Assembly (NCBI RefSeq): GCF_000011565.2 | Contig: NC_005861.2 | Location: forward strand, 2,232,001-2,296,000 | Reading direction: 5' to 3' | Length of the DNA: 64,000 nucleotides | From: Candidatus Protochlamydia amoebophila UWE25 | Lineage (GTDB): Bacteria > Chlamydiota > Chlamydiia > Chlamydiales > Parachlamydiaceae | Part shown: positions 1 to 64,000 of the stretch, piece by piece | Layout of the letters: every line of letters starts with the position of its first letter | Numbering within the stretch: position 1 is the first letter of the stretch | Translations under genes and position numbers: made by a program | The notes under the pieces: model-generated | Told to the model about the DNA's origin: nothing | Databases searched by the model: none | Seen by the model: the letters and a program-made list of their open reading frames with translations, nothing else

Positions 1-282
1 AATATAATTGTTCATTCAAACATCTCCTGGCTTTATACGGCTTATTGAAGCCTTTCAAATGAAGGGGGATGAAATTTCACTTTGCGTGAGTTTTGTTTAT
101 TCTTTGAAAGTCAAAACTTTGATCAGTATCAAAAAATCTTCTGAAGGAAAATTGGCAAGCCCATTTTCACAAGTTGATCTTTTTAAAACAAAAACAAAAA
201 ACTGAATTTTCGCGAAAATAATTCAAAGTTCGAATCTAAGGTGAAGTCATCAAAAAATTCCTATTTAAATCTAGTTTTTATT
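1..282. other. No supported gene
   Basis: This AT-rich stretch lies upstream of the tol operon. A 65-codon open frame at 8-205 on the plus strand has no recognisable domain and no convincing ribosome binding site, so I do not call it. Nothing else is visible. Confidence 0.5.
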
Positions 283-311
283 TTTACAAAACTTGACAAA
301 TAGGGTATAAT
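283..311 (+). promoter_or_regulatory. Sigma-70-type promoter of the tol operon
   Basis: TTTACA at 283-288 and a perfect TATAAT at 306-311 are separated by exactly 17 bases, and lie about 95 bases before the tolQ start. A TTGACA inside the spacer is too close to this -10 box to serve it. A second TATAAT-like box near 346 has no properly spaced -35. Confidence 0.6.
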
Positions 312-405
312 CACCTATTTGATATTAATCACATTGGATAATTAGTATAATAAATTTGAAAATTTATATTCAAGTAAATTATTATAAATAATAAAGGTAT
401 TGTAA

Positions 406-1158
406 ATGTATGTAAATGTTAATATATTAGCTAATAATCCTTTTTTTGAAGCTTATTCTCAATCCGATGTATTAGGTAAACTAATTTTTTTAGCTTTATA
501 TATTCTTTCTATTTGTAGCTGGATTGTTTTAATTCATAAATTATGGTTGACTTCTCAAGCCAAAAAATATGCCTTCCGATTTCATGAAGCTTTTCAATTA
601 CAAAAAGCGAATCCCCTTAGCCTCGACTATGATACAATAAATAACAAAACACACCTTAATCCTTTTTTAGACCTCTATAAAGTTTTAAAACGACAAACTT
701 TAGATGTATTGGCTAAAAATCGCCATTTTCATACTCAACTATCTAACACTCCGCAATCACCCACATTTCTTTCGTTAAGTGATATAGACTACGTTGCCTC
801 TCATTTATCCACTCAAGTTGCTTCTCAAATAAAATATTTAGAAAAAAATCTTTACGTTCTTTCCACAACTGTCAGTTTGGCACCATTTCTAGGGTTATTG
901 GGAACTGTTTGGGGGATTTTGACAACATTTGCGGAATTACAATCTCATCAATCAGGCGGAAGTACTCATCAAATGGTACTCAGTGGACTATCCCTTGCTT
1001 TGGCTACCACAGTTCTGGGGCTTCTTGACGCGATTCCCGCTTTAATTGGATATAATTATTTAAAAAATGAAATTCGTGATTTTTCGATGGATATGGAAGG
1101 TTTTTCAAACGACATTTTAGCTGCTGTTGAATTACAATATCGCAAAGTAGAAGCTTAG
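406..1158 (+). CDS. tolQ: TolQ/ExbB-family proton channel protein
   Basis: Inner-membrane channel subunit of the Tol-Pal machine, which uses proton-motive force to energise TolA and keep the outer membrane attached during division. Three hydrophobic segments are visible, at about residues 24-44, 150-177 and 192-217. The last two contain the MotA/TolQ/ExbB core, with LGLLGTVWGI at 162-171 and a Gly/Ala/Thr-rich helix. The long cytoplasmic segment between TM1 and TM2 is typical, and 250 residues is slightly longer than usual. The gene opens a same-strand run with tolR, a tolA-like gene, tolB and pal, which favours TolQ over ExbB. The family call is firm; the Tol assignment rests on context. Confidence 0.9.
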   Translation: MYVNVNILANNPFFEAYSQSDVLGKLIFLALYILSICSWIVLIHKLWLTSQAKKYAFRFHEAFQLQKANPLSLDYDTINNKTHLNPFLDLYKVLKRQTLDVLAKNRHFHTQLSNTPQSPTFLSLSDIDYVASHLSTQVASQIKYLEKNLYVLSTTVSLAPFLGLLGTVWGILTTFAELQSHQSGGSTHQMVLSGLSLALATTVLGLLDAIPALIGYNYLKNEIRDFSMDMEGFSNDILAAVELQYRKVEA

Positions 1159-1172
1159 AAAAGGTGAGCACA

Positions 1173-1601
1173 ATGATTAGAAACCGTTTCTCTTTTTCTC
1201 ACTCTTCAATTCCCGATGAACCTGCCGTGAATTTGACACCTTTAATTGACGTTGTGTTTGTTATTTTGATTATGTTTATTGTAATTGCCCCCTTATTAGA
1301 ACAAGATCATGTTGAACTTGCTGATGCGCCAAAGTTTAATTTAAATAATCATCAGTCTGTTCAAGAAAATAGTCCGATTACTATTCATGTAAGATCTGAT
1401 AACACAATTTGGTTAAATCAAGAACTTATACTTCCTCATCTATTAGCCGAAAAGCTTAAACAAATTAAATTGAAACATCCCAAAATTACGCCTCAAATTT
1501 TTCATGATAAAAAAGCCTGTTTCGGGACATACCAACTAGTCAAGAATGCTGCAGAAGAAGCAGGATTTTCAAAAGTAGACATTATTTTAAAACCTGCTTA
1601 A
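1173..1601 (+). CDS. tolR: TolR/ExbD-family biopolymer transport protein
   Basis: Partner of TolQ in the proton channel, with one transmembrane helix and a periplasmic domain. The motif NLTPLIDVVFVILIMF carries the conserved membrane aspartate (D26 from the chosen start) that conducts protons in this family. I chose the ATG at 1173 because AAAAGG lies a proper distance before it; the in-frame GTG at 1164 sits directly on that ribosome binding site and would add three residues. The gene follows tolQ by 14 bases and is clearly co-transcribed. The periplasmic part (about 45-142) has the usual small mixed alpha/beta length. Confidence 0.9.
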   Translation: MIRNRFSFSHSSIPDEPAVNLTPLIDVVFVILIMFIVIAPLLEQDHVELADAPKFNLNNHQSVQENSPITIHVRSDNTIWLNQELILPHLLAEKLKQIKLKHPKITPQIFHDKKACFGTYQLVKNAAEEAGFSKVDIILKPA

Positions 1602-1616
1602 AGCAACCCATTGCTT

Positions 1617-2678
1617 ATGCACAATGATCCAACTTCTCTCTTTTTTCAAACATATACCCAGCAAAAAGCTTGGTGGTTGATTGCTATTGCGGTCATATTT
1701 TTTCATTTACTGATTTTATTAGTTAATTCTACATGGTCAATTTCACCAGAAAAACAACAAACGACGAAATTAGTAGTCTCGACACTTATCTTGCAACCTT
1801 CCGCTCCTCCCTCTTCTATAAAAACTTTGCTTACACAAGAGATTGATAAGAGTTTAGTCTCATCCACTTCGTTACCTTTAACACCAGAAAATCCCTTACC
1901 TGCTAAGACAAAACCACAAGACTCTTCTAAATCACATAAAGTGACTGAAAAAAAATCTGAACTTAAGTTAGAATCTAAACCCTCTCCAAAAACTGAACCA
2001 AAAAAAAATACAGCCTCTTCACCAAAAATAAAAAAAACTGACCCCCCACAAAAAACCACTGAACAAAAACAAGCAGAGAAGAAAAAAGTAAAAGCGACTC
2101 CAGCATCAACATTTGAGAAAGAAAAACAAAAAAAAGAGGCTGTTAAAAAAGAAAATATTGCTAAGGAAACTCTTGCCAAAGATGCTGACAAGCGACTTAA
2201 GCAAGAATTAGCAGCCTCGCAAGAGGCTGCTCTAAAAAAAGAGCAACAGCTCTTAGCTAAAGCTAAAGAAAATCTAGCCAAAATAGGAGAGGCAAAACAA
2301 AAATCCAATTCTACCACGCTAACTAAAATTGGAGAATCCCCTATTCTAAAACAGATTCAAAATCTACAAATTGACACTTTACCTCAAGGAAATAGTGTTC
2401 AAGGAGAGTTAAATGGAAGGGATAGCAGTTATCGAGAAGAAATTGCTCAACGATTAAAACTTTTTCTAAAATTACCCGATTACGGATCTGTACAAGTTAA
2501 ATTGACAATCGACCGAACAGGCAAAATTGCTCAAATTAGCATTGTAAAAAGTGAAAGTTCAAAAAATCAGCAGTACATAGAAAAAAACCTTCCCACGATT
2601 TATTTTCCAGCTTTCGGAACTCGATTTGAAGGACTTTCACAATACACTTTTTTAGTTACGTTAAATAACGATTATTAA
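1617..2678 (+). CDS. tolA: TolA/TonB-like energy transducer
   Basis: Periplasm-spanning link between the TolQR motor and TolB/Pal. There is one N-terminal membrane helix (about 21-38). A long central segment (about 60-235) is rich in Lys, Glu, Ala and Pro and is predicted to be extended or helical. A C-terminal globular domain (about 265-353) resembles the TonB/TolA C-terminus, with a VQVKLTIDRTGKI strand pattern. The order after tolQR and before tolB supports TolA. The ATG at 1617 is preferred over an in-frame TTG at 1611. Sequence conservation in this family is low, so the call depends on architecture and position. Confidence 0.8.
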   Translation: MHNDPTSLFFQTYTQQKAWWLIAIAVIFFHLLILLVNSTWSISPEKQQTTKLVVSTLILQPSAPPSSIKTLLTQEIDKSLVSSTSLPLTPENPLPAKTKPQDSSKSHKVTEKKSELKLESKPSPKTEPKKNTASSPKIKKTDPPQKTTEQKQAEKKKVKATPASTFEKEKQKKEAVKKENIAKETLAKDADKRLKQELAASQEAALKKEQQLLAKAKENLAKIGEAKQKSNSTTLTKIGESPILKQIQNLQIDTLPQGNSVQGELNGRDSSYREEIAQRLKLFLKLPDYGSVQVKLTIDRTGKIAQISIVKSESSKNQQYIEKNLPTIYFPAFGTRFEGLSQYTFLVTLNNDY

Positions 2679-2739
2679 CCTGGATTACAAGTTTATTCAC
2701 TAAAAAATCTATTAGATTATTAAAAACCCAAGAAATTTT

Positions 2740-4149
2740 ATGTATGCATTTTTTTTTAAAACATCTAACCATTGGATACAATTTCTCATCTGCTTTTGTT
2801 TATCTTTAGCCCCCTTTTTTGCTCATTCGATAGACGAAGACCCTATTGTTGTTCGCCTCTCGACAGATTCTTCTCTTGTTCCTCTTTATTTAGCTCCTTT
2901 CACTATAGAACAGACAAATTTTTCTCCATCCTATCTTAAACAATTGGAAGATATCTTAACATTTGATCTTAATCACAATGGATCTACTTATTTATCAAAA
3001 AGAAATGCCTCCAATGACCAGTTAGCCAATGCAGGTGAGCTAGAAGATTTAGGTATTGCTCAAACTTGGCAAGCACAAAATATTTTTTATGTGATCAAAG
3101 GTATTATCAAAGAAAACTTTCTTCAGGTATTTATATTAAATACGAATACACAAAATCTTAAAAAATGTGATCCCGTTATGCTAACCGGTGATTTATCCCA
3201 AGATCGCCGATTAATTCATCGTATTGCAGACACTATTCATAAAGCCTTATTTGGAGTGGAGGGAGTTGCCTCTACTAAAATTTTGTACACAGTTAAAACT
3301 CCTCTTGTCGATAATAAACAAAAACTTTCTTCCGAAGTTTGGGAAGCTGATTACGATGGAGAAAATGCACGACAAATTACCCAAGAAAAATCTTTTTGTG
3401 TGAATCCTACTTACATTCCACCAAAAAAAGGTTTTTTATCAGGCAATTTTCTTTATGTTTCTTATCAAGCCGGACAATCAAAAATTTATATTGCGAATTT
3501 AAAAGATGGCAAAGGACAGCGTTTATTGAAGCTTAAAGGTAATCAACTGATGCCTACACTTTCTCAACAACGAGATAAAATAGCCTTTATTAGCGACGCA
3601 ACTGGCAATCCCGATTTATTTTTGCAACTTTTCAATCCTGAAACAGGTGTTGTTGGAAAACCGCAGCAAATTTTCTCTGCTAAATTAGCTACCCAAAGTA
3701 CTCCTTCATTTAATCCTGATGGAACCAAAGTAGCTTTTGTATCTGATAAAGATGGTTCTCCAAAAATTTACGTCATTGCCATTCCAGAACCTGGAACAAG
3801 TTTAAAAAATATAAAGGCAACTCTAATTACTAAGCGCAATCGAGAAAGTTCTGCTCCTGCATGGTCACCAGACGGAACAAAAATTGCTTATTGCTCCCGA
3901 ACTGATGGGATTAGGCAAATTTGGATTTACGATTTTACAACCAACCAGGAAAAACAATTAACGCAAGGACCTATTAACAAGGAAAATCCTTCGTGGGCTC
4001 CCAATAGCCTTCATCTTGTTTATAATTCAGCTGATACAAATGATAGCCAGCTCTATTTGATTAATTTGAATCAAACGGAGGCAACTCGCATAACTTCAGG
4101 AAAAGGAGAAAAACGTTATCCCAATTGGGAGTTACGTTTTGATCGCTAA
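2740..4149 (+). CDS. tolB: Tol-Pal system beta-propeller protein TolB
   Basis: Periplasmic component that binds Pal and the TolA C-terminus. A signal peptide covers about residues 1-30, followed by the mixed N-terminal TolB domain (about 35-165). A six-bladed propeller then has repeated PD40-type signatures: SFNPDGTKVAFVSDKDG near 326, AWSPDGTKIAYCSRTDG near 374 and WAPNSLHLVYNS near 418. At 469 residues it is slightly longer than the E. coli protein (about 430). It sits between the tolA-like gene and pal on the same strand. Confidence 0.93.
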   Translation: MYAFFFKTSNHWIQFLICFCLSLAPFFAHSIDEDPIVVRLSTDSSLVPLYLAPFTIEQTNFSPSYLKQLEDILTFDLNHNGSTYLSKRNASNDQLANAGELEDLGIAQTWQAQNIFYVIKGIIKENFLQVFILNTNTQNLKKCDPVMLTGDLSQDRRLIHRIADTIHKALFGVEGVASTKILYTVKTPLVDNKQKLSSEVWEADYDGENARQITQEKSFCVNPTYIPPKKGFLSGNFLYVSYQAGQSKIYIANLKDGKGQRLLKLKGNQLMPTLSQQRDKIAFISDATGNPDLFLQLFNPETGVVGKPQQIFSAKLATQSTPSFNPDGTKVAFVSDKDGSPKIYVIAIPEPGTSLKNIKATLITKRNRESSAPAWSPDGTKIAYCSRTDGIRQIWIYDFTTNQEKQLTQGPINKENPSWAPNSLHLVYNSADTNDSQLYLINLNQTEATRITSGKGEKRYPNWELRFDR

Positions 4150-4450
4150 TCGCTTGTTTATCATCTAATTAGATAAGAGATTGAGAATGCTAGTGTTTTT
4201 TTTTGCTAATTTGACATGATTTTTGTTAAACTATGTTCGACTTTTTTCGAGATTTCATTAATTTGCTAAAATGTTTTTTTTGAAGCTTTTATGATCAATT
4301 TTTTTTTAACGTTATATTTTATTTTTTCTCAAAAATTTAATTACAAATTCATTCAAAATTTTTTTTGCAAATAGAGTAAATTTCAAAAAGAAACCGTTTT
4401 TTCACTTACAAAACTTCAATGAGCTCTCTCTAATTTCCGGAGAAAATCTT
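4150..4450. other. Spacer between tolB and pal
   Basis: Very T-rich non-coding stretch. The length and the AGGAG-like signal at about 4437-4441 (CCGGAGAA) suggest pal can be expressed separately from tolB. No hairpin terminator or clear -35/-10 pair was found. Confidence 0.4.
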
Positions 4451-5191
4451 ATGAGAATATATTCTTTTTATTTAGTAGCCTTATTAGGGTCTGCCTGTCT
4501 ACTTCAAAGTTGCGCAAGAAATGGTAGCGATGTTTGGGAAGATACAAAATCCGCTGGCCGGCACATGAACCGTGGTGTAAGGGCTCTTGGCGGCAAACAT
4601 GGCGACTCTCGCCAAGTTCATTCAAAAAACGATTTTGAATGCGTAGATGATGAGTATAGCCATCAAGAAGGAGGTTTTCAAGACTGTGATTATTCTCGCG
4701 CAGACTTCATTCCCTTACAAGATCAAGCCAACAATGAGTTTGCAATGGCAGATATCCTTGCTCGCCAACCTCGAGAAACGCCTGGTGAAATAGGTAGTTC
4801 CATTCCGAGTATTGAATCTTTTCAAGATCCTTGCATGATTCCCCAACTCGCAGCCATTTTTAAAACGATTTACTTCGATTATGATAGCAGTATGATTAAA
4901 GGTCAGGCAAATTTACAAACAATTCATCAAATTGCTGATTTCATGCGTCGCCATCCAAATGTTTATATTTTTATTGAAGGGCATACCGATGAAAGAGGAC
5001 CTCAAGCTTATAACTTGGCTCTAGGTTCCCGTCGTAGCAATGCCGTTCGTAACCTTTTGATTAGTGAAGATGTTAATCCAGATAATCTCTTTACCATTTC
5101 TTATGGGAAAGAACGACCCGTCGTCTTAGAAAAACATGAAGAAGGCTGGTCTAGAAACCGTCGCGTAGAGTTCAAGATTTATGAACGTTAA
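4451..5191 (+). CDS. pal: Peptidoglycan-associated lipoprotein Pal
   Basis: Outer-membrane lipoprotein that anchors the Tol system to peptidoglycan. The signal sequence ends in a lipobox LLQSC with C21 as the lipidated cysteine. An acidic linker (about 25-135) precedes the OmpA-like peptidoglycan-binding domain (about 139-244). The conserved motifs YFDYDSS, EGHTDERG, NLALGSRRSNAV and SRNRRVEF are all present; the Asp and Arg of the last two bind diaminopimelate in the family. The gene overlaps the next one by 11 bases, so the two are translationally coupled. Confidence 0.95.
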   Translation: MRIYSFYLVALLGSACLLQSCARNGSDVWEDTKSAGRHMNRGVRALGGKHGDSRQVHSKNDFECVDDEYSHQEGGFQDCDYSRADFIPLQDQANNEFAMADILARQPRETPGEIGSSIPSIESFQDPCMIPQLAAIFKTIYFDYDSSMIKGQANLQTIHQIADFMRRHPNVYIFIEGHTDERGPQAYNLALGSRRSNAVRNLLISEDVNPDNLFTISYGKERPVVLEKHEEGWSRNRRVEFKIYER

Positions 5192-5900
5192 ATTTTCTTT
5201 CCTTATGGGAACACTAATCATGTTCCCACTTTTAAATTGCATGAGTGCAACTTATCCAAATTACTCGGCACATTCTAACTTGCCTAATCAACAATCTACT
5301 CGTCCAGTTCTTGATAATAATACAATCCGATTTAAGAATAGTTTAGCCGATCTTAAACACGAATTAAGTAATCATGAAGCAGAGATACGCATTTTTGAAA
5401 ACAAATTGCATAATCAAGAAAGTTCACTTGATCAAATTCGTCAACAAATTGTAGATGATTTAGAGGGGCAAAGAGAATATACACGAGCGATGAGTATTAA
5501 TTTAGAAGGGAAAATTGATACTCTTGATAAAGCTGTCAACGGTTTGATGAATGATCTTAGACAATTAAAAAATCATGCCAATGATTCGGTAAATGTTTTA
5601 GCTCAATATAAGCAAAAATTGGTTGATGTTGAGAAAATTCTTGAAGCACAGGATCAGCATATTAGCAGCCTGGAGGCAGCTTTGCATTCTCTCATAGATG
5701 TCTGGCAGGCAAGAGAAACAGCAACACAAGAAATTGCAAACAAACAAGCGATAAATTCATCTAAAACATACAAGGTCCAACCCGGAGATAGTTTAGAAAA
5801 AATTGCAAAGGCTAATAAAACGACTGTCAAAATTTTGAGAGAATGTAATCAGTTAACTTCTGATCTTATTGTGGTCGGACAAGTACTTAAACTTCCTTAA
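5181..5900 (+). CDS. LysM-domain coiled-coil envelope protein
   Basis: Likely periplasmic peptidoglycan-binding protein that works with Tol-Pal. The N-terminus is a signal sequence ending in LLNC, a possible but imperfect lipobox. Residues about 50-175 are heptad-rich coiled coil. The last 45 residues are a LysM domain, with YKVQPGDSLEKIAKANKTTV and a final VVGQVLKLP. It sits where E. coli has cpoB/ybgF, whose N-terminus is also a coiled coil, but the C-terminal TPR of CpoB is replaced by LysM. It starts inside the end of pal and is followed 4 bases later by murI. Confidence 0.85.
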   Translation: MNVKFSFLMGTLIMFPLLNCMSATYPNYSAHSNLPNQQSTRPVLDNNTIRFKNSLADLKHELSNHEAEIRIFENKLHNQESSLDQIRQQIVDDLEGQREYTRAMSINLEGKIDTLDKAVNGLMNDLRQLKNHANDSVNVLAQYKQKLVDVEKILEAQDQHISSLEAALHSLIDVWQARETATQEIANKQAINSSKTYKVQPGDSLEKIAKANKTTVKILRECNQLTSDLIVVGQVLKLP

Positions 5901-5903
5901 TCT

Positions 5904-6725
5904 ATGGCATTCAATCACCTTGCTTCTTCTCATGCTATTGGTTTATTTGACTCAGGGATAGGGGGGTTAACAGTCATGCGAGAAATGATTCGTTTGCTGC
6001 CCCAAGAGAACCTCTTGTATCTTGGGGATACAGCAAGAGTACCCTATGGAAATAAGAGCGCAGCAACAATTATTCGCTATAGCATTGAAAATGCTATTTT
6101 TCTACTTGAAAAGCAAATTAAAGTATTGGTGGTTGCTTGTAATACAGCCTCAGCTTTAGCGCTTCCAAAATTAAAACAGCTCTTTCACCTCCCAATCATA
6201 GGCGTCATTGAACCTGGGGCTAAATTAGCAGCTGCAACAACGCGTAACAAACGTATAGCCGTTTTAGGAACTAAAGGAACCATTGAATCTGGTGCTTACC
6301 AGTCTGCAATTCATCAACTAATTCCTGATGCGATTATCTTTCCAATTGCATGTCCTCTATTGGTTTCTCTCGTTGAAGAAGGTTTTCTCTATCATTCTGC
6401 TTCAAAACTCATTATCCAAGAATATTTAAAAAATTTAGAGAAGGCAGATGTCGATACTATTTTGCTTGGTTGCACCCATTATCCTTTACTTAAACCCCTC
6501 ATTGAAGAAATAATGGGCTCATCTGTTACAATTATAGATTCAGCCTTGACCTGTGCCCAAACCGTCAAAAAACTTTTAGAAAGTCATCAACTTGTCAATT
6601 CGAATCAACACGCAATTCACCAATATTTCGTCACAGATGATCCAGAGAAATTTCGCCAACTTGGTGAATATTTGTTTCAATCTCCTCTTCCTTTAGTAGA
6701 ATTGCACAAAATAATTCATTCGTAA
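5904..6725 (+). CDS. murI: Glutamate racemase
   Basis: Cofactor-independent racemase that makes D-glutamate for the peptidoglycan stem peptide. The family motifs are complete: GLFDSGIGGLTV near the N-terminus, the first catalytic cysteine in VVACNTAS (C79), GVIEPGA, and the second catalytic cysteine in LLGCTHYPLL (C190). Its 273 residues are normal for the family. It begins 4 bases after the LysM gene and probably shares its transcript, tying D-Glu supply to an envelope-maintenance operon. This fits environmental chlamydiae, which make peptidoglycan. Confidence 0.95.
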   Translation: MAFNHLASSHAIGLFDSGIGGLTVMREMIRLLPQENLLYLGDTARVPYGNKSAATIIRYSIENAIFLLEKQIKVLVVACNTASALALPKLKQLFHLPIIGVIEPGAKLAAATTRNKRIAVLGTKGTIESGAYQSAIHQLIPDAIIFPIACPLLVSLVEEGFLYHSASKLIIQEYLKNLEKADVDTILLGCTHYPLLKPLIEEIMGSSVTIIDSALTCAQTVKKLLESHQLVNSNQHAIHQYFVTDDPEKFRQLGEYLFQSPLPLVELHKIIHS

Positions 6726-7072
6726 TCTATTTGAGTTCAGTCAATTAAAAACCAACTTGTCGCATTTTGTTAGAAAAATTTAATTGTATATTCCCTGCGA
6801 AAATAATAACATTTGTTATTTCTTTGGTTACTTTAAATAAATCAAATTCAACATTAAATATTTATATACAATAAAATACATTCTTCAAATAAATAGTTTA
6901 CAAACAGTTAATTATATAAAATTACAGTTTAACCTTGTGGCAACGATGAGCTATGGTAAGCAGCTTAGGTTTTGTCAATTAAATTAACTCTCACCTAATG
7001 GCTTTTTTAAACCTAAATTTTGAGTTTAACAAGATTTTTTCTGGGAAAGCAAAGGCATTCAGACTGAAAAAG
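6726..7072. other. Spacer, no gene seen
   Basis: AT-rich stretch between murI (plus) and a convergent minus-strand gene. A 62-codon plus-strand frame at 6998-7186 overlaps the minus-strand gene and has no features of a protein. No strong terminator hairpin was identified. Confidence 0.4.
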
Positions 7073-7531
7073 TTATGTTTTTTGTTTCTTCTTAGAAACG
7101 AAAAAAGAAAAAATGATAAAGATGAAACAAAAAATTACCGTCCAAAAAGGAAAGACTTTCTGAGAAATGATTTCTGCATTTTCTAAAATATAAAATTGCC
7201 TTAATTTTTTCCCTTCCTCTTGCGCTTGTAACTTTAATATCCCTTGAACTGTCACCATTTGATTAGTAGAAATTTTATCAATTCCTTTCAAAAAAATTTG
7301 TTGTGCTACTTGATGAGAATTGCCAATACAACAACTTTTTAAATTAGGTTGAGAAGCTAGTATAAAGGTATTCCAAGGAGATTGATAAATAAAGCCTTTG
7401 ATTTGAACGGATTGTTCAGGCACGAAAAAATAATTTTCGCTTTGTAATTCTTCAAAAGTTATTTGTGAGGAAGTTGTAAAGGATAAAAAAAAGAAGCTAA
7501 AAATAATAAGTTTTAGAACCCACATTCTCAT
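7073..7531 (-). CDS. Hypothetical exported membrane-anchored protein
   Basis: I do not recognise a named family. The 152-residue product has an N-terminal signal or anchor (about 5-22), an extracytoplasmic domain with a Cys pair (SCCIG, about 67-71), and a C-terminal transmembrane helix (about 127-145) followed by a short Lys-rich tail. The middle looks beta-rich (VQIKGFIYQ, MVTVQGILKL), which would fit an OB-like fold, but this is only a pattern impression. It lies downstream of the response regulator gene, beyond a strong hairpin. Confidence 0.6.
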   Translation of the reverse strand: MRMWVLKLIIFSFFFLSFTTSSQITFEELQSENYFFVPEQSVQIKGFIYQSPWNTFILASQPNLKSCCIGNSHQVAQQIFLKGIDKISTNQMVTVQGILKLQAQEEGKKLRQFYILENAEIISQKVFPFWTVIFCFIFIIFSFFVSKKKQKT

Positions 7532-7540
7532 ACCCGAGAA

Positions 7541-7578
7541 AAACTGAATTAATCCTGCAAAGGATTAATTCAGTTTTA
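7541..7578 (-). terminator. Terminator after the response regulator
   Basis: A perfect 17-base inverted repeat (7541-7557 and 7562-7578) with a 4-base loop lies 7 bases past the regulator stop codon. On the minus strand the stem runs into a short T tract. Confidence 0.75.
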
Positions 7579-7585
7579 ATTTATC

Positions 7586-8275
7586 TTATTCATCGTCTTT
7601 AAAACGATAACCTACCCCTCTGACAGTTTCAATACCATCAAAATTAGGACCTAATTTTTTTCTCAAAGAGGCAATATGCACATCAATGTTACGATCGATG
7701 ATAAAGGCTTCGTCATTTTGTACATCGTCTAATAATTGATTTCTAGTCAATACCTTTCCACGATTAAGAAGTAAGCGTCTCAAAATTCCAAATTCAGAAA
7801 GGGTTAAAGCAATAGATTTATCTTTCTTTCTCAACAAATACCGATCGACTTCCATGGTGTATTCGCCAAAAACTAATGTTTTTGCTTCCTTTTCTCCTTC
7901 TTTTCCACGTCTCATAACAGCTTTAATACGTGAAAATAAAACCTTTAGAGAAAATGGTTTAGCGACATAATCATCTGCACCTAGCTCAAGTCCTAAAACA
8001 ACATCGAGCTCTTCGCTTTTTGCTGAAATTATAATAATAGGAATATTTTCTAAATCAGGATTACTTTTGATTTTACGGCATACATCTAGTCCGTTTAATC
8101 CAGGTAGCATAATATCAAGGATAATAACATCTGGTTTTTCTCTTTCTATAGCCAAAAAACCATTTAATCCATCCATTTCCAGATGGACTTTATATCCAGC
8201 CAATTCTGCCTGAAGTTTAATCAAAGAGGCTATATCCTCTTCATCTTCAATAAGCAATATTTTTGTTTTTTGCAT
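7586..8275 (-). CDS. PhoB/OmpR-family response regulator
   Basis: DNA-binding response regulator. The receiver domain (1-120) has the acidic pocket E10/D11, the phospho-acceptor D54 in DVIILDIMLPGLNG, and K106 in the KPF motif. The C-terminal winged helix (about 130-228) shows the OmpR/PhoB pattern, with LTLSEFGILRRLL and IRTV-type ending VRGVGYRF. No kinase gene is adjacent. The only sensor kinase in the window is the PhoR-like protein at 34393-36162, which may be its partner. A 450-base non-coding region lies upstream of the start. Confidence 0.9.
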   Translation of the reverse strand: MQKTKILLIEDEEDIASLIKLQAELAGYKVHLEMDGLNGFLAIEREKPDVIILDIMLPGLNGLDVCRKIKSNPDLENIPIIIISAKSEELDVVLGLELGADDYVAKPFSLKVLFSRIKAVMRRGKEGEKEAKTLVFGEYTMEVDRYLLRKKDKSIALTLSEFGILRRLLLNRGKVLTRNQLLDDVQNDEAFIIDRNIDVHIASLRKKLGPNFDGIETVRGVGYRFKDDE

Positions 8276-8728
8276 TTTAATAGCTCCGCGTACTGAATTG
8301 GTATTTTATAATTTAAATTTTTCTAATATTCAAGTTTTTTTATTATAATTATTTTTATTTTCATTTGATAACTACAGCTAACATTTAAAATACACCTATT
8401 GTTTATTATAACAAAAATTTAAATCATATAAATGTGTTATTACATTAATATAAAATAAAATTTAGTTTTAATTAACAATTTTTAAAACTTTTATTTATTA
8501 AATAGTTTGTTTTCAAGGATTTATAAAATGATAATTTTATTAGAAAACTAGCCCTTTTAACTTTATTTTTTTTTTGATGAAGGATATACTGAGTATAAAT
8601 TTTTCGAAATTAACCTCATTAAAGAAAATTTTTATCCAAAAAAACTTTAAAGCAAAGGATCAGGCAAGAAAAACAACCTTGCAACCTCTGCCGTTTATAT
8701 TAATAAATGAAATGAATTAATAGGTTTT
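8276..8728. other. Divergent spacer, probably promoter region
   Basis: About 450 AT-rich bases separate the divergent response regulator and DMT transporter genes. No RNA gene, repeat or clean promoter pair could be picked out by eye. Confidence 0.35.
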
Positions 8729-9661
8729 ATGTTCTACGTCATTCTTTTGTATGCTTTATTTGCAAGTGTTTTCACGATTGCTAAAACAGGATTGGAATAT
8801 TCTCAACCTTTTTTCTTGGTAGGAACCCGAATGTTATTAGCTGGATGCCTTTTATTAGGGTATCAAAAAATTGTGAATAAGGAACACTTCTCATTTGATA
8901 AGCAAACTTGGTGGCGTATTGTACAACTTGCGGCTTTTAACATTTATTTAACAAATGTTTTTGAGTTCTGGGGATTAAAATATCTCACATCATTCAAGAC
9001 ATGTTTCATTTATAGTTTATCTCCATTTTTATCAGCTTTGTTTTGCTACACTCTTTTCTCAGAAAAATTAACAACAAAAAAATGGATGGGATTATTAATT
9101 GGATTTATGGGTTTTCTGCCTATTTTAATGAATCAAACATCTTCGGAAGAAGCAACCGGCCATCTGTTATTTTTCTCTTGGGCAGAATTATCTGTCATGA
9201 TGGCTGCTATCTGCAGTGTTTATGGATGGATTGTTCTGATGCAATTAGTTAAAGAAAATAATCTTTCTCCTATAACCGCTAATGGAACAAGTATGTTTAT
9301 AGGGGGCGCATTTGCTCTTTGTCATTCATTACTGGTTGAAAATTGGTCACCTATTCCCGTTACAAACATACCCATTTATTTAGAATGTACTTTCCTACTC
9401 ATTTTGATTTCCAATCTTATCTGTTATAATCTTTATGGAACTTTATTGAAGAAATACTCAGCAACTTTTATTTCTTTTGCTGGTTTCACAACTCCTCTCT
9501 TTACAGCACTATTTGGATGGGTTTTCTTAGGAGAGGTAGTGACTTGGCCATTTTATATTTCATTTGGAATAGTTTTTTTAGGGCTAGTTTTATTTGATAA
9601 AGAAGAATTGCAACAAAGCTATCGAGGAAAATTGCTTTCTCAGCCTCAATTGTCCGAATAA
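8729..9661 (+). CDS. EamA/DMT-superfamily transporter
   Basis: Inner-membrane carrier with about ten hydrophobic helices arranged as two EamA repeats. The Pro-containing ends of the repeats (YSLSPFLSALFCYTLFSEKL and FTTPLFTALFGWVFLGE) are the usual EamA signature. Its 310 residues are normal. Substrate is not evident from sequence. Chlamydiae and rickettsiae use members of this superfamily to import host S-adenosylmethionine, and this protein could be such a carrier, but I cannot decide that by inspection. Confidence 0.85.
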   Translation: MFYVILLYALFASVFTIAKTGLEYSQPFFLVGTRMLLAGCLLLGYQKIVNKEHFSFDKQTWWRIVQLAAFNIYLTNVFEFWGLKYLTSFKTCFIYSLSPFLSALFCYTLFSEKLTTKKWMGLLIGFMGFLPILMNQTSSEEATGHLLFFSWAELSVMMAAICSVYGWIVLMQLVKENNLSPITANGTSMFIGGAFALCHSLLVENWSPIPVTNIPIYLECTFLLILISNLICYNLYGTLLKKYSATFISFAGFTTPLFTALFGWVFLGEVVTWPFYISFGIVFLGLVLFDKEELQQSYRGKLLSQPQLSE

Positions 9662-9744
9662 TAAAAATTTTCAAAAAATATTTGTTTAAATTTTGTCAAC
9701 TAATGATATAAAAATTTCTTAGATATCAGGAAAATCAGAGGGTT

Positions 9745-10776
9745 ATGGCTGCTGAAAAAGAAATTATACTAGAATTTGATAGAGAATTTTATAAAAATCG
9801 TACGCAAGCCTTGATGGAGCCTGCAATAGAACAATTTTTACGTGTTATCAAATCCTATACACTATTTAATATCTTTTTTCTCAGTTTACTCTCAGCGGAA
9901 ATAATTTATTTTTTTATCCACCTCACTTTTTTAGCGCAAACATTTGTTTTAGCAATTCATTTAGCATTAATTGTGGCAACAATTTTTTCTTACTTTACTC
10001 TAAAAGTTTATTTTGAGAGTCGGAAAACAGAGCAATTAATGGATTTAAAATCTGATTTTATTCATGCATGTGAATTAAATATTCAAGATTTAGAAGATTC
10101 TCCAGAATATCATCTCACTATTGCCTATGCCTGTTGTCGACTAGCCGCAGATTTACACGGTAAAGAATATGTCATCTACCAAGTTCCTTTTAGACTAAAT
10201 TTTTTATTTCCGATGATCGAAAAAATAAGTTGCTGGGTTCATTGGCAAGATGTTCATACGATGAAAGAATTATTGCTTCAAGGATGTATTGAAGAGCACA
10301 TCAAGTTAGTTAGACTTGAACCAACTGACCTAGAAGCTCATACAGGACTTGCTAATGCTTATGTCATGTTATCTGGACTGTATGTTGATCCTAGAACTAT
10401 AGAGGGTTTAGATGACGACCGATGGCTGCCAGCCAATAAATACAACGAATCTTTTCAGTTAAAATTTAGATACATTGCCGAAAGAGCTATTGAAGAATTT
10501 AAAATTTTAAGTGATTATGCTCCTCAAGATCCATGGGTTCATGCTCAGTTAGCTTATAGTTATCATGATCTTCAGATGCCCGAAGAAGAAATCAAAGAAT
10601 ATGAAATTATTTTGCAACTATGTCCTGAGGATAAAGAAACCTTATTTAAACTGGGTAAACTTTATTTTGAACAGGGCTTAAACGCTAAAGGGCTGCAAAT
10701 TTACGAAATTTTAAAAAAATCCAACTATAAAAAAGCAGAAAGTTTAATCCATTTTTATGGCGCCTACGCGATCTAA
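9745..10776 (+). CDS. Membrane-anchored TPR protein
   Basis: 343 residues. Two transmembrane helices near the N-terminus (about 38-60 and 66-88) are followed by a helical cytoplasmic or periplasmic region. The C-terminal third contains tetratricopeptide-like repeats, for example DPWVHAQLAYSYHDLQMPEE and DKETLFKLGKLYFEQGLNAK, and an earlier degenerate one at about 196-215. A GAGGG ribosome binding site precedes the ATG. TPR proteins act as interaction scaffolds. No specific role is visible, and its neighbours (DMT transporter, zinc-ribbon protein) do not define one. Confidence 0.8.
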   Translation: MAAEKEIILEFDREFYKNRTQALMEPAIEQFLRVIKSYTLFNIFFLSLLSAEIIYFFIHLTFLAQTFVLAIHLALIVATIFSYFTLKVYFESRKTEQLMDLKSDFIHACELNIQDLEDSPEYHLTIAYACCRLAADLHGKEYVIYQVPFRLNFLFPMIEKISCWVHWQDVHTMKELLLQGCIEEHIKLVRLEPTDLEAHTGLANAYVMLSGLYVDPRTIEGLDDDRWLPANKYNESFQLKFRYIAERAIEEFKILSDYAPQDPWVHAQLAYSYHDLQMPEEEIKEYEIILQLCPEDKETLFKLGKLYFEQGLNAKGLQIYEILKKSNYKKAESLIHFYGAYAI

Positions 10777-10823
10777 AAATTTGTTATATTCAGATAATTG
10801 TATTCATAAAGGAAAATGACGTT

Positions 10824-12095
10824 ATGTTTTGTTCGCAATGTGGCACTGAAATTGGTAAAAATGATCAACCTTGTCCTTCTTGTGGAACCCCCTCTCATAA
10901 AAATATTTCTGGCACGTCTGCTACAACTTCCTCTTCTCAGTCCGTCAAAAAGAAAAAAATGCCTCTTTGGTTTAAAATTTTAATTGGGGTAGCCTTTTTA
11001 TTACTCGTTGGAGTCACGGGAGGAATTTTATTTACAGAAACTCTTGTCGATGTCATTGATAAACAATTAGAGGCTCTTAGAAATAACGAGATTTCCAAAG
11101 CTTATTACGAATATACTTCAAAAGAATTTCAAGCAGCGACATCGCTAGATCAATATCGTCAATTTGTAGAAACTTATCCTGCTTTTTTAAACAATCACTC
11201 TGCTCACTTTACGCAACGCGCCATTAAAAATAATGTAAGTACATTAAAAGGAAACCTCTCAACTCAAAACCACACTAATATTCCTGTAGAATACAGATTG
11301 ATCAAGGAAGATGATAAATGGAAAATTCTTAGTATCCGCTTACTTCAATCACTAAGCCCCTATACAGAAAAAACTTTATCAAATGCTCAAGACTTAATTA
11401 ACGTTGTTCAAAACCAACTTCAATTAATTCAAAATAATCAACTTTTGAAGGCATATGAAGAATATTCTGCAGAGGAATTCAAAGAAACAACTTCAAAAAG
11501 TGAATTTGAAAATTTTGTGAAGCGTTATCCCATTTTACAGGATTATCAAACAGCCTCATATCATAAACGGAAAGTAAGTGATGGAATAGGAACACTTGCT
11601 GTCATTCTGCAAACAAATCACTTGACCGCTTATGTTAAGTATTATCTTGTTTACGAAGACAACGCATGGAAAGTTTGGAGTATGCGAATCCTATCTCCAG
11701 AAGAAGGTGCTCAAGAGTCTCGTCAGCATGCAAAAAAAAATCCTAAACATTTGCAAACAACAAAGATGAGTTTTGGTTCTTATCATTTAGGATCTTCAGT
11801 TAATAAAGAAGGATCCATTGATCATCCACAAACAAAATTTAAAGGGGATTTGAAAGATCTTTATATTGATCTAGAAATAGCTAATGCGGCTAAAAACAGT
11901 GTTATTCAGTTAAATCTTCAACATTTAGAAAGTGGGACATCGATCCCGGCGAAAGCAATTATTGAAGAAGAGGGGGATACCCTATTGATGTCTGTTTTTA
12001 CTCCTCCATCAGCTGGCTGGCCAAAAGGACATTACAGACTGATTATCACTACCTCTTCCGGTTTGAATAAAATTATAGATTTTAATGTTGAGTGA
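10824..12095 (+). CDS. Zinc-ribbon membrane protein with tandem NTF2-like domains
   Basis: 423 residues. The N-terminus is a zinc ribbon with two CxxC knuckles (C3, C6, C17, C20), followed by one transmembrane helix (about 50-74). The rest is predicted outside the cytoplasm. There are two homologous units of about 100 residues (about 78-175 and 193-290), each starting with a helix like IDKQLEALRNNEISKAYYEY and ending in WKILSIRLL or WKVWSMRIL. These resemble DUF4864/NTF2-like domains. The C-terminal 110 residues look like a beta-sandwich. Proteins of this layout occur in many bacteria without a settled function. Confidence 0.75.
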   Translation: MFCSQCGTEIGKNDQPCPSCGTPSHKNISGTSATTSSSQSVKKKKMPLWFKILIGVAFLLLVGVTGGILFTETLVDVIDKQLEALRNNEISKAYYEYTSKEFQAATSLDQYRQFVETYPAFLNNHSAHFTQRAIKNNVSTLKGNLSTQNHTNIPVEYRLIKEDDKWKILSIRLLQSLSPYTEKTLSNAQDLINVVQNQLQLIQNNQLLKAYEEYSAEEFKETTSKSEFENFVKRYPILQDYQTASYHKRKVSDGIGTLAVILQTNHLTAYVKYYLVYEDNAWKVWSMRILSPEEGAQESRQHAKKNPKHLQTTKMSFGSYHLGSSVNKEGSIDHPQTKFKGDLKDLYIDLEIANAAKNSVIQLNLQHLESGTSIPAKAIIEEEGDTLLMSVFTPPSAGWPKGHYRLIITTSSGLNKIIDFNVE

Positions 12096-12102
12096 TTCCT
12101 TT

Positions 12103-12681
12103 ATGTATATCATTACAGGACTATATCGCCATAAACGCTTAGTAACTCCTAAAGACGATTTAACACGTCCAACAGCTAGTCGCTTAAGAGAAGCTCTTTT
12201 TAACATTTGTCAAAACTTTATTGAAGAAGCAGCATTTCTTGATTTATTTGCTGGATCAGGAGCGATAGGATTTGAAGCTTTAAGTCGAGGAGCCAAATCA
12301 GCAACCTTTATTGATTCCAGCAAAGAAGCCTTAAAATGTCAGCAAAAAAATGCCTCTCTTTTAGGAGTCGAACAACAATGTCAACTATTATATGGAGAAG
12401 TATTTACTCTTTTAGAATACCTCAAAAAACAACAAAAACGTTTTAATATCATTTTTGCCGATCCTCCCTATGCTAAACAGGTCTATGCAAATGAGCCTTC
12501 TTATAGCGAGAAAATTATCCGTTGCATCGATACAAGTGACTTACTAGCAGAAAAAGGAACTCTTTTTATTGAAGAAGACAGTCGTTTTTCCCCTCAATTG
12601 AACGATTTAAAAAAACTTCAACTCATTAATAGCAGAAAAATAGGGCATTCTTCTCTACAACGTTATTCATTCATAAACTAG
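12103..12681 (+). CDS. rsmD: 16S rRNA (guanine-966 N2) methyltransferase RsmD
   Basis: SAM-dependent methyltransferase acting on the small ribosomal subunit. The family pattern is clear: an N-terminal MYIITGLYRHKRL, RPTASRLREALFNI, the SAM loop DLFAGSGAIGFEALSRGA, and the catalytic DPPY (about 120-123) in IIFADPPYAKQ. The ATG at 12103 gives the usual RsmD N-terminus and has GAGTG upstream; an ATG at 12085 would add six residues and overlap the previous gene by 11 bases. Its 192 residues match the family. Confidence 0.9.
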   Translation: MYIITGLYRHKRLVTPKDDLTRPTASRLREALFNICQNFIEEAAFLDLFAGSGAIGFEALSRGAKSATFIDSSKEALKCQQKNASLLGVEQQCQLLYGEVFTLLEYLKKQQKRFNIIFADPPYAKQVYANEPSYSEKIIRCIDTSDLLAEKGTLFIEEDSRFSPQLNDLKKLQLINSRKIGHSSLQRYSFIN

Positions 12682-13010
12682 AATAATAAAAATGACTTCG
12701 CTTTTTCCACTCTGATTTGAAATTGATTAGATTGAAAAGAAGAACAATTCATCTTTTCAATTTATTAGAGTGCAAATCTTGTTGTTCTTATTGCAGTGGT
12801 AAGTCAGTCTTCAAATAAAGAAATCCTCATCATAATTTAGTTTTTTATCCTACTAATAAACTTCAAAAAGTGTTTATCTATTTAAATTTTTGAAATTTTA
12901 TTGCTTTATTTTAGCACTCTACATACAAGTGATGTATTCAAAAGATGTTTAATTCCAGGCGAGCGTAAGAAATTTATCTATCTCGCGTTAATTTGAAAAG
13001 GAGACGATTC
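12682..13010. other. Spacer with a weak hairpin
   Basis: About 330 AT-rich bases. A perfect 10-base inverted repeat at 12731-12740 / 12752-12761 may end the rsmD transcript, although no T run follows. AAAAGGAG at 12996-13003 is the ribosome binding site of the next gene. Confidence 0.4.
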
Positions 13011-13988
13011 ATGTTTAGATCTCTGGTCGCTTTGATGGCCATTTGCCTAATGACTTTATCTACGTTGTGTATTGCCAGTTGTCAACAAAGTGTGGAAATG
13101 GGTGTAGGTTGGAGACGAGATAAGCTAAATTGGAAGTTAAAAAATATAGAGCTGGATCAGATTTCTGGAAATGTGGATTCCCATATACAATTTAAAAAAC
13201 TTGAGTTGTACATGGCTTATGCAAAAGCAAAATGGATCGGCTCAAAATATTATGTGCGTTTATCTGCTGACTACGGAACATCTTTCAAAGGAGAAGCAAG
13301 AGAGCATTTTCAGTTGGATACACCCTTATTAAACAAAGATATTTTAGTAAATACACATGATCCTATTAAAAAAAGAAGTGAAGTCTACGACTTTGACATC
13401 GCCACAGGTTATCCTTTAAGTTTCTGTTACGGACGTTTGAATGTGGTTCCTTTAATCGGTTTTTCTTTTCATCGCCAACATTTAAGAGTTAAAGGAAAAA
13501 AAGATTCTTCCTCTTCTTCGTCTTATTTTTCTCCTATCTCTTCCTCTAACCCACTCTATGGTAATGACTCTAATCCTTTTGTAAAACCATCCAGTGACTC
13601 AAATCCCATTATCGCCAACAAACTGGGACTTAATGTATCAAGACGGACAAGTACTTACCGTTTCAACTGGTATGGATTTTATTTAGGCACTGATATCGCC
13701 TACGCCCTTGATAAAGAATGGACTCTCTATGCAGAATTAGAAGCCCACTGTTTAGATAGTTGCCACCGTAAAAGAAAATCTTGGACAGGTGTGTATTTTG
13801 TTGATCATTACCATCGTAATCGTTGGGCTTGGGGTTTCAATACAAATTTAGGAACAACCTTTTGTTTATCTAATTGTTGGTATGGAAAGATTTCCTTGGA
13901 TTATAAATGGTTGAAATCTCATACCCGTAAAGATGAACTTAAATGGGAATCGGTTGGAATCAACGCAGCATTATCCCATTCTTTCTAA
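13011..13988 (+). CDS. Putative outer-membrane protein
   Basis: I do not recognise a named family. The product (325 residues from the chosen ATG) starts with a clear signal peptide (about 1-23). The remainder is rich in alternating aromatic/polar stretches typical of outer-membrane beta-barrels (RLNVVPLIGFSFH, RWAWGFNTNLGTTF) and ends in Phe, as many barrel proteins do. A Ser/Pro/Asn-rich insert at about 160-200 may be an exposed loop. The ATG at 13011 is chosen because AAAAGGAG is ideally placed; an upstream in-frame TTG at 12993 lacks one. Confidence 0.7.
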   Translation: MFRSLVALMAICLMTLSTLCIASCQQSVEMGVGWRRDKLNWKLKNIELDQISGNVDSHIQFKKLELYMAYAKAKWIGSKYYVRLSADYGTSFKGEAREHFQLDTPLLNKDILVNTHDPIKKRSEVYDFDIATGYPLSFCYGRLNVVPLIGFSFHRQHLRVKGKKDSSSSSSYFSPISSSNPLYGNDSNPFVKPSSDSNPIIANKLGLNVSRRTSTYRFNWYGFYLGTDIAYALDKEWTLYAELEAHCLDSCHRKRKSWTGVYFVDHYHRNRWAWGFNTNLGTTFCLSNCWYGKISLDYKWLKSHTRKDELKWESVGINAALSHSF

Positions 13989-13995
13989 GTCCATC

Positions 13996-14033
13996 TTAGC
14001 TCGATGGGGAACTCCTCATTCACATCGAGCTAA
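13996..14033. terminator. Bidirectional terminator
   Basis: A perfect 11-base inverted repeat (13996-14006 and 14023-14033) sits 7 bases past the stop of the outer-membrane gene and before the convergent MFS gene. It could serve both, but lacks a long T run. Confidence 0.55.
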
Positions 14034-14082
14034 ACCAAATTTCTGAAATAGCTGTTAAAAAATGAAGATTGTTTAACCTTGT

Positions 14083-15300
14083 TTAACAAGGAGAAAAAAC
14101 TAATTCTTGTTCTTCTTTGGGAAGAGAGAATGTTGCATAAATTTGAATGAGGAATAGTAAACCAAGCACAGCCAACGCTTTGATAGGTGCATAATTCTCA
14201 AAAAAAGCTGTCATTAACCCAACTGATCCTGGACCGATTGCTTCAGATATACACCAAACCATCCCCATTAAAAAAGCACTGATAGATCCTGCCTGCCCAG
14301 GTGCATAGCGTACACCAAGCGCAATTCCAATCGGATTCACAAGCGTCAATGAAGCTCCTAAAATAAAAAGTAATAGGAGAGAAAGCCACATAGAAAAACT
14401 TCCAAAAAACAAGATAAAATAAAAAGTCGCACAACTGACTATCCCAGCGTATAAGATGACTTGCCGAGGAGAGTATTTATCAGCTAAATAGCCAGCTGGC
14501 ACCATCATACATGCTCCTCCCAAAATTAAGCATAGATGCCCTCCTCCATAATAAATCCATTCGGCTAAACCTAGGGTTTTTAAAGCATCTGGTAAAATAA
14601 AAATCATCCCCCATAAAATGGATTGATTGGCCACTTGTGCTAAATAAAGCATTCGCAAGGGAATATGACAAAAAAAAGCCTTAAAATCTCTTAAAATACC
14701 CTTCTTTAAAGTATGCTGAACAGATTGTATCACGGGAAAACGATAAAAAATCAAAAAAAAGCTCAAAATAATGGCGGGGATGGCTAGTAAATACGTTTGT
14801 CCATTCATATTTTTATACACAAATAAAAAAATCAGTTGGCTAAAAGCAAGTCCTAAACTCCCTCCCGAAGCAAAAATAGCCATTAATAAGCCTCGCCTCG
14901 TTGGAATCAAACTTCCCATTAAACTGCCTGCAGCAGGATGAAAGCTACCTGAACCTAAACAGGTAAATAAGTAAAGACAAAATAAAATCCCATAATGGCT
15001 AAATTGGACTACAAGTGTACTAGCAACCACTAATAGCAATCCTAAAATCATTAAATGCTTTCGATAACCTCTGTCACTAAATGCTCCAAAAAATAATTGA
15101 GCTCCTTCCCCAATAAATGCTCCTGCTGCAACGACAAGGCCAGCTTTGGCGAAATCTAATTGAGCCATCGACTTATAGACAGGCCAAATTCCTAGCATTG
15201 TATCAATAAAAAAATGTGCTAACCATGTCAAAGCCAGTAACGGAGCTAACGATAATGGAATAGATTGTTTCGCAGAAAAAACCATACAAACCTTTTTCAA
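14083..15300 (-). CDS. MFS transporter, Fsr-like
   Basis: 405-residue inner-membrane carrier with about twelve hydrophobic helices in two halves. The inter-helix loop between TM2 and TM3 carries the MFS motif-A-like GAFSDRGYRKHLMILG. The segment CLGSGSFHPAAGSLMGSLIP resembles the FHP motif of the Fsr (fosmidomycin resistance) branch. Substrate is unknown; Fsr relatives are drug or small-molecule exporters. It is convergent with the outer-membrane gene. Confidence 0.85.
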   Translation of the reverse strand: MKKVCMVFSAKQSIPLSLAPLLALTWLAHFFIDTMLGIWPVYKSMAQLDFAKAGLVVAAGAFIGEGAQLFFGAFSDRGYRKHLMILGLLLVVASTLVVQFSHYGILFCLYLFTCLGSGSFHPAAGSLMGSLIPTRRGLLMAIFASGGSLGLAFSQLIFLFVYKNMNGQTYLLAIPAIILSFFLIFYRFPVIQSVQHTLKKGILRDFKAFFCHIPLRMLYLAQVANQSILWGMIFILPDALKTLGLAEWIYYGGGHLCLILGGACMMVPAGYLADKYSPRQVILYAGIVSCATFYFILFFGSFSMWLSLLLLFILGASLTLVNPIGIALGVRYAPGQAGSISAFLMGMVWCISEAIGPGSVGLMTAFFENYAPIKALAVLGLLFLIQIYATFSLPKEEQELVFSPC

Positions 15301-15555
15301 AATTTATCGAATATAACAACAATTTTTATTAGTTAAATTAAATTAATATTATAAATATAATAAAATAATTATAAATTTTTTTAAATAAATTAATGATTAA
15401 ATAGTTTCGATTATCAATTCAACAAAAACACTTTTTATCAAATAAAATTTCCAAATGATGATGGACAAAAAATTCTTATTGCTTTTATGGTCAGGTTAAA
15501 TTCAAAAAATTACTTAGTGAATTATCCTCTCTTTTAATTATACCATAGAGGCTTT

Positions 15556-16050
15556 ATGAAAATTAAAAATTTAGCAAAAGTTGTTTTTGCAACACTTTTA
15601 TTAGCCTCTGTTCAATCCATTAATGCACAAGCAACTTGTAAACAAGCTTCAAGCTATTCTCCCAACTTAAGCAAGGAAGATTGTGGCAGTCAAGTAAGTT
15701 TTGATTCTCAATCCCATTCTACTCGGAGTGATTTAGCTGATAATTATTCGTATGGATGTGACAATAGCCTTTACTCTTATAAAGAACATTCTAGAGGGTC
15801 TGAAACTAGCTATTCTTGTCGTTCAAAACAAAGTTCTGACAGAATGAACCGTTCTAATAGATATTATAATACAAGTTTTAATGTAGGGAATTATCCCTCT
15901 GGGATAAGCAGCTATTCGGGAACAAGTACCGGCTCTGGAATTAGCAATGGATATCATAGCACCCCTAATGGCACTTATAAAACTGATCGTCGGTATTATG
16001 ATCGAAATATCAAAGCTAATTTAGATGCTTATCATCAAATAAAGAGATAA
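15556..16050 (+). CDS. Small exported Cys-containing protein, putative MNIO precursor 1
   Basis: 164 residues with a signal peptide (about 1-25, ending in NAQA). The mature part is dominated by Ser, Tyr, Asn and Gly and has four cysteines (C28, C43, C68, C88), the last two inside YGCDN and YSCRS. No known domain is visible. It is the first of three same-strand genes with similar signal peptides that precede DUF692 and DUF2063 genes. In bufferin and HvfA systems the exported precursor whose cysteines are modified occupies this position. Its precursor role is inferred from context. A TAGAGG ribosome binding site precedes the ATG. Confidence 0.65.
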   Translation: MKIKNLAKVVFATLLLASVQSINAQATCKQASSYSPNLSKEDCGSQVSFDSQSHSTRSDLADNYSYGCDNSLYSYKEHSRGSETSYSCRSKQSSDRMNRSNRYYNTSFNVGNYPSGISSYSGTSTGSGISNGYHSTPNGTYKTDRRYYDRNIKANLDAYHQIKR

Positions 16051-16083
16051 GAGAACAAAAATATTAACCTTTTGGAGGAAAAA

Positions 16084-16524
16084 ATGGAAAACAAGAAAAA
16101 ACAATTAGTGAAAGCCGCTTTTGCAGCTTTAGTATTAGCATCTAGCCCTGTTACTGCTCAGACAACAGATGGAACAGCGACTGACGGTTGGGTAACTTCT
16201 GAGACATTGCTTGCGACGGCAGGTTGCGGTGCAAGCGACGGTTCTCATGGTTGTGGTGCAGCTACCCCTCCTCCAAAAGAAACAAGTGCAAAAATAGACA
16301 ACATATTAAACAATTCAAAACACACAACTGCATCTAATAACAACGGTAATACAGATAAAAACAATTATAGCCGATCTAGTAATTCAAATCTAGCAGATGC
16401 TACATCTAATACTAATAGTAACTGGAATACGTTATCAACGACAACAAATTCGATAGATGCCAAAAACCCCAATGAAATGAATACAAGTGACGGAGTAACA
16501 ACAAATCCGACGACTAAAAAATAA
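16084..16524 (+). CDS. Small exported protein with CGx(6)GCG motif, putative MNIO precursor 2
   Basis: 146 residues. The signal peptide (about 1-26) contains LVKAAFAALVLASSPVTAQ. The only two cysteines, C48 and C57, lie in TLLATAGCGA and GSHGCGAA, a Gly-flanked pair recalling the CG repeats of HvfA-type precursors. The remaining 80 residues are Asn/Thr/Ser-rich and probably disordered. The start is the ATG at 16084 with GGAGG upstream; an in-frame TTG at 16072 would begin inside that site. It is the strongest precursor candidate of the three, by position and by cysteine pattern. Confidence 0.7.
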   Translation: MENKKKQLVKAAFAALVLASSPVTAQTTDGTATDGWVTSETLLATAGCGASDGSHGCGAATPPPKETSAKIDNILNNSKHTTASNNNGNTDKNNYSRSSNSNLADATSNTNSNWNTLSTTTNSIDAKNPNEMNTSDGVTTNPTTKK

Positions 16525-16552
16525 TTACAAATTAAATTATGCGAGGAAAGTT

Positions 16553-17185
16553 ATGAAGAAAGGTCTAACTCAATCAGCTTTAGCAGCTCTGGTGCTCGCA
16601 TCAGCTCTGCCTATTGTCGCTCAAGCTGATCAACATTCGCAAGAGTTATTACTTGCAGCGGCTAGCTGTGGAGCTTATCATCCTAAACAAGGCAAAAGAG
16701 AAATTGCTGACAACTCTACTGGCACAAATTCCTATGTTGCGAACAATAATTCATACCAAATGAATTCAAATAGTAGCTATGAAAATATAAGCAATACTTA
16801 TAATGGGACAAGCACAAGTCCAGGAAATGATAGTGTAAGCACTCCAAATCTCAAGAATAATGACTGGAATGCAGCGCATATCTCTAATCATTCTTATTCT
16901 CAAACGGGTACGCAGTATCAATCAAACGCTAATGGCTATCACAGTTATAACAATGCAGAAGAAGTTGATTATAATCATGCTACATCTGCAGTGTCTAATA
17001 CAAGCTCTGAAGAGCAATTAGTGAGTTCACTTAACGGTGAAACACGTAAGATCTATGATAGCTTAAGTACTCAAGGTAAGGCTTTAGCAATTCAATTAGC
17101 TAGCCAAGATAATTACCGTGATAAGAATTTGGCTGTTAAAGAAGCGCAAAAAAGAACTGAAAAAGCAGACGTAATGGTTCGTTAA
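16553..17185 (+). CDS. Small exported protein with a single CGA motif, putative MNIO precursor 3
   Basis: 210 residues with a signal peptide (about 1-25) almost the same as in the previous gene (SALAALVLASALPIVAQA). One cysteine (C39) lies in LLLAAASCGAYHP, which aligns with the LLATAGCGA of precursor 2. The middle is Asn/Ser/Tyr-rich and low-complexity. The last 60 residues are more ordered, with a charged helix ending KEAQKRTEKADVMVR. This length and C-terminal extension are unusual for a RiPP precursor, so it may be a carrier or structural protein. GAGGA precedes the ATG. Confidence 0.65.
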   Translation: MKKGLTQSALAALVLASALPIVAQADQHSQELLLAAASCGAYHPKQGKREIADNSTGTNSYVANNNSYQMNSNSSYENISNTYNGTSTSPGNDSVSTPNLKNNDWNAAHISNHSYSQTGTQYQSNANGYHSYNNAEEVDYNHATSAVSNTSSEEQLVSSLNGETRKIYDSLSTQGKALAIQLASQDNYRDKNLAVKEAQKRTEKADVMVR

Positions 17186-17206
17186 TCTGTTTTGTCAAAT
17201 AGATGC

Positions 17207-17241
17207 ATGTGCGTGCCAGTAGTGGTTGCGCACATTTATTT
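17207..17241 (+). terminator. Candidate attenuating hairpin between precursor and enzyme genes
   Basis: ATGTGCG (17207-17213) pairs with CGCACAT (17229-17235), with partly paired bases inside. A T-rich tail follows. It lies 22 bases past the last precursor gene and 60 before the DUF692 gene. It could lower expression of the enzymes relative to the precursors. Confidence 0.5.
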
Positions 17242-17300
17242 TTCTAAACACCTTTAAAAGCTGACAAGTCACGTTCAATGACTTTTTAGATAGGCAAAAA

Positions 17301-18161
17301 ATGGCACCCCGTCAAATTCCAAATTTAGGCATTGGTATTGGATTACGTTTTCCCCATTTAGAAGATATTTTTAAATTCAAGCCAGAAATCGATTGGTTTG
17401 AAATCATCAGTGAAAATTTTATGTTAGATGAGGGTAAGTCTTTAGAGTATTTACAAAAAATTTTAGAAAGCTATCCCGTAGTTCAACATGGGGTATCCTT
17501 GGCAATTGGAAGTTCTGCTCCTCTTGATTACGCGTACTTAAAAAAACTCAAAGCACTCACTAAATTAACAAAAACTCCTTGGGTCTCTGATCACTTATGT
17601 TGGGGACACCAACCAGGCGCTCATTACCATGACTTACTTCCACTTCCTTATACACGAGAAGTCGTTGATTATGTGGCAGAAAGAGCTCGGATTGTTCAAG
17701 ATTATTTAGAAATTCCTTTTGCTTTAGAAAATCTTTCTTCTTATGTGGCATTTACACAAGATCAAATGCCAGAATGGGAATTTTATGCTGCCATTGTAGA
17801 AAAAGCAAACATTTACATGATGCTAGATGTCAATAATATTTATGTTTCTAGTCGAAATCATGGATTTGATCCCAAACTTTACTATCAAAATATTCCCCTA
17901 GAACGAGTCATTCAAATTCATTTAGCAGGTCACCAAGATTTTGGGGATTATGTCTTAGATACACACGATCATCCCGTCAGAGATGAAGTCTGGGAATTAT
18001 ATGCAGAAATCTATCCATTGACTGGAGGAGTTTCTACTCTTCTTGAATGGGATGACAATCTTTTATCTTTTGAAGAAACTTGGAAAGAAGCTTTAAAAGC
18101 CAAACAATTTCAAAAAAATATTTCTTCTCCTTTACCCTCTTCTTTAGTCAACTCTGTTTGA
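17301..18161 (+). CDS. DUF692 / MNIO-family iron oxidase (BufB/HvfB-like)
   Basis: 286-residue TIM-barrel enzyme of the multinuclear non-heme iron oxidative family, whose characterised members (MbnB, BufB, HvfB) modify cysteines of ribosomal peptides. Likely metal ligands are present in order: H63 (QHGVSL), D97/H98 (WVSDHLCW), E143 (ALENLS), D176/N178 (MLDVNNI), H207 and H211 (IHLAGH), the D/H cluster at 219-222 (THDH), and E247 (LLEWD). The N-terminus GIGIGLRFPH is typical. It is followed 6 bases later by the DUF2063 partner, the standard pairing. The substrate is inferred to be one or more of the three upstream exported proteins. Confidence 0.92.
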   Translation: MAPRQIPNLGIGIGLRFPHLEDIFKFKPEIDWFEIISENFMLDEGKSLEYLQKILESYPVVQHGVSLAIGSSAPLDYAYLKKLKALTKLTKTPWVSDHLCWGHQPGAHYHDLLPLPYTREVVDYVAERARIVQDYLEIPFALENLSSYVAFTQDQMPEWEFYAAIVEKANIYMMLDVNNIYVSSRNHGFDPKLYYQNIPLERVIQIHLAGHQDFGDYVLDTHDHPVRDEVWELYAEIYPLTGGVSTLLEWDDNLLSFEETWKEALKAKQFQKNISSPLPSSLVNSV

Positions 18162-18167
18162 GGATAA

Positions 18168-19064
18168 ATGAATAGAATTCGCAACTCAAGTTATAAACAA
18201 GTAAATATTCCAAAAGATCTTCAACTAATCCAGGAATGGTTTGCAAATGTTATTACTACACCTTTAGCAAAAAATGATACGATTCATCATAAAACTAAAA
18301 ACGGAGATTTAATCTCCGAGGAAGCAAAAAACTATATTGCTCCAAGCCCTACGCTTCTTCCTCATCAATGCATACAAATTTATAATCAACAATACTGGTG
18401 GCGATTAATTAACATACTTTATACAAATTTTCCGCTTCTTGTACGTTTGACAGGTTGCAAAATATTTAAAGAAAAAATTGCCATCCCTTATTTATCGGAA
18501 TGTCCTCCCAATCACTGGGCATTATCATTAGTAGGAGAGCGTTTACCGGACTGGATTTCTAAAAATTATAAGAGACCGGATCATTCACTGATAGAACAAG
18601 CTGTTCAACTTGACTGGGCTTTTACAGCTAGTTGGATTGCTTCTAAGCATATTCCTTTGAATCTCTCAGAACTCAACAAACAAAATCCGGAAGAGATTTT
18701 AAGAAAAACACTTTTTCTTCAGCCTCATATTCATCTTTTTAAATGGAATGTTAATTTATTTTTATTTCGAGAAGAATTAATAAAACAAGATATCCATTAT
18801 TGGACGAATCACCGCATTCCCCTACTTAAAAAAGAAGAGATTCATTACTACGTTCTTTATCGTACTGAAAAAAATATATTAGCGTGGAGAGAGGTCTTAG
18901 AAGGAGAGTTTTTCTTACTTCAACTTCTTCAACAAGGCATAAGTCTTGAAAAAGCTTGCGAAAAGATTGAACAACAAAGTACAAAACTTTACGAGCAAGC
19001 TTGCAATCATCTACAAAAATGGATCCAAAATTGGGCTCAGCAACATTGGCTAATTGAAAAATGA
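18168..19064 (+). CDS. DUF2063 MNIO-partner protein (BufC/HvfC-like)
   Basis: 298-residue partner of the DUF692 enzyme. In characterised systems this protein binds the precursor and presents it to the oxidase. The N-terminal domain (about 17-130) has the DUF2063 pattern: LQLIQEWFANVITTPL, IQIYNQQYWWRLINILYTNF, then LVGERLPDWI. The C-terminal part (about 165-298) matches the winged or helical extension seen in BufC-type proteins, with WREVLEGEFFLLQLLQQG recalling their final segment. No DoxX-type gene, often the fourth member of such operons, follows; the next gene is convergent. Confidence 0.88.
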   Translation: MNRIRNSSYKQVNIPKDLQLIQEWFANVITTPLAKNDTIHHKTKNGDLISEEAKNYIAPSPTLLPHQCIQIYNQQYWWRLINILYTNFPLLVRLTGCKIFKEKIAIPYLSECPPNHWALSLVGERLPDWISKNYKRPDHSLIEQAVQLDWAFTASWIASKHIPLNLSELNKQNPEEILRKTLFLQPHIHLFKWNVNLFLFREELIKQDIHYWTNHRIPLLKKEEIHYYVLYRTEKNILAWREVLEGEFFLLQLLQQGISLEKACEKIEQQSTKLYEQACNHLQKWIQNWAQQHWLIEK

Positions 19065-19071
19065 AGAGGTC

Positions 19072-19719
19072 TTAGAAATAGACCCCAAAACCAGCCCCTA
19101 ACTTCAAACCATCACAATTTAAGTGCTTCCAAACATGATTCCCATTAAAATCGTGTTTGCGTGAAAAATGAAATTGTTGGACAAAGTAATCAGCAAATAA
19201 ATCAATAAACGTCGTTGGTCCTATTGTCCATCTTAAACCAACTTTTGCAACAACTCCTACTCCATGCTTTGAAATATGTTTTTTTAAGGAAGAAAAGTAA
19301 GAAGAATAGCTACTGTCCCGACTAAAATCTTCCCAGCGATGCTTTATATGCAAAAATGAATAACAAGCTCCAGCTCCCGTATAAATATCTAAATAATTTG
19401 TTAAAGGATAGGTAAACTTAAAGCCTAAAGTGAGGGGAAGAATATAAATTCGATTCTTTTGTTTAAACATGCTATAGTCATCGCGCAAATTTCCTTTTTT
19501 ATTCATCCAATTGATCCCTGCCCAAACTTCAAAGAGTGGGTGAACGCGTTTGGATGTTTCGACTTGGTAGTCAATCAAACAAGAAGAATAAACTTTTCTA
19601 AATTGTTTAGAAGAGGGTTGAAAATAAGCGCCTCGAACCTCTAAAGTCCAATCAGATGCACATAAGCAAATAGGAAGTAAAAGAAAAAGAAGGAAAGAAT
19701 TAAATTTCATATTTTTCAA
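19072..19719 (-). CDS. Small outer-membrane beta-barrel protein
   Basis: 215 residues with a signal peptide (about 1-21). The mature part is an OmpW/OmpA-type barrel of about eight strands (EVRGAYFQPSSKQFRKVY, LTLGFKFTYPL, IYTGAGACYSF, LGAGFGVYF). It is a clear paralog of the product of 39435-40088: both share the RxAYFxPxSK-type start, the PLTLGxK strand, the YxGAGAxY strand, the FxDxFxDY strand and the G-x-GF/L-G-x-x-F end. It is convergent with the DUF2063 gene, with only 7 bases between. Function is unknown; members of this group are surface-exposed in environmental chlamydiae. Confidence 0.75.
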   Translation of the reverse strand: MKNMKFNSFLLFLLLPICLCASDWTLEVRGAYFQPSSKQFRKVYSSCLIDYQVETSKRVHPLFEVWAGINWMNKKGNLRDDYSMFKQKNRIYILPLTLGFKFTYPLTNYLDIYTGAGACYSFLHIKHRWEDFSRDSSYSSYFSSLKKHISKHGVGVVAKVGLRWTIGPTTFIDLFADYFVQQFHFSRKHDFNGNHVWKHLNCDGLKLGAGFGVYF

Positions 19720-19890
19720 CTTAAGGGTTAAATACTGACGTTATTTCTTATTTCAATTGAAGTTTGAGAAAATTTATAAATTAGCAGATCACAGAAGTCA
19801 ATAGCATTTGTCTGTTACCCCGCAAAGTTTTGCCTTTTTCTTCATAATTTTTTTACTCTTCAATAATAATAATAATCCTACTACGGTTAA

Positions 19891-20661
19891 ATGATGCGAC
19901 ATTTCAAAGAAGATCGGCTCGAGTGGCTAGAATTTGAGCTTTTAACAGATATTCCTCACTTAAAACATGCTGTTTTTCTACGTAAAGGGGGATATAGTGT
20001 TGATCCTTTTAATCAATTGAATGTGAGCTATTCTGTAGGAGACAATCCAATCTCAGTTGAAAAAAATCGTAGCTTGATTGAAAACAGTCTAAAAAATGGC
20101 ACTCCTCATACATTTAAAATGATTCATGGGCATGCTTGTCATGGCCATCAAGTCGCTCCAGTGGAGATCGATTCTCCTTCAACTATTCTGTTGACAGATG
20201 GTTTAACTTGCGCAACACCAGGCATTGCTTTAATGATGACCCATGCAGATTGTCAAATTGCTTTATTTTATGATCCTCAACATCACGTGATTGCGAATGT
20301 TCATGCTGGATGGAGAGGTAGTGTACAAAATATTTATGCAAAAACTATTACGCAGATGAAAGATCGATTTGGATCTGACCCTAAAAATCTACTTGTTTGC
20401 ATTTCCCCCAGTCTTGGACCTGAGGAATCAGAATTTATTCATTATAAAAATGAATTCCCTGAAGAATTTTGGGAATTTCAATTTAAACCAAATTATTTTG
20501 ATTTTTGGTCATTAACGGAGTATCAATTGCAAAAAGAGGGAATTCTTTTTCATCACATCGAAGTGGCAAGATTAAGTACATTTACAAATCCAAACGATTA
20601 TTTTTCCTATCGGAGAGAAAAAATAACGGGAAGGAATGCCACAATTATTATGCTTTTGTAA
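19891..20661 (+). CDS. pgeF: PgeF-type (YfiH, laccase-domain) purine/peptidoglycan-editing enzyme
   Basis: 256 residues of the YfiH/PgeF family, which corrects misincorporated amino acids in UDP-MurNAc peptides and has purine nucleoside phosphorylase-like activity in some members. The metal-site motifs are present: MIHGHACHGHQV (His, near 79-86), MMTHADCQIALF (C121) and NVHAGWRGSV (H138). Length matches the family. The MSxxxKRHRC-type editing function fits an organism with peptidoglycan and murI. It is followed 37 bases later by a histidine phosphatase gene. Confidence 0.88.
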   Translation: MMRHFKEDRLEWLEFELLTDIPHLKHAVFLRKGGYSVDPFNQLNVSYSVGDNPISVEKNRSLIENSLKNGTPHTFKMIHGHACHGHQVAPVEIDSPSTILLTDGLTCATPGIALMMTHADCQIALFYDPQHHVIANVHAGWRGSVQNIYAKTITQMKDRFGSDPKNLLVCISPSLGPEESEFIHYKNEFPEEFWEFQFKPNYFDFWSLTEYQLQKEGILFHHIEVARLSTFTNPNDYFSYRREKITGRNATIIMLL

Positions 20662-20698
20662 AAAGTAACCCTATTTAAAGTACTAAAAAGGCACATTA

Positions 20699-21346
20699 AT
20701 GGTAGATAAAAATTTATTTTGCGATATTTATTTAATCCGGCATGGAGAGACAGATTGGAACATGTTAGGAAAATTACAAGGGCATATTGATATTTCTCTT
20801 AACAGCTCAGGTAAGATTCAAGCTCGGAACCTTCAAAAGCAACTGAATCACATTAATTTTGCAGCAGCTTTTTCCTCTGATCTTAGCCGAGCGCGTCAAA
20901 CGGCAGAAATTGTTCTCGAATCAAAAGACATTAAGATAGAGGAAACAGCTGTTTTAAGAGAGCGACAGCTAGGCGAATGGGAAGGTCAATCAATAGATGA
21001 CCTAAAAAATTGGTTGCAAAAGAACAGTCAAATTGATTCTTTCACTCAAGAAGATTTTTTAGCCTACAAGTGGGATTCAATATCTGAAAACTATGCAGAA
21101 GTATTCAACCGTTTGTCTAGGCTTGTTTTAAAGATCTCTCCATTGTACTTAGGCTCTACAATTTTGCTGTCTTCCCACGGAGGATTATTACGCTCAGTTC
21201 TTTATCAGTTGGATTTTAAAAGTGAACTCAGATGGCATGTAGATAATTGTGGATTTATTAAAATACGTGCCAATAATAGAGGTGGAATGACTATTGCGGA
21301 ATGTCATGGGATTAAGACCTCAAGAGCCTCCTCTTCAACATTTTGA
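20699..21346 (+). CDS. Histidine phosphatase family protein
   Basis: 215-residue phosphoglycerate-mutase-like phosphatase. The catalytic RHGETDWN motif (H15) is intact, followed by LQGHIDISLNSSGKIQA, the SDLSRARQTAE helix, the acid E in RERQLGEWEGQ, and the second His in LLSSHGGLLRSVL. This pattern fits the cofactor-dependent branch 1 (CobC/GpmB type), which dephosphorylates small metabolites. The exact substrate is not evident. AAAAGG precedes the ATG. Confidence 0.88.
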   Translation: MVDKNLFCDIYLIRHGETDWNMLGKLQGHIDISLNSSGKIQARNLQKQLNHINFAAAFSSDLSRARQTAEIVLESKDIKIEETAVLRERQLGEWEGQSIDDLKNWLQKNSQIDSFTQEDFLAYKWDSISENYAEVFNRLSRLVLKISPLYLGSTILLSSHGGLLRSVLYQLDFKSELRWHVDNCGFIKIRANNRGGMTIAECHGIKTSRASSSTF

Positions 21347-21654
21347 CCTTATAAGGGAGTTAAAATCCGAATCCAATAATTGATCTTCATACTATCGATT
21401 AGAATTTGTGTCTGTTTGTTGAAAGGATAAAGATTTAAACTCACATATTTAATGTAAGTTGCAAATAACTAATTTGTTAAAAAATTTGTTGCAGCTGCTA
21501 CTAAAATCCTAACACTTTAATTTCAAATCCATTAAACGTCGTTGCATGAATTTTTCTAGGCATCAGTCTTGATATCACGCCAAATCCCCCTCAATAAATT
21601 TTCTAATGTGCTTCAAGTTTACAAAATCATGTAAGTCGATTAAGTGAAGAGATT

Positions 21655-21863
21655 GAAATTTTGGCTTCATTGTTTTCGCTCCACTGTTTGCCACACTCTA
21701 AACAGTGAAAATTTTGCTTTTATTGTCTTGTATCACCCTTCCTCTTTACCAAACCTGAGCCGCAGGTGTGTACATCTCATTGCTCTTCTTCGCTTGAATT
21801 AGGACAATTAGTCTACCTAATTAGTTAGTTTATTGAAATAGCCTTACCTATTTAGCACTACCC
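21655..21863 (-). mobile_element. IS1-family remnant (5' end of insA)
   Basis: A terminal repeat at 21848-21863 reads, on the minus strand, GGGTAGTGCTAAATAG, nearly the same as the IRs of the element at 24550-25376. An insA-like frame starts at 21780 (MRCTH), with zinc-finger cysteines and frame shifts (CLECGKQWSENNEAK). Its DNA is very similar to 60835-60960. The element is cut off after about 125 bases of insA. Confidence 0.75.
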
Positions 21864-22206
21864 AAATATGTCAGGGTACGAGTGTATATTGTATCGAGTT
21901 TTCTTTAAATCACGAACTATTTTAAAAACATAGGAAAGATATAAATTTAATTTTTAACAGAAAAAATAATTAACATTCAATTTTAATAGATAATAAAAAA
22001 AGTTAACTAAATAAAATATCAACAAACTAATTAATTAACAATAAATTATAAACAACTTTATAAAAATAAATAAATGTAAAAAATAATAATTTATTTATAA
22101 AATATAAATATTTATTATAAAATTTATTTTTAATTAACAAATAAATTTTATTGAATTTATTTTTTTTAAATTATATAATTAAACAAAAATAAAATTTTGA
22201 GGTTTT
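21864..22206. other. Very AT-rich spacer
   Basis: Almost only A and T for about 340 bases, with direct short repeats of TTAATTAACAAAT type. It probably carries the promoter of the following gene; no clean promoter pair can be singled out in such composition. Confidence 0.4.
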
Positions 22207-23757
22207 ATGTCTTTACCAATTTCTACATTAACAAATCAAATTATAATTAAATCGGAAAATAAACCAGAAGAAGTAGAAGTAAAAACAACTATTTTTCCTA
22301 CTAATATTGCAACGACGAAATATTTTATTAATAAAGTTGATGTGGTAGGGGAAACACCTAATTCAGAATTTTTTATGGAATTTTGTTACTCAGGAGAAAA
22401 ATTTGTTGATCCATTTAGCTGTGATAATACAGAAACGTATATTCGTAGATGGTTAATAGGAAGTAAAGAATTTCGTTTAATTCAAGATAATGAAAATATT
22501 TCCTATGAATTACTGGATCGTATTAATAAATCTATTATTCAAAAAAAAAATCTACTTATTCCACAACTTGAAACTATTCAAGATAAAATTAAATGTCTTT
22601 TAAGCTGCGAATTAATAATTAATGACAATCATACACCCTCTTTTATACTACCTCCTACTTACGAAATTTGCCATCAATGGGAAATTGAAAATAACGAAAT
22701 TACTTTGTTAAGGAAAAATAATGATTTAATTTGGCAGCTATTCAATAAAAATACTAAAACAATTGCTCAAGTTCCATTTAATGAATCAACTTTTAAAACT
22801 TTTTATTGTGAATCCACAACTAAACGTAAAATCGAAATAGCGCTTAAAAATTATCCCTTGGAACATAAAATTGACTTTATCAAAAAACATCTTGCATTAG
22901 TTCCTATCACCCATTCAATCGCTCGTATTCAATTTTTATGTTTTAAGATATTTAGTCAGCACTATGTAAAAAGTTGTTGCCCTAAATATCAATTTCAATT
23001 TGCAGCAAAAGAAGAATTGAGTATTTTAGGTTCTGGTAGAGAATTTGTTATTAACACTTCCGATAAATGGATATTTAATGGTCCCAGTTGCGTGTTTAGT
23101 CAGACTATCATTAAAACTAAGGAATTAGACCATCCTATCCACCCCTTTTATATAGGAATTGAGCCAATAAGTAAAAAAAGCCGAATAGATGATCGTGTAT
23201 CCGTGAGTCAACTGATATGGGCTGTAACTTTAGTCGCCCATACAGGTTGTGATGGTAATCATGCAGAAATTCGTATTGAAGGAATCAGTGATGGATTTGA
23301 CAATAGCCAATTTTCAACTAGTAAAAACCCTATTTCTTTGGAACAAGGTCAATATTTTATGTACGTATCTCATTATCGACCATCAATTGAAAGTGATGTA
23401 ATTTTTCCAGGAAACGAGGAAGCTGAATATGAAGAAAGGTCTGCAATTTATTTAGCCCCTAGTGAAAAAATAAAAAAAATGCTTATAGAAATTAAAAAAG
23501 AAAAAGAGACTCCTCTTAAAGAAAAAAGTCCTTTTTCGTTTTTTGGAAGTGATTCGATAGTTGGTCGAGGATGCCATAATTGCACGACTTGGGCTAGAGA
23601 AAAGCTTAAAATGTTAAATATTAATCTTGATGATCAAATAAATTACTTAAAACTAATGTCAAACCAATATAAACAAATTTTAATTACAAAAGCTAAAGAT
23701 TATACAGAAAAAGATGAGGTACATTTAAGTTGCCCTCCACCTTTACAGAGATTATAA
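22207..23757 (+). CDS. Unknown 516-aa protein with possible permuted papain-like domain
   Basis: I do not recognise the N-terminal 330 residues. The C-terminal part shows a His motif (GNHAEIRIEGISDG, H352), then YFMYVSHYRP, and about 107 residues after the His a Cys motif (GRGCHNCTTWAREKLKMLNI, C459). A His-first, Cys-later order with an NC-x-x-[FW]A helix is the pattern of circularly permuted papain-fold (YiiX/YaeF-like) hydrolases, so a thiol hydrolase is a reasonable inference. There is no signal peptide. The gene is very AT-rich and lies between two IS1 remnants, suggesting acquisition and possibly an effector role. Confidence 0.6.
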   Translation: MSLPISTLTNQIIIKSENKPEEVEVKTTIFPTNIATTKYFINKVDVVGETPNSEFFMEFCYSGEKFVDPFSCDNTETYIRRWLIGSKEFRLIQDNENISYELLDRINKSIIQKKNLLIPQLETIQDKIKCLLSCELIINDNHTPSFILPPTYEICHQWEIENNEITLLRKNNDLIWQLFNKNTKTIAQVPFNESTFKTFYCESTTKRKIEIALKNYPLEHKIDFIKKHLALVPITHSIARIQFLCFKIFSQHYVKSCCPKYQFQFAAKEELSILGSGREFVINTSDKWIFNGPSCVFSQTIIKTKELDHPIHPFYIGIEPISKKSRIDDRVSVSQLIWAVTLVAHTGCDGNHAEIRIEGISDGFDNSQFSTSKNPISLEQGQYFMYVSHYRPSIESDVIFPGNEEAEYEERSAIYLAPSEKIKKMLIEIKKEKETPLKEKSPFSFFGSDSIVGRGCHNCTTWAREKLKMLNINLDDQINYLKLMSNQYKQILITKAKDYTEKDEVHLSCPPPLQRL

Positions 23758-23840
23758 ATTAGTTTATTTTAAAAACAATTAAAAATAAAATAAATAATTT
23801 TTAATTATTTAATATTTAAATTTAAATAAATGAGGATTAA

Positions 23841-24332
23841 ATGAACTTTAATTTAAATAATGTAACAAACTTAATTGAATTATTTTCTATTGTAAAAAAT
23901 GCTAAAGAAAATATTTCTTTTTGGGGATATCGTTATATCTATATAGTGGGCTATGAAAATACATTACCAATTGATGCTTTGGCATCAAAACTCATGGAGT
24001 TAGTTAGAGTGGATTTTGATTTTAGTGAGGACGAACGATTAATTGGCAAATCTATAACTCCTATTATTGAGAATCTTTATGAACAAAATAAAAAAAGGAT
24101 TAATGATAAAAATTGGTTTACTCAAATTATTTGCAAAATAAGAGATCTTTGGAAATTTAATAAAGAAGGTGGATACGGAATCAAATTTGAATGGGATAAT
24201 TATTTTTGGAAAGACACTTTTGATTATTATACAGAACATCAATACAAAAAAATATTTAACAAATATCCTATTCGATGTACAGATTGGCATGATGCTTATA
24301 CAGGTCCAAATAGATGGCTTGCACCAGCTTGA
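23841..24332 (+). CDS. Hypothetical protein
   Basis: 163 residues with no recognised family. It is aromatic-rich (many Trp, Tyr, Phe) and hydrophilic, with no signal peptide or membrane helix. The C-terminus WHDAYTGPNRWLAPA is distinctive. It follows the 516-residue gene by 83 AT-rich bases on the same strand and lies in the same IS1-bounded island, so the two may form an operon. GAGGA precedes the ATG. Confidence 0.6.
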   Translation: MNFNLNNVTNLIELFSIVKNAKENISFWGYRYIYIVGYENTLPIDALASKLMELVRVDFDFSEDERLIGKSITPIIENLYEQNKKRINDKNWFTQIICKIRDLWKFNKEGGYGIKFEWDNYFWKDTFDYYTEHQYKKIFNKYPIRCTDWHDAYTGPNRWLAPA

Positions 24333-24549
24333 AAATTTGTCAGGTAATAAGAAGAATCAAAGTTAGATGATAACCTATATAGTTAGAATTTCAAACATCA
24401 ATCAATAGAACGTATTCAAAATTATAAAAAAGAAATTATTATCACTAATCTTGTTTATTAAATAATGTTAAAACTTTATTTTAATTATATTATTTTATAA
24501 GTTAATCAATAAAATTGAATTTCCTATATATAAATATTTAAATAAAATT

Positions 24550-25376
24550 AGGTAGCCCTAAATAGATAGTGATATAAATTTTTATTTTATGAACGCTTTA
24601 TTTTTTTATTTTAAAAATATGGGAGCATTTGATGGACATTTTCTGCTTTAATCGCCATTCACATCCCATGCGTGAAAATGGTTCCATTCAAATCGTAAAA
24701 CAAAAATAGGAATGCGTTGCATTTCGAAAGCAGTCATTTGAGAACCCTCAAAATAAAAACATTTCAAACGAAACTAGAGAACGAATTTGAAGATCTTAAA
24801 AGAGTTTCTCTACAAGGAATTGCAAAATATTTGATGTAAGCATGCCTTGGCTATTTAGGGTCCATGGAGCAAACTTTTCAGTTATTGCCAAAAAACTTAA
24901 ATGCATCAGTCATTGTTGAAAATGAAAAGTTCGGAGTGCTTATCCTTAAAGGAGTTGAAATGTGGAGTTTTGTGGGAAGTTCGAAAAATGTCAGTGGCTA
25001 TGGCTTTTCATGCATTCAACAACACGCCAAATCTTAGCATGTCATGCAAGAAAAAGGCCAAAAGCTTCAGGAAAGACTTTGATGGCAAAACTGCCTACAA
25101 AATAAGAAAAAAGCCCACTTTTTCACAGATACAGTCGTAGCTTAGGATGAAATGATCCCATAGCAGCAGCACAGTCCTGTTGGCAAAGAATCAAGAAGAC
25201 AAGTGACACGGAAAAAATTGAGTATCCAATCAGACAGCGATGCGCAAGACTCATTCGAAAAATAGGATCTTTTTCAAAGAAAATAGAAAACGATATTGAT
25301 TGATCAAGGTGTTTATCTGTAACGACAATAGCAATTTGAAATCACTACCTACCTACCTACCTATTTAGGACTACCT
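24550..25376 (+). mobile_element. Decayed IS1-family element with both terminal repeats
   Basis: AGGTAGCCCTAAATAG at 24550-24565 and its inverted copy at 25361-25376 match in 15 of 16 positions. Inside are scattered fragments of insA/insB in several frames: a LNASVIVENEKFG segment, then WSFVGSSKN near 24964 (compare EQWGYVGAKS of IS1 InsB). The C-terminal IEYPIRQRCARLIRKIGSFS at about 25218 aligns with the IS1 [20 protein letters not shown] region. Many stops and shifts show that it is dead. A frame at 24901-25140 is only a fragment of it. The 827-base length is near the normal 770. Confidence 0.8.
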
Positions 25377-25488
25377 TCTATTTGAGAAGAAGCATATAAA
25401 TTAAGCTGCTGAGTTTAAGAAAATTCAGTGGGAGCTAGAGGAATTTTTTTCCGTTTGAAGGTAGAGTTCGAATATAAATTTGTTATCA

Positions 25489-26583
25489 TCAATCAAATTT
25501 TTTTGGAGAAAAAGTTGCCTGATAAATCATTTCTTTTAAATGATCAAAAGAAACTTCTTCACCAAAAGTATATTGGTAAATGTCTTGACGTATTTGATCA
25601 TAGCGTGCTTGATCAAAACAAAGTTCTTTCTCTAAAATTTGATAAAACTGGGTATAGTTATGAGGTTGAATTTCAAATCCACAGCGGTATAGGAATAAAT
25701 TTCTATCTTTTTGAACGTCTCGTTTTCGCTGATTTAAGAAAAACATCGGGCGGTTGAAGGTGAGAAAATCATAGCCAATTGACGACATATCTCCTAAATA
25801 AATATCAGATCGCGCGAGTAAGGGATAAATCACTGGAAAGTCTTGAACAAAAATAATATTTTCTTTTTTTTCATATTTTCCAATCATTTGATAAAGAGCC
25901 GGGCCATCCGTTTCCTCTAAAGCAGGGTGAATTTTAACCAACAAATTGTAATCCTCAGGAAGATTTTCAAATATAGCCTGTGCATGCATAAAGGATGTCG
26001 TATGATCTTGGTCATGACAAGTTGGAGCATACAAGATTGTAGTTTGCTTTTTTTTAAATTTCCCCCAAACCAGTTCTTCGGCGATGGAATCAAAATGAGT
26101 TTGAAACATTTTGTAGTACAAATATCGATAATTTCCTGTCCTAGGAGCAACATTAAGATGATTTAGAATTTTGAAATCTTTGAACAAATCCAACATGTTT
26201 TGTCCGTATATTAATACAATATCTTCCCATACACTCTTTTCTAGCCAAAAGATTTTATCCGAAAAACCATGAGGACAATGGACATTTCTTACCTCTTTTT
26301 GAAAAGCTTTTTCAAGCCCTTGAAATTTAGCGTAGAAATCGTGGCGGTGCCAAGGCTCCGACTGAAAGAAGACATCAAAATTTTCAATTAAATAACGAGG
26401 TGTAACATCTTCCCAATCATGTAGGAGGATTTTTAATTGAGGATAGAGTTTTTGAGAGTTGATCGCGTGTTTTTCATCCGTTAAGAGTAATGGCATCCCC
26501 ATTGCTACACAAAGAGGGGCTAAGTGTTCAGTCAAATGAACATATGAATTAGGATTTAAGCCGACACAGGCTTTTTGCTTCAT
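25489..26583 (-). CDS. CDP-glycerol glycerophosphotransferase (TagB/TagF)-like protein
   Basis: 364-residue GT-B-fold protein. The C-terminal half has the Glyphos_transf pattern: TILYAPTCHD, LLVKIHPALEE, FVQDFPVIYPLLARSDIYLGD, then MSSIGYDFLTFNRPMFFLN. These family members transfer glycerol- or sugar-phosphates to envelope polymers, or act as related glycosyltransferases. Chlamydiae lack wall teichoic acid, so the acceptor here is unknown; an LPS or surface-glycan role is possible. No signal peptide. It lies 10 bases downstream of mcsB and may share its transcript. Confidence 0.75.
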   Translation of the reverse strand: MKQKACVGLNPNSYVHLTEHLAPLCVAMGMPLLLTDEKHAINSQKLYPQLKILLHDWEDVTPRYLIENFDVFFQSEPWHRHDFYAKFQGLEKAFQKEVRNVHCPHGFSDKIFWLEKSVWEDIVLIYGQNMLDLFKDFKILNHLNVAPRTGNYRYLYYKMFQTHFDSIAEELVWGKFKKKQTTILYAPTCHDQDHTTSFMHAQAIFENLPEDYNLLVKIHPALEETDGPALYQMIGKYEKKENIIFVQDFPVIYPLLARSDIYLGDMSSIGYDFLTFNRPMFFLNQRKRDVQKDRNLFLYRCGFEIQPHNYTQFYQILEKELCFDQARYDQIRQDIYQYTFGEEVSFDHLKEMIYQATFSPKKFD

Positions 26584-26593
26584 ATTTCTACTC

Positions 26594-27670
26594 TTAAATT
26601 AATAATGAGCTACCTTTTAAAGCTTTGTGGATAAATTCAGCCCTTTTATGAGGTATTTCTTCAGGGGTCAATTTTTGTTTTTGGTGGCAGATTAAATGAG
26701 CTCGTCTGATACTAAACAACAAATCATTTAATGTCTTTTGATCGATACCTTTCAACCAGTTCAAATCAAGACCCAATTTAAGTAAACTAATGGCCTTCAT
26801 TGCTTCAATAGATTCAATTTGGTAAGAATGTAAAAGAATCGCATACGCACGACTAATTTTATCTTTGAGATCAGAAATTTCCTGGTCATGCTCTTGTTTC
26901 AAAATATTTCGAACACTTTTTTCTTCCAAGGCTAATTTAGTCGCCAAAGTTCTTAATGAAGAAATAATATTTTCTTCTGTCATTCCAAGAGTATAATTAT
27001 TATGAAAAGCCACAATATCCCCTATGATTTCATGGGGATTTCCTTGTAAACCTGTTTGCTCAATTCCCTCATCTTTATCTTTTTGCAAAACGTCATTCAA
27101 ACGGTTTGTATAAATCAATCCGGGCAGATGCAAAAAAATAGTCACAATGAGGCCTGTTCCACATCTGGTAGGATCTGCGGTTAAAAAACCAAACTTCGAA
27201 GAAAAAGCAAAATTTACTAAGTTATTTAAATTTGTTTCGATTTTAACTAATCGTTCCCAAGCTCCTTCTAATTCTTCTTTAGTATCTACCCAATGCAGCA
27301 TCAAATGATCGCGTAAATTGAAGACGGCTAAAAATTCTCCCGAGGCATCTAATACAAATGCTTCACCCGTGTTCGCTTGATGAAAGCTTTCTGGTGTTAG
27401 AAAATGTTCCACCAACAATTCTTTTTCAATCGGTTGCATATCTTCAGCTTTAAAAAGCTGTGATTTTTTTAATAAATCATTTTTTAAAAGGTCTTTGTAT
27501 AAAAGAGAAACGATTTGTTTCCGTTTATCTGTCTCCAGCTTACTTGGGAATTTGAATTTTTCTAAATTTCTTAAAAGCGTCAAAGTTGTTCCTAGCCAAA
27601 TATCATTTCCATTAACACTCCATGGGTTTTGATTACATAATAAAGAATAAGGGTTATTTTGATTCGTCAC
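26594..27670 (-). CDS. mcsB: McsB-like ATP:guanido phosphotransferase homolog, probably altered or inactive
   Basis: 358 residues that align over the full McsB/arginine-kinase domain. In Firmicutes McsB phosphorylates protein arginines. The fold signatures are visible: DIWLGTTLTLLRN (23-35), FNLRDHL (117-123), GFLTADPTRCGTGL (161-174) and HNNYTLGMTEENI (223-235). Several catalytic positions differ from the family: the nucleotide-binding SSRIRLAR is GTTLTLLR, the acidic pair of NEEDH is NLRDH, and the reactive Cys of SCPTN is D166, with a Cys four residues later. It overlaps mcsA by 17 bases, so the pairing is retained even though the chemistry may be lost. Confidence 0.85.
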   Translation of the reverse strand: MTNQNNPYSLLCNQNPWSVNGNDIWLGTTLTLLRNLEKFKFPSKLETDKRKQIVSLLYKDLLKNDLLKKSQLFKAEDMQPIEKELLVEHFLTPESFHQANTGEAFVLDASGEFLAVFNLRDHLMLHWVDTKEELEGAWERLVKIETNLNNLVNFAFSSKFGFLTADPTRCGTGLIVTIFLHLPGLIYTNRLNDVLQKDKDEGIEQTGLQGNPHEIIGDIVAFHNNYTLGMTEENIISSLRTLATKLALEEKSVRNILKQEHDQEISDLKDKISRAYAILLHSYQIESIEAMKAISLLKLGLDLNWLKGIDQKTLNDLLFSIRRAHLICHQKQKLTPEEIPHKRAEFIHKALKGSSLLI

Positions 27671-28232
27671 GCTCTTCCCCTTCTTTTTCTGGTTTTGAAT
27701 CTTCTTTATGCTCTGTTAAGGCACGAATTTGATCTCTCAACAAAGCCGCTTGTTCATAATCTTCTCGTTGAAGAGTTTCTTTAAGAGCTTCATCAAGGGC
27801 TAATAAGCGAGAAGAAGGCTTAATGACTAAAGTTTCTCCAGGAGCTCGACCAATATGAATAGGTGATGATTTTTTAATCGAAACAAGGCGAGAAGTAAGT
27901 CGATTAGCGGCTTGAATTTCAGCTAATAGAATATTACCAAATACATTGTAGCATTCCGGACAACCTAACTGATGTCCTCTTTTAACTTCTTCTAAAGTAG
28001 TTCCGCAATTTCCACATTCTAGAGCAGCCCCTAAGCCTACTTGACTTTGAATATATTCTTTTGGGCTTGTTCCATGCAGTCTTCTTTCCAACTCTGGACA
28101 ACTTGCACACATACTAGTATGAGTCATATTCTCACCCACAATTTCTGTGTAGCGAACAGCAATTGGTTTTTTACATTCTCCACATTCAAGTGGTCTATCG
28201 GAAAAGTTTTTGTCTGGATTTTTATCGACCAT
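27654..28232 (-). CDS. mcsA: McsA-like zinc-finger/UVR-domain protein
   Basis: 192-residue activator-type partner of McsB. Four CxxC zinc knuckles are visible (CGECKKP, CASCPEL, CGNCGTTL, CPECYNV). A C-terminal UVR motif follows at about 147-172 (LLALDEALKETLQREDYEQA). The tail is acidic. The order pyrH, frr, tRNA genes, mcsA, mcsB on one strand matches the Chlamydia arrangement apart from the tRNA genes. The McsA identity is supported by both domains and the overlapping mcsB gene. Confidence 0.88.
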   Translation of the reverse strand: MVDKNPDKNFSDRPLECGECKKPIAVRYTEIVGENMTHTSMCASCPELERRLHGTSPKEYIQSQVGLGAALECGNCGTTLEEVKRGHQLGCPECYNVFGNILLAEIQAANRLTSRLVSIKKSSPIHIGRAPGETLVIKPSSRLLALDEALKETLQREDYEQAALLRDQIRALTEHKEDSKPEKEGEERDESK

Positions 28233-28622
28233 CGAAATAAAACCTCTGAAATTAAACGTTATTAACCAACCAAATGATTTTTATTAAGAATTAGGCATTT
28301 AAAGAGTTCCAGCTTATTAAAAATTCAGTCTCATCAACCCTAACATCGTTATCATTAAAGTCATACCAAATCACACTTTAATGTAAAATTTTTTCAAATA
28401 GCAATGTAAATTTTTTGCAAAAAGGATAAAAGGAGCCCTTACAAAAGTTTTTAAAAAAGAGGCTTTCGAAGGATCAAACGATTTAAAATTGGGGACTGGT
28501 TCGTTTCAATATGTAAGAAATTAAATATTAAAAAAATAAAGAAAAAGCTTTTTGAAAAAAGCACTTATTAAAAGTAATCGCAAGAAAAGAGCTTATTAGA
28601 ATAAATCTGCCTAAAAGACATA
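28233..28622. other. Spacer, no gene seen
   Basis: AT-rich stretch between mcsA and the tRNA pair. It should hold the mcsAB promoter on the minus strand. No open frame, repeat or hairpin worth calling was found. Confidence 0.4.
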
Positions 28623-28696
28623 TGAGTCTTGATGGACTCGAACCATCGACCCCCTCATTAAAAGTGAGGTGCTCTAACCAACTGAGCTAAAGACTC
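28623..28696 (-). tRNA. tRNA-Lys (TTT)
   Basis: On the minus strand GAGTCTT pairs with AAGACTC as the acceptor stem. The D arm (GCTC..GAGC), anticodon arm CCTCA-CTTTTAA-TGAGG with anticodon TTT, and T arm GATGG-TTCGAGT-CCATC are complete. The CCA end is not encoded. Confidence 0.97.
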
Positions 28697-28700
28697 TTGA

Positions 28701-28775
28701 TGACCCCAAGGGGATTCGAACCCCTGTTATCGGAATGAAAATCCGGTGTCCTAGACCTGGCTAGACGATGGGGCC
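28701..28775 (-). tRNA. tRNA-Glu (TTC)
   Basis: On the minus strand GGCCCCA pairs with TGGGGTC as the acceptor. The anticodon loop TTTTCAT gives anticodon TTC, and the T arm AGGGG-TTCGAAT-CCCCT is complete. It lies 4 bases before tRNA-Lys, so both probably come from one transcript. CCA is not encoded. Confidence 0.97.
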
Positions 28776-28841
28776 AGGTAAAAAACTTAAATCGTATTTA
28801 GAATAAATAGGATCCAAACTATTCTTCAATTTTTGATTGAA

Positions 28842-28867
28842 GAGGCTTTATCCTAAAATAAAGCCTC
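28842..28867 (-). terminator. Terminator after frr
   Basis: A perfect 9-base stem (28842-28850 / 28859-28867) with an 8-base loop lies 16 bases past the frr stop. The T run is on the plus-strand side; on the minus strand a second small hairpin (CTTCAAT / ATTGAAG) follows instead. Confidence 0.55.
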
Positions 28868-28882
28868 ATTTTTTTACAAGCA

Positions 28883-29434
28883 TTAAATTGTGGAAATTTC
28901 TTTTTCTTTTTTTTCCGCGATTTCATCAGCTTCTTTACAAAACTTATCCGTTAACTCTTGAATATTTTTTTCGAGTTTTTTTAAAACATCTTCTGCAATG
29001 ATTCCTTCCGATTTTTGTTTTCTTGCTAATTCATTGGCATCGCGTCTGATATTTCGAATACTAACTTTTGTCTTTTCTTTTTCTTCATGGCAAATTTTTG
29101 CCATTTTTTTTCGAATTTCTTCTGTCATAGGAGGAATTTTTATACGAACAGAATGCGCATCAACAATAGGCATTAAACCTAAATTTGCTTTTTCAATACC
29201 TTTGCCAATCGATCCCGCATTTTGAGGATCAAAGGGAGTAATTAATAGTTGACGCGCCTCGGGAGCAGAAATCGAAGCAACATCTTTTAGACGCATAGGG
29301 CTTCCATAGACTTCTATCATCACATGCTCAACCATTCCCGGATTGGCACGACCCGTACGAATATTTTTCAAATCATTCTTTAAATGTTCAATTGCCGTTA
29401 TCATTTTGGTTTTAGTTTGATCAACTATGCTCAT
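28883..29434 (-). CDS. frr: Ribosome recycling factor
   Basis: 183 residues (family about 185). With EF-G it splits post-termination ribosomes. Family motifs are present: the N-terminal [52 protein letters not shown] and the long C-terminal helix of the three-helix bundle. It starts 12 bases after pyrH on the same strand, the universal pyrH-frr pair. Confidence 0.97.
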
Positions 29435-29445
29435 ATTAACTCCTA

Positions 29446-30201
29446 TTATCTATCTAGCTTGTTAGCTTCATGACCAATTTCTCCATCATCAACTAAAGTT
29501 CCATGACTATAATCTGTTAAGACATGGTCTAATCTATTTTCAAATAGACGCTTCATGTTAAACACAAAGATAGGAATTTGATGATTTCTACATAAAGCAA
29601 TAGCAGTAGCATCCATGACTTGTAATTTTTCTGCAAGCACTTGAGAATAAGAAATTCGATCATATTTGACAGCTTGGGTATTTTTTAAAGGATCCTGATT
29701 ATAAATCCCATCTACCTTAGTCGCTTTAAGCAGTAAATTTGCTTGTATTTCACTTGCTCTTAAAGCTGCAGCTGTATCTGTTGTAAAATAGGGGTTACCT
29801 GTTCCTCCGACGAAAATGACAACCACCCCCTCTTCTAAATATTGCAAAGCTTTACTCCATTGATAAGACTCTGCTACTTTTGGACAGTCTAAGGCACTCA
29901 TCACGCACGTTTTGACTTCTAAACTTATTAAAGCTTGTTGAAGAGCGATCCCATTTAAAAGCGTTGCAAGCATTCCCATATGGTCTGCAGGAACACGAGG
30001 CATTCCATTTGCTTTAAGGTTTATTCCTCTGAAAATATTTCCTCCTCCAATCACAATTCCTAATTGGATTCCCAATTGTTGAATTTGTTGAATAGATTTA
30101 GTAATTTGAAGGCAAGCTTGTTGCTGGATGCCAAAGCCTTGGTTACCAATCAACGTTTCTCCCGATAACTTGAGTAAAATGCGCTTGGGAAAGGTGCTCA
30201 T
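29446..30201 (-). CDS. pyrH: Uridylate kinase
   Basis: 251-residue amino-acid-kinase-fold enzyme that converts UMP to UDP. Motifs are [12 protein letters not shown] near the start, [10 protein letters not shown], the UMP-binding [35 protein letters not shown] and [10 protein letters not shown]. It is slightly longer than average (about 240) because of a short C-terminal tail. It heads the frr cluster. Confidence 0.97.
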
Positions 30202-30393
30202 AAAATCCTTAGAAAAGGTAAAAATAATTTAAAATCCTTAAAAAGCTCTAGCTAAACTTTCCATTTGTAAATCAATACTGCGTTTAACTTCTTATAAAAC
30301 TCTTTTTTTTCAATGACAACTTTTTTGAAAGTTAAAATTTTAAGGAGGCATTAATTGCCTCTTTATTGACAAAAATCGCATGCATTGAAATAA

Positions 30394-30858
30394 ATTTTGG
30401 AAACAATTTTTTTTATAAGCACTTCTTATGATGAAACTATTAAGAAATTAAAAGTTGGGCTTACGTTAAACCCGGAATCAAATAGACAAGATCTTTTTAA
30501 AGCTTATTTAGACACTGTTCAAATTGAGCAAGCCAAAATGGCTTTTCGTTAAAATCAGTCAAAAACCATTATTTACTACATAAAAAAATCCTATGAGTTA
30601 ACTCATCAAAATGACCCTTATCTTGTCGAATTAATGAAAATTTATTTAGCAGACAGGTCTTTTAAGTAAGCAGCTTCTCTATTCATCGATATTAATCCCT
30701 AACCTGGGGAATATCAATTTAGTTTAAAAAAAGAAGCGTATGAGACTCTGGCAAAAGGAATAAATCCTTTTAATAGTCCACTAACGCTTACATATATAGA
30801 AAAAGCATTTAAACTAGACCTGTTTAATAAGCCATATAAAAAGCAAGTTATCAGCTAA
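30394..30858 (+). pseudogene. Decayed helical (possibly TPR-like) gene with three in-frame ochre stops
   Basis: A single unshifted frame of 154 codons reads as normal helical protein, for example YDETIKKLKVGLTLNPESNR, YLDTVQIEQAKMAF, SYELTHQNDPYLVELMKIYL and EAYETLAKGINPFNSPLTLT. It is interrupted by TAA at 30550, 30667 and 30700. The original 5' end is not identifiable. Its helical pairs suggest tetratricopeptide-like repeats. Substitutions without indels suggest fairly recent inactivation. Confidence 0.6.
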
Positions 30859-31038
30859 TCCTTAAGTAAATAAAACATTTACCGATGTGATTAGTTTAGA
30901 AGATTTAGAAGAAAAATAAGTAGTACTTCTTTTATTTAACTTCCTAAATTTTTGATTTATATCATTTTGAAAAATGCCATCTCAAACACTATATTGTTTA
31001 TTTTCAGTAATTTAAAGATCTGTGAAGAAAGAGAGTAG

Positions 31039-31926
31039 TTAATGCCTTAAATCCGCTATTCTCCTAAGAATATTTATTGATGCCATGCGTTCTTTTTCTT
31101 CTTCTAAAGAAAGATTATCGAAAAAATGAACCAAATATCCGTATTTTTTTTCATTACTAATATATTGATCGACATTTTTTTCACGTGCCTTCCTAGAAAA
31201 AATGACAAACTCATAATCCTCTGATCCATCAATATAGCTCAGTTGATCAAGATATTTAGACTGAATCAGATAGGTGCAATGAACAACAGGAACTTTGAAA
31301 ACACCAATCTTTTCATATGATACGATTTTTAAATAGTCGAGATGATAACCGTAATATCCCGTTTCATCAATTGCACAAAAAAAATTACTATAATAATTAT
31401 TAGTTTCTAAAGATCGTAACAAGGGCGCAATAATAGGCTTATCTTGTTTGATAAGGTCTTTTAAAGTATCAGCTGTAATAAAATTATCACAATCGACAAC
31501 AAAATAATAATCTGACTTTAAAAGCTTGGCATATTCCAAACTGTCATTTCTAATTTTTGCCAAAATTTTAAATCTTTCTGGAGTCCATTCATGAGGGCGA
31601 TTTGTTAAAACTGTGTTCAAATCTTGTTTAACAAAGATGACATCCTTATATAAATTTCCTTTTTCTTTAACCCAGGCTTCCAAAATTTCCTGAGTCTTAT
31701 CAATATTGTTGTTAGTATGAATATAAATTGAGATACATTTCTTATCATAATCTAAATGTTCAATACAATTTAAGAACGCAGGAAGTGTGTGTTCTTTATT
31801 ACGAGCTAATAAGGCTAAAAGCACAGTTTGTTGATCACTGGAATGTAAATCTACAGCCATTAGCTGGCCCATAAAAATATATAAAAATAAAAAAAGATGT
31901 ATTCTTCGAAAAAATGAATAAAACAT
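31039..31926 (-). CDS. Exported glycosyltransferase resembling procollagen galactosyltransferase (N-terminal domain)
   Basis: 295 residues. An N-terminal signal or anchor (about 8-24) is followed by a GT-A-like domain. The pattern LLARNKEHTLPAFLNCIEHL, IYIHTNNNIDKTQEILEAW, the metal-binding VVDCDNFIT (D145, D147), PIIAPLLRSLETNNYYSNFF, VPVVHCTYLI and SNEKKYGYL recalls the N-terminal domain of animal COLGALT/GLT25D and related giant-virus enzymes (VARNxxHxLPxFLxCLExLDY, DNFLT, YSNFWCG, VPMVHSTFLI, NREHYGYL). The likeness is strong by memory but not tested. It lies 62 bases downstream of the intimin-type barrel gene on the same strand. Acceptor unknown. Confidence 0.75.
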   Translation of the reverse strand: MFYSFFRRIHLFLFLYIFMGQLMAVDLHSSDQQTVLLALLARNKEHTLPAFLNCIEHLDYDKKCISIYIHTNNNIDKTQEILEAWVKEKGNLYKDVIFVKQDLNTVLTNRPHEWTPERFKILAKIRNDSLEYAKLLKSDYYFVVDCDNFITADTLKDLIKQDKPIIAPLLRSLETNNYYSNFFCAIDETGYYGYHLDYLKIVSYEKIGVFKVPVVHCTYLIQSKYLDQLSYIDGSEDYEFVIFSRKAREKNVDQYISNEKKYGYLVHFFDNLSLEEEKERMASINILRRIADLRH

Positions 31927-31988
31927 AGGAGCTATTGGTGAAGGATTGTTTAAAAAAACTATAAATTTAATAAAATTGAAAAATAAGC

Positions 31989-33074
31989 CTAATCATTTCC
32001 ATCACTCATGGATCTATCACACCAATTCCAAGTCCAATAATGATTTTTACTAACAACTATCGAATCTTGACGATAAACAGGTCTTGTTAATGATGAGTGA
32101 GAAGGCGTAACCAAGCAAGTAGATTGATCATGAACAGGATTAAATAATGTGTAAAAATAATCAAACGGAACAATGATTTCAGCTCTTCCTTGCACTCGTG
32201 TATGCCAAACAGAATCATGAGTCGCTGCCATTGATAATTCGATAAAATCTCCAAGTGTTGCTAATATTCTGGCTTTTCCACCAATGGTGTGATGCTTTTG
32301 ATCATGGAAAAAAAAATCCTGGTCATGAGACCGTCTATAATAATATGGTCCAGCAGCAACATAAAGTCCAATATCCTGACAACAAGAAGGTTTGACAAGC
32401 CAGGTACCAATTTCAGTGTCTAAGCCAGACCAAACATATCCACGCTCCCGCAATGTTGCAAAATAACTACCAGAATAGTTAAAAAGACAACATTGATCCC
32501 ATCTGTTTTTATTGACAGGAAGATAGCCATTGACTCTAAATTCAACACAATCTCCTAAAAGTTCCACTCCTAATCCTAATTGATTTAAATCCCAGCCATT
32601 AAAACGTCGATAGTCGTAATAACCATTCAACCCAACCATCCATCCGTTATACGAAAAATGGCGCAGCCCAATTCCTACGCTTCCTCCCCACTTACCATGA
32701 TCAAAAAGAAATGCTTTTCCATCTAAAAAAATCTGAAATGGGCGACAGGAAGAAAAAAAGGGAAAGATCATCCCACCAAATGTCCCATAGCTTTTTTGGC
32801 AACCCAAGCTTTTACCAAATGTATAATTCAAATTTAAGACTACCAAATTTTTTGCATCATTCCGATTTTCTCTAGAAAAATAGGCTTCCTTCTCGATATT
32901 ATTAGGAAAATTTTCTAATGTTATTTCTGAGTATGAAGGAGCAGGATTTTCTTGATGATCTGAAATAAAAACACTTTCTTCAAGCTCTGAGTCTAAAGTT
33001 GGATGACCTTCACTAAAATCAGCCACAACTAAATAAGGAAACAGTATTAACAAAATTAAATAGGAATATTTCAT
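31989..33074 (-). CDS. Inverse-autotransporter-type (intimin/invasin) beta-barrel protein
   Basis: 361 residues with a signal peptide (about 1-18), a polar linker (19-75) and a beta-barrel (about 80-310). Barrel signatures match the intimin-type domain: GGSVGIGLRHFSYNGWMVGL, NGYYDYRR, LNQLGLGVELLGDCVEFRVN followed by GYLPV, and GPYYYRRS. Classical intimins carry Ig-like passenger repeats after the barrel, but here only about 50 residues follow, so the protein is barrel-only. Chlamydial outer membranes contain several such proteins. It probably forms a two-gene unit with the glycosyltransferase downstream. Confidence 0.75.
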   Translation of the reverse strand: MKYSYLILLILFPYLVVADFSEGHPTLDSELEESVFISDHQENPAPSYSEITLENFPNNIEKEAYFSRENRNDAKNLVVLNLNYTFGKSLGCQKSYGTFGGMIFPFFSSCRPFQIFLDGKAFLFDHGKWGGSVGIGLRHFSYNGWMVGLNGYYDYRRFNGWDLNQLGLGVELLGDCVEFRVNGYLPVNKNRWDQCCLFNYSGSYFATLRERGYVWSGLDTEIGTWLVKPSCCQDIGLYVAAGPYYYRRSHDQDFFFHDQKHHTIGGKARILATLGDFIELSMAATHDSVWHTRVQGRAEIIVPFDYFYTLFNPVHDQSTCLVTPSHSSLTRPVYRQDSIVVSKNHYWTWNWCDRSMSDGND

Positions 33075-33183
33075 TTAAAAACCTCTGGTTTTATTGCTTG
33101 AGATAATGATATTGTTGGTAATCTGATCCCCGTGTTCCTTTATTCAATATCACATAAAAAATAATTGAATCTTACTTATTCTT

Positions 33184-34230
33184 ATGAACTACGTCAATCG
33201 ATTATGCAAACTTAGAGAAAAACTATCTTCTTTGCCTTGCGATGTACTCTTAATTGAACATCCCACCCACATTCTCTATTTAACAGGATTGGAATTATCT
33301 GCCGGGAAAATTCTAGTTAGCGAAAATCAAACATGTTTGATTGTGGATGGACGATATTTTGAAATTTGCAACCAACAAACTCTTTATCCTGTCATTCTTC
33401 TTCACGAATCTTCTCTCACAAATTGGTTAAAAGAATACCAATTAAAAAATTTGGGGATAGATCCAGAGACAACAACTTTTGGAAGATACTCTTTTTTATC
33501 TAGCTCTCTTTCTTCATGCACTATCATCCCTATTCCTTCTCCCTTACAAGAAATGCGTCTGATTAAAGATGAACAAGAGATTATTTATTTAAAAGAATCG
33601 GCAAAACTAGCTTTAGAAGGATATCATTATTTAAAAACTTTACTCCAAGTAGGAGTAACAGAGGCAGAATTAGCCTTTGAATTGGAATTTTTCTGGAAAA
33701 AAAAGGGGGCGAAACAATTAGCCTTTGATCCAATTATTGCTTTTGGCTTTAATAGCTCAAAGCCTCATTATCGAGCTGATAAAGAAATTTTACAGGCTAA
33801 CATGCCTGTGTTAATTGATATTGGAGTTGTCGTTCATCATTATCACTCGGATATGACTCGAGTTGATTTTTTTGGGAATGTTTCTGAACAAATTCAGTCT
33901 ATTTATTCTATTGTTGAGGAAGCAAAGCATCAAGCAATGCATTTATGCAAACCAGGCACTTTGATAGGAGAACTCGACAATACTGCGCGCTCTTTCATTG
34001 AATCCAAAGGATATGGCGATTATTTTACCCACAGTCTTGGACATGGAATTGGTTTAGATATCCACGAATCTCCTACCATTCGACGCTCAGGTCCATTTAG
34101 TGATTATCCTTTACAAGCAGGAATGGTCATCACGATTGAACCGGGAATTTATCTTAAAGGAGTTGGAGGCGTACGATTAGAAGATACTCTTTTGATTACA
34201 GAAACGGGTTATGAGATTCTGACTCAATAG
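33184..34230 (+). CDS. Xaa-Pro peptidase (M24B)
   Basis: 348-residue metallopeptidase of the PepP/PepQ type, which removes N-terminal residues before proline. The creatinase-like N-terminal domain (1-120) precedes the pita-bread domain. The five metal ligands are visible: D in LIDIGVVV, D in YHSDMTRVDFF, H in LGHGIGLDIHES, E in VITIEPGIY and E in GGVRLEDTL. Length is normal for the shorter prolidase branch (about 350). It is monocistronic or first of a plus-strand group. Confidence 0.92.
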   Translation: MNYVNRLCKLREKLSSLPCDVLLIEHPTHILYLTGLELSAGKILVSENQTCLIVDGRYFEICNQQTLYPVILLHESSLTNWLKEYQLKNLGIDPETTTFGRYSFLSSSLSSCTIIPIPSPLQEMRLIKDEQEIIYLKESAKLALEGYHYLKTLLQVGVTEAELAFELEFFWKKKGAKQLAFDPIIAFGFNSSKPHYRADKEILQANMPVLIDIGVVVHHYHSDMTRVDFFGNVSEQIQSIYSIVEEAKHQAMHLCKPGTLIGELDNTARSFIESKGYGDYFTHSLGHGIGLDIHESPTIRRSGPFSDYPLQAGMVITIEPGIYLKGVGGVRLEDTLLITETGYEILTQ

Positions 34231-34392
34231 TCATTACAAAATATATTCATTATCTATAAAAAAATTAGGAAATAATTGATTATTTCATTAAGTTAACCCA
34301 ATCTTAACTAACTAACAGCAAATTATTTACTTTTTCTTAATTAAAATAGTTGTTACAATTTTTATTAAATAAAAAAAGTTCCTGGCTTAAAC

Positions 34393-36162
34393 ATGTTTAG
34401 TTTCCGACAAAAAATTTTTATTAGCTATGTATTTGTCTTTTGTATCTTCATTATTCCTTTGTTTCCTTTAGTTTCTCATTGGGTTCATCGAATTATCGTC
34501 AAAGGGATGGAAAATCGTGCTTCGGAAATTATAGCTCATATTCAAGATGCTCCTAATAAAGAGACTTTAATCAAACGCTTAAAAGATCAAAAGAGTAATA
34601 TTTTCTTTCGCATGGGAATTATCAGTGAAGAAAGTAAAGTATTATACGATTCTCACGTTAAACGTATTCTAGGGCCTAAGTTTCATCAGAATTATGTCCT
34701 AGATCATCCTGAAGTTCGTGAAGCATTTGATTGCGGATTAGGTTTTCACGAAGCATATTCCAAAATTCTTCAGCAAAAGTTTACTTATTTTGCTAAATCG
34801 TTTGGTTATCAGAATAAAACATACGTTTTGAGAACCGCCTTTCCTCAGCAATATGTCGATGAAATGACTCGAGATTTTGAAATTGGTTTCTTGGTATTTG
34901 CAACTGCGATTTTACTTTTATTTAGCATGATCACATGGATTGCCATGAATCATTTAACAAAACCTATTCAAAAAATCATCCAATCAGCTAGATCTTATCA
35001 AATGGGAGGCCAACAAAGCTTTTCAGAGATAGATACAAGTAATTTAAATCCTAAAGATGATTTTACAAAATTAGCTCTTACTCTCAATAGCCTATCAGCA
35101 AAAATTAGAAATCATATTCATATTTTAACGCAAGAGCGAGATGAGAAAGAAGCCATCTTAGAATCACTTGTGGAAGGAGTAATTGCCGTTGACCGTACAA
35201 TGTGTATCGCTTATGCAAATCACATGGCAATCAAATTTATTGGATTAAATCAACTTGATTTAATAGGTCAAAAATTTTCTTCTCTAAACCAAGAAAAATA
35301 CTTAACACTATTAAGACAATGTCAAGAAGAAGAAAAACCTTTAACAGACACTCTAGAAATAAATATTGAGGGGAAAAAACTTTACCTTGATATTGTTGCG
35401 GCTCCCAAAAGGAATAACAGTGGAGCAATACTTGTTCTACAAGATAAAACAGCGCACTATAAAATATTCGAAATGCGAAGAGATTTTATTGCTAACGCTT
35501 CCCATGAATTAAAAACACCTATTACTATTATCCGTGGATTTGCTGAAGCACTTTACGATAATCCGGGGCTACCTCAAGATATTCAAAATGAAATTACCAC
35601 TAAAATTGTCCGTAACTGTAAGCGCATGACGGCTCTCATTAAAGATTTATTAACCTTAGCAGATATTGAGAACATTCCTTCTTCTCGCTTAAGCTTATGT
35701 GATCTTTTTGATTTAACAACTCGTTGTCAATCTATGCTTCATGAAATATTTCCTGATGCCGAAGTGAATATCGAAACGTCAAGCGATGACATTAAATTAA
35801 TAGTAGATGAAGATTTATTCGAATTAGCGATCATGAACTTGATTGAAAATGCTGCGAAATATTCTTCGAGGCCGGCGCATATTTTTGTCAAATTAAACGA
35901 TTTATCCGATCATATTGTGATTGAAGTTTCTGATCAAGGTATCGGCATTCCGCTTGCCGATCAAGAGCATATTTTTGATCGTTTTTACACGGTAGATAAA
36001 GCTCACTCTCAAAAAATGGGAGGATCAGGCCTTGGACTTTCTATCGTTAAAACAATTATTGAAAAACACTTTGGTACAATTACCTTAAAATCTGAACTAG
36101 GTAAAGGATCGACTTTCACGATTACCCTTCCTAAATCAATTCGTCCAGAAGTGGAATTCTAA
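34393..36162 (+). CDS. PhoR-like sensor histidine kinase
   Basis: 589-residue inner-membrane kinase. TM1 (about 8-28) and TM2 (about 164-184) flank a sensor region of about 135 residues. A HAMP linker (185-240), a PAS domain (about 250-355) and a HisKA domain follow, with the phospho-acceptor H371 in FIANASHELKTPITIIRG. HATPase motifs are N (LIENAAKYS), G1 (VSDQGIGIP), F (DRFYTVD) and G2 (GGSGLGLSIVK). The order matches PhoR. No regulator gene is adjacent; the PhoB-like regulator at 7586-8275 is the closest candidate partner. Confidence 0.92.
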   Translation: MFSFRQKIFISYVFVFCIFIIPLFPLVSHWVHRIIVKGMENRASEIIAHIQDAPNKETLIKRLKDQKSNIFFRMGIISEESKVLYDSHVKRILGPKFHQNYVLDHPEVREAFDCGLGFHEAYSKILQQKFTYFAKSFGYQNKTYVLRTAFPQQYVDEMTRDFEIGFLVFATAILLLFSMITWIAMNHLTKPIQKIIQSARSYQMGGQQSFSEIDTSNLNPKDDFTKLALTLNSLSAKIRNHIHILTQERDEKEAILESLVEGVIAVDRTMCIAYANHMAIKFIGLNQLDLIGQKFSSLNQEKYLTLLRQCQEEEKPLTDTLEINIEGKKLYLDIVAAPKRNNSGAILVLQDKTAHYKIFEMRRDFIANASHELKTPITIIRGFAEALYDNPGLPQDIQNEITTKIVRNCKRMTALIKDLLTLADIENIPSSRLSLCDLFDLTTRCQSMLHEIFPDAEVNIETSSDDIKLIVDEDLFELAIMNLIENAAKYSSRPAHIFVKLNDLSDHIVIEVSDQGIGIPLADQEHIFDRFYTVDKAHSQKMGGSGLGLSIVKTIIEKHFGTITLKSELGKGSTFTITLPKSIRPEVEF

Positions 36163-36228
36163 AGATTTTATTTACCGAAAATAGTGAGATTTCCCACAAT
36201 GCGAGAAAACACTTGATAGGGAGATTTG

Positions 36229-37221
36229 ATGACTAATGATGTTCGCTTAACTTCAGATTTAATTCACGAAGCCCAAAACAAAATTGATCAGATTAGACAA
36301 GAAATAGGAAAAGTTGTTGTTGGGCAAACATTTTTGATCGATTGTTTATTAATTGGCCTATTTGCTGATGGCCATCTTCTCTTAGAAGGTGTACCTGGTC
36401 TTGCTAAAACCCTGGCTGCCACCACATTTTCTAAAATCATAGACTGTCAATTTAAAAGAGTTCAGTTTACTCCTGATCTTTTACCTGCAGACTTAGTTGG
36501 AACCCCTATTTATAATCCTAAAGAGGGAACTTTTAGTATCAAGCAAGGCCCTATTTTTACCAATATTCTACTTGCTGATGAAATCAATCGCGCCCCTGCT
36601 AAAGTTCAATCCGCCTTACTAGAAGTCATGCAAGAAAAACAAGTGACAATTGGAGGAGAAACATTTGAGGCCCCTCGACCTTTTTTAGTTTTAGCGACTC
36701 AAAATCCGATTGAGCAAGAAGGAACCTATCCTTTATCTGAAGCACAAACAGACCGTTTTATGATGAAAATTTTGCTTACTTACCCATCTCGAGCAGAAGA
36801 AAAAGAAATTCTCAAACGTATTGGATCTTTATCCCCCTTACCCGCTATTTCAGCTATCCTTAGTGTAGAAGACATTCTTTTTTTTCGAAAGCTTGTCAAT
36901 GAAGTCTACTTAGATGAGAAAATTTTTGAGTATATCTTAGATATTATTCAAACAACGCGTAAACCCGAGGATTATCAATTAGGACAGATTAAAGGGTTAC
37001 TCGAATATGGAGCTTCTCCAAGAGCCACCTTAGCATTAAAACAAGCTGCGAAAGCGCATGCTTTTATTAGAGGGCGTTATTTTGTAAACCCGCAAGATAT
37101 TAAAGATGTGTGTCTTCCCATTTTAAGACATCGTTTACGACTTTCTTATGAGGCTGAAGCCGAGAATTTAACAACAGATGCTGTCATTCGACAAATTTTA
37201 GATACGCTGCCTATCCCATGA
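36229..37221 (+). CDS. MoxR-family AAA ATPase
   Basis: 330-residue AAA+ chaperone-like ATPase. Walker A is GVPGLAKT, Walker B LLADEINRAPAKVQSALLEV, sensor 1 ATQNPIEQEGTYPLSEAQ and the arginine region TDRFMMKI. The C-terminal AAA lid carries GASPRATLALKQAAKA. MoxR proteins help mature or assemble envelope protein complexes, together with DUF58 and von Willebrand proteins. Start: ATG at 36229, since GGGAG is correctly spaced; a TTG lies one codon earlier. The stop overlaps the DUF58 start (ATGA). Confidence 0.93.
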   Translation: MTNDVRLTSDLIHEAQNKIDQIRQEIGKVVVGQTFLIDCLLIGLFADGHLLLEGVPGLAKTLAATTFSKIIDCQFKRVQFTPDLLPADLVGTPIYNPKEGTFSIKQGPIFTNILLADEINRAPAKVQSALLEVMQEKQVTIGGETFEAPRPFLVLATQNPIEQEGTYPLSEAQTDRFMMKILLTYPSRAEEKEILKRIGSLSPLPAISAILSVEDILFFRKLVNEVYLDEKIFEYILDIIQTTRKPEDYQLGQIKGLLEYGASPRATLALKQAAKAHAFIRGRYFVNPQDIKDVCLPILRHRLRLSYEAEAENLTTDAVIRQILDTLPIP

Positions 37222-38096
37222 ATCCAACTCTACTAGAAATTTTTCAACATATCCGCCGCATCCAAATTGAAACAACCCGTAATGTGGATGATCTTTTTGC
37301 AGGAATTTACCGCTCAGCTTTTAAAGGTCGCGGCTTAGAATTTGAAGATGTTAGAGAATATCAACCAGGTGATGATATTCGAAGCATTGACTGGAATGTC
37401 ACAGCTAGACTTCAAACACCCTATTTAAAAAATTTTCGAGAAGAAAGAGAGCTCACAGTGATGTTGGTAGTTGACATCTCTGCCTCGTCTCATTTTAGCC
37501 ATATCAAACAGTTAAAAAGTGAATTAATTGCAGAAGTTGCTGCTTTATTAGCTTTTTCAGCTATTAAGAATCAAGACAATGTAGGATTGCTTCTATTTTC
37601 CAATCAAATAGAACTCTACTTGAAACCTAAAAAAGGGCTTCGACACGTTTTGAGAGTTATTCGTGAGCTTCTATTTTTTCAGCCTCAGTATCGGGGAACA
37701 GATCTTCAAAAAGCTTTAAGATTTTTAGGAAACGTCCAGAAAAAACAATCAACTTGCTTTCTAATTTCAGACTTTTTGACACAACCTTTATTTCATGCAA
37801 TTCATGTCACCGCCAAAAGACATGAACTTATCGGAATTCAACTCTATGACGAATATGAACAAAATTTCCCCTCTATGGGATTAATTTCATTATATGATTT
37901 AGAATCAAATAAAAAAGCATTAATAGATTCATCTGACAAGTCCTTACAAAAGTTTTATCAAGAGTCATCAAAATATAGACAACAATTATGGCAAAAAACA
38001 TTTGCCAAAGCTGGCGCAGCATGGATTTCAATTCGAACAGATGAATCTTCTACTCAAGCATTGTATAACTTTTTTAAATTTAGGCATAAAAAGTGA
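37218..38096 (+). CDS. DUF58-domain protein
   Basis: 292 residues. The DUF58 signature FKGRGLEFEDVREYQPGDDI followed by SIDWNVTAR is at about 31-58. A von Willebrand factor A-like fold follows, with VVDISASSHF (MIDAS-like DxSxS) and GTDLQKALRFL. These proteins are encoded with MoxR ATPases across bacteria and are thought to be their substrates or partners. It overlaps moxR by four bases, and its own stop overlaps the next GTG start by four bases, so this is a translationally coupled operon. Confidence 0.9.
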   Translation: MNPTLLEIFQHIRRIQIETTRNVDDLFAGIYRSAFKGRGLEFEDVREYQPGDDIRSIDWNVTARLQTPYLKNFREERELTVMLVVDISASSHFSHIKQLKSELIAEVAALLAFSAIKNQDNVGLLLFSNQIELYLKPKKGLRHVLRVIRELLFFQPQYRGTDLQKALRFLGNVQKKQSTCFLISDFLTQPLFHAIHVTAKRHELIGIQLYDEYEQNFPSMGLISLYDLESNKKALIDSSDKSLQKFYQESSKYRQQLWQKTFAKAGAAWISIRTDESSTQALYNFFKFRHKK

Positions 38097-39187
38097 TTTT
38101 TTGGATCCGATTCATCCTATTCCTCCCTATATTCCTTCAAGCAGAATTAACATGGAATACTATCCAAAATGATATTTCTATTGGATTAGAATTTTCTTCA
38201 GAACATATAACCTTAGAGCAGCCTTTGACTGTGAAGGCGAACATACATTCTCCCTCTTCTGATAAAATGAATAAAAATATGCTTATCCATCAATTGACAC
38301 ATTCATTTAATCCCCTTCAGCCAGTTTTTGCAATCCAGGAAGTTATTCAAACATCCCAAGAAGAAAATCAAAAACAACGTACAAACTTTTCTCTTATCCT
38401 TTCTCCATTGCAAGTTGGAGAAATTCCTTTATCCTTTTTAAATATTTTATTTGAAACAACAAAGGAAGAGAAAATCAAAAATATTTTTACACCCATTTTT
38501 TCTATCGAAGTGGCAAATTCCGAAGAATTGGATAAACAATTCTTACCTATTGCACCCTTATTCTCCATTGATCGTCAATTTCCTTTAACATTAACAGAAA
38601 GTAACCGAATTGATATCTACGAAAATAAAAAACAACTGGATTTAGAAGCAGAAAGAAATCAAAAAATTTTTTCAGAAAGGACGGTTCCTTGGCTAACAAT
38701 CCTGCTGTTATTGTGTTTACTGCTTGCCTGGTATGGACGAAATATATTTTTCCTCAGGCATATAACTTTGCTCTCAGAAAAATCCCCAGAATTAAACGCT
38801 CAACAAACTTTATTGCTATTAAAACAAGAACAACTTCCCCAACAAGGTTTATACAAATCTTTTTACACACAACTTCAAGATCTACTTTTATCGTATTTAG
38901 AAAAGCATTTAAAGATGCGCTTAAAATCTTTCACTGCAGAAGAGTTACATTTTCAACTTATTCAATCTAATTTTTCCCCCACATGGATTGATCCCATTAT
39001 CAATTTCGTAAAAAAAGCCAATCAAATTAGATTTTCTAATGATCCTCTCATAAATATAGAATGGGAGATGGATGAAAAACTTGTGGAAACAATTGTTTTT
39101 TCTCACCCATCCAGCAATCAACTTCAGCGTATTTCTCTAAAATCTTCTCGTTTTACTTCTGGTGAAAATAAAGAGCTTTCTAGTTGA
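38093..39187 (+). CDS. BatD/DUF4381-like membrane protein of the MoxR operon
   Basis: 364 residues. A signal peptide or anchor (about 1-17) precedes an extracytoplasmic beta-rich domain (18-185). One transmembrane helix (about 197-215, VPWLTILLLLCLLLAWYG) leads to a cytoplasmic helical domain. This matches BatD-type or DUF4381-type third genes of moxR operons, though the sequence is divergent. The start is a GTG overlapping the DUF58 stop (GTGA). No vWA (BatA/BatB) gene follows, so the operon appears minimal. Confidence 0.7.
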   Translation: MIFWIRFILFLPIFLQAELTWNTIQNDISIGLEFSSEHITLEQPLTVKANIHSPSSDKMNKNMLIHQLTHSFNPLQPVFAIQEVIQTSQEENQKQRTNFSLILSPLQVGEIPLSFLNILFETTKEEKIKNIFTPIFSIEVANSEELDKQFLPIAPLFSIDRQFPLTLTESNRIDIYENKKQLDLEAERNQKIFSERTVPWLTILLLLCLLLAWYGRNIFFLRHITLLSEKSPELNAQQTLLLLKQEQLPQQGLYKSFYTQLQDLLLSYLEKHLKMRLKSFTAEELHFQLIQSNFSPTWIDPIINFVKKANQIRFSNDPLINIEWEMDEKLVETIVFSHPSSNQLQRISLKSSRFTSGENKELSS

Positions 39188-39354
39188 AAGTCATTAGAAC
39201 AAACAAAGAACATCTATTTTTTGCACAGGAAGGAACAAGCCTCGCTCGTAACTCCGATTAAAAAAGAGAAATGCATAAAAAAAAGACTAAAATTCAAGGG
39301 AAATTTATTTAGCAAAGGTCTAGATTATTTCTTTTATCAATAGAAAAAAAATTA

Positions 39355-39393
39355 GTGATTGAGGCTCATTCTAAACTGAACAGCCTCAATCAC
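39355..39393. terminator. Bidirectional terminator
   Basis: A perfect 12-base inverted repeat (39355-39366 / 39382-39393) with a 15-base loop lies between two convergent genes. An A-rich run precedes it on the plus strand, which becomes a T run after the stem on the minus strand, so it best serves the minus-strand barrel gene. Confidence 0.7.
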
Positions 39394-39434
39394 CAATATA
39401 AGAAACAATTTTGAAAATCGGTACGTCCTAAAAA

Positions 39435-40088
39435 TTAGAAACGATAACCGAGACCACCACCGACTTTAAATCCATTCAAGTTAACTTTGTGATGATGGCT
39501 AACATAATCACTGCTATTATGAGAATGGAACTTAAACTCTTGGAATACATAATCTACAAATACGTCAGCGAAAACATTTTCTGCCAAAGAGTAGTAAGCG
39601 CCTAGTTGCACAATACCGCCCCACGTTTGCTTTTTACTTGTTTCATGAACAAAAGAAGAATGATTTTTAACTCTTACCCAATTGTAAGAAGCACCTGCTC
39701 CGACATATAAACTTGCATACGGATTGATATTGAATAAATATTTGACACCCAAAGTTAATGGGATCATACGGAATTTTGTTTTATCATGGTCGCCAATCGA
39801 GTGACCTTTCTTTTCAAACCCGCTTATGCCAACCCATCCGCGCCAGTTATTGCAAAAACTTTTAGAAAGCTCAATTTGGTAGTCTGCCCATCCATTTCCA
39901 TAAATATGCCTAACTTTTTTAGAACAAGGACGGAAGTAAGCAACTCTAGCTTCTACTGCTACATCATCTAAGAATGAAAATGAGCCATAGGAAGGATCAC
40001 ATGAGCCACAATCATTCCATGCTTGTACAGTACTTGAGGCGCTGAAAATAGCTACTGCAGCTAAAAATGTTGAGAAGAAAAGTTTCAT
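39435..40088 (-). CDS. Small outer-membrane beta-barrel protein (paralog)
   Basis: 217 residues with a signal peptide (about 1-23). The barrel strands include VEARVAYFRPCSKKVRHIYG, MIPLTLGVKYLF, LYVGAGASYNWV, VFADVFVDYVFQEF and VGGGLGYRF, ending in Phe. It is a paralog of the protein at 19072-19719, with the same strand order and conserved Gly/Tyr positions. An additional Cys pair near the N-terminus (NDCGSCDP) could form a disulfide, a common theme in chlamydial envelopes. Function unknown. Confidence 0.78.
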   Translation of the reverse strand: MKLFFSTFLAAVAIFSASSTVQAWNDCGSCDPSYGSFSFLDDVAVEARVAYFRPCSKKVRHIYGNGWADYQIELSKSFCNNWRGWVGISGFEKKGHSIGDHDKTKFRMIPLTLGVKYLFNINPYASLYVGAGASYNWVRVKNHSSFVHETSKKQTWGGIVQLGAYYSLAENVFADVFVDYVFQEFKFHSHNSSDYVSHHHKVNLNGFKVGGGLGYRF

Positions 40089-40263
40089 ATATATCGCCTT
40101 TTTAAGGGTTACAGAGAAATTTTTTTAGGCTTTACGCATTTTTTTCGACTATATAAATTGATTTCAAAAAATGCAAGAGCCAATTTTTTCTCTTTTATAA
40201 ATAAAAGAAAAACAAACAATCGGCCTAAACGCAATTTATCAGTAAATCATTTATTATTAAAGC

Positions 40264-41373
40264 CTAAGTTAGACGGCGTTTAAAAAGCCACTTTGCGCAA
40301 GCTAATGTAAAAATAGCCATCAAAAACATAGGCCATAAATTTTGAAAAACAATATTTAAAGGCATGTTTTTCAAAAAAACCCCTTTCACAATCACTAAAA
40401 AATAGCGAAGAGGGTTAAGTAATGTCACGGTTTGTAACCAAGATGGCATATTTTCAATCGGTGTAGCAAATCCAGATAACATCACAGATGGACTCATAAA
40501 AACAAATGTTCCTAAAATGGCTTGCTGCTGGGTCATACAAAGAGAAGAAATAAATAACCCTACCCCTACTACCGCACTAATAAATATAAATAAGCTTAAA
40601 TATAAAATCGCGACAGAACCTGTAAAAGGAATTTGAAAAATAAAAACTGCGGCTAAAAGGATTATTGTTCCTTCTATTATCCCAATTAATAAAGCAGGAA
40701 TTGTTTTACCCAACAAAATTTCCATGGGTTGAAGAGGAGAAACGAGTAACTGATCAAACGTCCCTAACTCTCTTTCTCGAGCGACAGATAAAGCTGTCAC
40801 AATTAACCCCACCAACATTGTTAAAATTCCCATCAAATTGGGAACATTAAACCATTCATACAGTAAATTGGGATTAAACCAATGACGCATTATGAGCTCA
40901 GAAGAAGAATTTGAAAATCCCGCCTGTTGAGCATAATCGTGATTAAATTGATCAATCACTCTTGCGACATACCCTTGAACAATTTGAGCTGTATTGGATT
41001 TTCTTCCATCCAGAATCAATTGAACGTCTGTTGCTTGCTGTTTTTTCAAGTTGCGAGAAAATTGTTCATCTAAGTGAATGACTAACATCACTTCTTGCTT
41101 ATCTAGGAGTTCTTTAATTTCATGGATAGATTTCAGGTAATAAATAGGAGTAAAGGTACGCGAATCATGAAATCGTTGTAATAATTCAAATGAGGATGGT
41201 CCCCTATCAAGATTGAGAATGCCGATCGGTACATTTTTTACTTCTAATGTGCCAGCGAGTGCAAAAACAAATAGCTGAATAAGGGGAGGAACAATTAAAA
41301 TGAATCGACTCTTTTTATCTCGCCAAACAGCTAAAAGTTCTTTAATAATTAAAGCTATAATACGATCAATCAT
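40264..41373 (-). CDS. ABC-2 type permease (YbhR-like)
   Basis: 369-residue inner-membrane subunit of an export ABC transporter. One helix near the N-terminus (about 21-41) is followed by a large extracytoplasmic domain. A five-helix membrane domain (from about 175) then contains VARERELGTFDQLLVSPLQP, the coupling-helix signature of ABC-2 permeases. It is the last gene of the pump operon, 9 bases after the other permease. YbhFSR/YhiHI-type pumps export drugs or act in envelope homeostasis; the substrate here is unknown. Confidence 0.9.
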   Translation of the reverse strand: MIDRIIALIIKELLAVWRDKKSRFILIVPPLIQLFVFALAGTLEVKNVPIGILNLDRGPSSFELLQRFHDSRTFTPIYYLKSIHEIKELLDKQEVMLVIHLDEQFSRNLKKQQATDVQLILDGRKSNTAQIVQGYVARVIDQFNHDYAQQAGFSNSSSELIMRHWFNPNLLYEWFNVPNLMGILTMLVGLIVTALSVARERELGTFDQLLVSPLQPMEILLGKTIPALLIGIIEGTIILLAAVFIFQIPFTGSVAILYLSLFIFISAVVGVGLFISSLCMTQQQAILGTFVFMSPSVMLSGFATPIENMPSWLQTVTLLNPLRYFLVIVKGVFLKNMPLNIVFQNLWPMFLMAIFTLACAKWLFKRRLT

Positions 41374-41382
41374 TCGTTTTTC

Positions 41383-42510
41383 CTAATCGAGTCTTTTCAC
41401 TGTTTTTTTAGCAGTTAACAAATAAATCACACAGCCAATCAGTAACATCACTCCTGTATTGGGAATGATAAGTTTCCAAATGTTGCCAACTAAGAAAATC
41501 GTTTGTAAACTAGAAACAAAATACCGAGCCGGAATCAAATAGGTAATCCAACGAATAGGTGTTGGCATACTAGAAATTTCAAAAATAAATCCTGACAAAA
41601 TAAAAGCCGGTAAATATGAGGCAACAATGGCCGCTTGTGCTGCAGTAAATTGATTTTTTGTTAGCGTGGAAATTAGCAGTCCCAATCCCAAAGCTGTCCA
41701 AAGAAAGATGGCTGTGACAAATCCGAGTAGTAGCCAAGAGCCTCTTAAAGGAATGTGATAAAAAAAGACTGCGATACACACACAGACAGTCATAGCAAAC
41801 ATTCCTAGAATGAAATAGGGCACGAGTTTACCAATTAATAATTCTGTAATTGTTACAGAAGTGGACATCAAAGCTTCCATTGTCCCTCTTTCCCATTCCC
41901 TTGCCACAACCAAAGCGGTCAAAAGTGTTCCAATTAAGGTCATAATAATCGCTAAGGATCCTGGAATTAAAAAATTTCGACTTTCTAATTCTTCATTAAA
42001 CCAAAATCTTGGCAAAGGGCGAACAAACGGGATCTTTTGGTTAGACTGAATTGTTGATTCTTGAATAAGCCAGTTTTGCCATGCTCCTTGAATATAGTTT
42101 TGAACGAAGCTAGCTGTATTTGGTTCACTCCCATCCGTTAAGACTTGAATAGGAGCCTTATGGTAAGAACGCATTTTAAAGGAAGTAAAGTACGAAGGAA
42201 CAATGACAATTCCTTTAATGGAACCAGCAACCATAAGCGTATTTAAAATATGCCTATCATGAGCCACAGTGACTTCAAAAAAACGAGAATCTTTTAAAGT
42301 TTGAGCAAAACTTTGTGCATCTGGGGAAGTATCTTCAAGAATCAATCCTATTTTAATATGATTGGCATCAAGTGAGACTCCATACCCGTAAAGAAATAAA
42401 AGTATCAGAGGCAGGATCAAGCTGATAGAAAGACTGCTTGGATCTCTCACAATTTGAAAAAATTCTTTGATTATCAATGCTTTTAAACGAATAAAAGAAT
42501 TTATATTCAT
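41383..42510 (-). CDS. ABC-2 type permease (YbhS-like)
   Basis: 375 residues with the same topology as its neighbour: TM1 at about 25-45, a large periplasmic domain, then five helices. The signature VVAREWERGTMEALMSTSVT marks the coupling region. The two permeases form a heterodimer in YbhFSR-type pumps. Its start overlaps the ATPase stop by four bases (ATGA). Confidence 0.9.
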   Translation of the reverse strand: MNINSFIRLKALIIKEFFQIVRDPSSLSISLILPLILLFLYGYGVSLDANHIKIGLILEDTSPDAQSFAQTLKDSRFFEVTVAHDRHILNTLMVAGSIKGIVIVPSYFTSFKMRSYHKAPIQVLTDGSEPNTASFVQNYIQGAWQNWLIQESTIQSNQKIPFVRPLPRFWFNEELESRNFLIPGSLAIIMTLIGTLLTALVVAREWERGTMEALMSTSVTITELLIGKLVPYFILGMFAMTVCVCIAVFFYHIPLRGSWLLLGFVTAIFLWTALGLGLLISTLTKNQFTAAQAAIVASYLPAFILSGFIFEISSMPTPIRWITYLIPARYFVSSLQTIFLVGNIWKLIIPNTGVMLLIGCVIYLLTAKKTVKRLD

Positions 42511-44237
42511 GTTGGATTCTCTTTTTCGTATTCTTCAATAAGGTGAATAAAAGCATCTTCAAGTGTTGGGTAGGGATTTTGAACTGTTTTTGCAATGCTT
42601 TTTAAATTCTCTGGAGTTCCCACCTGAATTAAACGACTTCGATAAATTAAGCCAATTCGATCGCAGTACTCCGCTTCCTCCATAAAATGTGTTGTTACCA
42701 TTACCGTCACACCTTTTTTAACAAGGCCATTAATGTGATTCCAAAACTCTCGACGGGTAATAGGATCAACGCCTGAAGTTGGTTCATCTAAGAAAAGAAC
42801 TTTGGGATAGTGCATTAAGGAACATGATAAGGCTAAGCGTTGTTTTAATCCTAATGGGAGGGTTTCTGCGGATTCATTTAAATAGTCTTGCAATCCAAAA
42901 ATAACAATCATCTGATCGATCATTTTTTGACGATGTTTTCCTCTTAAGTTGTAAATACCTGAGAAAAAATTTAAATTTTGAGAGACACTTAAGTTTCCAT
43001 ATAAAGAGAATTTTTGAGCCATATACCCGATTTGAGAGCGCACTTTTCCAGGGGCAAGCTGTAAATTTAATCCATTTACAATGGCGGAACCCGCAGTCGG
43101 TTTGAGTAAACCGCACATCATTTTAAATGTCGTCGATTTCCCAGCTCCATTAGGACCTAATAATCCAAAAATTTCACCTTCCTCGACTGTAAAATTAATA
43201 TGATCTGCTGCTGTAAACGACCCAAATTTTTTAACGAGATCTCTTGCTTGGATAATTTCTTTTTGGCAACTGGAAATTTGAGGAATCTGCACTGCTAAAG
43301 GTGAGGGTCCTTTCGGTCCCCCACCTAAAATATCGACAAAGGCATCTTCAAAACGAGGTAGGATTGGGATGACAGTTGCAGATAATCCTGCTGGTAAAGA
43401 TAAGGGATTCAACTCTACATTAGGATTTTCTGTCACAAGGCGAATATCATTTCCTTGAATTATCCCATCTTTAACAAAAGGTTGATTTAAAATATGCGTG
43501 AGAATTTCTCGTCGATTTCCTTGTAAATGAGTGAGTTTGAATGTACGACCTCTGACCCGTTCCGCAAATTCATAAGGAGAACCATGATAAAGTAACTGAC
43601 CTTCATTTAACAAAATGACAGAATCGCATTTTTCGGCTTCATCTAAGTAAGCAGTACTCCACAAAACTGTTATTCCATTAGTAATTAAATCCTGAACCAT
43701 TCTCCATAATTCGCGACGAGAAATCGGATCTACCCCAACATTGGGTTCATCTAATAATAATAATTGAGGTTTGCGAAGCAACGTGCAAGCTAATCCTAAT
43801 TTCTGTTTCATTCCTCCTGATAAAGCTCTAGCCAATCGTTTGGTGAATGGCTTTAATCCAGTAAAATCAAGAAGTTTATCAAATATTTCTTTTCTTTCTT
43901 CTTTTTCAAGACCTTTTAAATCGGCATATAGTGCGAGATTCTGATCAACCGTCAGATCTTCATATAAACCAAATTTTTGAGGCATATAGCCAATGAGCGA
44001 ATGAATATGTTTTGCTTGTAGAACAGTATCGTATTTAGCAACTGTGATAGAGCCACTAGAAGGTAAAAGCAAACCAGCAATTAAACGAAGTAAGGTTGTC
44101 TTGCCAGCTCCATCTGGACCGGCAATCCCAATCATTTTTCCAGGCATAAGCTTAGCACTGAGGGAACATAAAGCAGGAGGATGGCTGGGATCAAATATTT
44201 TAGAAACATTCTGAAGGAAAACTAAAGCTTCCGTCAC
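42507..44237 (-). CDS. Fused ABC ATPase (YbhF-like)
   Basis: 576 residues with two nucleotide-binding domains in one chain. Domain 1 has Walker A GPDGAGKTTLL, signature LSGGMKQKLG and Walker B LLLLDEPNVGVD. Domain 2 has GPNGAGKSTTFKMM, LPLGLKQRLA in place of LSGG, and VLFLDEPTSGVD. A degenerate second signature is common in this branch, so it probably reflects one strong and one weak site rather than decay. The gene overlaps both neighbours by four bases. Confidence 0.93.
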   Translation of the reverse strand: MTEALVFLQNVSKIFDPSHPPALCSLSAKLMPGKMIGIAGPDGAGKTTLLRLIAGLLLPSSGSITVAKYDTVLQAKHIHSLIGYMPQKFGLYEDLTVDQNLALYADLKGLEKEERKEIFDKLLDFTGLKPFTKRLARALSGGMKQKLGLACTLLRKPQLLLLDEPNVGVDPISRRELWRMVQDLITNGITVLWSTAYLDEAEKCDSVILLNEGQLLYHGSPYEFAERVRGRTFKLTHLQGNRREILTHILNQPFVKDGIIQGNDIRLVTENPNVELNPLSLPAGLSATVIPILPRFEDAFVDILGGGPKGPSPLAVQIPQISSCQKEIIQARDLVKKFGSFTAADHINFTVEEGEIFGLLGPNGAGKSTTFKMMCGLLKPTAGSAIVNGLNLQLAPGKVRSQIGYMAQKFSLYGNLSVSQNLNFFSGIYNLRGKHRQKMIDQMIVIFGLQDYLNESAETLPLGLKQRLALSCSLMHYPKVLFLDEPTSGVDPITRREFWNHINGLVKKGVTVMVTTHFMEEAEYCDRIGLIYRSRLIQVGTPENLKSIAKTVQNPYPTLEDAFIHLIEEYEKENPT

Positions 44238-45082
44238 AGGATTTCCTTAGTTTGTTTTTTTAATCGAAGTGTTACTGGCATTCCTTGACGCAATCCTTTA
44301 TCAGGATTTTCAGCAATAATTCGTAAACGATACACTAAGTCTGTGCGTAATTTAGTTGTTTCTACTGATTTGGGGGTAAATTCAGCTACGGGAGAAATAA
44401 ATCCAATATGCCCCTGATAAACCTTTCCTTCTTTTGTATCAGTGAATATTTCAACCATCATACCGGGATAAATCTCTCCTAGTTCAGGCTCTGCTACAAA
44501 CGATCTAACCCAAATCGGAGAAATCAATGACAGAATATAAACGGGATCTGCTTCCCTTACAATAGAACCTGGCTCTCTGATACGTGTTAAAATCGTTCCA
44601 TCATTGGGAGCGTAAATTTCTGTATCTTGTAAATTAGTCAAAGCAACTCCTAAAGCTGCTTGTGCTTCTTTTAAATTTGCCAATAAGACGTCACGAGAAG
44701 ATAGAGTATCTTCATATTCCTCACTTGAAATCGCTCCAGTCCCAATCAGTGTACGTCTTCGTTCTATCAACTGTTCAGCATTTTTTAAAGAGGCTTCAAT
44801 TGATTCTACCTGAGCTTTGGCTTGTAAAACTAAATCGACATAAGGCTGTTTATCAAGAGTGGCTATTAATTGTCCAACAGAGACAAAATCTCCTTCTTGA
44901 TAAGACATCTGATCTACTCTTCCTTTTACTCTAAATCCTAAATCAACTTGCCTCACATCGACATTTCCGTAGAGAGTAATAGAATCCTCACTCTCTTTTT
45001 TTTCTAAAAAATAATGAAAGTAAATATGAACTACTGCTGCCAAGATAAAAAGGAAAAGACAAATTAAAGCAAATCGTTTCAC
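44234..45082 (-). CDS. HlyD/EmrA-type membrane fusion protein (YbhG-like)
   Basis: 282-residue periplasmic adaptor and first gene of the pump operon. It has an N-terminal membrane anchor (about 5-25). The biotinyl-lipoyl-like halves (VDQMSYQEGDFVSVGQLIAT and IYAPNDGTILTRIREPGSIV) are separated by a coiled-coil hairpin (about 80-145). A beta-barrel domain completes the protein. With the two permeases and fused ATPase it forms an MFP-ABC pump; an outer-membrane TolC-type partner is not in this window. Confidence 0.9.
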   Translation of the reverse strand: MKRFALICLFLFILAAVVHIYFHYFLEKKESEDSITLYGNVDVRQVDLGFRVKGRVDQMSYQEGDFVSVGQLIATLDKQPYVDLVLQAKAQVESIEASLKNAEQLIERRRTLIGTGAISSEEYEDTLSSRDVLLANLKEAQAALGVALTNLQDTEIYAPNDGTILTRIREPGSIVREADPVYILSLISPIWVRSFVAEPELGEIYPGMMVEIFTDTKEGKVYQGHIGFISPVAEFTPKSVETTKLRTDLVYRLRIIAENPDKGLRQGMPVTLRLKKQTKEIL

Positions 45083-45203
45083 AAATCAACCTATTGTCAT
45101 TTAGACTTTTTTCATTAAATTTGTTCTCAATTGACATAATCTTTTATGCAACAAAAGTCAAAGATTAAAAATAAAACCCATTTTGTTGTTCACGAAAATT
45201 TAT

Positions 45204-46175
45204 TTATTTTGCTGATAAAGAAAAGACTTCCCCCCATTCGAGTTTTTTAGCTATCTTGTATTCAAGAGGAGTTCGCTTGGAAATCGTTTCTTGTTGAATT
45301 CCGTTTGGAGTGCACAACGTAAACAGACTATGACCGGATCGATGTTGAGGATGGCGTAAAATGCGAGCAGGTGGTAATAAAAGAGAGGACTTAGAAACAA
45401 CAATATAGGAAAACTTTTCGTCTTCATAATTTAAAGTTCCTCCCTTCAAACGCCTGTGGAAAGAACTTCTTTCGATACGAGCTGTAAAATGGCACCAATC
45501 TCCTCTCAGAATCGGACACTTTAAGGCATGAGAGCAAGGAGCTACGATGTGTCCTCCCATATCGATTAATGTTTGGCGAATAAGTCGAATCCTTTCAAAA
45601 CCAGTCGGAGTCCCAGGTTCGATGATCACCAAAATTTCTTTTGTGGCTTGCCAACACTTCTGTAACACCGGAAAAATAGAGGCAGAAGATAATTCGCCTA
45701 TTGAATAGGAAAGAGTAACCATATCATGCACCGGAAGCTCCTCTAATAGCTCTAGGTCCCCTATTTTCCATTGGCAATTTTGAAAAACAGCTAATTCTTT
45801 CCTCTGAGCTAATTTTTGACCCAGTAGAGCTAAAGACTGGTCTTTTTCAAATAAAGTTGCCGTTTGCAAAGGAAAAATTTGCGCAGCAGCCCACAGAGTT
45901 GTTCCAGGACCTGCTCCTAGATCTAATAAAGAATGGATAGATATGCCGTTGACTGTTTTTTTAATTTGATTGAGCGTTTGATAAACGGCAGCATAAGTGG
46001 CTGGTAGACGTGTAGCTAAATAAGAAAGGCGTTGCTGATCATTAGTCATGAACTGCTGTTTTTGGTGGGAGCGGTAACGATCTGTTAATACTTCTCTTGC
46101 ATTTAGCAGTTCATTCCAACCTGCCTGTTCTAACGCTTCAATCACACCATTTTGTAGATCTTCGGGAAGTTGCAT
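45204..46175 (-). CDS. Rsm22-like class I methyltransferase
   Basis: 323 residues. The SAM-binding loop is LLDLGAGPGTTLWAA, followed by the acidic ATLFEKDQS. The C-terminal half shows the Rsm22 pattern, with IVAPCSHALKCPILRGDWCH, FHRRLKGGTLNYEDEKFSYI and clustered cysteines that ligate an iron-sulfur cluster in mitochondrial relatives. Rsm22 proteins act in small-subunit ribosome biogenesis; bacterial members are poorly characterised. It is a stand-alone gene before the secretion operon. Confidence 0.83.
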   Translation of the reverse strand: MQLPEDLQNGVIEALEQAGWNELLNAREVLTDRYRSHQKQQFMTNDQQRLSYLATRLPATYAAVYQTLNQIKKTVNGISIHSLLDLGAGPGTTLWAAAQIFPLQTATLFEKDQSLALLGQKLAQRKELAVFQNCQWKIGDLELLEELPVHDMVTLSYSIGELSSASIFPVLQKCWQATKEILVIIEPGTPTGFERIRLIRQTLIDMGGHIVAPCSHALKCPILRGDWCHFTARIERSSFHRRLKGGTLNYEDEKFSYIVVSKSSLLLPPARILRHPQHRSGHSLFTLCTPNGIQQETISKRTPLEYKIAKKLEWGEVFSLSAK

Positions 46176-46230
46176 GTTTTATTACCTAAGCATGTTTCTT
46201 TCGTTTTTTTTATTCAATAAGGAAAAAGGA

Positions 46231-47058
46231 TTAATCATAAGGCTTTTTATCCGTTTTAGTCAGTTTAAAGTTAAGTAATTCGTTACTAATTCCTGGTTTT
46301 TGCTTTCCTTTAAAAGATTCAATGAACTGAGCTCCGATATCGGCAGATTTTTCATTCCGCTTGATCAAAATAGCCTCCACAATCTCTTCGTTTCCAAAAA
46401 TCGCTAAAAGTAATTCCCGAGAAGCAAGCTGAATCTCGATTTGAGGTTTTTCTGTATGCTTGATAAAGTTGAGCAATGAATAATACCCTTTCTCTTGATT
46501 GCGTTGTGAAAGGGCAATTTTTTCATCAGTTCCTTCTTTTATTTGCAATTCTTTCAACTTTTTTTTTGTTATGGTTCCTTTTAATATATGATAAAAAGCT
46601 TGTTGTAATACAGGATCTTCTAAGCGAATACGTTGAATATCTTCGATTTGCCTAATTTTATTGATTTTATTTAATTTTTCCGCAGCTGCCATGAAATCAT
46701 CTAACATTTCGTGCACAAAATTGGGACGTTGACTCTCAAGCCTTTTGTAAAAAGCTGCTTGTCCATACAAAACTTTGATTAAATCCTCTGTTATTTGACG
46801 TATTTGTCGAAAAACTTCTGGGCTTTTCTCCCGATTTTTCTTATTAAAAAACATTGTAAAGGAGAGCTGACGTTGGGAAGGTTCATATTCTGCATAGAGA
46901 TTCCTTTGATGCAAATTCAAAGCCTGTCGCTCGTCTTCTTCTAAATAGACTTGATATTGCCGTTGAACAATAACTGTAGATTTAAATTTTTCTAATTTTT
47001 CCACTGTGATAACAGCTGTCATTAGAATAAGCATTAAAACGAGAGGTAATACATTCAT
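46231..47058 (-). CDS. GspK-position protein of the type II secretion operon
   Basis: 275 residues from the chosen ATG at 47058, which has GAGGG upstream and lies directly after the gspJ stop; a longer frame to 47115 would overlap gspJ. It begins with a hydrophobic helix (MNVLPLVLMLILMTAVITVE) and continues with a helical hydrophilic domain. GspK occupies this place in canonical operons as the minor pseudopilin at the tip. Sequence likeness to GspK is weak, so the call rests on position and topology. Confidence 0.6.
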   Translation of the reverse strand: MNVLPLVLMLILMTAVITVEKLEKFKSTVIVQRQYQVYLEEDERQALNLHQRNLYAEYEPSQRQLSFTMFFNKKNREKSPEVFRQIRQITEDLIKVLYGQAAFYKRLESQRPNFVHEMLDDFMAAAEKLNKINKIRQIEDIQRIRLEDPVLQQAFYHILKGTITKKKLKELQIKEGTDEKIALSQRNQEKGYYSLLNFIKHTEKPQIEIQLASRELLLAIFGNEEIVEAILIKRNEKSADIGAQFIESFKGKQKPGISNELLNFKLTKTDKKPYD

Positions 47059-47059
47059 A

Positions 47060-47839
47060 TCAACCCTCGGATGAATAAAAAATATAATTTTGGCTAGAGG
47101 GCAAGACAAACGCAAACTTCAAAGTCTTCGTTTCAATTTTACCTGCTCGTTTATTTAGCGCTTGTGGATTAGTAGCCACGTCAACTTCTAAACGCAATAT
47201 GGAAGGCATTTGTGAATAGGTTTTAAACCATTCCTGATGCCATTGATTTTTTTCTGGGGTTTTCTTTTCAGGATATGGCTGCATAGGATTAATCGGATGA
47301 ATATTGGAAAAGCGCTCAGGAGCAGCGTAAAAGTCAAAATTGATACTTTCCACATTTTCTAATAAAATTTCTTTTTGCATCTCTTGATAAGGTTTGTCTG
47401 AATAAATTGGCCACATAGCCAAAGCAAGACGATGTTGTTGATCAACATACAGCCTAGCTAATATGTCGGTAGAAAAATTAGGATTAGCTCGCGTTTCGTT
47501 ATTAAAAGTAAAAATGAGACTAGGGGCATTAGAAATATGATCGTCAGGAGGTTGAGTATAAAAGTAAAATCGTCTAATAGTGCCTTGATTTTCATTGACA
47601 AGTCGTTGAAATAAATAATTTAAACGAGTTTCCGTGTAACGCATTTGAAAACTTTCTTTTTCTCTTTCCTCCGTCCAAGTATCAATCAAAGAAAGCTCTC
47701 GAAAAAAACCAAAGATAAGTGTCAGTAAAAGGGAAAGCAACAACATGGCAATTAATGTTTCAAGCAAAGTAAAATATTGTTTGCGATGCTTAACAAACTC
47801 AGAAGAAAACTCTCTAGCTCTTCCTTTATTCAGTAGCAT
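47060..47839 (-). CDS. GspJ-like pseudopilin
   Basis: About 259 residues. The N-terminal prepilin-type helix is YFTLLETLIAMLLLSLLLTL, with Glu at +5 after the Phe, but a Tyr instead of Gly before the Phe. The globular part is consistent with the large minor pseudopilin GspJ, and the order G-H-I-J-K supports it. I prefer the ATG at 47839 over the one at 47857; both lie in the end of gspI. Expected role: part of the pseudopilus tip. Confidence 0.75.
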   Translation of the reverse strand: MLLNKGRAREFSSEFVKHRKQYFTLLETLIAMLLLSLLLTLIFGFFRELSLIDTWTEEREKESFQMRYTETRLNYLFQRLVNENQGTIRRFYFYTQPPDDHISNAPSLIFTFNNETRANPNFSTDILARLYVDQQHRLALAMWPIYSDKPYQEMQKEILLENVESINFDFYAAPERFSNIHPINPMQPYPEKKTPEKNQWHQEWFKTYSQMPSILRLEVDVATNPQALNKRAGKIETKTLKFAFVLPSSQNYIFYSSEG

Positions 47840-48392
47840 GTTCTTTTTCAGGAACATCTTTTTCCTCAGAATCTAAAGGTTTTTTGGACCCTGGTTTAAA
47901 AGCTCTCTCGCCTCGATCGATGTAAATATGATAAGTATAATCAAACGAACTTTCTTGCTTTTTATCTTGTAGTTGAATGACCAATTCAACTAAATATTTT
48001 TTAGCTGTTTTAATATCTTTTTCGGAAGACAGAAAACACAGGGAATAAACAGCTTCATACCCAATTTCCTCCAGTTTTTTTTTTAATTCTTCTCCTTCAA
48101 AGGGAGCTTGAAACCGAGCCAAAATTTGATCGAGAGAGATCGTCTGTTTGTATAATTTTTCAATTAAATCGGCATGAATTAGATGAACAAGGTGGTCACG
48201 TTGATTGACTTGTATCACATTTGCTTGTTGTTTATTGATGTTAACGTAAATTTGAAAAGAGGGGATCACGCAAATCAAAATCAACAACATCGCAATCATC
48301 ACCTCCAACAATTGAAAATGACGTTTATTTTTTTGGGGTTGAAGCATTTGATTATTGCAGATCTGAGTTGGTATCAGGATATATCTCTTCAT
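47826..48392 (-). CDS. GspI-like pseudopilin
   Basis: Up to 188 residues. The prepilin-type helix is HFQLLEVMIAMLLILICVIP with Glu at +5 and His in place of the usual Gly before the cleavage Phe. If translation starts at the internal ATG at 48347, the leader is the normal short basic type; the longer start at 48392 gives an unusually long one and overlaps gspH. Minor pseudopilin by position between gspH and gspJ. Confidence 0.72.
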   Translation of the reverse strand: MKRYILIPTQICNNQMLQPQKNKRHFQLLEVMIAMLLILICVIPSFQIYVNINKQQANVIQVNQRDHLVHLIHADLIEKLYKQTISLDQILARFQAPFEGEELKKKLEEIGYEAVYSLCFLSSEKDIKTAKKYLVELVIQLQDKKQESSFDYTYHIYIDRGERAFKPGSKKPLDSEEKDVPEKEHATE

Positions 48393-48939
48393 AGATTTCT
48401 GCAGGATAAAGACGTTGGCTTTCTTCTATTTTATCCATTTCTTCTCCGGGGGGTTGCCTTCCAATGGGACTGGGATAACCACGTAAATAAATAGTTTCTT
48501 TGTTAGCATGCTTACCGGTTAATACAAGTGAGCCTTGACTCATATTTCCCAAGGAAAAAACCAATTTTAAAGATTCCTCCGTTCTTCCTCCCAGTTGATA
48601 AGTTTCGATAGCAGATAACATTAATGGGCGCTCAATCATTTTTGCCCAAGCATCGTTTAATGGCTTTTCAATTTCTAGCGAACAAGCCACCTGGTTATTC
48701 ACCGTATGGCTTATTATAACATACACATCGGCATCTAATAGCAACATTAACTCTTGAGCCGTTCTTAAGCGGTTGAGAATTTCTTGACATTCAGAATAAA
48801 AGCATTGTTCATCATAAGCTTTTTTTAATTTCATTCCAGTTAAAGTAGCGCCCATCGATAGGATTAAAAGGACGACTAATACTTCTAATAACGTAAAATG
48901 AGCCTTATGCAAGGCATTTTTCACAGACCACTCGTTCAA
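48352..48939 (-). CDS. GspH-like pseudopilin
   Basis: 195 residues. The leader KNALHKAH is followed by FTLLEVLVVLLILSMGATLT, a type IV pilin-like helix with Glu at +5. The expected Gly at -1 is His. The globular domain contains a Cys pair (QCFYSEC, about 46-52). It follows gspG with no gap on the same strand. Minor pseudopilin of the secretion system; assignment H versus I depends on order. Confidence 0.73.
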   Translation of the reverse strand: MNEWSVKNALHKAHFTLLEVLVVLLILSMGATLTGMKLKKAYDEQCFYSECQEILNRLRTAQELMLLLDADVYVIISHTVNNQVACSLEIEKPLNDAWAKMIERPLMLSAIETYQLGGRTEESLKLVFSLGNMSQGSLVLTGKHANKETIYLRGYPSPIGRQPPGEEMDKIEESQRLYPAEIYEEIYPDTNSDLQ

Positions 48940-49344
48940 TTATTTTGAATCCTTGAATAAACTGCCCTGCCCTTTTTTATTCAGATAATCTGTATATTTC
49001 GCAGAAGTGATTTCAATCTCTCCATTTTCTTTAGTCGTGACAGTATATTCTACCCCCCACCCATCTTTTTCGAGATCACGAGAATTTTTAACGAGCGGTG
49101 AATCGCTTAAAATCTTTTTCCAATTCATTGCTACATTTTCTTTTTCTTCCGGATGCATGGCAAAATGTAAATCTAAAACGGTATGAATTTTTTCAATTCC
49201 CGCTTTTGTTTTAAAGGCCTTTCCTTCATCTAAACTACCTGTATAGTTATAAGCTATCACGCCTGTAATCATTGCGATTAAGAACATGACGATCATCATT
49301 TCTACAAGTGTAACAAAATGCTTTTTACTTTTTACAACTTTCAT
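48940..49344 (-). CDS. gspG: GspG-like major pseudopilin
   Basis: 134 residues, the usual size. The helix is FVTLVEMMIVMFLIAMITGV, preceded by a basic leader KVVKSKKH. Neither His nor Phe at the possible -1 position is the canonical Gly. The C-terminal domain contains KDGWGVEYTVT, matching the DPWG-type loop of GspG that binds calcium in other bacteria, although here as KDGWG. It follows gspF and is the major pseudopilus subunit. Confidence 0.85.
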   Translation of the reverse strand: MKVVKSKKHFVTLVEMMIVMFLIAMITGVIAYNYTGSLDEGKAFKTKAGIEKIHTVLDLHFAMHPEEKENVAMNWKKILSDSPLVKNSRDLEKDGWGVEYTVTTKENGEIEITSAKYTDYLNKKGQGSLFKDSK

Positions 49345-49362
49345 AACATCCTCTTTATTTTT

Positions 49363-50550
49363 TCAACCTGCTGAAAAAGAGCTGACATCTGTTAATGGCA
49401 ACATAATAGCCAAAAGCACTGTGCCAATAACGAGTCCCATCACAATTAAAATAACTGGTTGTGCCAAAGCCATCACCCGATCTAATGTTTTCTCAATTTC
49501 TTGTTCATACATATCTGCAATACGACTTAACATCACGATAGACGTCCCTGATTCTTCACCAACAGCTAACATTTTTGAAACCAATGGAGGAATATATTTA
49601 GACTTCCCTAATTCTTGGCTTAAAGAGTGCCCTTCGATAATCTTCGCTTCAGCCTGTTGAATTTCTTTTTCCAAAACCACATTATGCATCACTCCACGAG
49701 AGATGCGAAGAGACTCTATCATGTTCAATCCCCCCTGAAGAAGCGTTCCCATCGTACGGCAAAATCTTGCCACAGCCGTTTGAATAACTAAAGTATTAAT
49801 CACAGGTATGCGCAAAAGCGTTTTTTCCATCCATAACTTTCCTTCTGAAGAACGAAATTTCCAAATGACAAAAACTGTTCCTGCTACGAAAGCAGGCAAG
49901 TATAACCACCAATAATTTCTAAAAAAGTGGCTTAAACCTAAAATGGCATTTGTAAAAGCATTGAGTTTACGTTCTGCAAAAATTCCTTCTAAAGAGGGAA
50001 CGACAAATCCAAGTAAGAGGGTGATAATCAACAACGAAAATCCCCCTAAGATACAAGGATAAATCATTGCTGTCGTGATTTGTTTTTTTAATTTCATTTG
50101 TTTGGCAAGAAGTTGCGTGAGTTTTTCTAAAATCGGACCTAGCATCCCAACAGCTTCTCCAGCCGCTACCATTCCGCAATACAGTTGGTCAAAACTCTCC
50201 GAATACGTTGCCATTGCTCCAGACAAACTCATTCCTGTACGAATTTGTTCACATAAACTTAAAACAACGCGGTGAAAAGACTCTCCTCTCGATTGCTCTT
50301 CAATAGCAATTAAGCTTTCATAAAGGGGAATACCAGCATTGACTAATTGAGAAAGTTGAACTGTAAAAGCTAAGAGAGCCTCTCCTTTTAGGTTTTGCTT
50401 TCCGTTAATTTTACTTTTTGTTTGAATCTGCGTAATGAGTAATCCTTGATCGCGCAATTTTTCTTTAGCATCACGTTCACTGATCGCTTCAATCACTCCT
50501 GTTCGACGTTTTTTTTTCTCATCGACATACTGATATTGATAAAGCGGCAT
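49363..50550 (-). CDS. gspF: Type II secretion inner-membrane protein GspF
   Basis: 395 residues with the two GspF/PilC domains (about 60-185 and 265-390). Motifs are YQYVDEKKKRRTGVIEA at the start, LLAFTVQLSQLVNAGIPL and FCRTMGTLLQGGLNMIESL. Three membrane helices are visible (about 160-182, 208-228, 362-384). It is the platform protein of the secretion machine, 3 bases from gspE on the same strand. Confidence 0.95.
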   Translation of the reverse strand: MPLYQYQYVDEKKKRRTGVIEAISERDAKEKLRDQGLLITQIQTKSKINGKQNLKGEALLAFTVQLSQLVNAGIPLYESLIAIEEQSRGESFHRVVLSLCEQIRTGMSLSGAMATYSESFDQLYCGMVAAGEAVGMLGPILEKLTQLLAKQMKLKKQITTAMIYPCILGGFSLLIITLLLGFVVPSLEGIFAERKLNAFTNAILGLSHFFRNYWWLYLPAFVAGTVFVIWKFRSSEGKLWMEKTLLRIPVINTLVIQTAVARFCRTMGTLLQGGLNMIESLRISRGVMHNVVLEKEIQQAEAKIIEGHSLSQELGKSKYIPPLVSKMLAVGEESGTSIVMLSRIADMYEQEIEKTLDRVMALAQPVILIVMGLVIGTVLLAIMLPLTDVSSFSAG

Positions 50551-50552
50551 AC

Positions 50553-52184
50553 CTACCCTTCTTCCTCAATTCCTCTTGCCACGCGCAGTACTTCTGCTAC
50601 AGTCGAAACACCTTGTTTAACCAGTTCTGCTCCATGACCAAGTAAGCTCACCATTCCTTGTGACAAAGCCACTTTACGCATTTCTATGGCATCTGGACTT
50701 TGGACAATTTGTTTATTGATTGCATGATTAACTGGCATTAACTCATAAACGCCCTGACGCCCTTTAAACCCAGTTCCATAACAAGAGGAACACCCTTTAC
50801 CTCGATAGAGGAAACCATTTTTCAATTCTTCTGACCGAATTCCCAAACTTTGCAACTCTCGAGGACTCGGTTCATAAGTTTCTTTACAATCTGAACATAT
50901 TCTTCTGACAAGCCTTTGAGCTAGAACACCTACAATACAAGAAGACAATAAATAAGGTTCAATTCCCATATCGACAAGGCGAGTAATCGCAGAAGGAGCA
51001 TCATTGGTATGAAGCGTACTTAAAACGAGGTGCCCTGTCAAAGCAGCTTGAATGGCTATTTCTGCTGTTTCTTTATCTCTAATTTCTCCCACCATAATCA
51101 CATCGGGGTCTTGACGTAAGATATGTCTTAAACCCGTAGCAAAATCGAGCTTAATTTTATGGTGGACTCCAATTTGTGCAATCCCTCTTAAATTATACTC
51201 TACTGGATCTTCAATGGTCATGATGTTGATCTCATCATTTGTCATATCACAAATAGCACTATAAAGAGTTGTCGTTTTTCCGCTTCCCGTTGGCCCCGTC
51301 ACTAAAACAATACCTTCTGGTAATGAAACGAGCTTTTGAAATTGCTCAAAAACAGAAGGAAGCATCCCAATTTTATCCAATCCAAGTAAGACATTTCCTT
51401 TATCTAAAATACGCAAAACAATACGCTCGCCTCCTGCAATTGGCACTGTACTTACACGAAAATCTACTTCCCGTCTTCCCATACGTAATTTGATACGTCC
51501 ATCTTGCGGCAAACGATGCTCGGCAATATCTAATTTGGACATGACTTTGATACGAGTCAATAATTGAGTTTGGTAATCTTGCGAAGGAGCATGCCTATTT
51601 TGCAAAACTCCATCAATGCGATATCGAACCCGCATTCCATTTTCTGAAGGCTCAAAATGAATATCAGAAGCCCCTTGCTGAATGGCTTCTGTTAAAATTA
51701 AATTAAGGAGCTGGACAACTGGGGATTGCAGCTTGCTTTGATCAAAAAGATCAAAAATTTCAATATCGCCTTCTTTTCCTTCTTCGCTTTTGTCTCCCAT
51801 CCCAGCAATCAGTTGCGAAGCTGCACCATGTTCAGTGTTATAACAATCATGTATAGCTGACAAAATCACATCACGAGGGCTATAAACGGCTTCAATTTCA
51901 GCGTTTAAAAAAAACCGAAGCTCTTCTAGTGGAGCTAAATTAAGAGGATCAGCCACAGCGACAACTACGATAGTTCCCTGATCTTCCACAGGAAGAATAA
52001 TATGCTTTTTGGCAAATGCATAAGGAACTTGTCTATAACGCTCTTTACTTACTCGAAAAGAAGACAAGTCAAGGTAACAAGTCATCCCAAATTGTTCGGC
52101 AAGCTTCGCTTGAGCTTGTTCTCCTCCTAATTTTTCTTTTAATAAAAACTCTTTATTTCCTGTTTCCTCATTATCGCCCGTCAT
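50553..52184 (-). CDS. gspE: Type II secretion ATPase GspE
   Basis: 543 residues from the ATG at 52184 (AAGGAG close upstream); an ATG at 52211 would add nine residues and deepen the overlap with gspD. Walker A is GPTGSGKTTTLYSAI, the Asp box MTIEDPVEY, Walker B DPDVIMVGEIRD and the His box LTGHLVLSTLHTND. A tetracysteine zinc module follows (CSDCKE and CSSCYGTG). It powers pseudopilus assembly. The N-terminal GspE_N domain is present (YRQVPYAFAKKHIILPVEDQ). Confidence 0.95.
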   Translation of the reverse strand: MTGDNEETGNKEFLLKEKLGGEQAQAKLAEQFGMTCYLDLSSFRVSKERYRQVPYAFAKKHIILPVEDQGTIVVVAVADPLNLAPLEELRFFLNAEIEAVYSPRDVILSAIHDCYNTEHGAASQLIAGMGDKSEEGKEGDIEIFDLFDQSKLQSPVVQLLNLILTEAIQQGASDIHFEPSENGMRVRYRIDGVLQNRHAPSQDYQTQLLTRIKVMSKLDIAEHRLPQDGRIKLRMGRREVDFRVSTVPIAGGERIVLRILDKGNVLLGLDKIGMLPSVFEQFQKLVSLPEGIVLVTGPTGSGKTTTLYSAICDMTNDEINIMTIEDPVEYNLRGIAQIGVHHKIKLDFATGLRHILRQDPDVIMVGEIRDKETAEIAIQAALTGHLVLSTLHTNDAPSAITRLVDMGIEPYLLSSCIVGVLAQRLVRRICSDCKETYEPSPRELQSLGIRSEELKNGFLYRGKGCSSCYGTGFKGRQGVYELMPVNHAINKQIVQSPDAIEMRKVALSQGMVSLLGHGAELVKQGVSTVAEVLRVARGIEEEG

Positions 52185-54723
52185 ATTCTCCTTCAAGTTG
52201 GCTATGGTCATCTACTTTGCAGCAATCAGAGATGTAATAACGTTCACGAGGACGACCGAATAATACCGTCATACTCCCTTCCATCAATCTTGTTTTTTCA
52301 TAACGATGAGCTTCTTGAACACATTCTAGAAAGTAAGGAACATCCCCTGGACGCAAACATAAAAGCTCTTGTCTTAGACATTGGAGCTGCTCTTTTGGAT
52401 CTTTTACAATATGAGGAGTAATAAAAATAAACATTTCAGAGCTACTGTCTTTAAGGGAATTCGTACTAAACAATTTACCTAGTCCCGGTAATTCTCCCAA
52501 AAAAGGAATGGAATCTTTATTATCATTCGTTGTCTTTCGCCTTAATCCTCCTAAAATTATTGTATCTCCATCAGGAACTTGCACTTGATTAGTAATATGG
52601 CGTCTCGTCACATCAGGTCGTGAGCGATCTCCTCCTGCATGAATTGTATCAAAAGTAATATCCGTTTCAAGTGTCACATAATCAAAATCCCATTCATCCT
52701 CTGTATCATGTTGGTTTAAATGAATAGTCGGTTTAACACTAATTGTAATCCCGTATTGAGCACGCGTAAAAGCATCTTTCAGCGTTGTTCCTTTAGCAGT
52801 CTCCACTTCAAAAATCCCCGTATTGATAGAAATATCTTCATTGACAGCGATTGTTGCGGGAGTTTGATTCATGGTCAAAATGGATGGATTTGAATTAATC
52901 TGTACATCATCCTGAGACAATAAAAAGCGATAAGCTAAATCAAAGGCTGGAATACCACTACTTGTTTGTTTCCGGCTTAATAAAAAGTCAAAAACCCCTG
53001 CGTTAGCTGGAGTAAATTCTCCCTTAACAGGAAAAATGTTATTAAAAGTTGCTCCAGTTAAATTTGTGTTTTTAGCAATATGCTCACCAATTTTTAAAAG
53101 ATTTAATCCAAATGTATTTTCACGGGTTAAAATCTTTTCAAAAAGTAGTGTTTCAATCTGTACCATTTTTTTAGGAACATCTAATTTTCTGAGTAACTCT
53201 TTGATTTTTGGAAGAATGTCAGCTTCCACAACCATCACAATTGATCCAGATTTCGCATCAACAATAAAATTATCTCGTCCTACATTGGGATCTGTTTGGA
53301 TAAAGGCACCAGGTTGAGCAGGAGCCGGATTAACAATGAACCCTCCTTCTTGGTAATAGCCTTCTTGTCCATATAAGGTTTGGGGAGGCTCTTTTTGTGG
53401 GTTAAGAATAGGAGGCGTTATGGGAGGAGGAGCTGAATTATTATCTATAACATTGATTTCAGTTCCTGCATTTCTTGAAACTATTCCTTGTCCGTCTGAT
53501 CTAACACCCGTCCCTGTTGTGATCATTAAATTGTATACTTTGAATAAAACATCAGCCAGCTCTTCAGATTCAGAATGTTTTACGGTATACCAAAAAACTG
53601 TTTTGTCTCTTACTCCGCCAATCCGATTTTCTACATTTCGTACAACGTCTTCTGCTTTGCGGATCTCTTCTTTTGTTCCCACAACAAAAAGTGCTTGCGT
53701 CATGTTATCTAAGACAATAATTTTCAATCCATTGACATCTCCTCTAGCATATTGTCGGGAAGATTCTCCATTTGCAGGAATGGCTAAAGAAGTGTCTCCT
53801 TCTTCTTGATCAAAAATTGCTGTTAAAATACGGGCCATTTCATCTGCACGAACCTTGCAAATAGGAATGAGGCGATAGTCTTTTTCTCCGCGATTTGAGG
53901 CAATAAAATCATAAAGTTTTAAAATATCTTGAATTTCACCCACTTGACCCACTAACAGAATATCTCTTCCAAGAACTTGTAAAACTGTTGTATTATGATT
54001 GATAAATCTTTCTAGGAAAGAATAAGCTCGCCGAACTTCTGATGGTTCTGGAGATAATACAAAAGCAATTTTTGAATCTATCGGAAGAATTTCTAAATCT
54101 TGCCGTTTGTTAGTAATCAAACGTAGGTTAGAATTATTGAGAGTAATTAAGTAAAGTTGACGCAGGTAAGGGTTCAAAGTTTTAATTCCTACTCCATTTT
54201 GATTTAAAATTAATTCTAACATTTCATTCCAAGATGACCTGGGAATTGGTAAATTAGAATCAATACTTAAGCGAATTGCACCTACGTCTGGAGGAATTAA
54301 ATAGACATAATCTTGAGATCCATAATCAATAATCAACTGTTCTAAAGTTGTATCTGGGGCATGCCAAAGTCCATAAGCCTCACCTTTATTACTTCGGACA
54401 GCTAAGTCACGCCATCTATTTTCAAGTTGATTCAAATGCTTTTTATGTTGGTTAATGCGATTGAGTAATTCTTTGTAATCTTCTACAGGAGCCTTTGCTT
54501 GGTAAAGTTTAAAAACCTCATCATAAAGCCGTTCAATTTGAAATTGAATGTGTTGAGATTCTCTATTTACTTGCGTCAAGAAACGATCCATTTCTTGATC
54601 TAAATCACTTTCAGAAGATTGAAGGTTAGCTTTTTTTTCTGATATTGATTGTGCCCACAATTGATGAAAAGGGGATCCTGCTAGGCAAAAAAGACCTACT
54701 ATCCAAACCAGTTGCTTTATCAT
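52171..54723 (-). CDS. gspD: Type II secretion secretin GspD
   Basis: 850 residues with a signal peptide (about 1-24), a long coiled-coil region (35-105) not typical of classical GspD, N-domains (about 110-560) and the secretin C-domain with VPDGDTIILGGLRRKTT and IPFLGELPGLGKLFS. A Pro/Asn/Gln-rich insert (about 415-490) lies inside the N-domain region. It forms the outer-membrane gate. The gene opens the operon and its 3' end overlaps gspE. Confidence 0.93.
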   Translation of the reverse strand: MIKQLVWIVGLFCLAGSPFHQLWAQSISEKKANLQSSESDLDQEMDRFLTQVNRESQHIQFQIERLYDEVFKLYQAKAPVEDYKELLNRINQHKKHLNQLENRWRDLAVRSNKGEAYGLWHAPDTTLEQLIIDYGSQDYVYLIPPDVGAIRLSIDSNLPIPRSSWNEMLELILNQNGVGIKTLNPYLRQLYLITLNNSNLRLITNKRQDLEILPIDSKIAFVLSPEPSEVRRAYSFLERFINHNTTVLQVLGRDILLVGQVGEIQDILKLYDFIASNRGEKDYRLIPICKVRADEMARILTAIFDQEEGDTSLAIPANGESSRQYARGDVNGLKIIVLDNMTQALFVVGTKEEIRKAEDVVRNVENRIGGVRDKTVFWYTVKHSESEELADVLFKVYNLMITTGTGVRSDGQGIVSRNAGTEINVIDNNSAPPPITPPILNPQKEPPQTLYGQEGYYQEGGFIVNPAPAQPGAFIQTDPNVGRDNFIVDAKSGSIVMVVEADILPKIKELLRKLDVPKKMVQIETLLFEKILTRENTFGLNLLKIGEHIAKNTNLTGATFNNIFPVKGEFTPANAGVFDFLLSRKQTSSGIPAFDLAYRFLLSQDDVQINSNPSILTMNQTPATIAVNEDISINTGIFEVETAKGTTLKDAFTRAQYGITISVKPTIHLNQHDTEDEWDFDYVTLETDITFDTIHAGGDRSRPDVTRRHITNQVQVPDGDTIILGGLRRKTTNDNKDSIPFLGELPGLGKLFSTNSLKDSSSEMFIFITPHIVKDPKEQLQCLRQELLCLRPGDVPYFLECVQEAHRYEKTRLMEGSMTVLFGRPRERYYISDCCKVDDHSQLEGEYDGR

Positions 54724-54822
54724 GTTTACCGTCGATTCGCTTTAATCTACTCTTACCAAATTTAATTCAGTGTCAATGAAATCTATTGTCATTCAACACA
54801 CAACTTTATAAGAAGCCTTGTT

Positions 54823-56241
54823 TTAATTCTTATTCGAGAGATTAGGAACAACTGGAATACGATTTGCCAAATCAGCTTCAGTCTTACCAACACTAGTAAT
54901 CCCTTTTTCTGTTTGCAAAATCGTTTCTCCTGGCTCTTTAACCTCTTTATCCTTCATTTCTTTAGTTGTAAAAGATTTATTGCTATTACCTTGCTGTAAA
55001 GTCAGTTCAATTGATTGACTATCACTACGAGTAGAATTATATAAAGTTCCCAACATCAATTGGCGATCATCTTTACGCACTAATCTTTCAAATACAAACA
55101 ATGTCCCAGCCGTTTTACGCTTTACATAATCATCTATTTCCTCAGCAGAAGTAAGTTTTTTCCATCCTTTCTGAGTCATCAAAAGCCAGTCGGAAGGACT
55201 AACAATCATTCTTTCATTATTAATTTCAAATACACATTGCGACCTTGTTTTGGCCCCGACAAATTTAAACATATGTTGAATATTTTGAGCATTTTGTACC
55301 ATCCAAGGTTCAACAGATTTTAATAAATTCAACAGGATCTTACCTTTCCCTTCTACATCCCACAATTCCAAAGTCAATAATCGCTCATCAATTTTTTTGA
55401 CGACCAAAAGTGGATAAGCCCGTGAACCTGCTCCTGGTTGAATGACTTTCCATTGATTTTCATCCCAAATTAAACAATCTCCAGGGCCAATAAAAACAGA
55501 ATAAATATTTTCATTTTCCCCAAAATCGACTCTTTGTTTGCCCAAGCAGTGTTGGTATTCGTCTCCTCCGTGCTTTTCTAAAAACCGATCAATCCCAAAC
55601 CAGCGCGCTTTTTGTCTGGCTAAAAGTGTTCCATCGACTCTCCATGTTCCCAATTCCCAAACTTTCCCAGCAAAGCGAATGAATTCTTTTTCAGGAAGTC
55701 GAAATTGATAATGATTTTCAGGCTCTGTAATCAAGTCTCCTTTGTCATTTTCCAAAGTTAACTTAACAACAACTTCAGAATCAGCCAACATTGCTTCTAT
55801 CCACAAAGACGTTTTTTTATTCTGAGGACTAAAAACGTATTTATTTGGAACACTTTCTTTATCGTAAACTAAGTAAAGTCGCTCCCCAGGAGAAATCGAT
55901 ACAATATTTTTATTTGTATTAAAAGCAAAATGCAACAAGGTTTGTTCAGACTGAGCATCTGGTCTACTGTTTTTTCCATAATAAATCAATTGTTGTCGCA
56001 AATCGGGAAGCTGCAAAGAAGGAGAAGCTTCATTTAAAGCTAATAAAGGGCCATTTAACTGTTCATAAGACTCTGTTGATAATTCAAAAGCTCCTTTTGG
56101 CAATCCACATAGGTTTGCCTTAGGATCTCTACAAATAATCTGATTGGAATAAGTAAACTTCATCACTCCAATTCCAATAGCTAAAAGACAACAGCTTCCT
56201 AAGATAATAGAATTTAAGCCCATTAACCAGCGATTGATCAT
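54823..56241 (-). CDS. Hypothetical membrane protein in GspC position
   Basis: 472 residues with an N-terminal membrane anchor (about 10-30) and a large periplasmic region of beta-rich segments, without any domain I can name. The C-terminal 70 residues are polar and probably flexible. It lies 99 bases upstream of gspD on the same strand, the place of gspC in standard operons, and has the GspC topology (short cytoplasmic end, one helix, large periplasmic part). No GspC homology region or PDZ was recognised, so a GspC-like role is inference only. Confidence 0.6.
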   Translation of the reverse strand: MINRWLMGLNSIILGSCCLLAIGIGVMKFTYSNQIICRDPKANLCGLPKGAFELSTESYEQLNGPLLALNEASPSLQLPDLRQQLIYYGKNSRPDAQSEQTLLHFAFNTNKNIVSISPGERLYLVYDKESVPNKYVFSPQNKKTSLWIEAMLADSEVVVKLTLENDKGDLITEPENHYQFRLPEKEFIRFAGKVWELGTWRVDGTLLARQKARWFGIDRFLEKHGGDEYQHCLGKQRVDFGENENIYSVFIGPGDCLIWDENQWKVIQPGAGSRAYPLLVVKKIDERLLTLELWDVEGKGKILLNLLKSVEPWMVQNAQNIQHMFKFVGAKTRSQCVFEINNERMIVSPSDWLLMTQKGWKKLTSAEEIDDYVKRKTAGTLFVFERLVRKDDRQLMLGTLYNSTRSDSQSIELTLQQGNSNKSFTTKEMKDKEVKEPGETILQTEKGITSVGKTEADLANRIPVVPNLSNKN

Positions 56242-56555
56242 CTGTTTCTCTTTTTTTTATTTTTAGATTTACCTATTGATTAATAATGGATTATGTCATT
56301 TTTATTTAAAAAAAACAAACAATTAGTAAAAACTCATATCAAGTGGAAAATTATTAAATAAACTGCGAGTAAAATTTTAATAGCTTCTAAAATTAAAAAA
56401 AAGATTGCATGGTTCACAAATGCATATTATAACGAGTTTTTGGATGTTATAAGAGTGTAAGCTAGGAAATTTGAAACTTATCAATAAATCCAACGAAAAA
56501 AGATAGTGTAAAATCAAATGTTTATTCTAACAAAAGATTTAAATAAGGAAAAATA
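56242..56555. other. Divergent spacer
   Basis: About 310 AT-rich bases between the secretion operon (minus) and a small membrane gene (plus). It must hold both promoters. A GG-N9-GC box near 56410 is one base too short for a sigma-54 site. Confidence 0.35.
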
Positions 56556-57080
56556 ATGAACAGTAACGATTCAAACCAATCTAATAATGAACCTAACAAG
56601 CCTTTTACGCCTTACGACGCTTCTCAATTAAGTCAAAATTCAAATCCTGACATGACACAAAAAGACAAAAATTTTTCTCAAAAAGAAAGAGCTGAAGATA
56701 AAATTAGAGAACAATTACGTTTTGCTAGAGAATCGAAAAATAATGATGAAATTTTCGATTTTGCAAAAAACAACAAAGAACAAATGATCACTTATCTTCT
56801 TTTAGGGCTAGGGATTGTTCTCATGATGTTTATGTACGGTAGCCTATTAGGAGAGCTAATCATTGGAATGGTTGTAGGCTATCACTTTGCATCCGAGATT
56901 GTCTTTTATCTCCAAAACGTCAGGCATTTTTTTTCGAATAAAGAGCAACTTCGCTCTATCGTATTAACAGTTGTTCTAGTGGCTTTATTTATTGCAGCAC
57001 CAGGAATTTTTATCGGCGCAGCCATTATTGCAGCTATACAACAATTCATGCCTAATAAGGGCGGCAATCGTGATGAATAA
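56556..57080 (+). CDS. Small hypothetical inner-membrane protein
   Basis: 174 residues. The first 75 are hydrophilic, Asn/Gln/Lys-rich and probably disordered with a short helix. Hydrophobic helices follow at about 76-107 (two close segments or a hairpin) and 130-158. I do not recognise the family. AAGGA precedes the ATG. It is convergent with rpoN, with a strong shared hairpin between. Confidence 0.65.
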   Translation: MNSNDSNQSNNEPNKPFTPYDASQLSQNSNPDMTQKDKNFSQKERAEDKIREQLRFARESKNNDEIFDFAKNNKEQMITYLLLGLGIVLMMFMYGSLLGELIIGMVVGYHFASEIVFYLQNVRHFFSNKEQLRSIVLTVVLVALFIAAPGIFIGAAIIAAIQQFMPNKGGNRDE

Positions 57081-57095
57081 CAAATTGTAATATAC

Positions 57096-57146
57096 AAATG
57101 GCGTTGATTCGATGCAGAATTAATCCGCATCGAATCAACGCCATTT
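57096..57146. terminator. Perfect 20-bp hairpin terminator, bidirectional
   Basis: The arms 57096-57115 and 57127-57146 are perfect 20-base inverted repeats with an 11-base loop. It lies 15 bases after both the plus-strand membrane gene and the minus-strand rpoN stop. The outer pairs are A/T, giving a short T tail in both directions. Confidence 0.85.
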
Positions 57147-57160
57147 ATTCTTATAGTCTC

Positions 57161-58639
57161 TTAAGATTGATGAAATTTTTTACGCTGTTGCGTATTTCCT
57201 AAATCTAGGGCTTGTCGATATTTAGCAACGGTGCGTCTAGCGCAGGTAATCCCTTTACTTTTTAGAAATTCCGATATTTTTTCATCGGAAAAAGGACGAA
57301 GCTTATTTTCGCCACTGATAATTTCTAAAATAGCCTCTTTTACTGTTTTAGCTGAAAGATCTTCCCCTTCTTCCGACGTATATTTGGTTGTAAAAAAAGA
57401 CCGGAGAGAAAAAATTCCTTTGGGACTATTGATATATTTATTGGAGACAGTTCTTGCAATTGTCGATTCATGCAATTCTAAAGCATCTGCAATCGTTTTC
57501 ATGGTTAAAGGTTTTAACTGTCCATCGGGCTGTGTAAAAAATTCATATTGATTAACCGCTAAAAATTCAGCAATTCTTTCAATCGTCGAATATCGCTGTT
57601 GCAAATTTCGCACAAGCCACCGAGCTGAAAAAAGGTGTCGCTTAATGAATTGCTTTGTTTCATTTGATGTTGAAGAATCGTTCAACAAGCGCAAATATTT
57701 TCGATTAATTTTTAAGGTAGGAGCTCTATCACGATCAACATCAACAATAAGCTTTTCTCCTTCTTGACGCAAAGTAACATCGGGAATAAGTACTTGAGAT
57801 GTTTGAGCAGAGAAATGCGTGCCAGGATGCAAATCTAATTTTGCGATATCCTTTTCAATCGCTTCTTGAATTTCCGAGAAAGAGCATTTTAATTGTTTTT
57901 GAATCAAAGGAATATGATTGTGTAACAATTCATTATAATAATCTTTAATAAGACGGTAAGCAAGTTTTCCCTCCTTATGCAAGCATCTTAATTGAATTAA
58001 TAGCGACTCCTGAATAGAAGCGGCAGCGATTCCATAAGGCTCAAATTCCTGCATTTCTCTTAAAATATCTTTCACCGCAGACTCTTCAAGATTATGTAAA
58101 AGGCAAATTTCTTGAAGAGGTGTTTTCAAAAAACCATTGGCGTCAATATAACCAATTAAAATATCTGCAATAGCCAGTTCTTGTTGATTATTAAATGTAT
58201 CGATCGCTTGTTGATGCAATTTTTCCAATAAACTTGGATCCGCGCAAATTGAATTTTCTAAATAGCTTTTTAACTTTTCTTCTTCACTGGATCTTTTCAT
58301 TGGCGTTGTTTCACTTCCTGCAAAATGCTCTCGATAATCTTCATCCAATCGGTTCAAAATAGCCAAATCACGATCATCAATCGTGATTTCTTTTTCCATT
58401 TTTTCAGAAGCTGAAGTGCGTTCTTCTATAAAAGCTCCCTCTTTTTCTATAGGGATAATATCGAGCAAAGGATTTGAAACAACTTGTTCTTCAATAAACG
58501 GCTCTAATTCTAAGATAGGCAATTGAAGTAAATGAATGGCTTGTTGCATATGAGTTGACATCATCAAACGCTGTGTCAAGTTCATTCCTTGTTTTTGCTG
58601 CATTTGCAAAGAAGAAGAAGGAATCCCTACTGTACTCAT
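57161..58639 (-). CDS. rpoN: RNA polymerase sigma-54 factor
   Basis: 492 residues with all RpoN regions. Region I is Gln/Leu-rich near the N-terminus (LTQRLMMSTHMQQAIHLLQL). An acidic region II follows, then the core-binding domain (about 95-270). The DNA-binding part has a helix-turn-helix and the RpoN box ARRTVAKYRQAL (near 466), here TCARRTVAKYRQAL. It transcribes GG/GC-type promoters and needs an AAA+ enhancer-binding activator, none of which is in this window. Confidence 0.96.
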   Translation of the reverse strand: MSTVGIPSSSLQMQQKQGMNLTQRLMMSTHMQQAIHLLQLPILELEPFIEEQVVSNPLLDIIPIEKEGAFIEERTSASEKMEKEITIDDRDLAILNRLDEDYREHFAGSETTPMKRSSEEEKLKSYLENSICADPSLLEKLHQQAIDTFNNQQELAIADILIGYIDANGFLKTPLQEICLLHNLEESAVKDILREMQEFEPYGIAAASIQESLLIQLRCLHKEGKLAYRLIKDYYNELLHNHIPLIQKQLKCSFSEIQEAIEKDIAKLDLHPGTHFSAQTSQVLIPDVTLRQEGEKLIVDVDRDRAPTLKINRKYLRLLNDSSTSNETKQFIKRHLFSARWLVRNLQQRYSTIERIAEFLAVNQYEFFTQPDGQLKPLTMKTIADALELHESTIARTVSNKYINSPKGIFSLRSFFTTKYTSEEGEDLSAKTVKEAILEIISGENKLRPFSDEKISEFLKSKGITCARRTVAKYRQALDLGNTQQRKKFHQS

Positions 58640-59540
58640 ATGAAATCCTTGGTTGCTTTTATTAACTACCTATTCAAATCAGACATAATAGGTTTATCCT
58701 TATCTCAGCAATCTAAAACTTAAATAATGGAGTTAACTTTATAACACCCTAACACAAGCAATTGTCATACAAACACTTAACACCTCAAGCTACATAAATC
58801 TACTGACTAGATACTTCACCAATAAATTTCTCAAATGAAGCTTTTATGACTAACCGTGATTAAGTAAGTGAGATACCAATGATAATCCTAAAAAAGGGGT
58901 TGATAAAAAGTAGGAAAAAGAAAATGTCAGGAAAATAATTGATTTAGAGATTACGCTTTAAACTTTGGCATAATCATTTAAATGTTTCTGCAGAAGAAAA
59001 TATTTTGCTTTGGAAAGAAATGCAAAGCAAACCTTACGGCGGATTTTTTCAAAGATGCTTTATAATAAAAAAAGGATTTAATTTTTCCAAGAACAGATTG
59101 AGCTTTTGAAAATTGAAAAAATTAAATAAAATATTGTTAATATACGGCCTTATTTTTATTGTCTGCAAATTCAGAAACAGACAAAACTATTTTAGTGTCT
59201 GCTTGGAATAATTAACACAAATTTTTAAAGAAAATTTATAAACTTTCGTAATACTTTTAATTCGAAGTCACAAAAATTGAAAAATAAAATGAAAGTTTGA
59301 AGCCTTGTTGATGTTGATTGATGTAAAAACCTGATTAAAATTTAGAAAACTATTTCCAAAAAATTATTCATTTACAATTAAAATGAAATTAAAGGAATTA
59401 AATTTTAGTATTTACATCAATCAAGCGAAATAAATTCAACCCTTAGCTTTTAGAAAACAAAAAATTTAAATATTTAATAAAATCTTATTTAACTATTTAG
59501 ACTCAATTAAAAAAATGCAAAGTAAAATATTTATTATAAT
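58640..59540. other. Long AT-rich intergenic region, decayed sequence
   Basis: About 900 bases with no supported gene on either strand. Short stretches around 58960-59060 read like broken coding sequence (e.g. ILLWKEMQSKPYGGFFQ) but no family is recognisable. It marks the edge of the decayed mobile region that continues to about 62.6 kb. Confidence 0.4.
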
Positions 59541-59780
59541 TTAATTGAAATAATCATATTCTGCTTCCGCAACTTCTTTTGAAACACCCTTTTCTTCCAT
59601 AATCAAATTAATAAGAACATCACGTTCCTCAAGTTTTTCCAGAGGTTGTTCCTTTTCTTCTTCAATTTCCATTAATTGCTTTTTGTGTATTAGGGTTGAG
59701 GGAGTAATGTTTTTGGAATCTTGCGTTTCATACTTTTCAGATTGATCCCAATTAAAATGATGATAATTTGAACTTACCAT
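59541..59780 (-). CDS. Small acidic hypothetical protein
   Basis: 79 residues, rich in Glu (a run of acidic residues at about 36-55) and predicted helical in the second half. No recognised domain. It follows the GNAT-like genes by 43 bases on the same strand and may be co-expressed. Size and charge fit an antitoxin or regulatory protein, but nothing in the sequence proves it. AGGGGGAGC precedes the ATG. Confidence 0.5.
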   Translation of the reverse strand: MVSSNYHHFNWDQSEKYETQDSKNITPSTLIHKKQLMEIEEEKEQPLEKLEERDVLINLIMEEKGVSKEVAEAEYDYFN

Positions 59781-59823
59781 AGCTCCCCCTTTTTTATAAT
59801 TATAAACTATATAATATCATTTT

Positions 59824-60252
59824 TTACTTTTTAGTAAAAAAAATTTGTTTTTCTATAGCCTTTTCATAACTAGAATAAGGCAATTCACTTATTTGTTTTT
59901 GTACTAATTCTTTTAATAAAGTAGGATCTTGTGGAGGATTGGCTTCTTTATTATACACCATAAAAATGATATCAGGAGTCCCATCTCGTGTAAAATTCCA
60001 ATTTTCCGGTGCAAACTCTTCATTAAATTTTACTTTTGCAATAGGTTCCATACGATGTTTAGCATATAAAATTGGCAATATGGGATTGAAACAATCAAGA
60101 TGAGTACCTCCATTTTCAATAGCTTTGGGAAGAAGTATATCTACAGCTTTTATACTTTTGTCTGTCGCAGGATGTTTAAAAACTGAGACGATATCTCCAC
60201 TTTCTTTGATCGCTACACCAAATTCATTATCTGGGCTTAAGAACATTCGCAT
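59824..60252 (-). CDS. GNAT-fold-like domain protein (3' part of a split gene?)
   Basis: 142 residues. The pattern FGVAIKESGDIVSVF, GTHLDCFNPILPILYAKHRM, VKFNEEFAPENWNF and GTPDIIFMVYN recalls GNAT-like domains common in phage genomes (..DGDLVSVF.., LDxFDxxLPxFYxxxGF, YAPxxWxxxxxGxPDVVFM). The ATG follows immediately after the TAA of the upstream frame and is in the same reading frame, so the two may be one protein broken by a nonsense mutation. Function in acetyl transfer is not established. Confidence 0.6.
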   Translation of the reverse strand: MRMFLSPDNEFGVAIKESGDIVSVFKHPATDKSIKAVDILLPKAIENGGTHLDCFNPILPILYAKHRMEPIAKVKFNEEFAPENWNFTRDGTPDIIFMVYNKEANPPQDPTLLKELVQKQISELPYSSYEKAIEKQIFFTKK

Positions 60253-60513
60253 TTATGCATAATCTTCTTCCGGATAAGTAGGTACGGCTGCTCCAAACCA
60301 CTTTGAGTTTTTGGTTCCAAACATTCCATTTTGTCGATCTTCCTCTAAGCCGGCATTTTTAGCATCAACTATTGATTTGTAAAAAGTAGCCGCGTCTGTT
60401 TCTATTAAATCTAATGCGACAGTAGTTATTTGCTGCAATTGTTGAGAAACGAATTGTTGTTTGAATTCAGCATTTCTTTGTTTTTCTAAAAGAGAACCTT
60501 GTGTCGTGGCCAT
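60253..60513 (-). CDS. N-terminal part of the split GNAT-like protein?
   Basis: 86 residues, helical at first (about 5-60), then MFGTKNSKWFGAAVPTYPEEDYA before a TAA stop. The next codon is ATG of the GNAT-like frame, with no shift. By itself it has no recognised domain. If the stop is a mutation, the whole protein would be 228 residues (with the stop codon replaced by an amino acid codon). Confidence 0.5.
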   Translation of the reverse strand: MATTQGSLLEKQRNAEFKQQFVSQQLQQITTVALDLIETDAATFYKSIVDAKNAGLEEDRQNGMFGTKNSKWFGAAVPTYPEEDYA

Positions 60514-60759
60514 TTCAGATGATTCAATTTGTCTCTCGTCTACATTTTTTTCTACTATATGTTTTTTGGGGATTTTCCGTGTCTTGGGTTGGTTGTATAA
60601 AAATTTTAGAGTTTAATGATGATGATAATGTAGGATCCATATTATCTCCTTTTTTTATCAAAAACAATTTAAAAACCAATAAAAATTACATTACCCACAC
60701 TAATTAATTACATTAATAATATTATTTTTATTAATAATCAAATAAAATTTAACTATTTA

Positions 60760-61205
60760 GTAATACTAAACATTTAAGGTTATATTTGATAAAGAAAATA
60801 TTCTAATTCAAGTGGAGAAGAGTAATGAGATGTACACACTGCACAGATCTCAAATTTGGTAAAAAGAATGGTGATACAAGACAGGAAAAGCTAAATTTTC
60901 GCTGTTTAGAGTGTGGCAAATAGCGAAGCAAAAACAATGAAGCTAAAATCATTAGCAAATAAATAAAGGAACTTGTCAGAAAAGCTCTTTTAAAAAGAGT
61001 GTCTCTTCATGGAATTTGTAGAATTTTTGATGTAAGGAAATCATAGTTGCTATGATTTTATTGATTTCATTATCAATGATTTACCTGAGGATTTAAATGC
61101 ATAAGTCACTTGTCATGAGAAAGATGAATTAAAAGTAACTAAACTTAAAGGAGATGAGCAATAGAGCTTTGTAGGAAATAAGAAAAATGATCAGTGGTTA
61201 TGGCT
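60760..61205 (+). mobile_element. IS1-family remnant (insA plus start of insB)
   Basis: A degenerate left repeat (GTAATACTAAACATTT, 60760-60775) precedes an insA-like frame from ATG 60835: MRCTHCTDLKFGKKNGDTRQ, then FRCLECGK, followed by a stop. IKELVRKALLKRVSLHGICR continues after more stops, and an insB start (FVGNKKNDQWLWL) ends the similarity at about 61205. The zinc-finger cysteines fit IS1 InsA. The right end is lost. Confidence 0.75.
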
Positions 61206-61630
61206 TGTCTTCCATAAAAAAGTCGCCAATGTGCTTGATTCATGGCCTCTGTAACCATCTTTTTCCTGTATTTTGAAAAACGTTTTGTTTCCTTTTCTTT
61301 GCTTTGTATGGCCTTTAGCACAACTCCTTGCAATTGCCTGTTCAAATAATCTGTAAAAGACACATAGCAAGCAGCTCTTGTCTGTCTTGTGTCTTCAGAC
61401 CAATCCTGAACTAATTTTATTTGATCCAAAATTGCTTCGTGATTGACAAAAGAAAAAGCTTGCAAACTGATCCTTAAATTAATCAGGCCTTGCTGCGCTA
61501 GTTGCTTCATACCGGAATGATAGTTAATCTGAGTCGAACGATTCAAGGTTCCTAACCAAACTCCAATAACTCCTTCTACCATAAATCGATCTAGCGTGCT
61601 CCAAATGACATTTGTTTTAAAGGATTGCAC
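61145..61630 (-). pseudogene. Truncated tyrosine recombinase (N-terminal part)
   Basis: 161 codons. Residues about 20-135 look like the N-terminal SAM-like core-binding domain of phage-type integrases (NRSTQINYHSGMKQLAQQGL, ACYVSFTDYLNRQL). The catalytic domain with the R-H-R-Y residues is absent. The frame runs out in the reverse complement of the IS1 remnant (about 61145-61205), so the insertion or a deletion at its edge removed the 3' half. Confidence 0.65.
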
Positions 61631-61758
61631 TTATTCGTAGGATTCATTGTTAATTGGAATTTCCAAATCACTAGACGTGGGCAAGACTATCATAAAAATT
61701 GTCTCAAAAGGATAAATTTATTTATAACTGCTATTTATACCGCCACAATTCCCAACTG

Positions 61759-61990
61759 TTAGGTGTTGCGAAGAATGAGTTGTTGCGTATCAAAAGTGAT
61801 TCCATCTTCATCACACGTCAATCCTGCAATTTCCGTGACGATGCGCTATACACTATACATTGTTAATTTTAGTTGAACGTTTAGCAAATAAATCAATATC
61901 CTTGGTAGGTCTATGAACCCCTTTGAATCCTAAATTTAGCATGAGACCACCTTTAAGAAATTCATAAAAATAATATGATTCTTCTAGACC
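61759..61990 (-). pseudogene. Remnant of an AbiEii-type nucleotidyltransferase toxin gene
   Basis: On the minus strand the frame reads YYFYEFLKGGLMLNLGFKGV followed by HRPTKDIDLFAKRSTKINNV, matching the AbiEii/AbiGii motif (LKGG..R.T.DIDL). After a short broken part it continues RIVTEIAGLTCDEDGITFDT and ends. Frame changes and stops show decay. In intact systems such toxins pair with AbiEi antitoxins. None is seen here. Confidence 0.65.
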
Positions 61991-62348
61991 CTAAAGAGTT
62001 ACCAAAAGACCCCCGTTCAAATGATTTTCTAGTTTTCGAACAAAATCCCGATTTTACCAATAATGAAAGATCGCAATTTATAAATAGCCCTCTTTATGGC
62101 CGTTTAAAAGCTGACGTTTTTTTGTCACGTGATAAAACAATTTGGTTTCTATTTTTAAAAAATACTTTGGGACATGTATTTTTAGCGGAAGCCGAGTTAG
62201 TGGACGAACTTCTTACAATTCGAGGGCTTAAAAAAAGTGGGTGAAATTAGGTGTTTTATCTCTTCCACTTAAAAAATATCCTGATCAATTTGATCATACA
62301 TTTATTAGTGATTCAGAGCGGGAAAAATTCAACGAGGAAAACGGTTAA
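61975..62348 (+). pseudogene. Unknown gene with frameshift at an A7 run
   Basis: The frame from 61975 gives 89 residues and stops at 62244. Just before the stop is AAAAAAA at 62230-62236. Adding one A (or a -1 slip) opens WVKLGVLSLPLKKYPDQFDH and runs to TAA at 62346-62348, making about 124 residues in total. No family is recognised. Either a recent frameshift, or expression by slippage at the A run. The 5' end overlaps the AbiEii remnant on the opposite strand. Confidence 0.5.
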
Positions 62349-62435
62349 ATTATGTCCAAACATGAAATTATTTCAAAGAGATGCCTTGCATTCAAAATTA
62401 TTATCGTATTCCTCTACAGCTATAGTAAACCATCT

Positions 62436-62555
62436 TCATTGATAATAAGAAGCTGTACTGACTTCATACTTGCGACAAACTTCTACAAGAGGTATTTCTG
62501 AGTCGACTTCTTTTAGGATTTTAATAATTTGTTCTTCTATGAAGCTTTCCTTCAT
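62436..62555 (-). mobile_element. IS3-family OrfA fragment
   Basis: The minus-strand frame from ATG 62555 reads MKESFIEEQIIKILKEVDSE followed by IPLVEVCRKYEVSTASYYQ and a stop. This matches the helix-turn-helix start of IS3-type transposase OrfA (EEQIIxILKE, CRKxxIS..TFY). GGAAAA precedes the ATG. Only 39 codons remain. Confidence 0.75.
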
Positions 62556-62936
62556 ACTGTTTTCCTTTTTTTAAAGGATAGCATAATTTTTTTACTTTCT
62601 GTTGAACCTTTTTTGCGGGGCAATGCCACCTCAAGCCCTATTTTTCCATTTTCTCAAATAAGAATTATCATTTAGCAATGATAATTTTTATATAAAATCT
62701 CGTATAAAAATAAAAAACTGTATACAAAATTATTTAATTATATATACAATTTTTGATTAAATGATTGCGCATTATAGAAAATAAGCACTTTCGCGTAGTT
62801 GTAATGTATCTCATTGAAACGGCAATTAATACCTTTTAAAAAAATTTATTGAGTCAAAACCTTTTTGCGAAATGAAAGGATTTGATCATTCAAAGGCAAA
62901 AAGTAAAGTTAACATCCACCATATAGGAGAAATACT
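62556..62936. other. Spacer, no gene seen
   Basis: About 380 AT-rich bases upstream of the coiled-coil genes. It may carry their promoter. AGGAGAA at 62924-62930 is the ribosome binding site of the next gene. Confidence 0.4.
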
Positions 62937-63731
62937 ATGCAAGTTAACAGTGAAACGTTGACAAGGCCCTACCAAAATAATGCTTTTCAAACTGACCCCA
63001 TTTTGTCTACCGTTTACGGAAATATCGCGAAAATTATACTGACCCAAAACTCAGACCAAGAAAAAGTAAGGCAGATTACAGCTATTTTTACCGAATCTAT
63101 AAACCTGTCTCGTAGTGTTTCAGATGCTTTAGCTTTACAATGTTTAAACGAATTAGAAAAAGAAAACCTCCTATTATTAGAGGCTAATAATAAAATTGAC
63201 TCTGGCAAGCAAGAACTTAAAAAGCAAAATGAAGAGCTTCGTTCAAAAATTGAAAAATTGGTCCAAAAAGCCGATTTGGTTCAAAGAAGTCATGATGAAA
63301 TCAGTGTAAATTTTGGAAACCTGGAACAAGAAAAACAAGCTACTCTTCAAGCACAAGAACAATTAGAAAATGACAATGCAGTATTAACTGCCAAAGTGCA
63401 AGAACTTATTAATAAAGAACAAGTACTTCAAACTCAAAAAATAGCTATTGAAAAGGAAAATAAAGACTTGAAACAAGAAATAGATTTATTGAAAGTACAA
63501 AATGGAGAATTCGAGGTTCGACAAAACAATATTGAACAGCAGCTTGTTGTTTTGAATCAAGAAAATCAGCGATTAAAAGAACGGGCTGAAGAATTCACTT
63601 TCATCGATCAGATAAGCTTCGTTACTAATTTTAGCTGGCGTACTTTTACTAAGTATAATAGTTTGTTTATGAATCATGTTGTATATAGCAAACCCACCCG
63701 TAGAAAGTCAACACAGGGAACAAACTTATGA
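62937..63731 (+). CDS. Coiled-coil protein
   Basis: 264 residues. Residues about 70-220 are a long heptad-rich coiled coil dominated by Glu, Lys, Gln, Asn and Leu. The N-terminal 65 residues are polar and partly helical; the C-terminal 45 are less charged, with aromatic residues (FVTNFSWRTFTKYNSLF). No signal peptide or membrane helix. Such proteins in chlamydiae may be structural or secreted, but nothing here identifies a role. AGGAGAA precedes the ATG. The stop overlaps the next ATG by four bases. Confidence 0.7.
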   Translation: MQVNSETLTRPYQNNAFQTDPILSTVYGNIAKIILTQNSDQEKVRQITAIFTESINLSRSVSDALALQCLNELEKENLLLLEANNKIDSGKQELKKQNEELRSKIEKLVQKADLVQRSHDEISVNFGNLEQEKQATLQAQEQLENDNAVLTAKVQELINKEQVLQTQKIAIEKENKDLKQEIDLLKVQNGEFEVRQNNIEQQLVVLNQENQRLKERAEEFTFIDQISFVTNFSWRTFTKYNSLFMNHVVYSKPTRRKSTQGTNL

Positions 63732-64000
63732 TGATCTATCAAGAAGGAATTTTTTCACCTACAGGGCTGCCTTTACAAGATAAACTTTTAGCCATACAGA
63801 CACGAAAAAAAGCAACACAAGAAAATTTTTTGAAAACTCAACAATCTGATGAAGAAAATCTTCGTTTAGGAAATTTTATCTTAGAGCAAGCAAAAGAAGC
63901 AATGCATGCATTCATCCGCATTGAGGAAGAACAAAAAATTCAAATTTTATCCGTACAGAGGGCATCTGCTGATCTTAACAATTTGCAGCAAAGCATAGAT
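63728..64000 (+). CDS. Helical protein, partial (runs off the window end)
   Basis: At least 91 residues, starting at the ATG that overlaps the previous stop (ATGA); a second ATG follows immediately. The sequence MMIYQEGIFSPTGLPLQDKL is followed by long Glu/Lys/Gln-rich helices without Pro, again likely coiled coil. Tight coupling to the previous gene implies related function. The 3' end is outside the window. Confidence 0.65.
   Translation, partial: MMIYQEGIFSPTGLPLQDKLLAIQTRKKATQENFLKTQQSDEENLRLGNFILEQAKEAMHAFIRIEEEQKIQILSVQRASADLNNLQQSID

Follow-up and report, generated by a model that had tools for sequence, protein, structure and literature searches.

Our results indicate that the operon described here, found in a 64,000-nucleotide stretch of DNA (the window) from Candidatus Protochlamydia amoebophila UWE25 (NC_005861.2, positions 2,232,001-2,296,000, forward strand; coordinates below are window-relative), is a derived bufferin/captophorin operon. 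Judged from homology, its precursors descend from a chlamydia-wide two-module bufferin family via loss of a BufA2-like core. The operon is probably of BufB2 (Cys-Lys) ancestry, acting on the cysteines of a CG motif to yield an exported soft-metal binder. It opens with three genes (15556-17185) whose exported products are rich in Ser, Asn, Thr and Tyr, and then come the gene for an MNIO and that for its DUF2063 partner. The first-pass annotation had claimed such an operon here, with one, two and four cysteines in the small proteins and 6 bases between the enzyme genes, and the window bears this out: all five reading frames are in place and open, precursors 3, 2 and 1 carry one, two and four cysteines, and the MNIO gene ends at 18161 with its partner beginning at 18168. 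The features are the following.

15556-16050, plus strand: precursor 1, exported, 164 aa, 4 Cys, Tyr-rich (ORF; leader module E 1e-4)
15847-16047, plus strand: Cys-free conserved tail of precursor 1, SSYxGTSTGPGxxNGYxxTPxGxY (alignment A5)
16084-16524, plus strand: precursor 2, exported, 146 aa, 2 Cys (ORF; leader module E 5.9e-17)
16207-16260, plus strand: module N of precursor 2, LLATAGCGASDGSHGCGA (alignment A4, spacing survey)
16553-17185, plus strand: precursor 3, exported, 210 aa, 1 Cys (Cys39, 16667-16669; ORF; leader module E 2.1e-15)
17000-17182, plus strand: module C of precursor 3 without the six-Cys core (junction 17110/17111)
17201-17241, plus strand: hairpin then T-rich stretch, between precursors and enzymes (shuffle scan, folding energy)
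17301-18161, plus strand: MNIO (DUF692), BufB family (PF05114; NF050167)
18168-19064, plus strand: DUF2063-RRE partner (BufC, PME-type 1; PF09836; structure match)

Both enzymes matched the profiles expected of them, the MNIO PF05114 (345.6 bits, E 2e-103) and the partner PF09836 (43.7 bits, E 3.5e-11). The MNIO also passed the cut-off of the curated BufB model, NCBIfam NF050167 (317.1 bits, cut-off 310), and did not pass that of the HvfB model (241.7 bits, cut-off 360). The metal ligands expected of a DUF692 enzyme are intact, since the motifs HGVSL, SDHLCW, ALENLS, LDVNNIY, IHLAGH, DTHDHP and LLEWD align with the solved MNIO structures 3BWW and TglH 8HCI, and the ligand columns are invariant in alignment A3. 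In the MNIO tree the chlamydial enzymes form one group (support 100/100), adjoined by a BufA2-linked reference (89/86), with the DUF2282-linked references separate (97/96); the chlamydial MNIO thus groups with a BufA2-associated MNIO. A published specificity residue for Cys-Lys (PMC12668002) matches the position just after the presumed catalytic Asp. This position holds Asp in both BufA2 references and 56 of 63 chlamydial enzymes, and Thr, Ser or Ala in four DUF2282 references. Phmmer found nothing for the partner in the PDB, but a structure-based search with its predicted model (pLDDT 89.8) matched NGO1945 (3DEE, E 8.6e-6), and from this model the partner is predicted to be a full PME-type-1 protein, with DUF2063 followed by an RRE-like domain.

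The precursors are non-canonical, as had been claimed, being neither BufA1, BufA2 nor HvfA. Pfam, NCBIfam and PADLOC gave nothing usable for them: there was no Pfam match to DUF2282, the domain of BufA1, and no match to the NCBIfam HvfA models; they have no repeated EGKCG motifs as in HvfA/Buf_EGKCG, and the six-Cys CKGxNxCKG core of BufA2 is absent in all three. Their N-termini have a basic start and then a hydrophobic stretch, and were called signal peptides by composition only. A leader module search of the whole 2.44 Mb genome returned E < 0.5 for these three proteins only. The start of precursor 2 was set at ATG 16084 because alignment with relatives then runs from residue one, and its Cys48 and Cys57 are probable modification sites. 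Precursor 1 is, from its alignment, a clade-specific paralogue with a conserved and Cys-free tail; its orthologues sit upstream of the MNIO in the same clade, the tail was found in 10 of 39 family genomes (every one upstream of the MNIO), and its four cysteines are unconserved among orthologues. No Rfam family was found within 15000-19200 and no metal-resistance gene inside the operon, and a reading as a defence system had no support. The claim that no DoxX gene is present holds for the operon, where none is linked (DoxX is common, not universal, in bufferin operons), but not for the genome, whose single DoxX gene lies elsewhere (G000:C1:1122348).

The odd precursors of the window are explained by comparison with relatives, many of which encode two-part precursors, with a CGxxxCG motif following the signal peptide and a six-Cys core at the C-terminus. 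These cores score up to 47 bits (E 1.6e-12) against NCBIfam BufA2 without reaching its curated cut-off of 60 bits, and they align with a plasmid BufA2 adjoining a heavy-metal ATPase (hhalign E 1.1e-10). The two-part precursor has a dN/dS of about 0.04 in a related species pair, and a low-confidence predicted model of the six-Cys domain (pLDDT 69) hints that the core may be placed between helices. Aligned with core-bearing precursors (A1), precursor 3 has a 32-residue gap exactly over the six-Cys core, and hhalign places the same gap (E 3.4e-10). The C-terminal domain is retained and the second Cys of the CG motif is gone; in the genome search module C of precursor 3 matched at positions 3-38 only, and no further copy of the core was found in the whole genome. 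Two sister genera have a core-only gene 3' of the hairpin that is missing from the window operon, and G104 and G093 show an intermediate layout, with this gene downstream of the hairpin. As far as can be judged from the sequences, these alignments show that precursor 3 lost its core by excision in the window's own lineage while the modifying enzymes were kept, and the comparison shows that a core-only gene between hairpin and MNIO is absent there. One clean loss event is not claimed, since the MNIO tree, which is poorly resolved, needs several changes. An unrelated RiPP system is ruled out because precursor 3 is homologous to core-bearing precursors, and of the earlier proposal of a divergent RiPP system the RiPP-type operon stands, but not the divergence, given the curated BufB match, the BufA2-side placement in the tree and the core-bearing homologues.

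The excised core, the absent core-only gene and the reduction of precursor 3 to one Cys by loss of the second could also be taken to mean that the precursors are decaying remnants of a system being lost, with enzyme or precursors nearly functionless. We consider this quite unlikely, given that all five frames are open and the active-site motifs of the MNIO intact, that about ten genomes have core-less precursors which still carry the leader and the flanking domain, and that the MNIO of the window differs from that of G101 by mostly synonymous changes (dN 0.10, dS saturated).

The MNIO was found in 79 of 234 Chlamydiota genomes, with leader-bearing precursors adjoining, and in 34 of the 39 genomes of its own family; in another family, eight listed genomes of 1.1-1.2 Mb (G008-G015) gave no match. 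Precursor-equivalent genes adjoin the MNIO across the phylum, so a search of other Chlamydiae, as the first-pass annotation had proposed, found the small genes beside DUF692 and not missing from there. That they encode envelope proteins merely lying beside the MNIO pair, with the true substrate elsewhere, is very unlikely: the leader module (30/34 MNIO-positive versus 1/5 MNIO-negative family genomes) and the core domain (36/79 versus 1/155 genomes, p 4e-19) track the MNIO, matches adjoin it, and searches of the window's own genome turned up no further gene with the leader or the core. In favour of such a reading, MNIO and precursor-like genes are on separate contigs in G084 and G085, and their linkage is therefore not strict.

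In the gap scan, none of 60 shuffles was as stable as the hairpin of the window; this was the outcome for 26 of 39 loci in all. Taken alone it is moderately better than shuffles (-17.2 kcal/mol, z -2.3), and it was not among the hits of a simple terminator scan. G104 has a similar hairpin; a covariation count was dropped, as the stems align in shifted register. Hairpin and T-rich stretch would form a probable leaky terminator, which probably holds enzyme expression under precursor expression.

In the mechanism that we favour, the Sec-type signal peptide would double as recognition leader, the DUF2063-RRE partner would present the precursors to the MNIO, and the latter, as its family suggests, would oxidise the cysteines of the CGxxxCG motif behind the leader to 5-thiooxazoles. 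Once exported, the product would bind a soft metal, such as copper, in the periplasm or on the surface. Ancestral precursors would also have borne the six-Cys BufA2-like core. The comparison shows precursor 1 with its Cys-free tail to be specific to the group in which core and core-only gene are missing. The remaining CG-motif cysteines most likely still become copper-binding thiooxazoles, and we infer a metal-handling role for the operon. The only substrate on which FonBC acted had two repeats, so the single Cys of precursor 3 may not be turned over. The cysteines of the window precursors are few and partly unconserved, which counts against the bufferin reading, as do the lack of a metal-resistance gene in the operon and the sub-cut-off BufA2 scores of relatives.

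Alternatively, the MNIO pair may have been re-purposed after core loss, modifying other residues (e.g. Tyr, Asn or Asp in Tyr/Asn-rich tails) or the few cysteines to give altered surface proteins and no chelator. The window precursors are poor in Cys and rich in Ser/Asn/Thr/Tyr, the conserved part of precursor 1 is a Cys-free Tyr-rich tail, and ortho-tyrosine formation is reported for other MNIOs (PMC12257519). Re-purposing is unlikely, however, as the enzyme still scores as a BufB family member and has Asp at the Cys-Lys specificity position, and as precursors 2 and 3, like those of relatives, retain the Cys of the CG motif that follows the leader. It is conceivable, though doubtful, that the maturase pair, kept after core excision and now facing two-Cys, one-Cys or Cys-free-tailed exported proteins, makes a new kind of MNIO product, such as modified surface proteins, in amoeba-associated chlamydiae.

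MNIO/bufferin systems have been studied mainly in Pseudomonadota. A literature search for Protochlamydia with MNIO found no papers, a 2025 landscape paper leaves chlamydiae unmentioned in its main text, and two motif classes on one precursor, one of them excised, appear undescribed in the accessible literature. Here, nearly all genomes of one chlamydial family have a bufferin enzyme. In relatives, the CG/Lys-Cys-like and Cys-Lys motif classes share a polypeptide encoded next to a single maturase, and these modules form a natural deletion series. This allows direct tests of which module is recognised by the maturase, of whether a single enzyme handles both classes, and of whether the system protects amoeba symbionts against copper from the host.

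Among known systems, bufferin 1/DUF2282 (BufA1) shares the gene order precursor-MNIO-DUF2063, but the window precursors have no DUF2282, and in the MNIO tree the DUF2282-linked enzymes stand apart from the chlamydial ones. The CGxxxCG motif of relatives resembles the Lys-Cys motif of HvfA, and the HvfA/oxazolin/fontiphorin (Lys-Cys, EGKCG) captophorins are alike in having a short CG motif behind a (here putative) signal peptide, with a Cys spacing that in chlamydiae is often 5 residues, as in EGKCG repeats; one precursor (G060) reads GKCGAGKCGG. Unlike them, the window has no Glu-Gly-Lys repeats, NF050137 was matched in one relative only and below cut-off, and the specificity site of its MNIO is Asp, not Phe. 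Although the window precursors differ from those of bufferin 2 (BufA2-BufB2-BufC2, Cys-Lys captophorins) in being longer, encoded by three genes, and lacking the six-Cys core and a linked DoxX, the operon shares with bufferin 2 a BufB-family MNIO with the Cys-Lys specificity Asp, a DUF2063-RRE partner and, directly upstream, precursors with a putative signal peptide, and deep chlamydial branches have an adjacent DoxX downstream and many relatives the six-Cys core.

Reading of the open frames showed five intact genes in this operon:

15556-19064, + strand, whole operon
15556-16050, +, precursor 1, four cysteines
16084-16524, +, precursor 2, two cysteines
16553-17185, +, precursor 3, one cysteine
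17301-18161, +, DUF692 enzyme (MNIO)
18168-19064, +, DUF2063 protein (partner), starting six bases after the MNIO gene

The products of the first three genes are rich in Ser, Asn, Thr and Tyr and look exported, and Pfam searches identified the fourth as an MNIO (PF05114, 345.6 bits) and the fifth as a DUF2063 protein (PF09836, 43.7 bits), which confirms the MNIO and DUF2063 pair behind three exported-looking precursor genes described in the first-pass annotation. The MNIO, the only one on the genome's single 2.44 Mb contig, scored above the NCBIfam cut-off for BufB (317.1 vs 310 bits) and below that for HvfB (241.7 vs 360 bits), and the iron-holding motifs of solved MNIOs are conserved in it. 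The best structural matches of the partner model (pLDDT 89.8) were the DUF2063-RRE protein NGO1945 (3DEE) and a chain of the TglHI complex (8HI7_A). Both proteins are therefore ordinary components of the bufferin type.

PF05114 was found in 79 of the 234 Chlamydiota genomes compared, including, by the same table, 34 of the 39 in the window's own family, Parachlamydiaceae; eight listed genomes of 1.1-1.2 Mb (G008-G015), from another family, lack it. Chlamydial MNIOs neighboured by DUF2063 form one fully supported tree group and, in a tree with plasmid references, chlamydial MNIOs join a BufA2-linked enzyme (89/86), separate from the DUF2282-linked ones. The presumed catalytic Asp is followed by another Asp in 56/63 chlamydial MNIOs and both BufA2 references, and by T, S or A in four DUF2282 references. 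A study of captophorin MNIOs (PMC12668002) reports that Cys-Lys (BufA2) enzymes have Asp at the specificity site and Lys-Cys (EGKCG) enzymes have Phe; we infer that our residue, located via the ExDx motif and not on the published sequence, is the same site. A second, distant MNIO type also occurs in Chlamydiota (loci L100, L102, L112, L113 and L117), 35-40% identical to the window's, with no detectable DUF2063 neighbour and with the Phe of Lys-Cys enzymes in two of four members checked. One genome (G096, locus L054) carries, beyond its BufB, two more weak MNIO-like matches near each other.

In relatives, one to five genes for signal-peptide-like proteins precede the MNIO, and two modules were distinguished in their products. 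Module N, (L)LAxxGCGxxxCG, lies directly behind the leader. Among 63 precursors having a Cys outside the core, the first Cys is followed by G, A or S in 52, and the second Cys most often comes at a spacing of five residues (18 cases), which is that of EGKCG repeats; module N of G060 reads GKCGAGKCGG and falls just under the cut-off of the HvfA repeat-domain model (15.6 vs 19.5 bits). The second module, C, forms a C-terminal domain with the pattern MTEDELLxxLNxxGxxxYxSLxxEGKxLAxxxASxxC-core-DKNLAVK; of the six Cys in its core, CxGxNxCKGLNxCxTxxNxCAGxGxCKG, five are invariant columns. Module C matches BufA2 (NF050166) with E down to 1.6e-12, yet under the curated cut-off, and can be aligned with the BufA2 of a Pseudomonas plasmid, which has genes for a heavy-metal ATPase, a MerR regulator and TolC beside it. 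Both modules share one protein in several genomes (e.g. G095, G088, G082 and G060).

Other precursor forms were also observed. At L038:4151-4933 (same contig as G069, L066) many CGGKxGCGG repeats precede a BufA2-like core, a 254-residue precursor at L085 (G048) has two core-domain matches, reflecting a duplicated core, and at L087 (G059) the second gene upstream of the MNIO (-1137..-688 from its start) encodes an exported-looking protein of the CCPTPKPK type with 20 Cys. After the CG motif, [KR]..(I/V/L)A(D/E)N (e.g. PRREIADN, KRSSELAEND) occurs in 18/72 precursors, with about one expected from shuffles, among them relatives at L045, L048, L060 and L088 and the window's 15556-16050 and 16553-17185; this motif may serve for cleavage or recognition.

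Precursor 3 carries module C without its core. Between LASQD and NYRDKNLAVK 32 residues are absent, and a profile of core-bearing sequences that excluded the window's aligned with it (E 3.4e-10) with a gap exactly there. The system had been proposed to be a divergent RiPP system; the kind was right, but its placement has to be revised, since the BufB score, the tree and the core-less module C make it a derived bufferin operon, and the alignment of precursor 3 to core-bearing bufferin-type precursors rules out an unrelated RiPP system. Across the 234 genomes, the core domain is present in 36/79 MNIO-bearing genomes vs 1/155 others (p 4e-19). The sole match of its profile in the window genome was the truncated precursor 3 (model positions 3-38), and this search found no core copy elsewhere in that genome. 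About ten other genomes likewise have only a truncated match, and most of these group closely in the MNIO tree; that tree is poorly resolved and would need several changes of the core, and we make no claim of a single loss. In the sister genera G104 and G093 the order is a precursor-1-type gene, N-type genes, a core-less precursor 3, a hairpin, a core-only gene, MNIO and partner, which seems to be the older arrangement. In the window, the hairpin is followed directly by the MNIO gene; the core-only gene is therefore absent.

Most loci have a stable stem-loop, either in the gap that separates the MNIO from the last precursor or in a gap between two precursors, and it was better than every shuffle in 26/39 gaps tested. 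In the window the hairpin reads ATGTGCGTGCC...GGTTGCGCACAT, and the one that follows precursor 3 in G104 is similar, with ATGTGCGCAAC...GTTGCGCACAT and a T run. The simplest reading is a terminator with read-through, keeping precursor expression above that of the enzyme.

A leader-plus-motif profile matched only the three precursors in the window genome (5.9e-17, 2.1e-15 and 1.0e-4; next match 0.6). It matched in 31/39 family genomes, with 45/49 matches adjoining an MNIO, and in 30/34 MNIO-bearing vs 1/5 MNIO-less genomes (Fisher p 0.004), a linkage that is partly circular because some profile rows were drawn from the genomes searched. In G084 and G085 (L057, L058, L134), the MNIO and precursor-like genes are on different contigs. 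The weakest of the three, precursor 1, has the common leader (E 1e-4), unconserved Cys and a conserved C-terminal tail. The tail profile matched 10/39 family genomes, two of them (G093 and G078) from outside its own rows, each time upstream of the enzyme and on its contig, and all ten belong to the group holding most core-less members. Between G095 and G097, dN/dS was near 0.04 for the two-part precursor, 0.14 for the core-only precursor and 0.02 for the MNIO; such low values indicate real genes under constraint. The window's core-less precursors share only 38-49% identity with their G101 counterparts and have no relative close enough for dN/dS.

DoxX is a usual neighbour of bufferin genes. 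It follows the partner in the deep branches G127, G122, G145 and G164 (two of these, and a G068 copy, were Pfam-checked) and is unlinked to the operon in the window genome. Divergent from the operon is an MFS transporter (14083-15300, - strand), kept in many relatives (a cluster of 18 loci), and a Protochlamydia outer membrane protein (PF17251, 305 bits) is encoded nearby at 12993-13988. Just past the operon, a Cu-oxidase_4 gene (PF02578, YfiH-like; 19891-20661) recurs nearby in about 11 loci, which is probably plain synteny.

In the captophorin family (PMC12668002), each Cys converted to 5-thiooxazole loses 4 Da, and the product absorbs at 305 nm and binds copper. By analogy, the window's MNIO and partner would convert precursor Cys to 5-thiooxazole, and in precursors 2 and 3 the Cys of the CG motif are the targets expected to remain. 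Modification of the lone Cys in precursor 3 is doubtful, because FonBC acted only on a two-repeat substrate (PMC12668002). Copper buffering against the amoeba host is plausible, and the window genome encodes three heavy-metal ATPases. The combination of modules N and C is not among the bufferin-domain fusions given in the main text of the 2025 landscape paper; such composite precursors, and a metal-binding core excised in nature, appear to be new.
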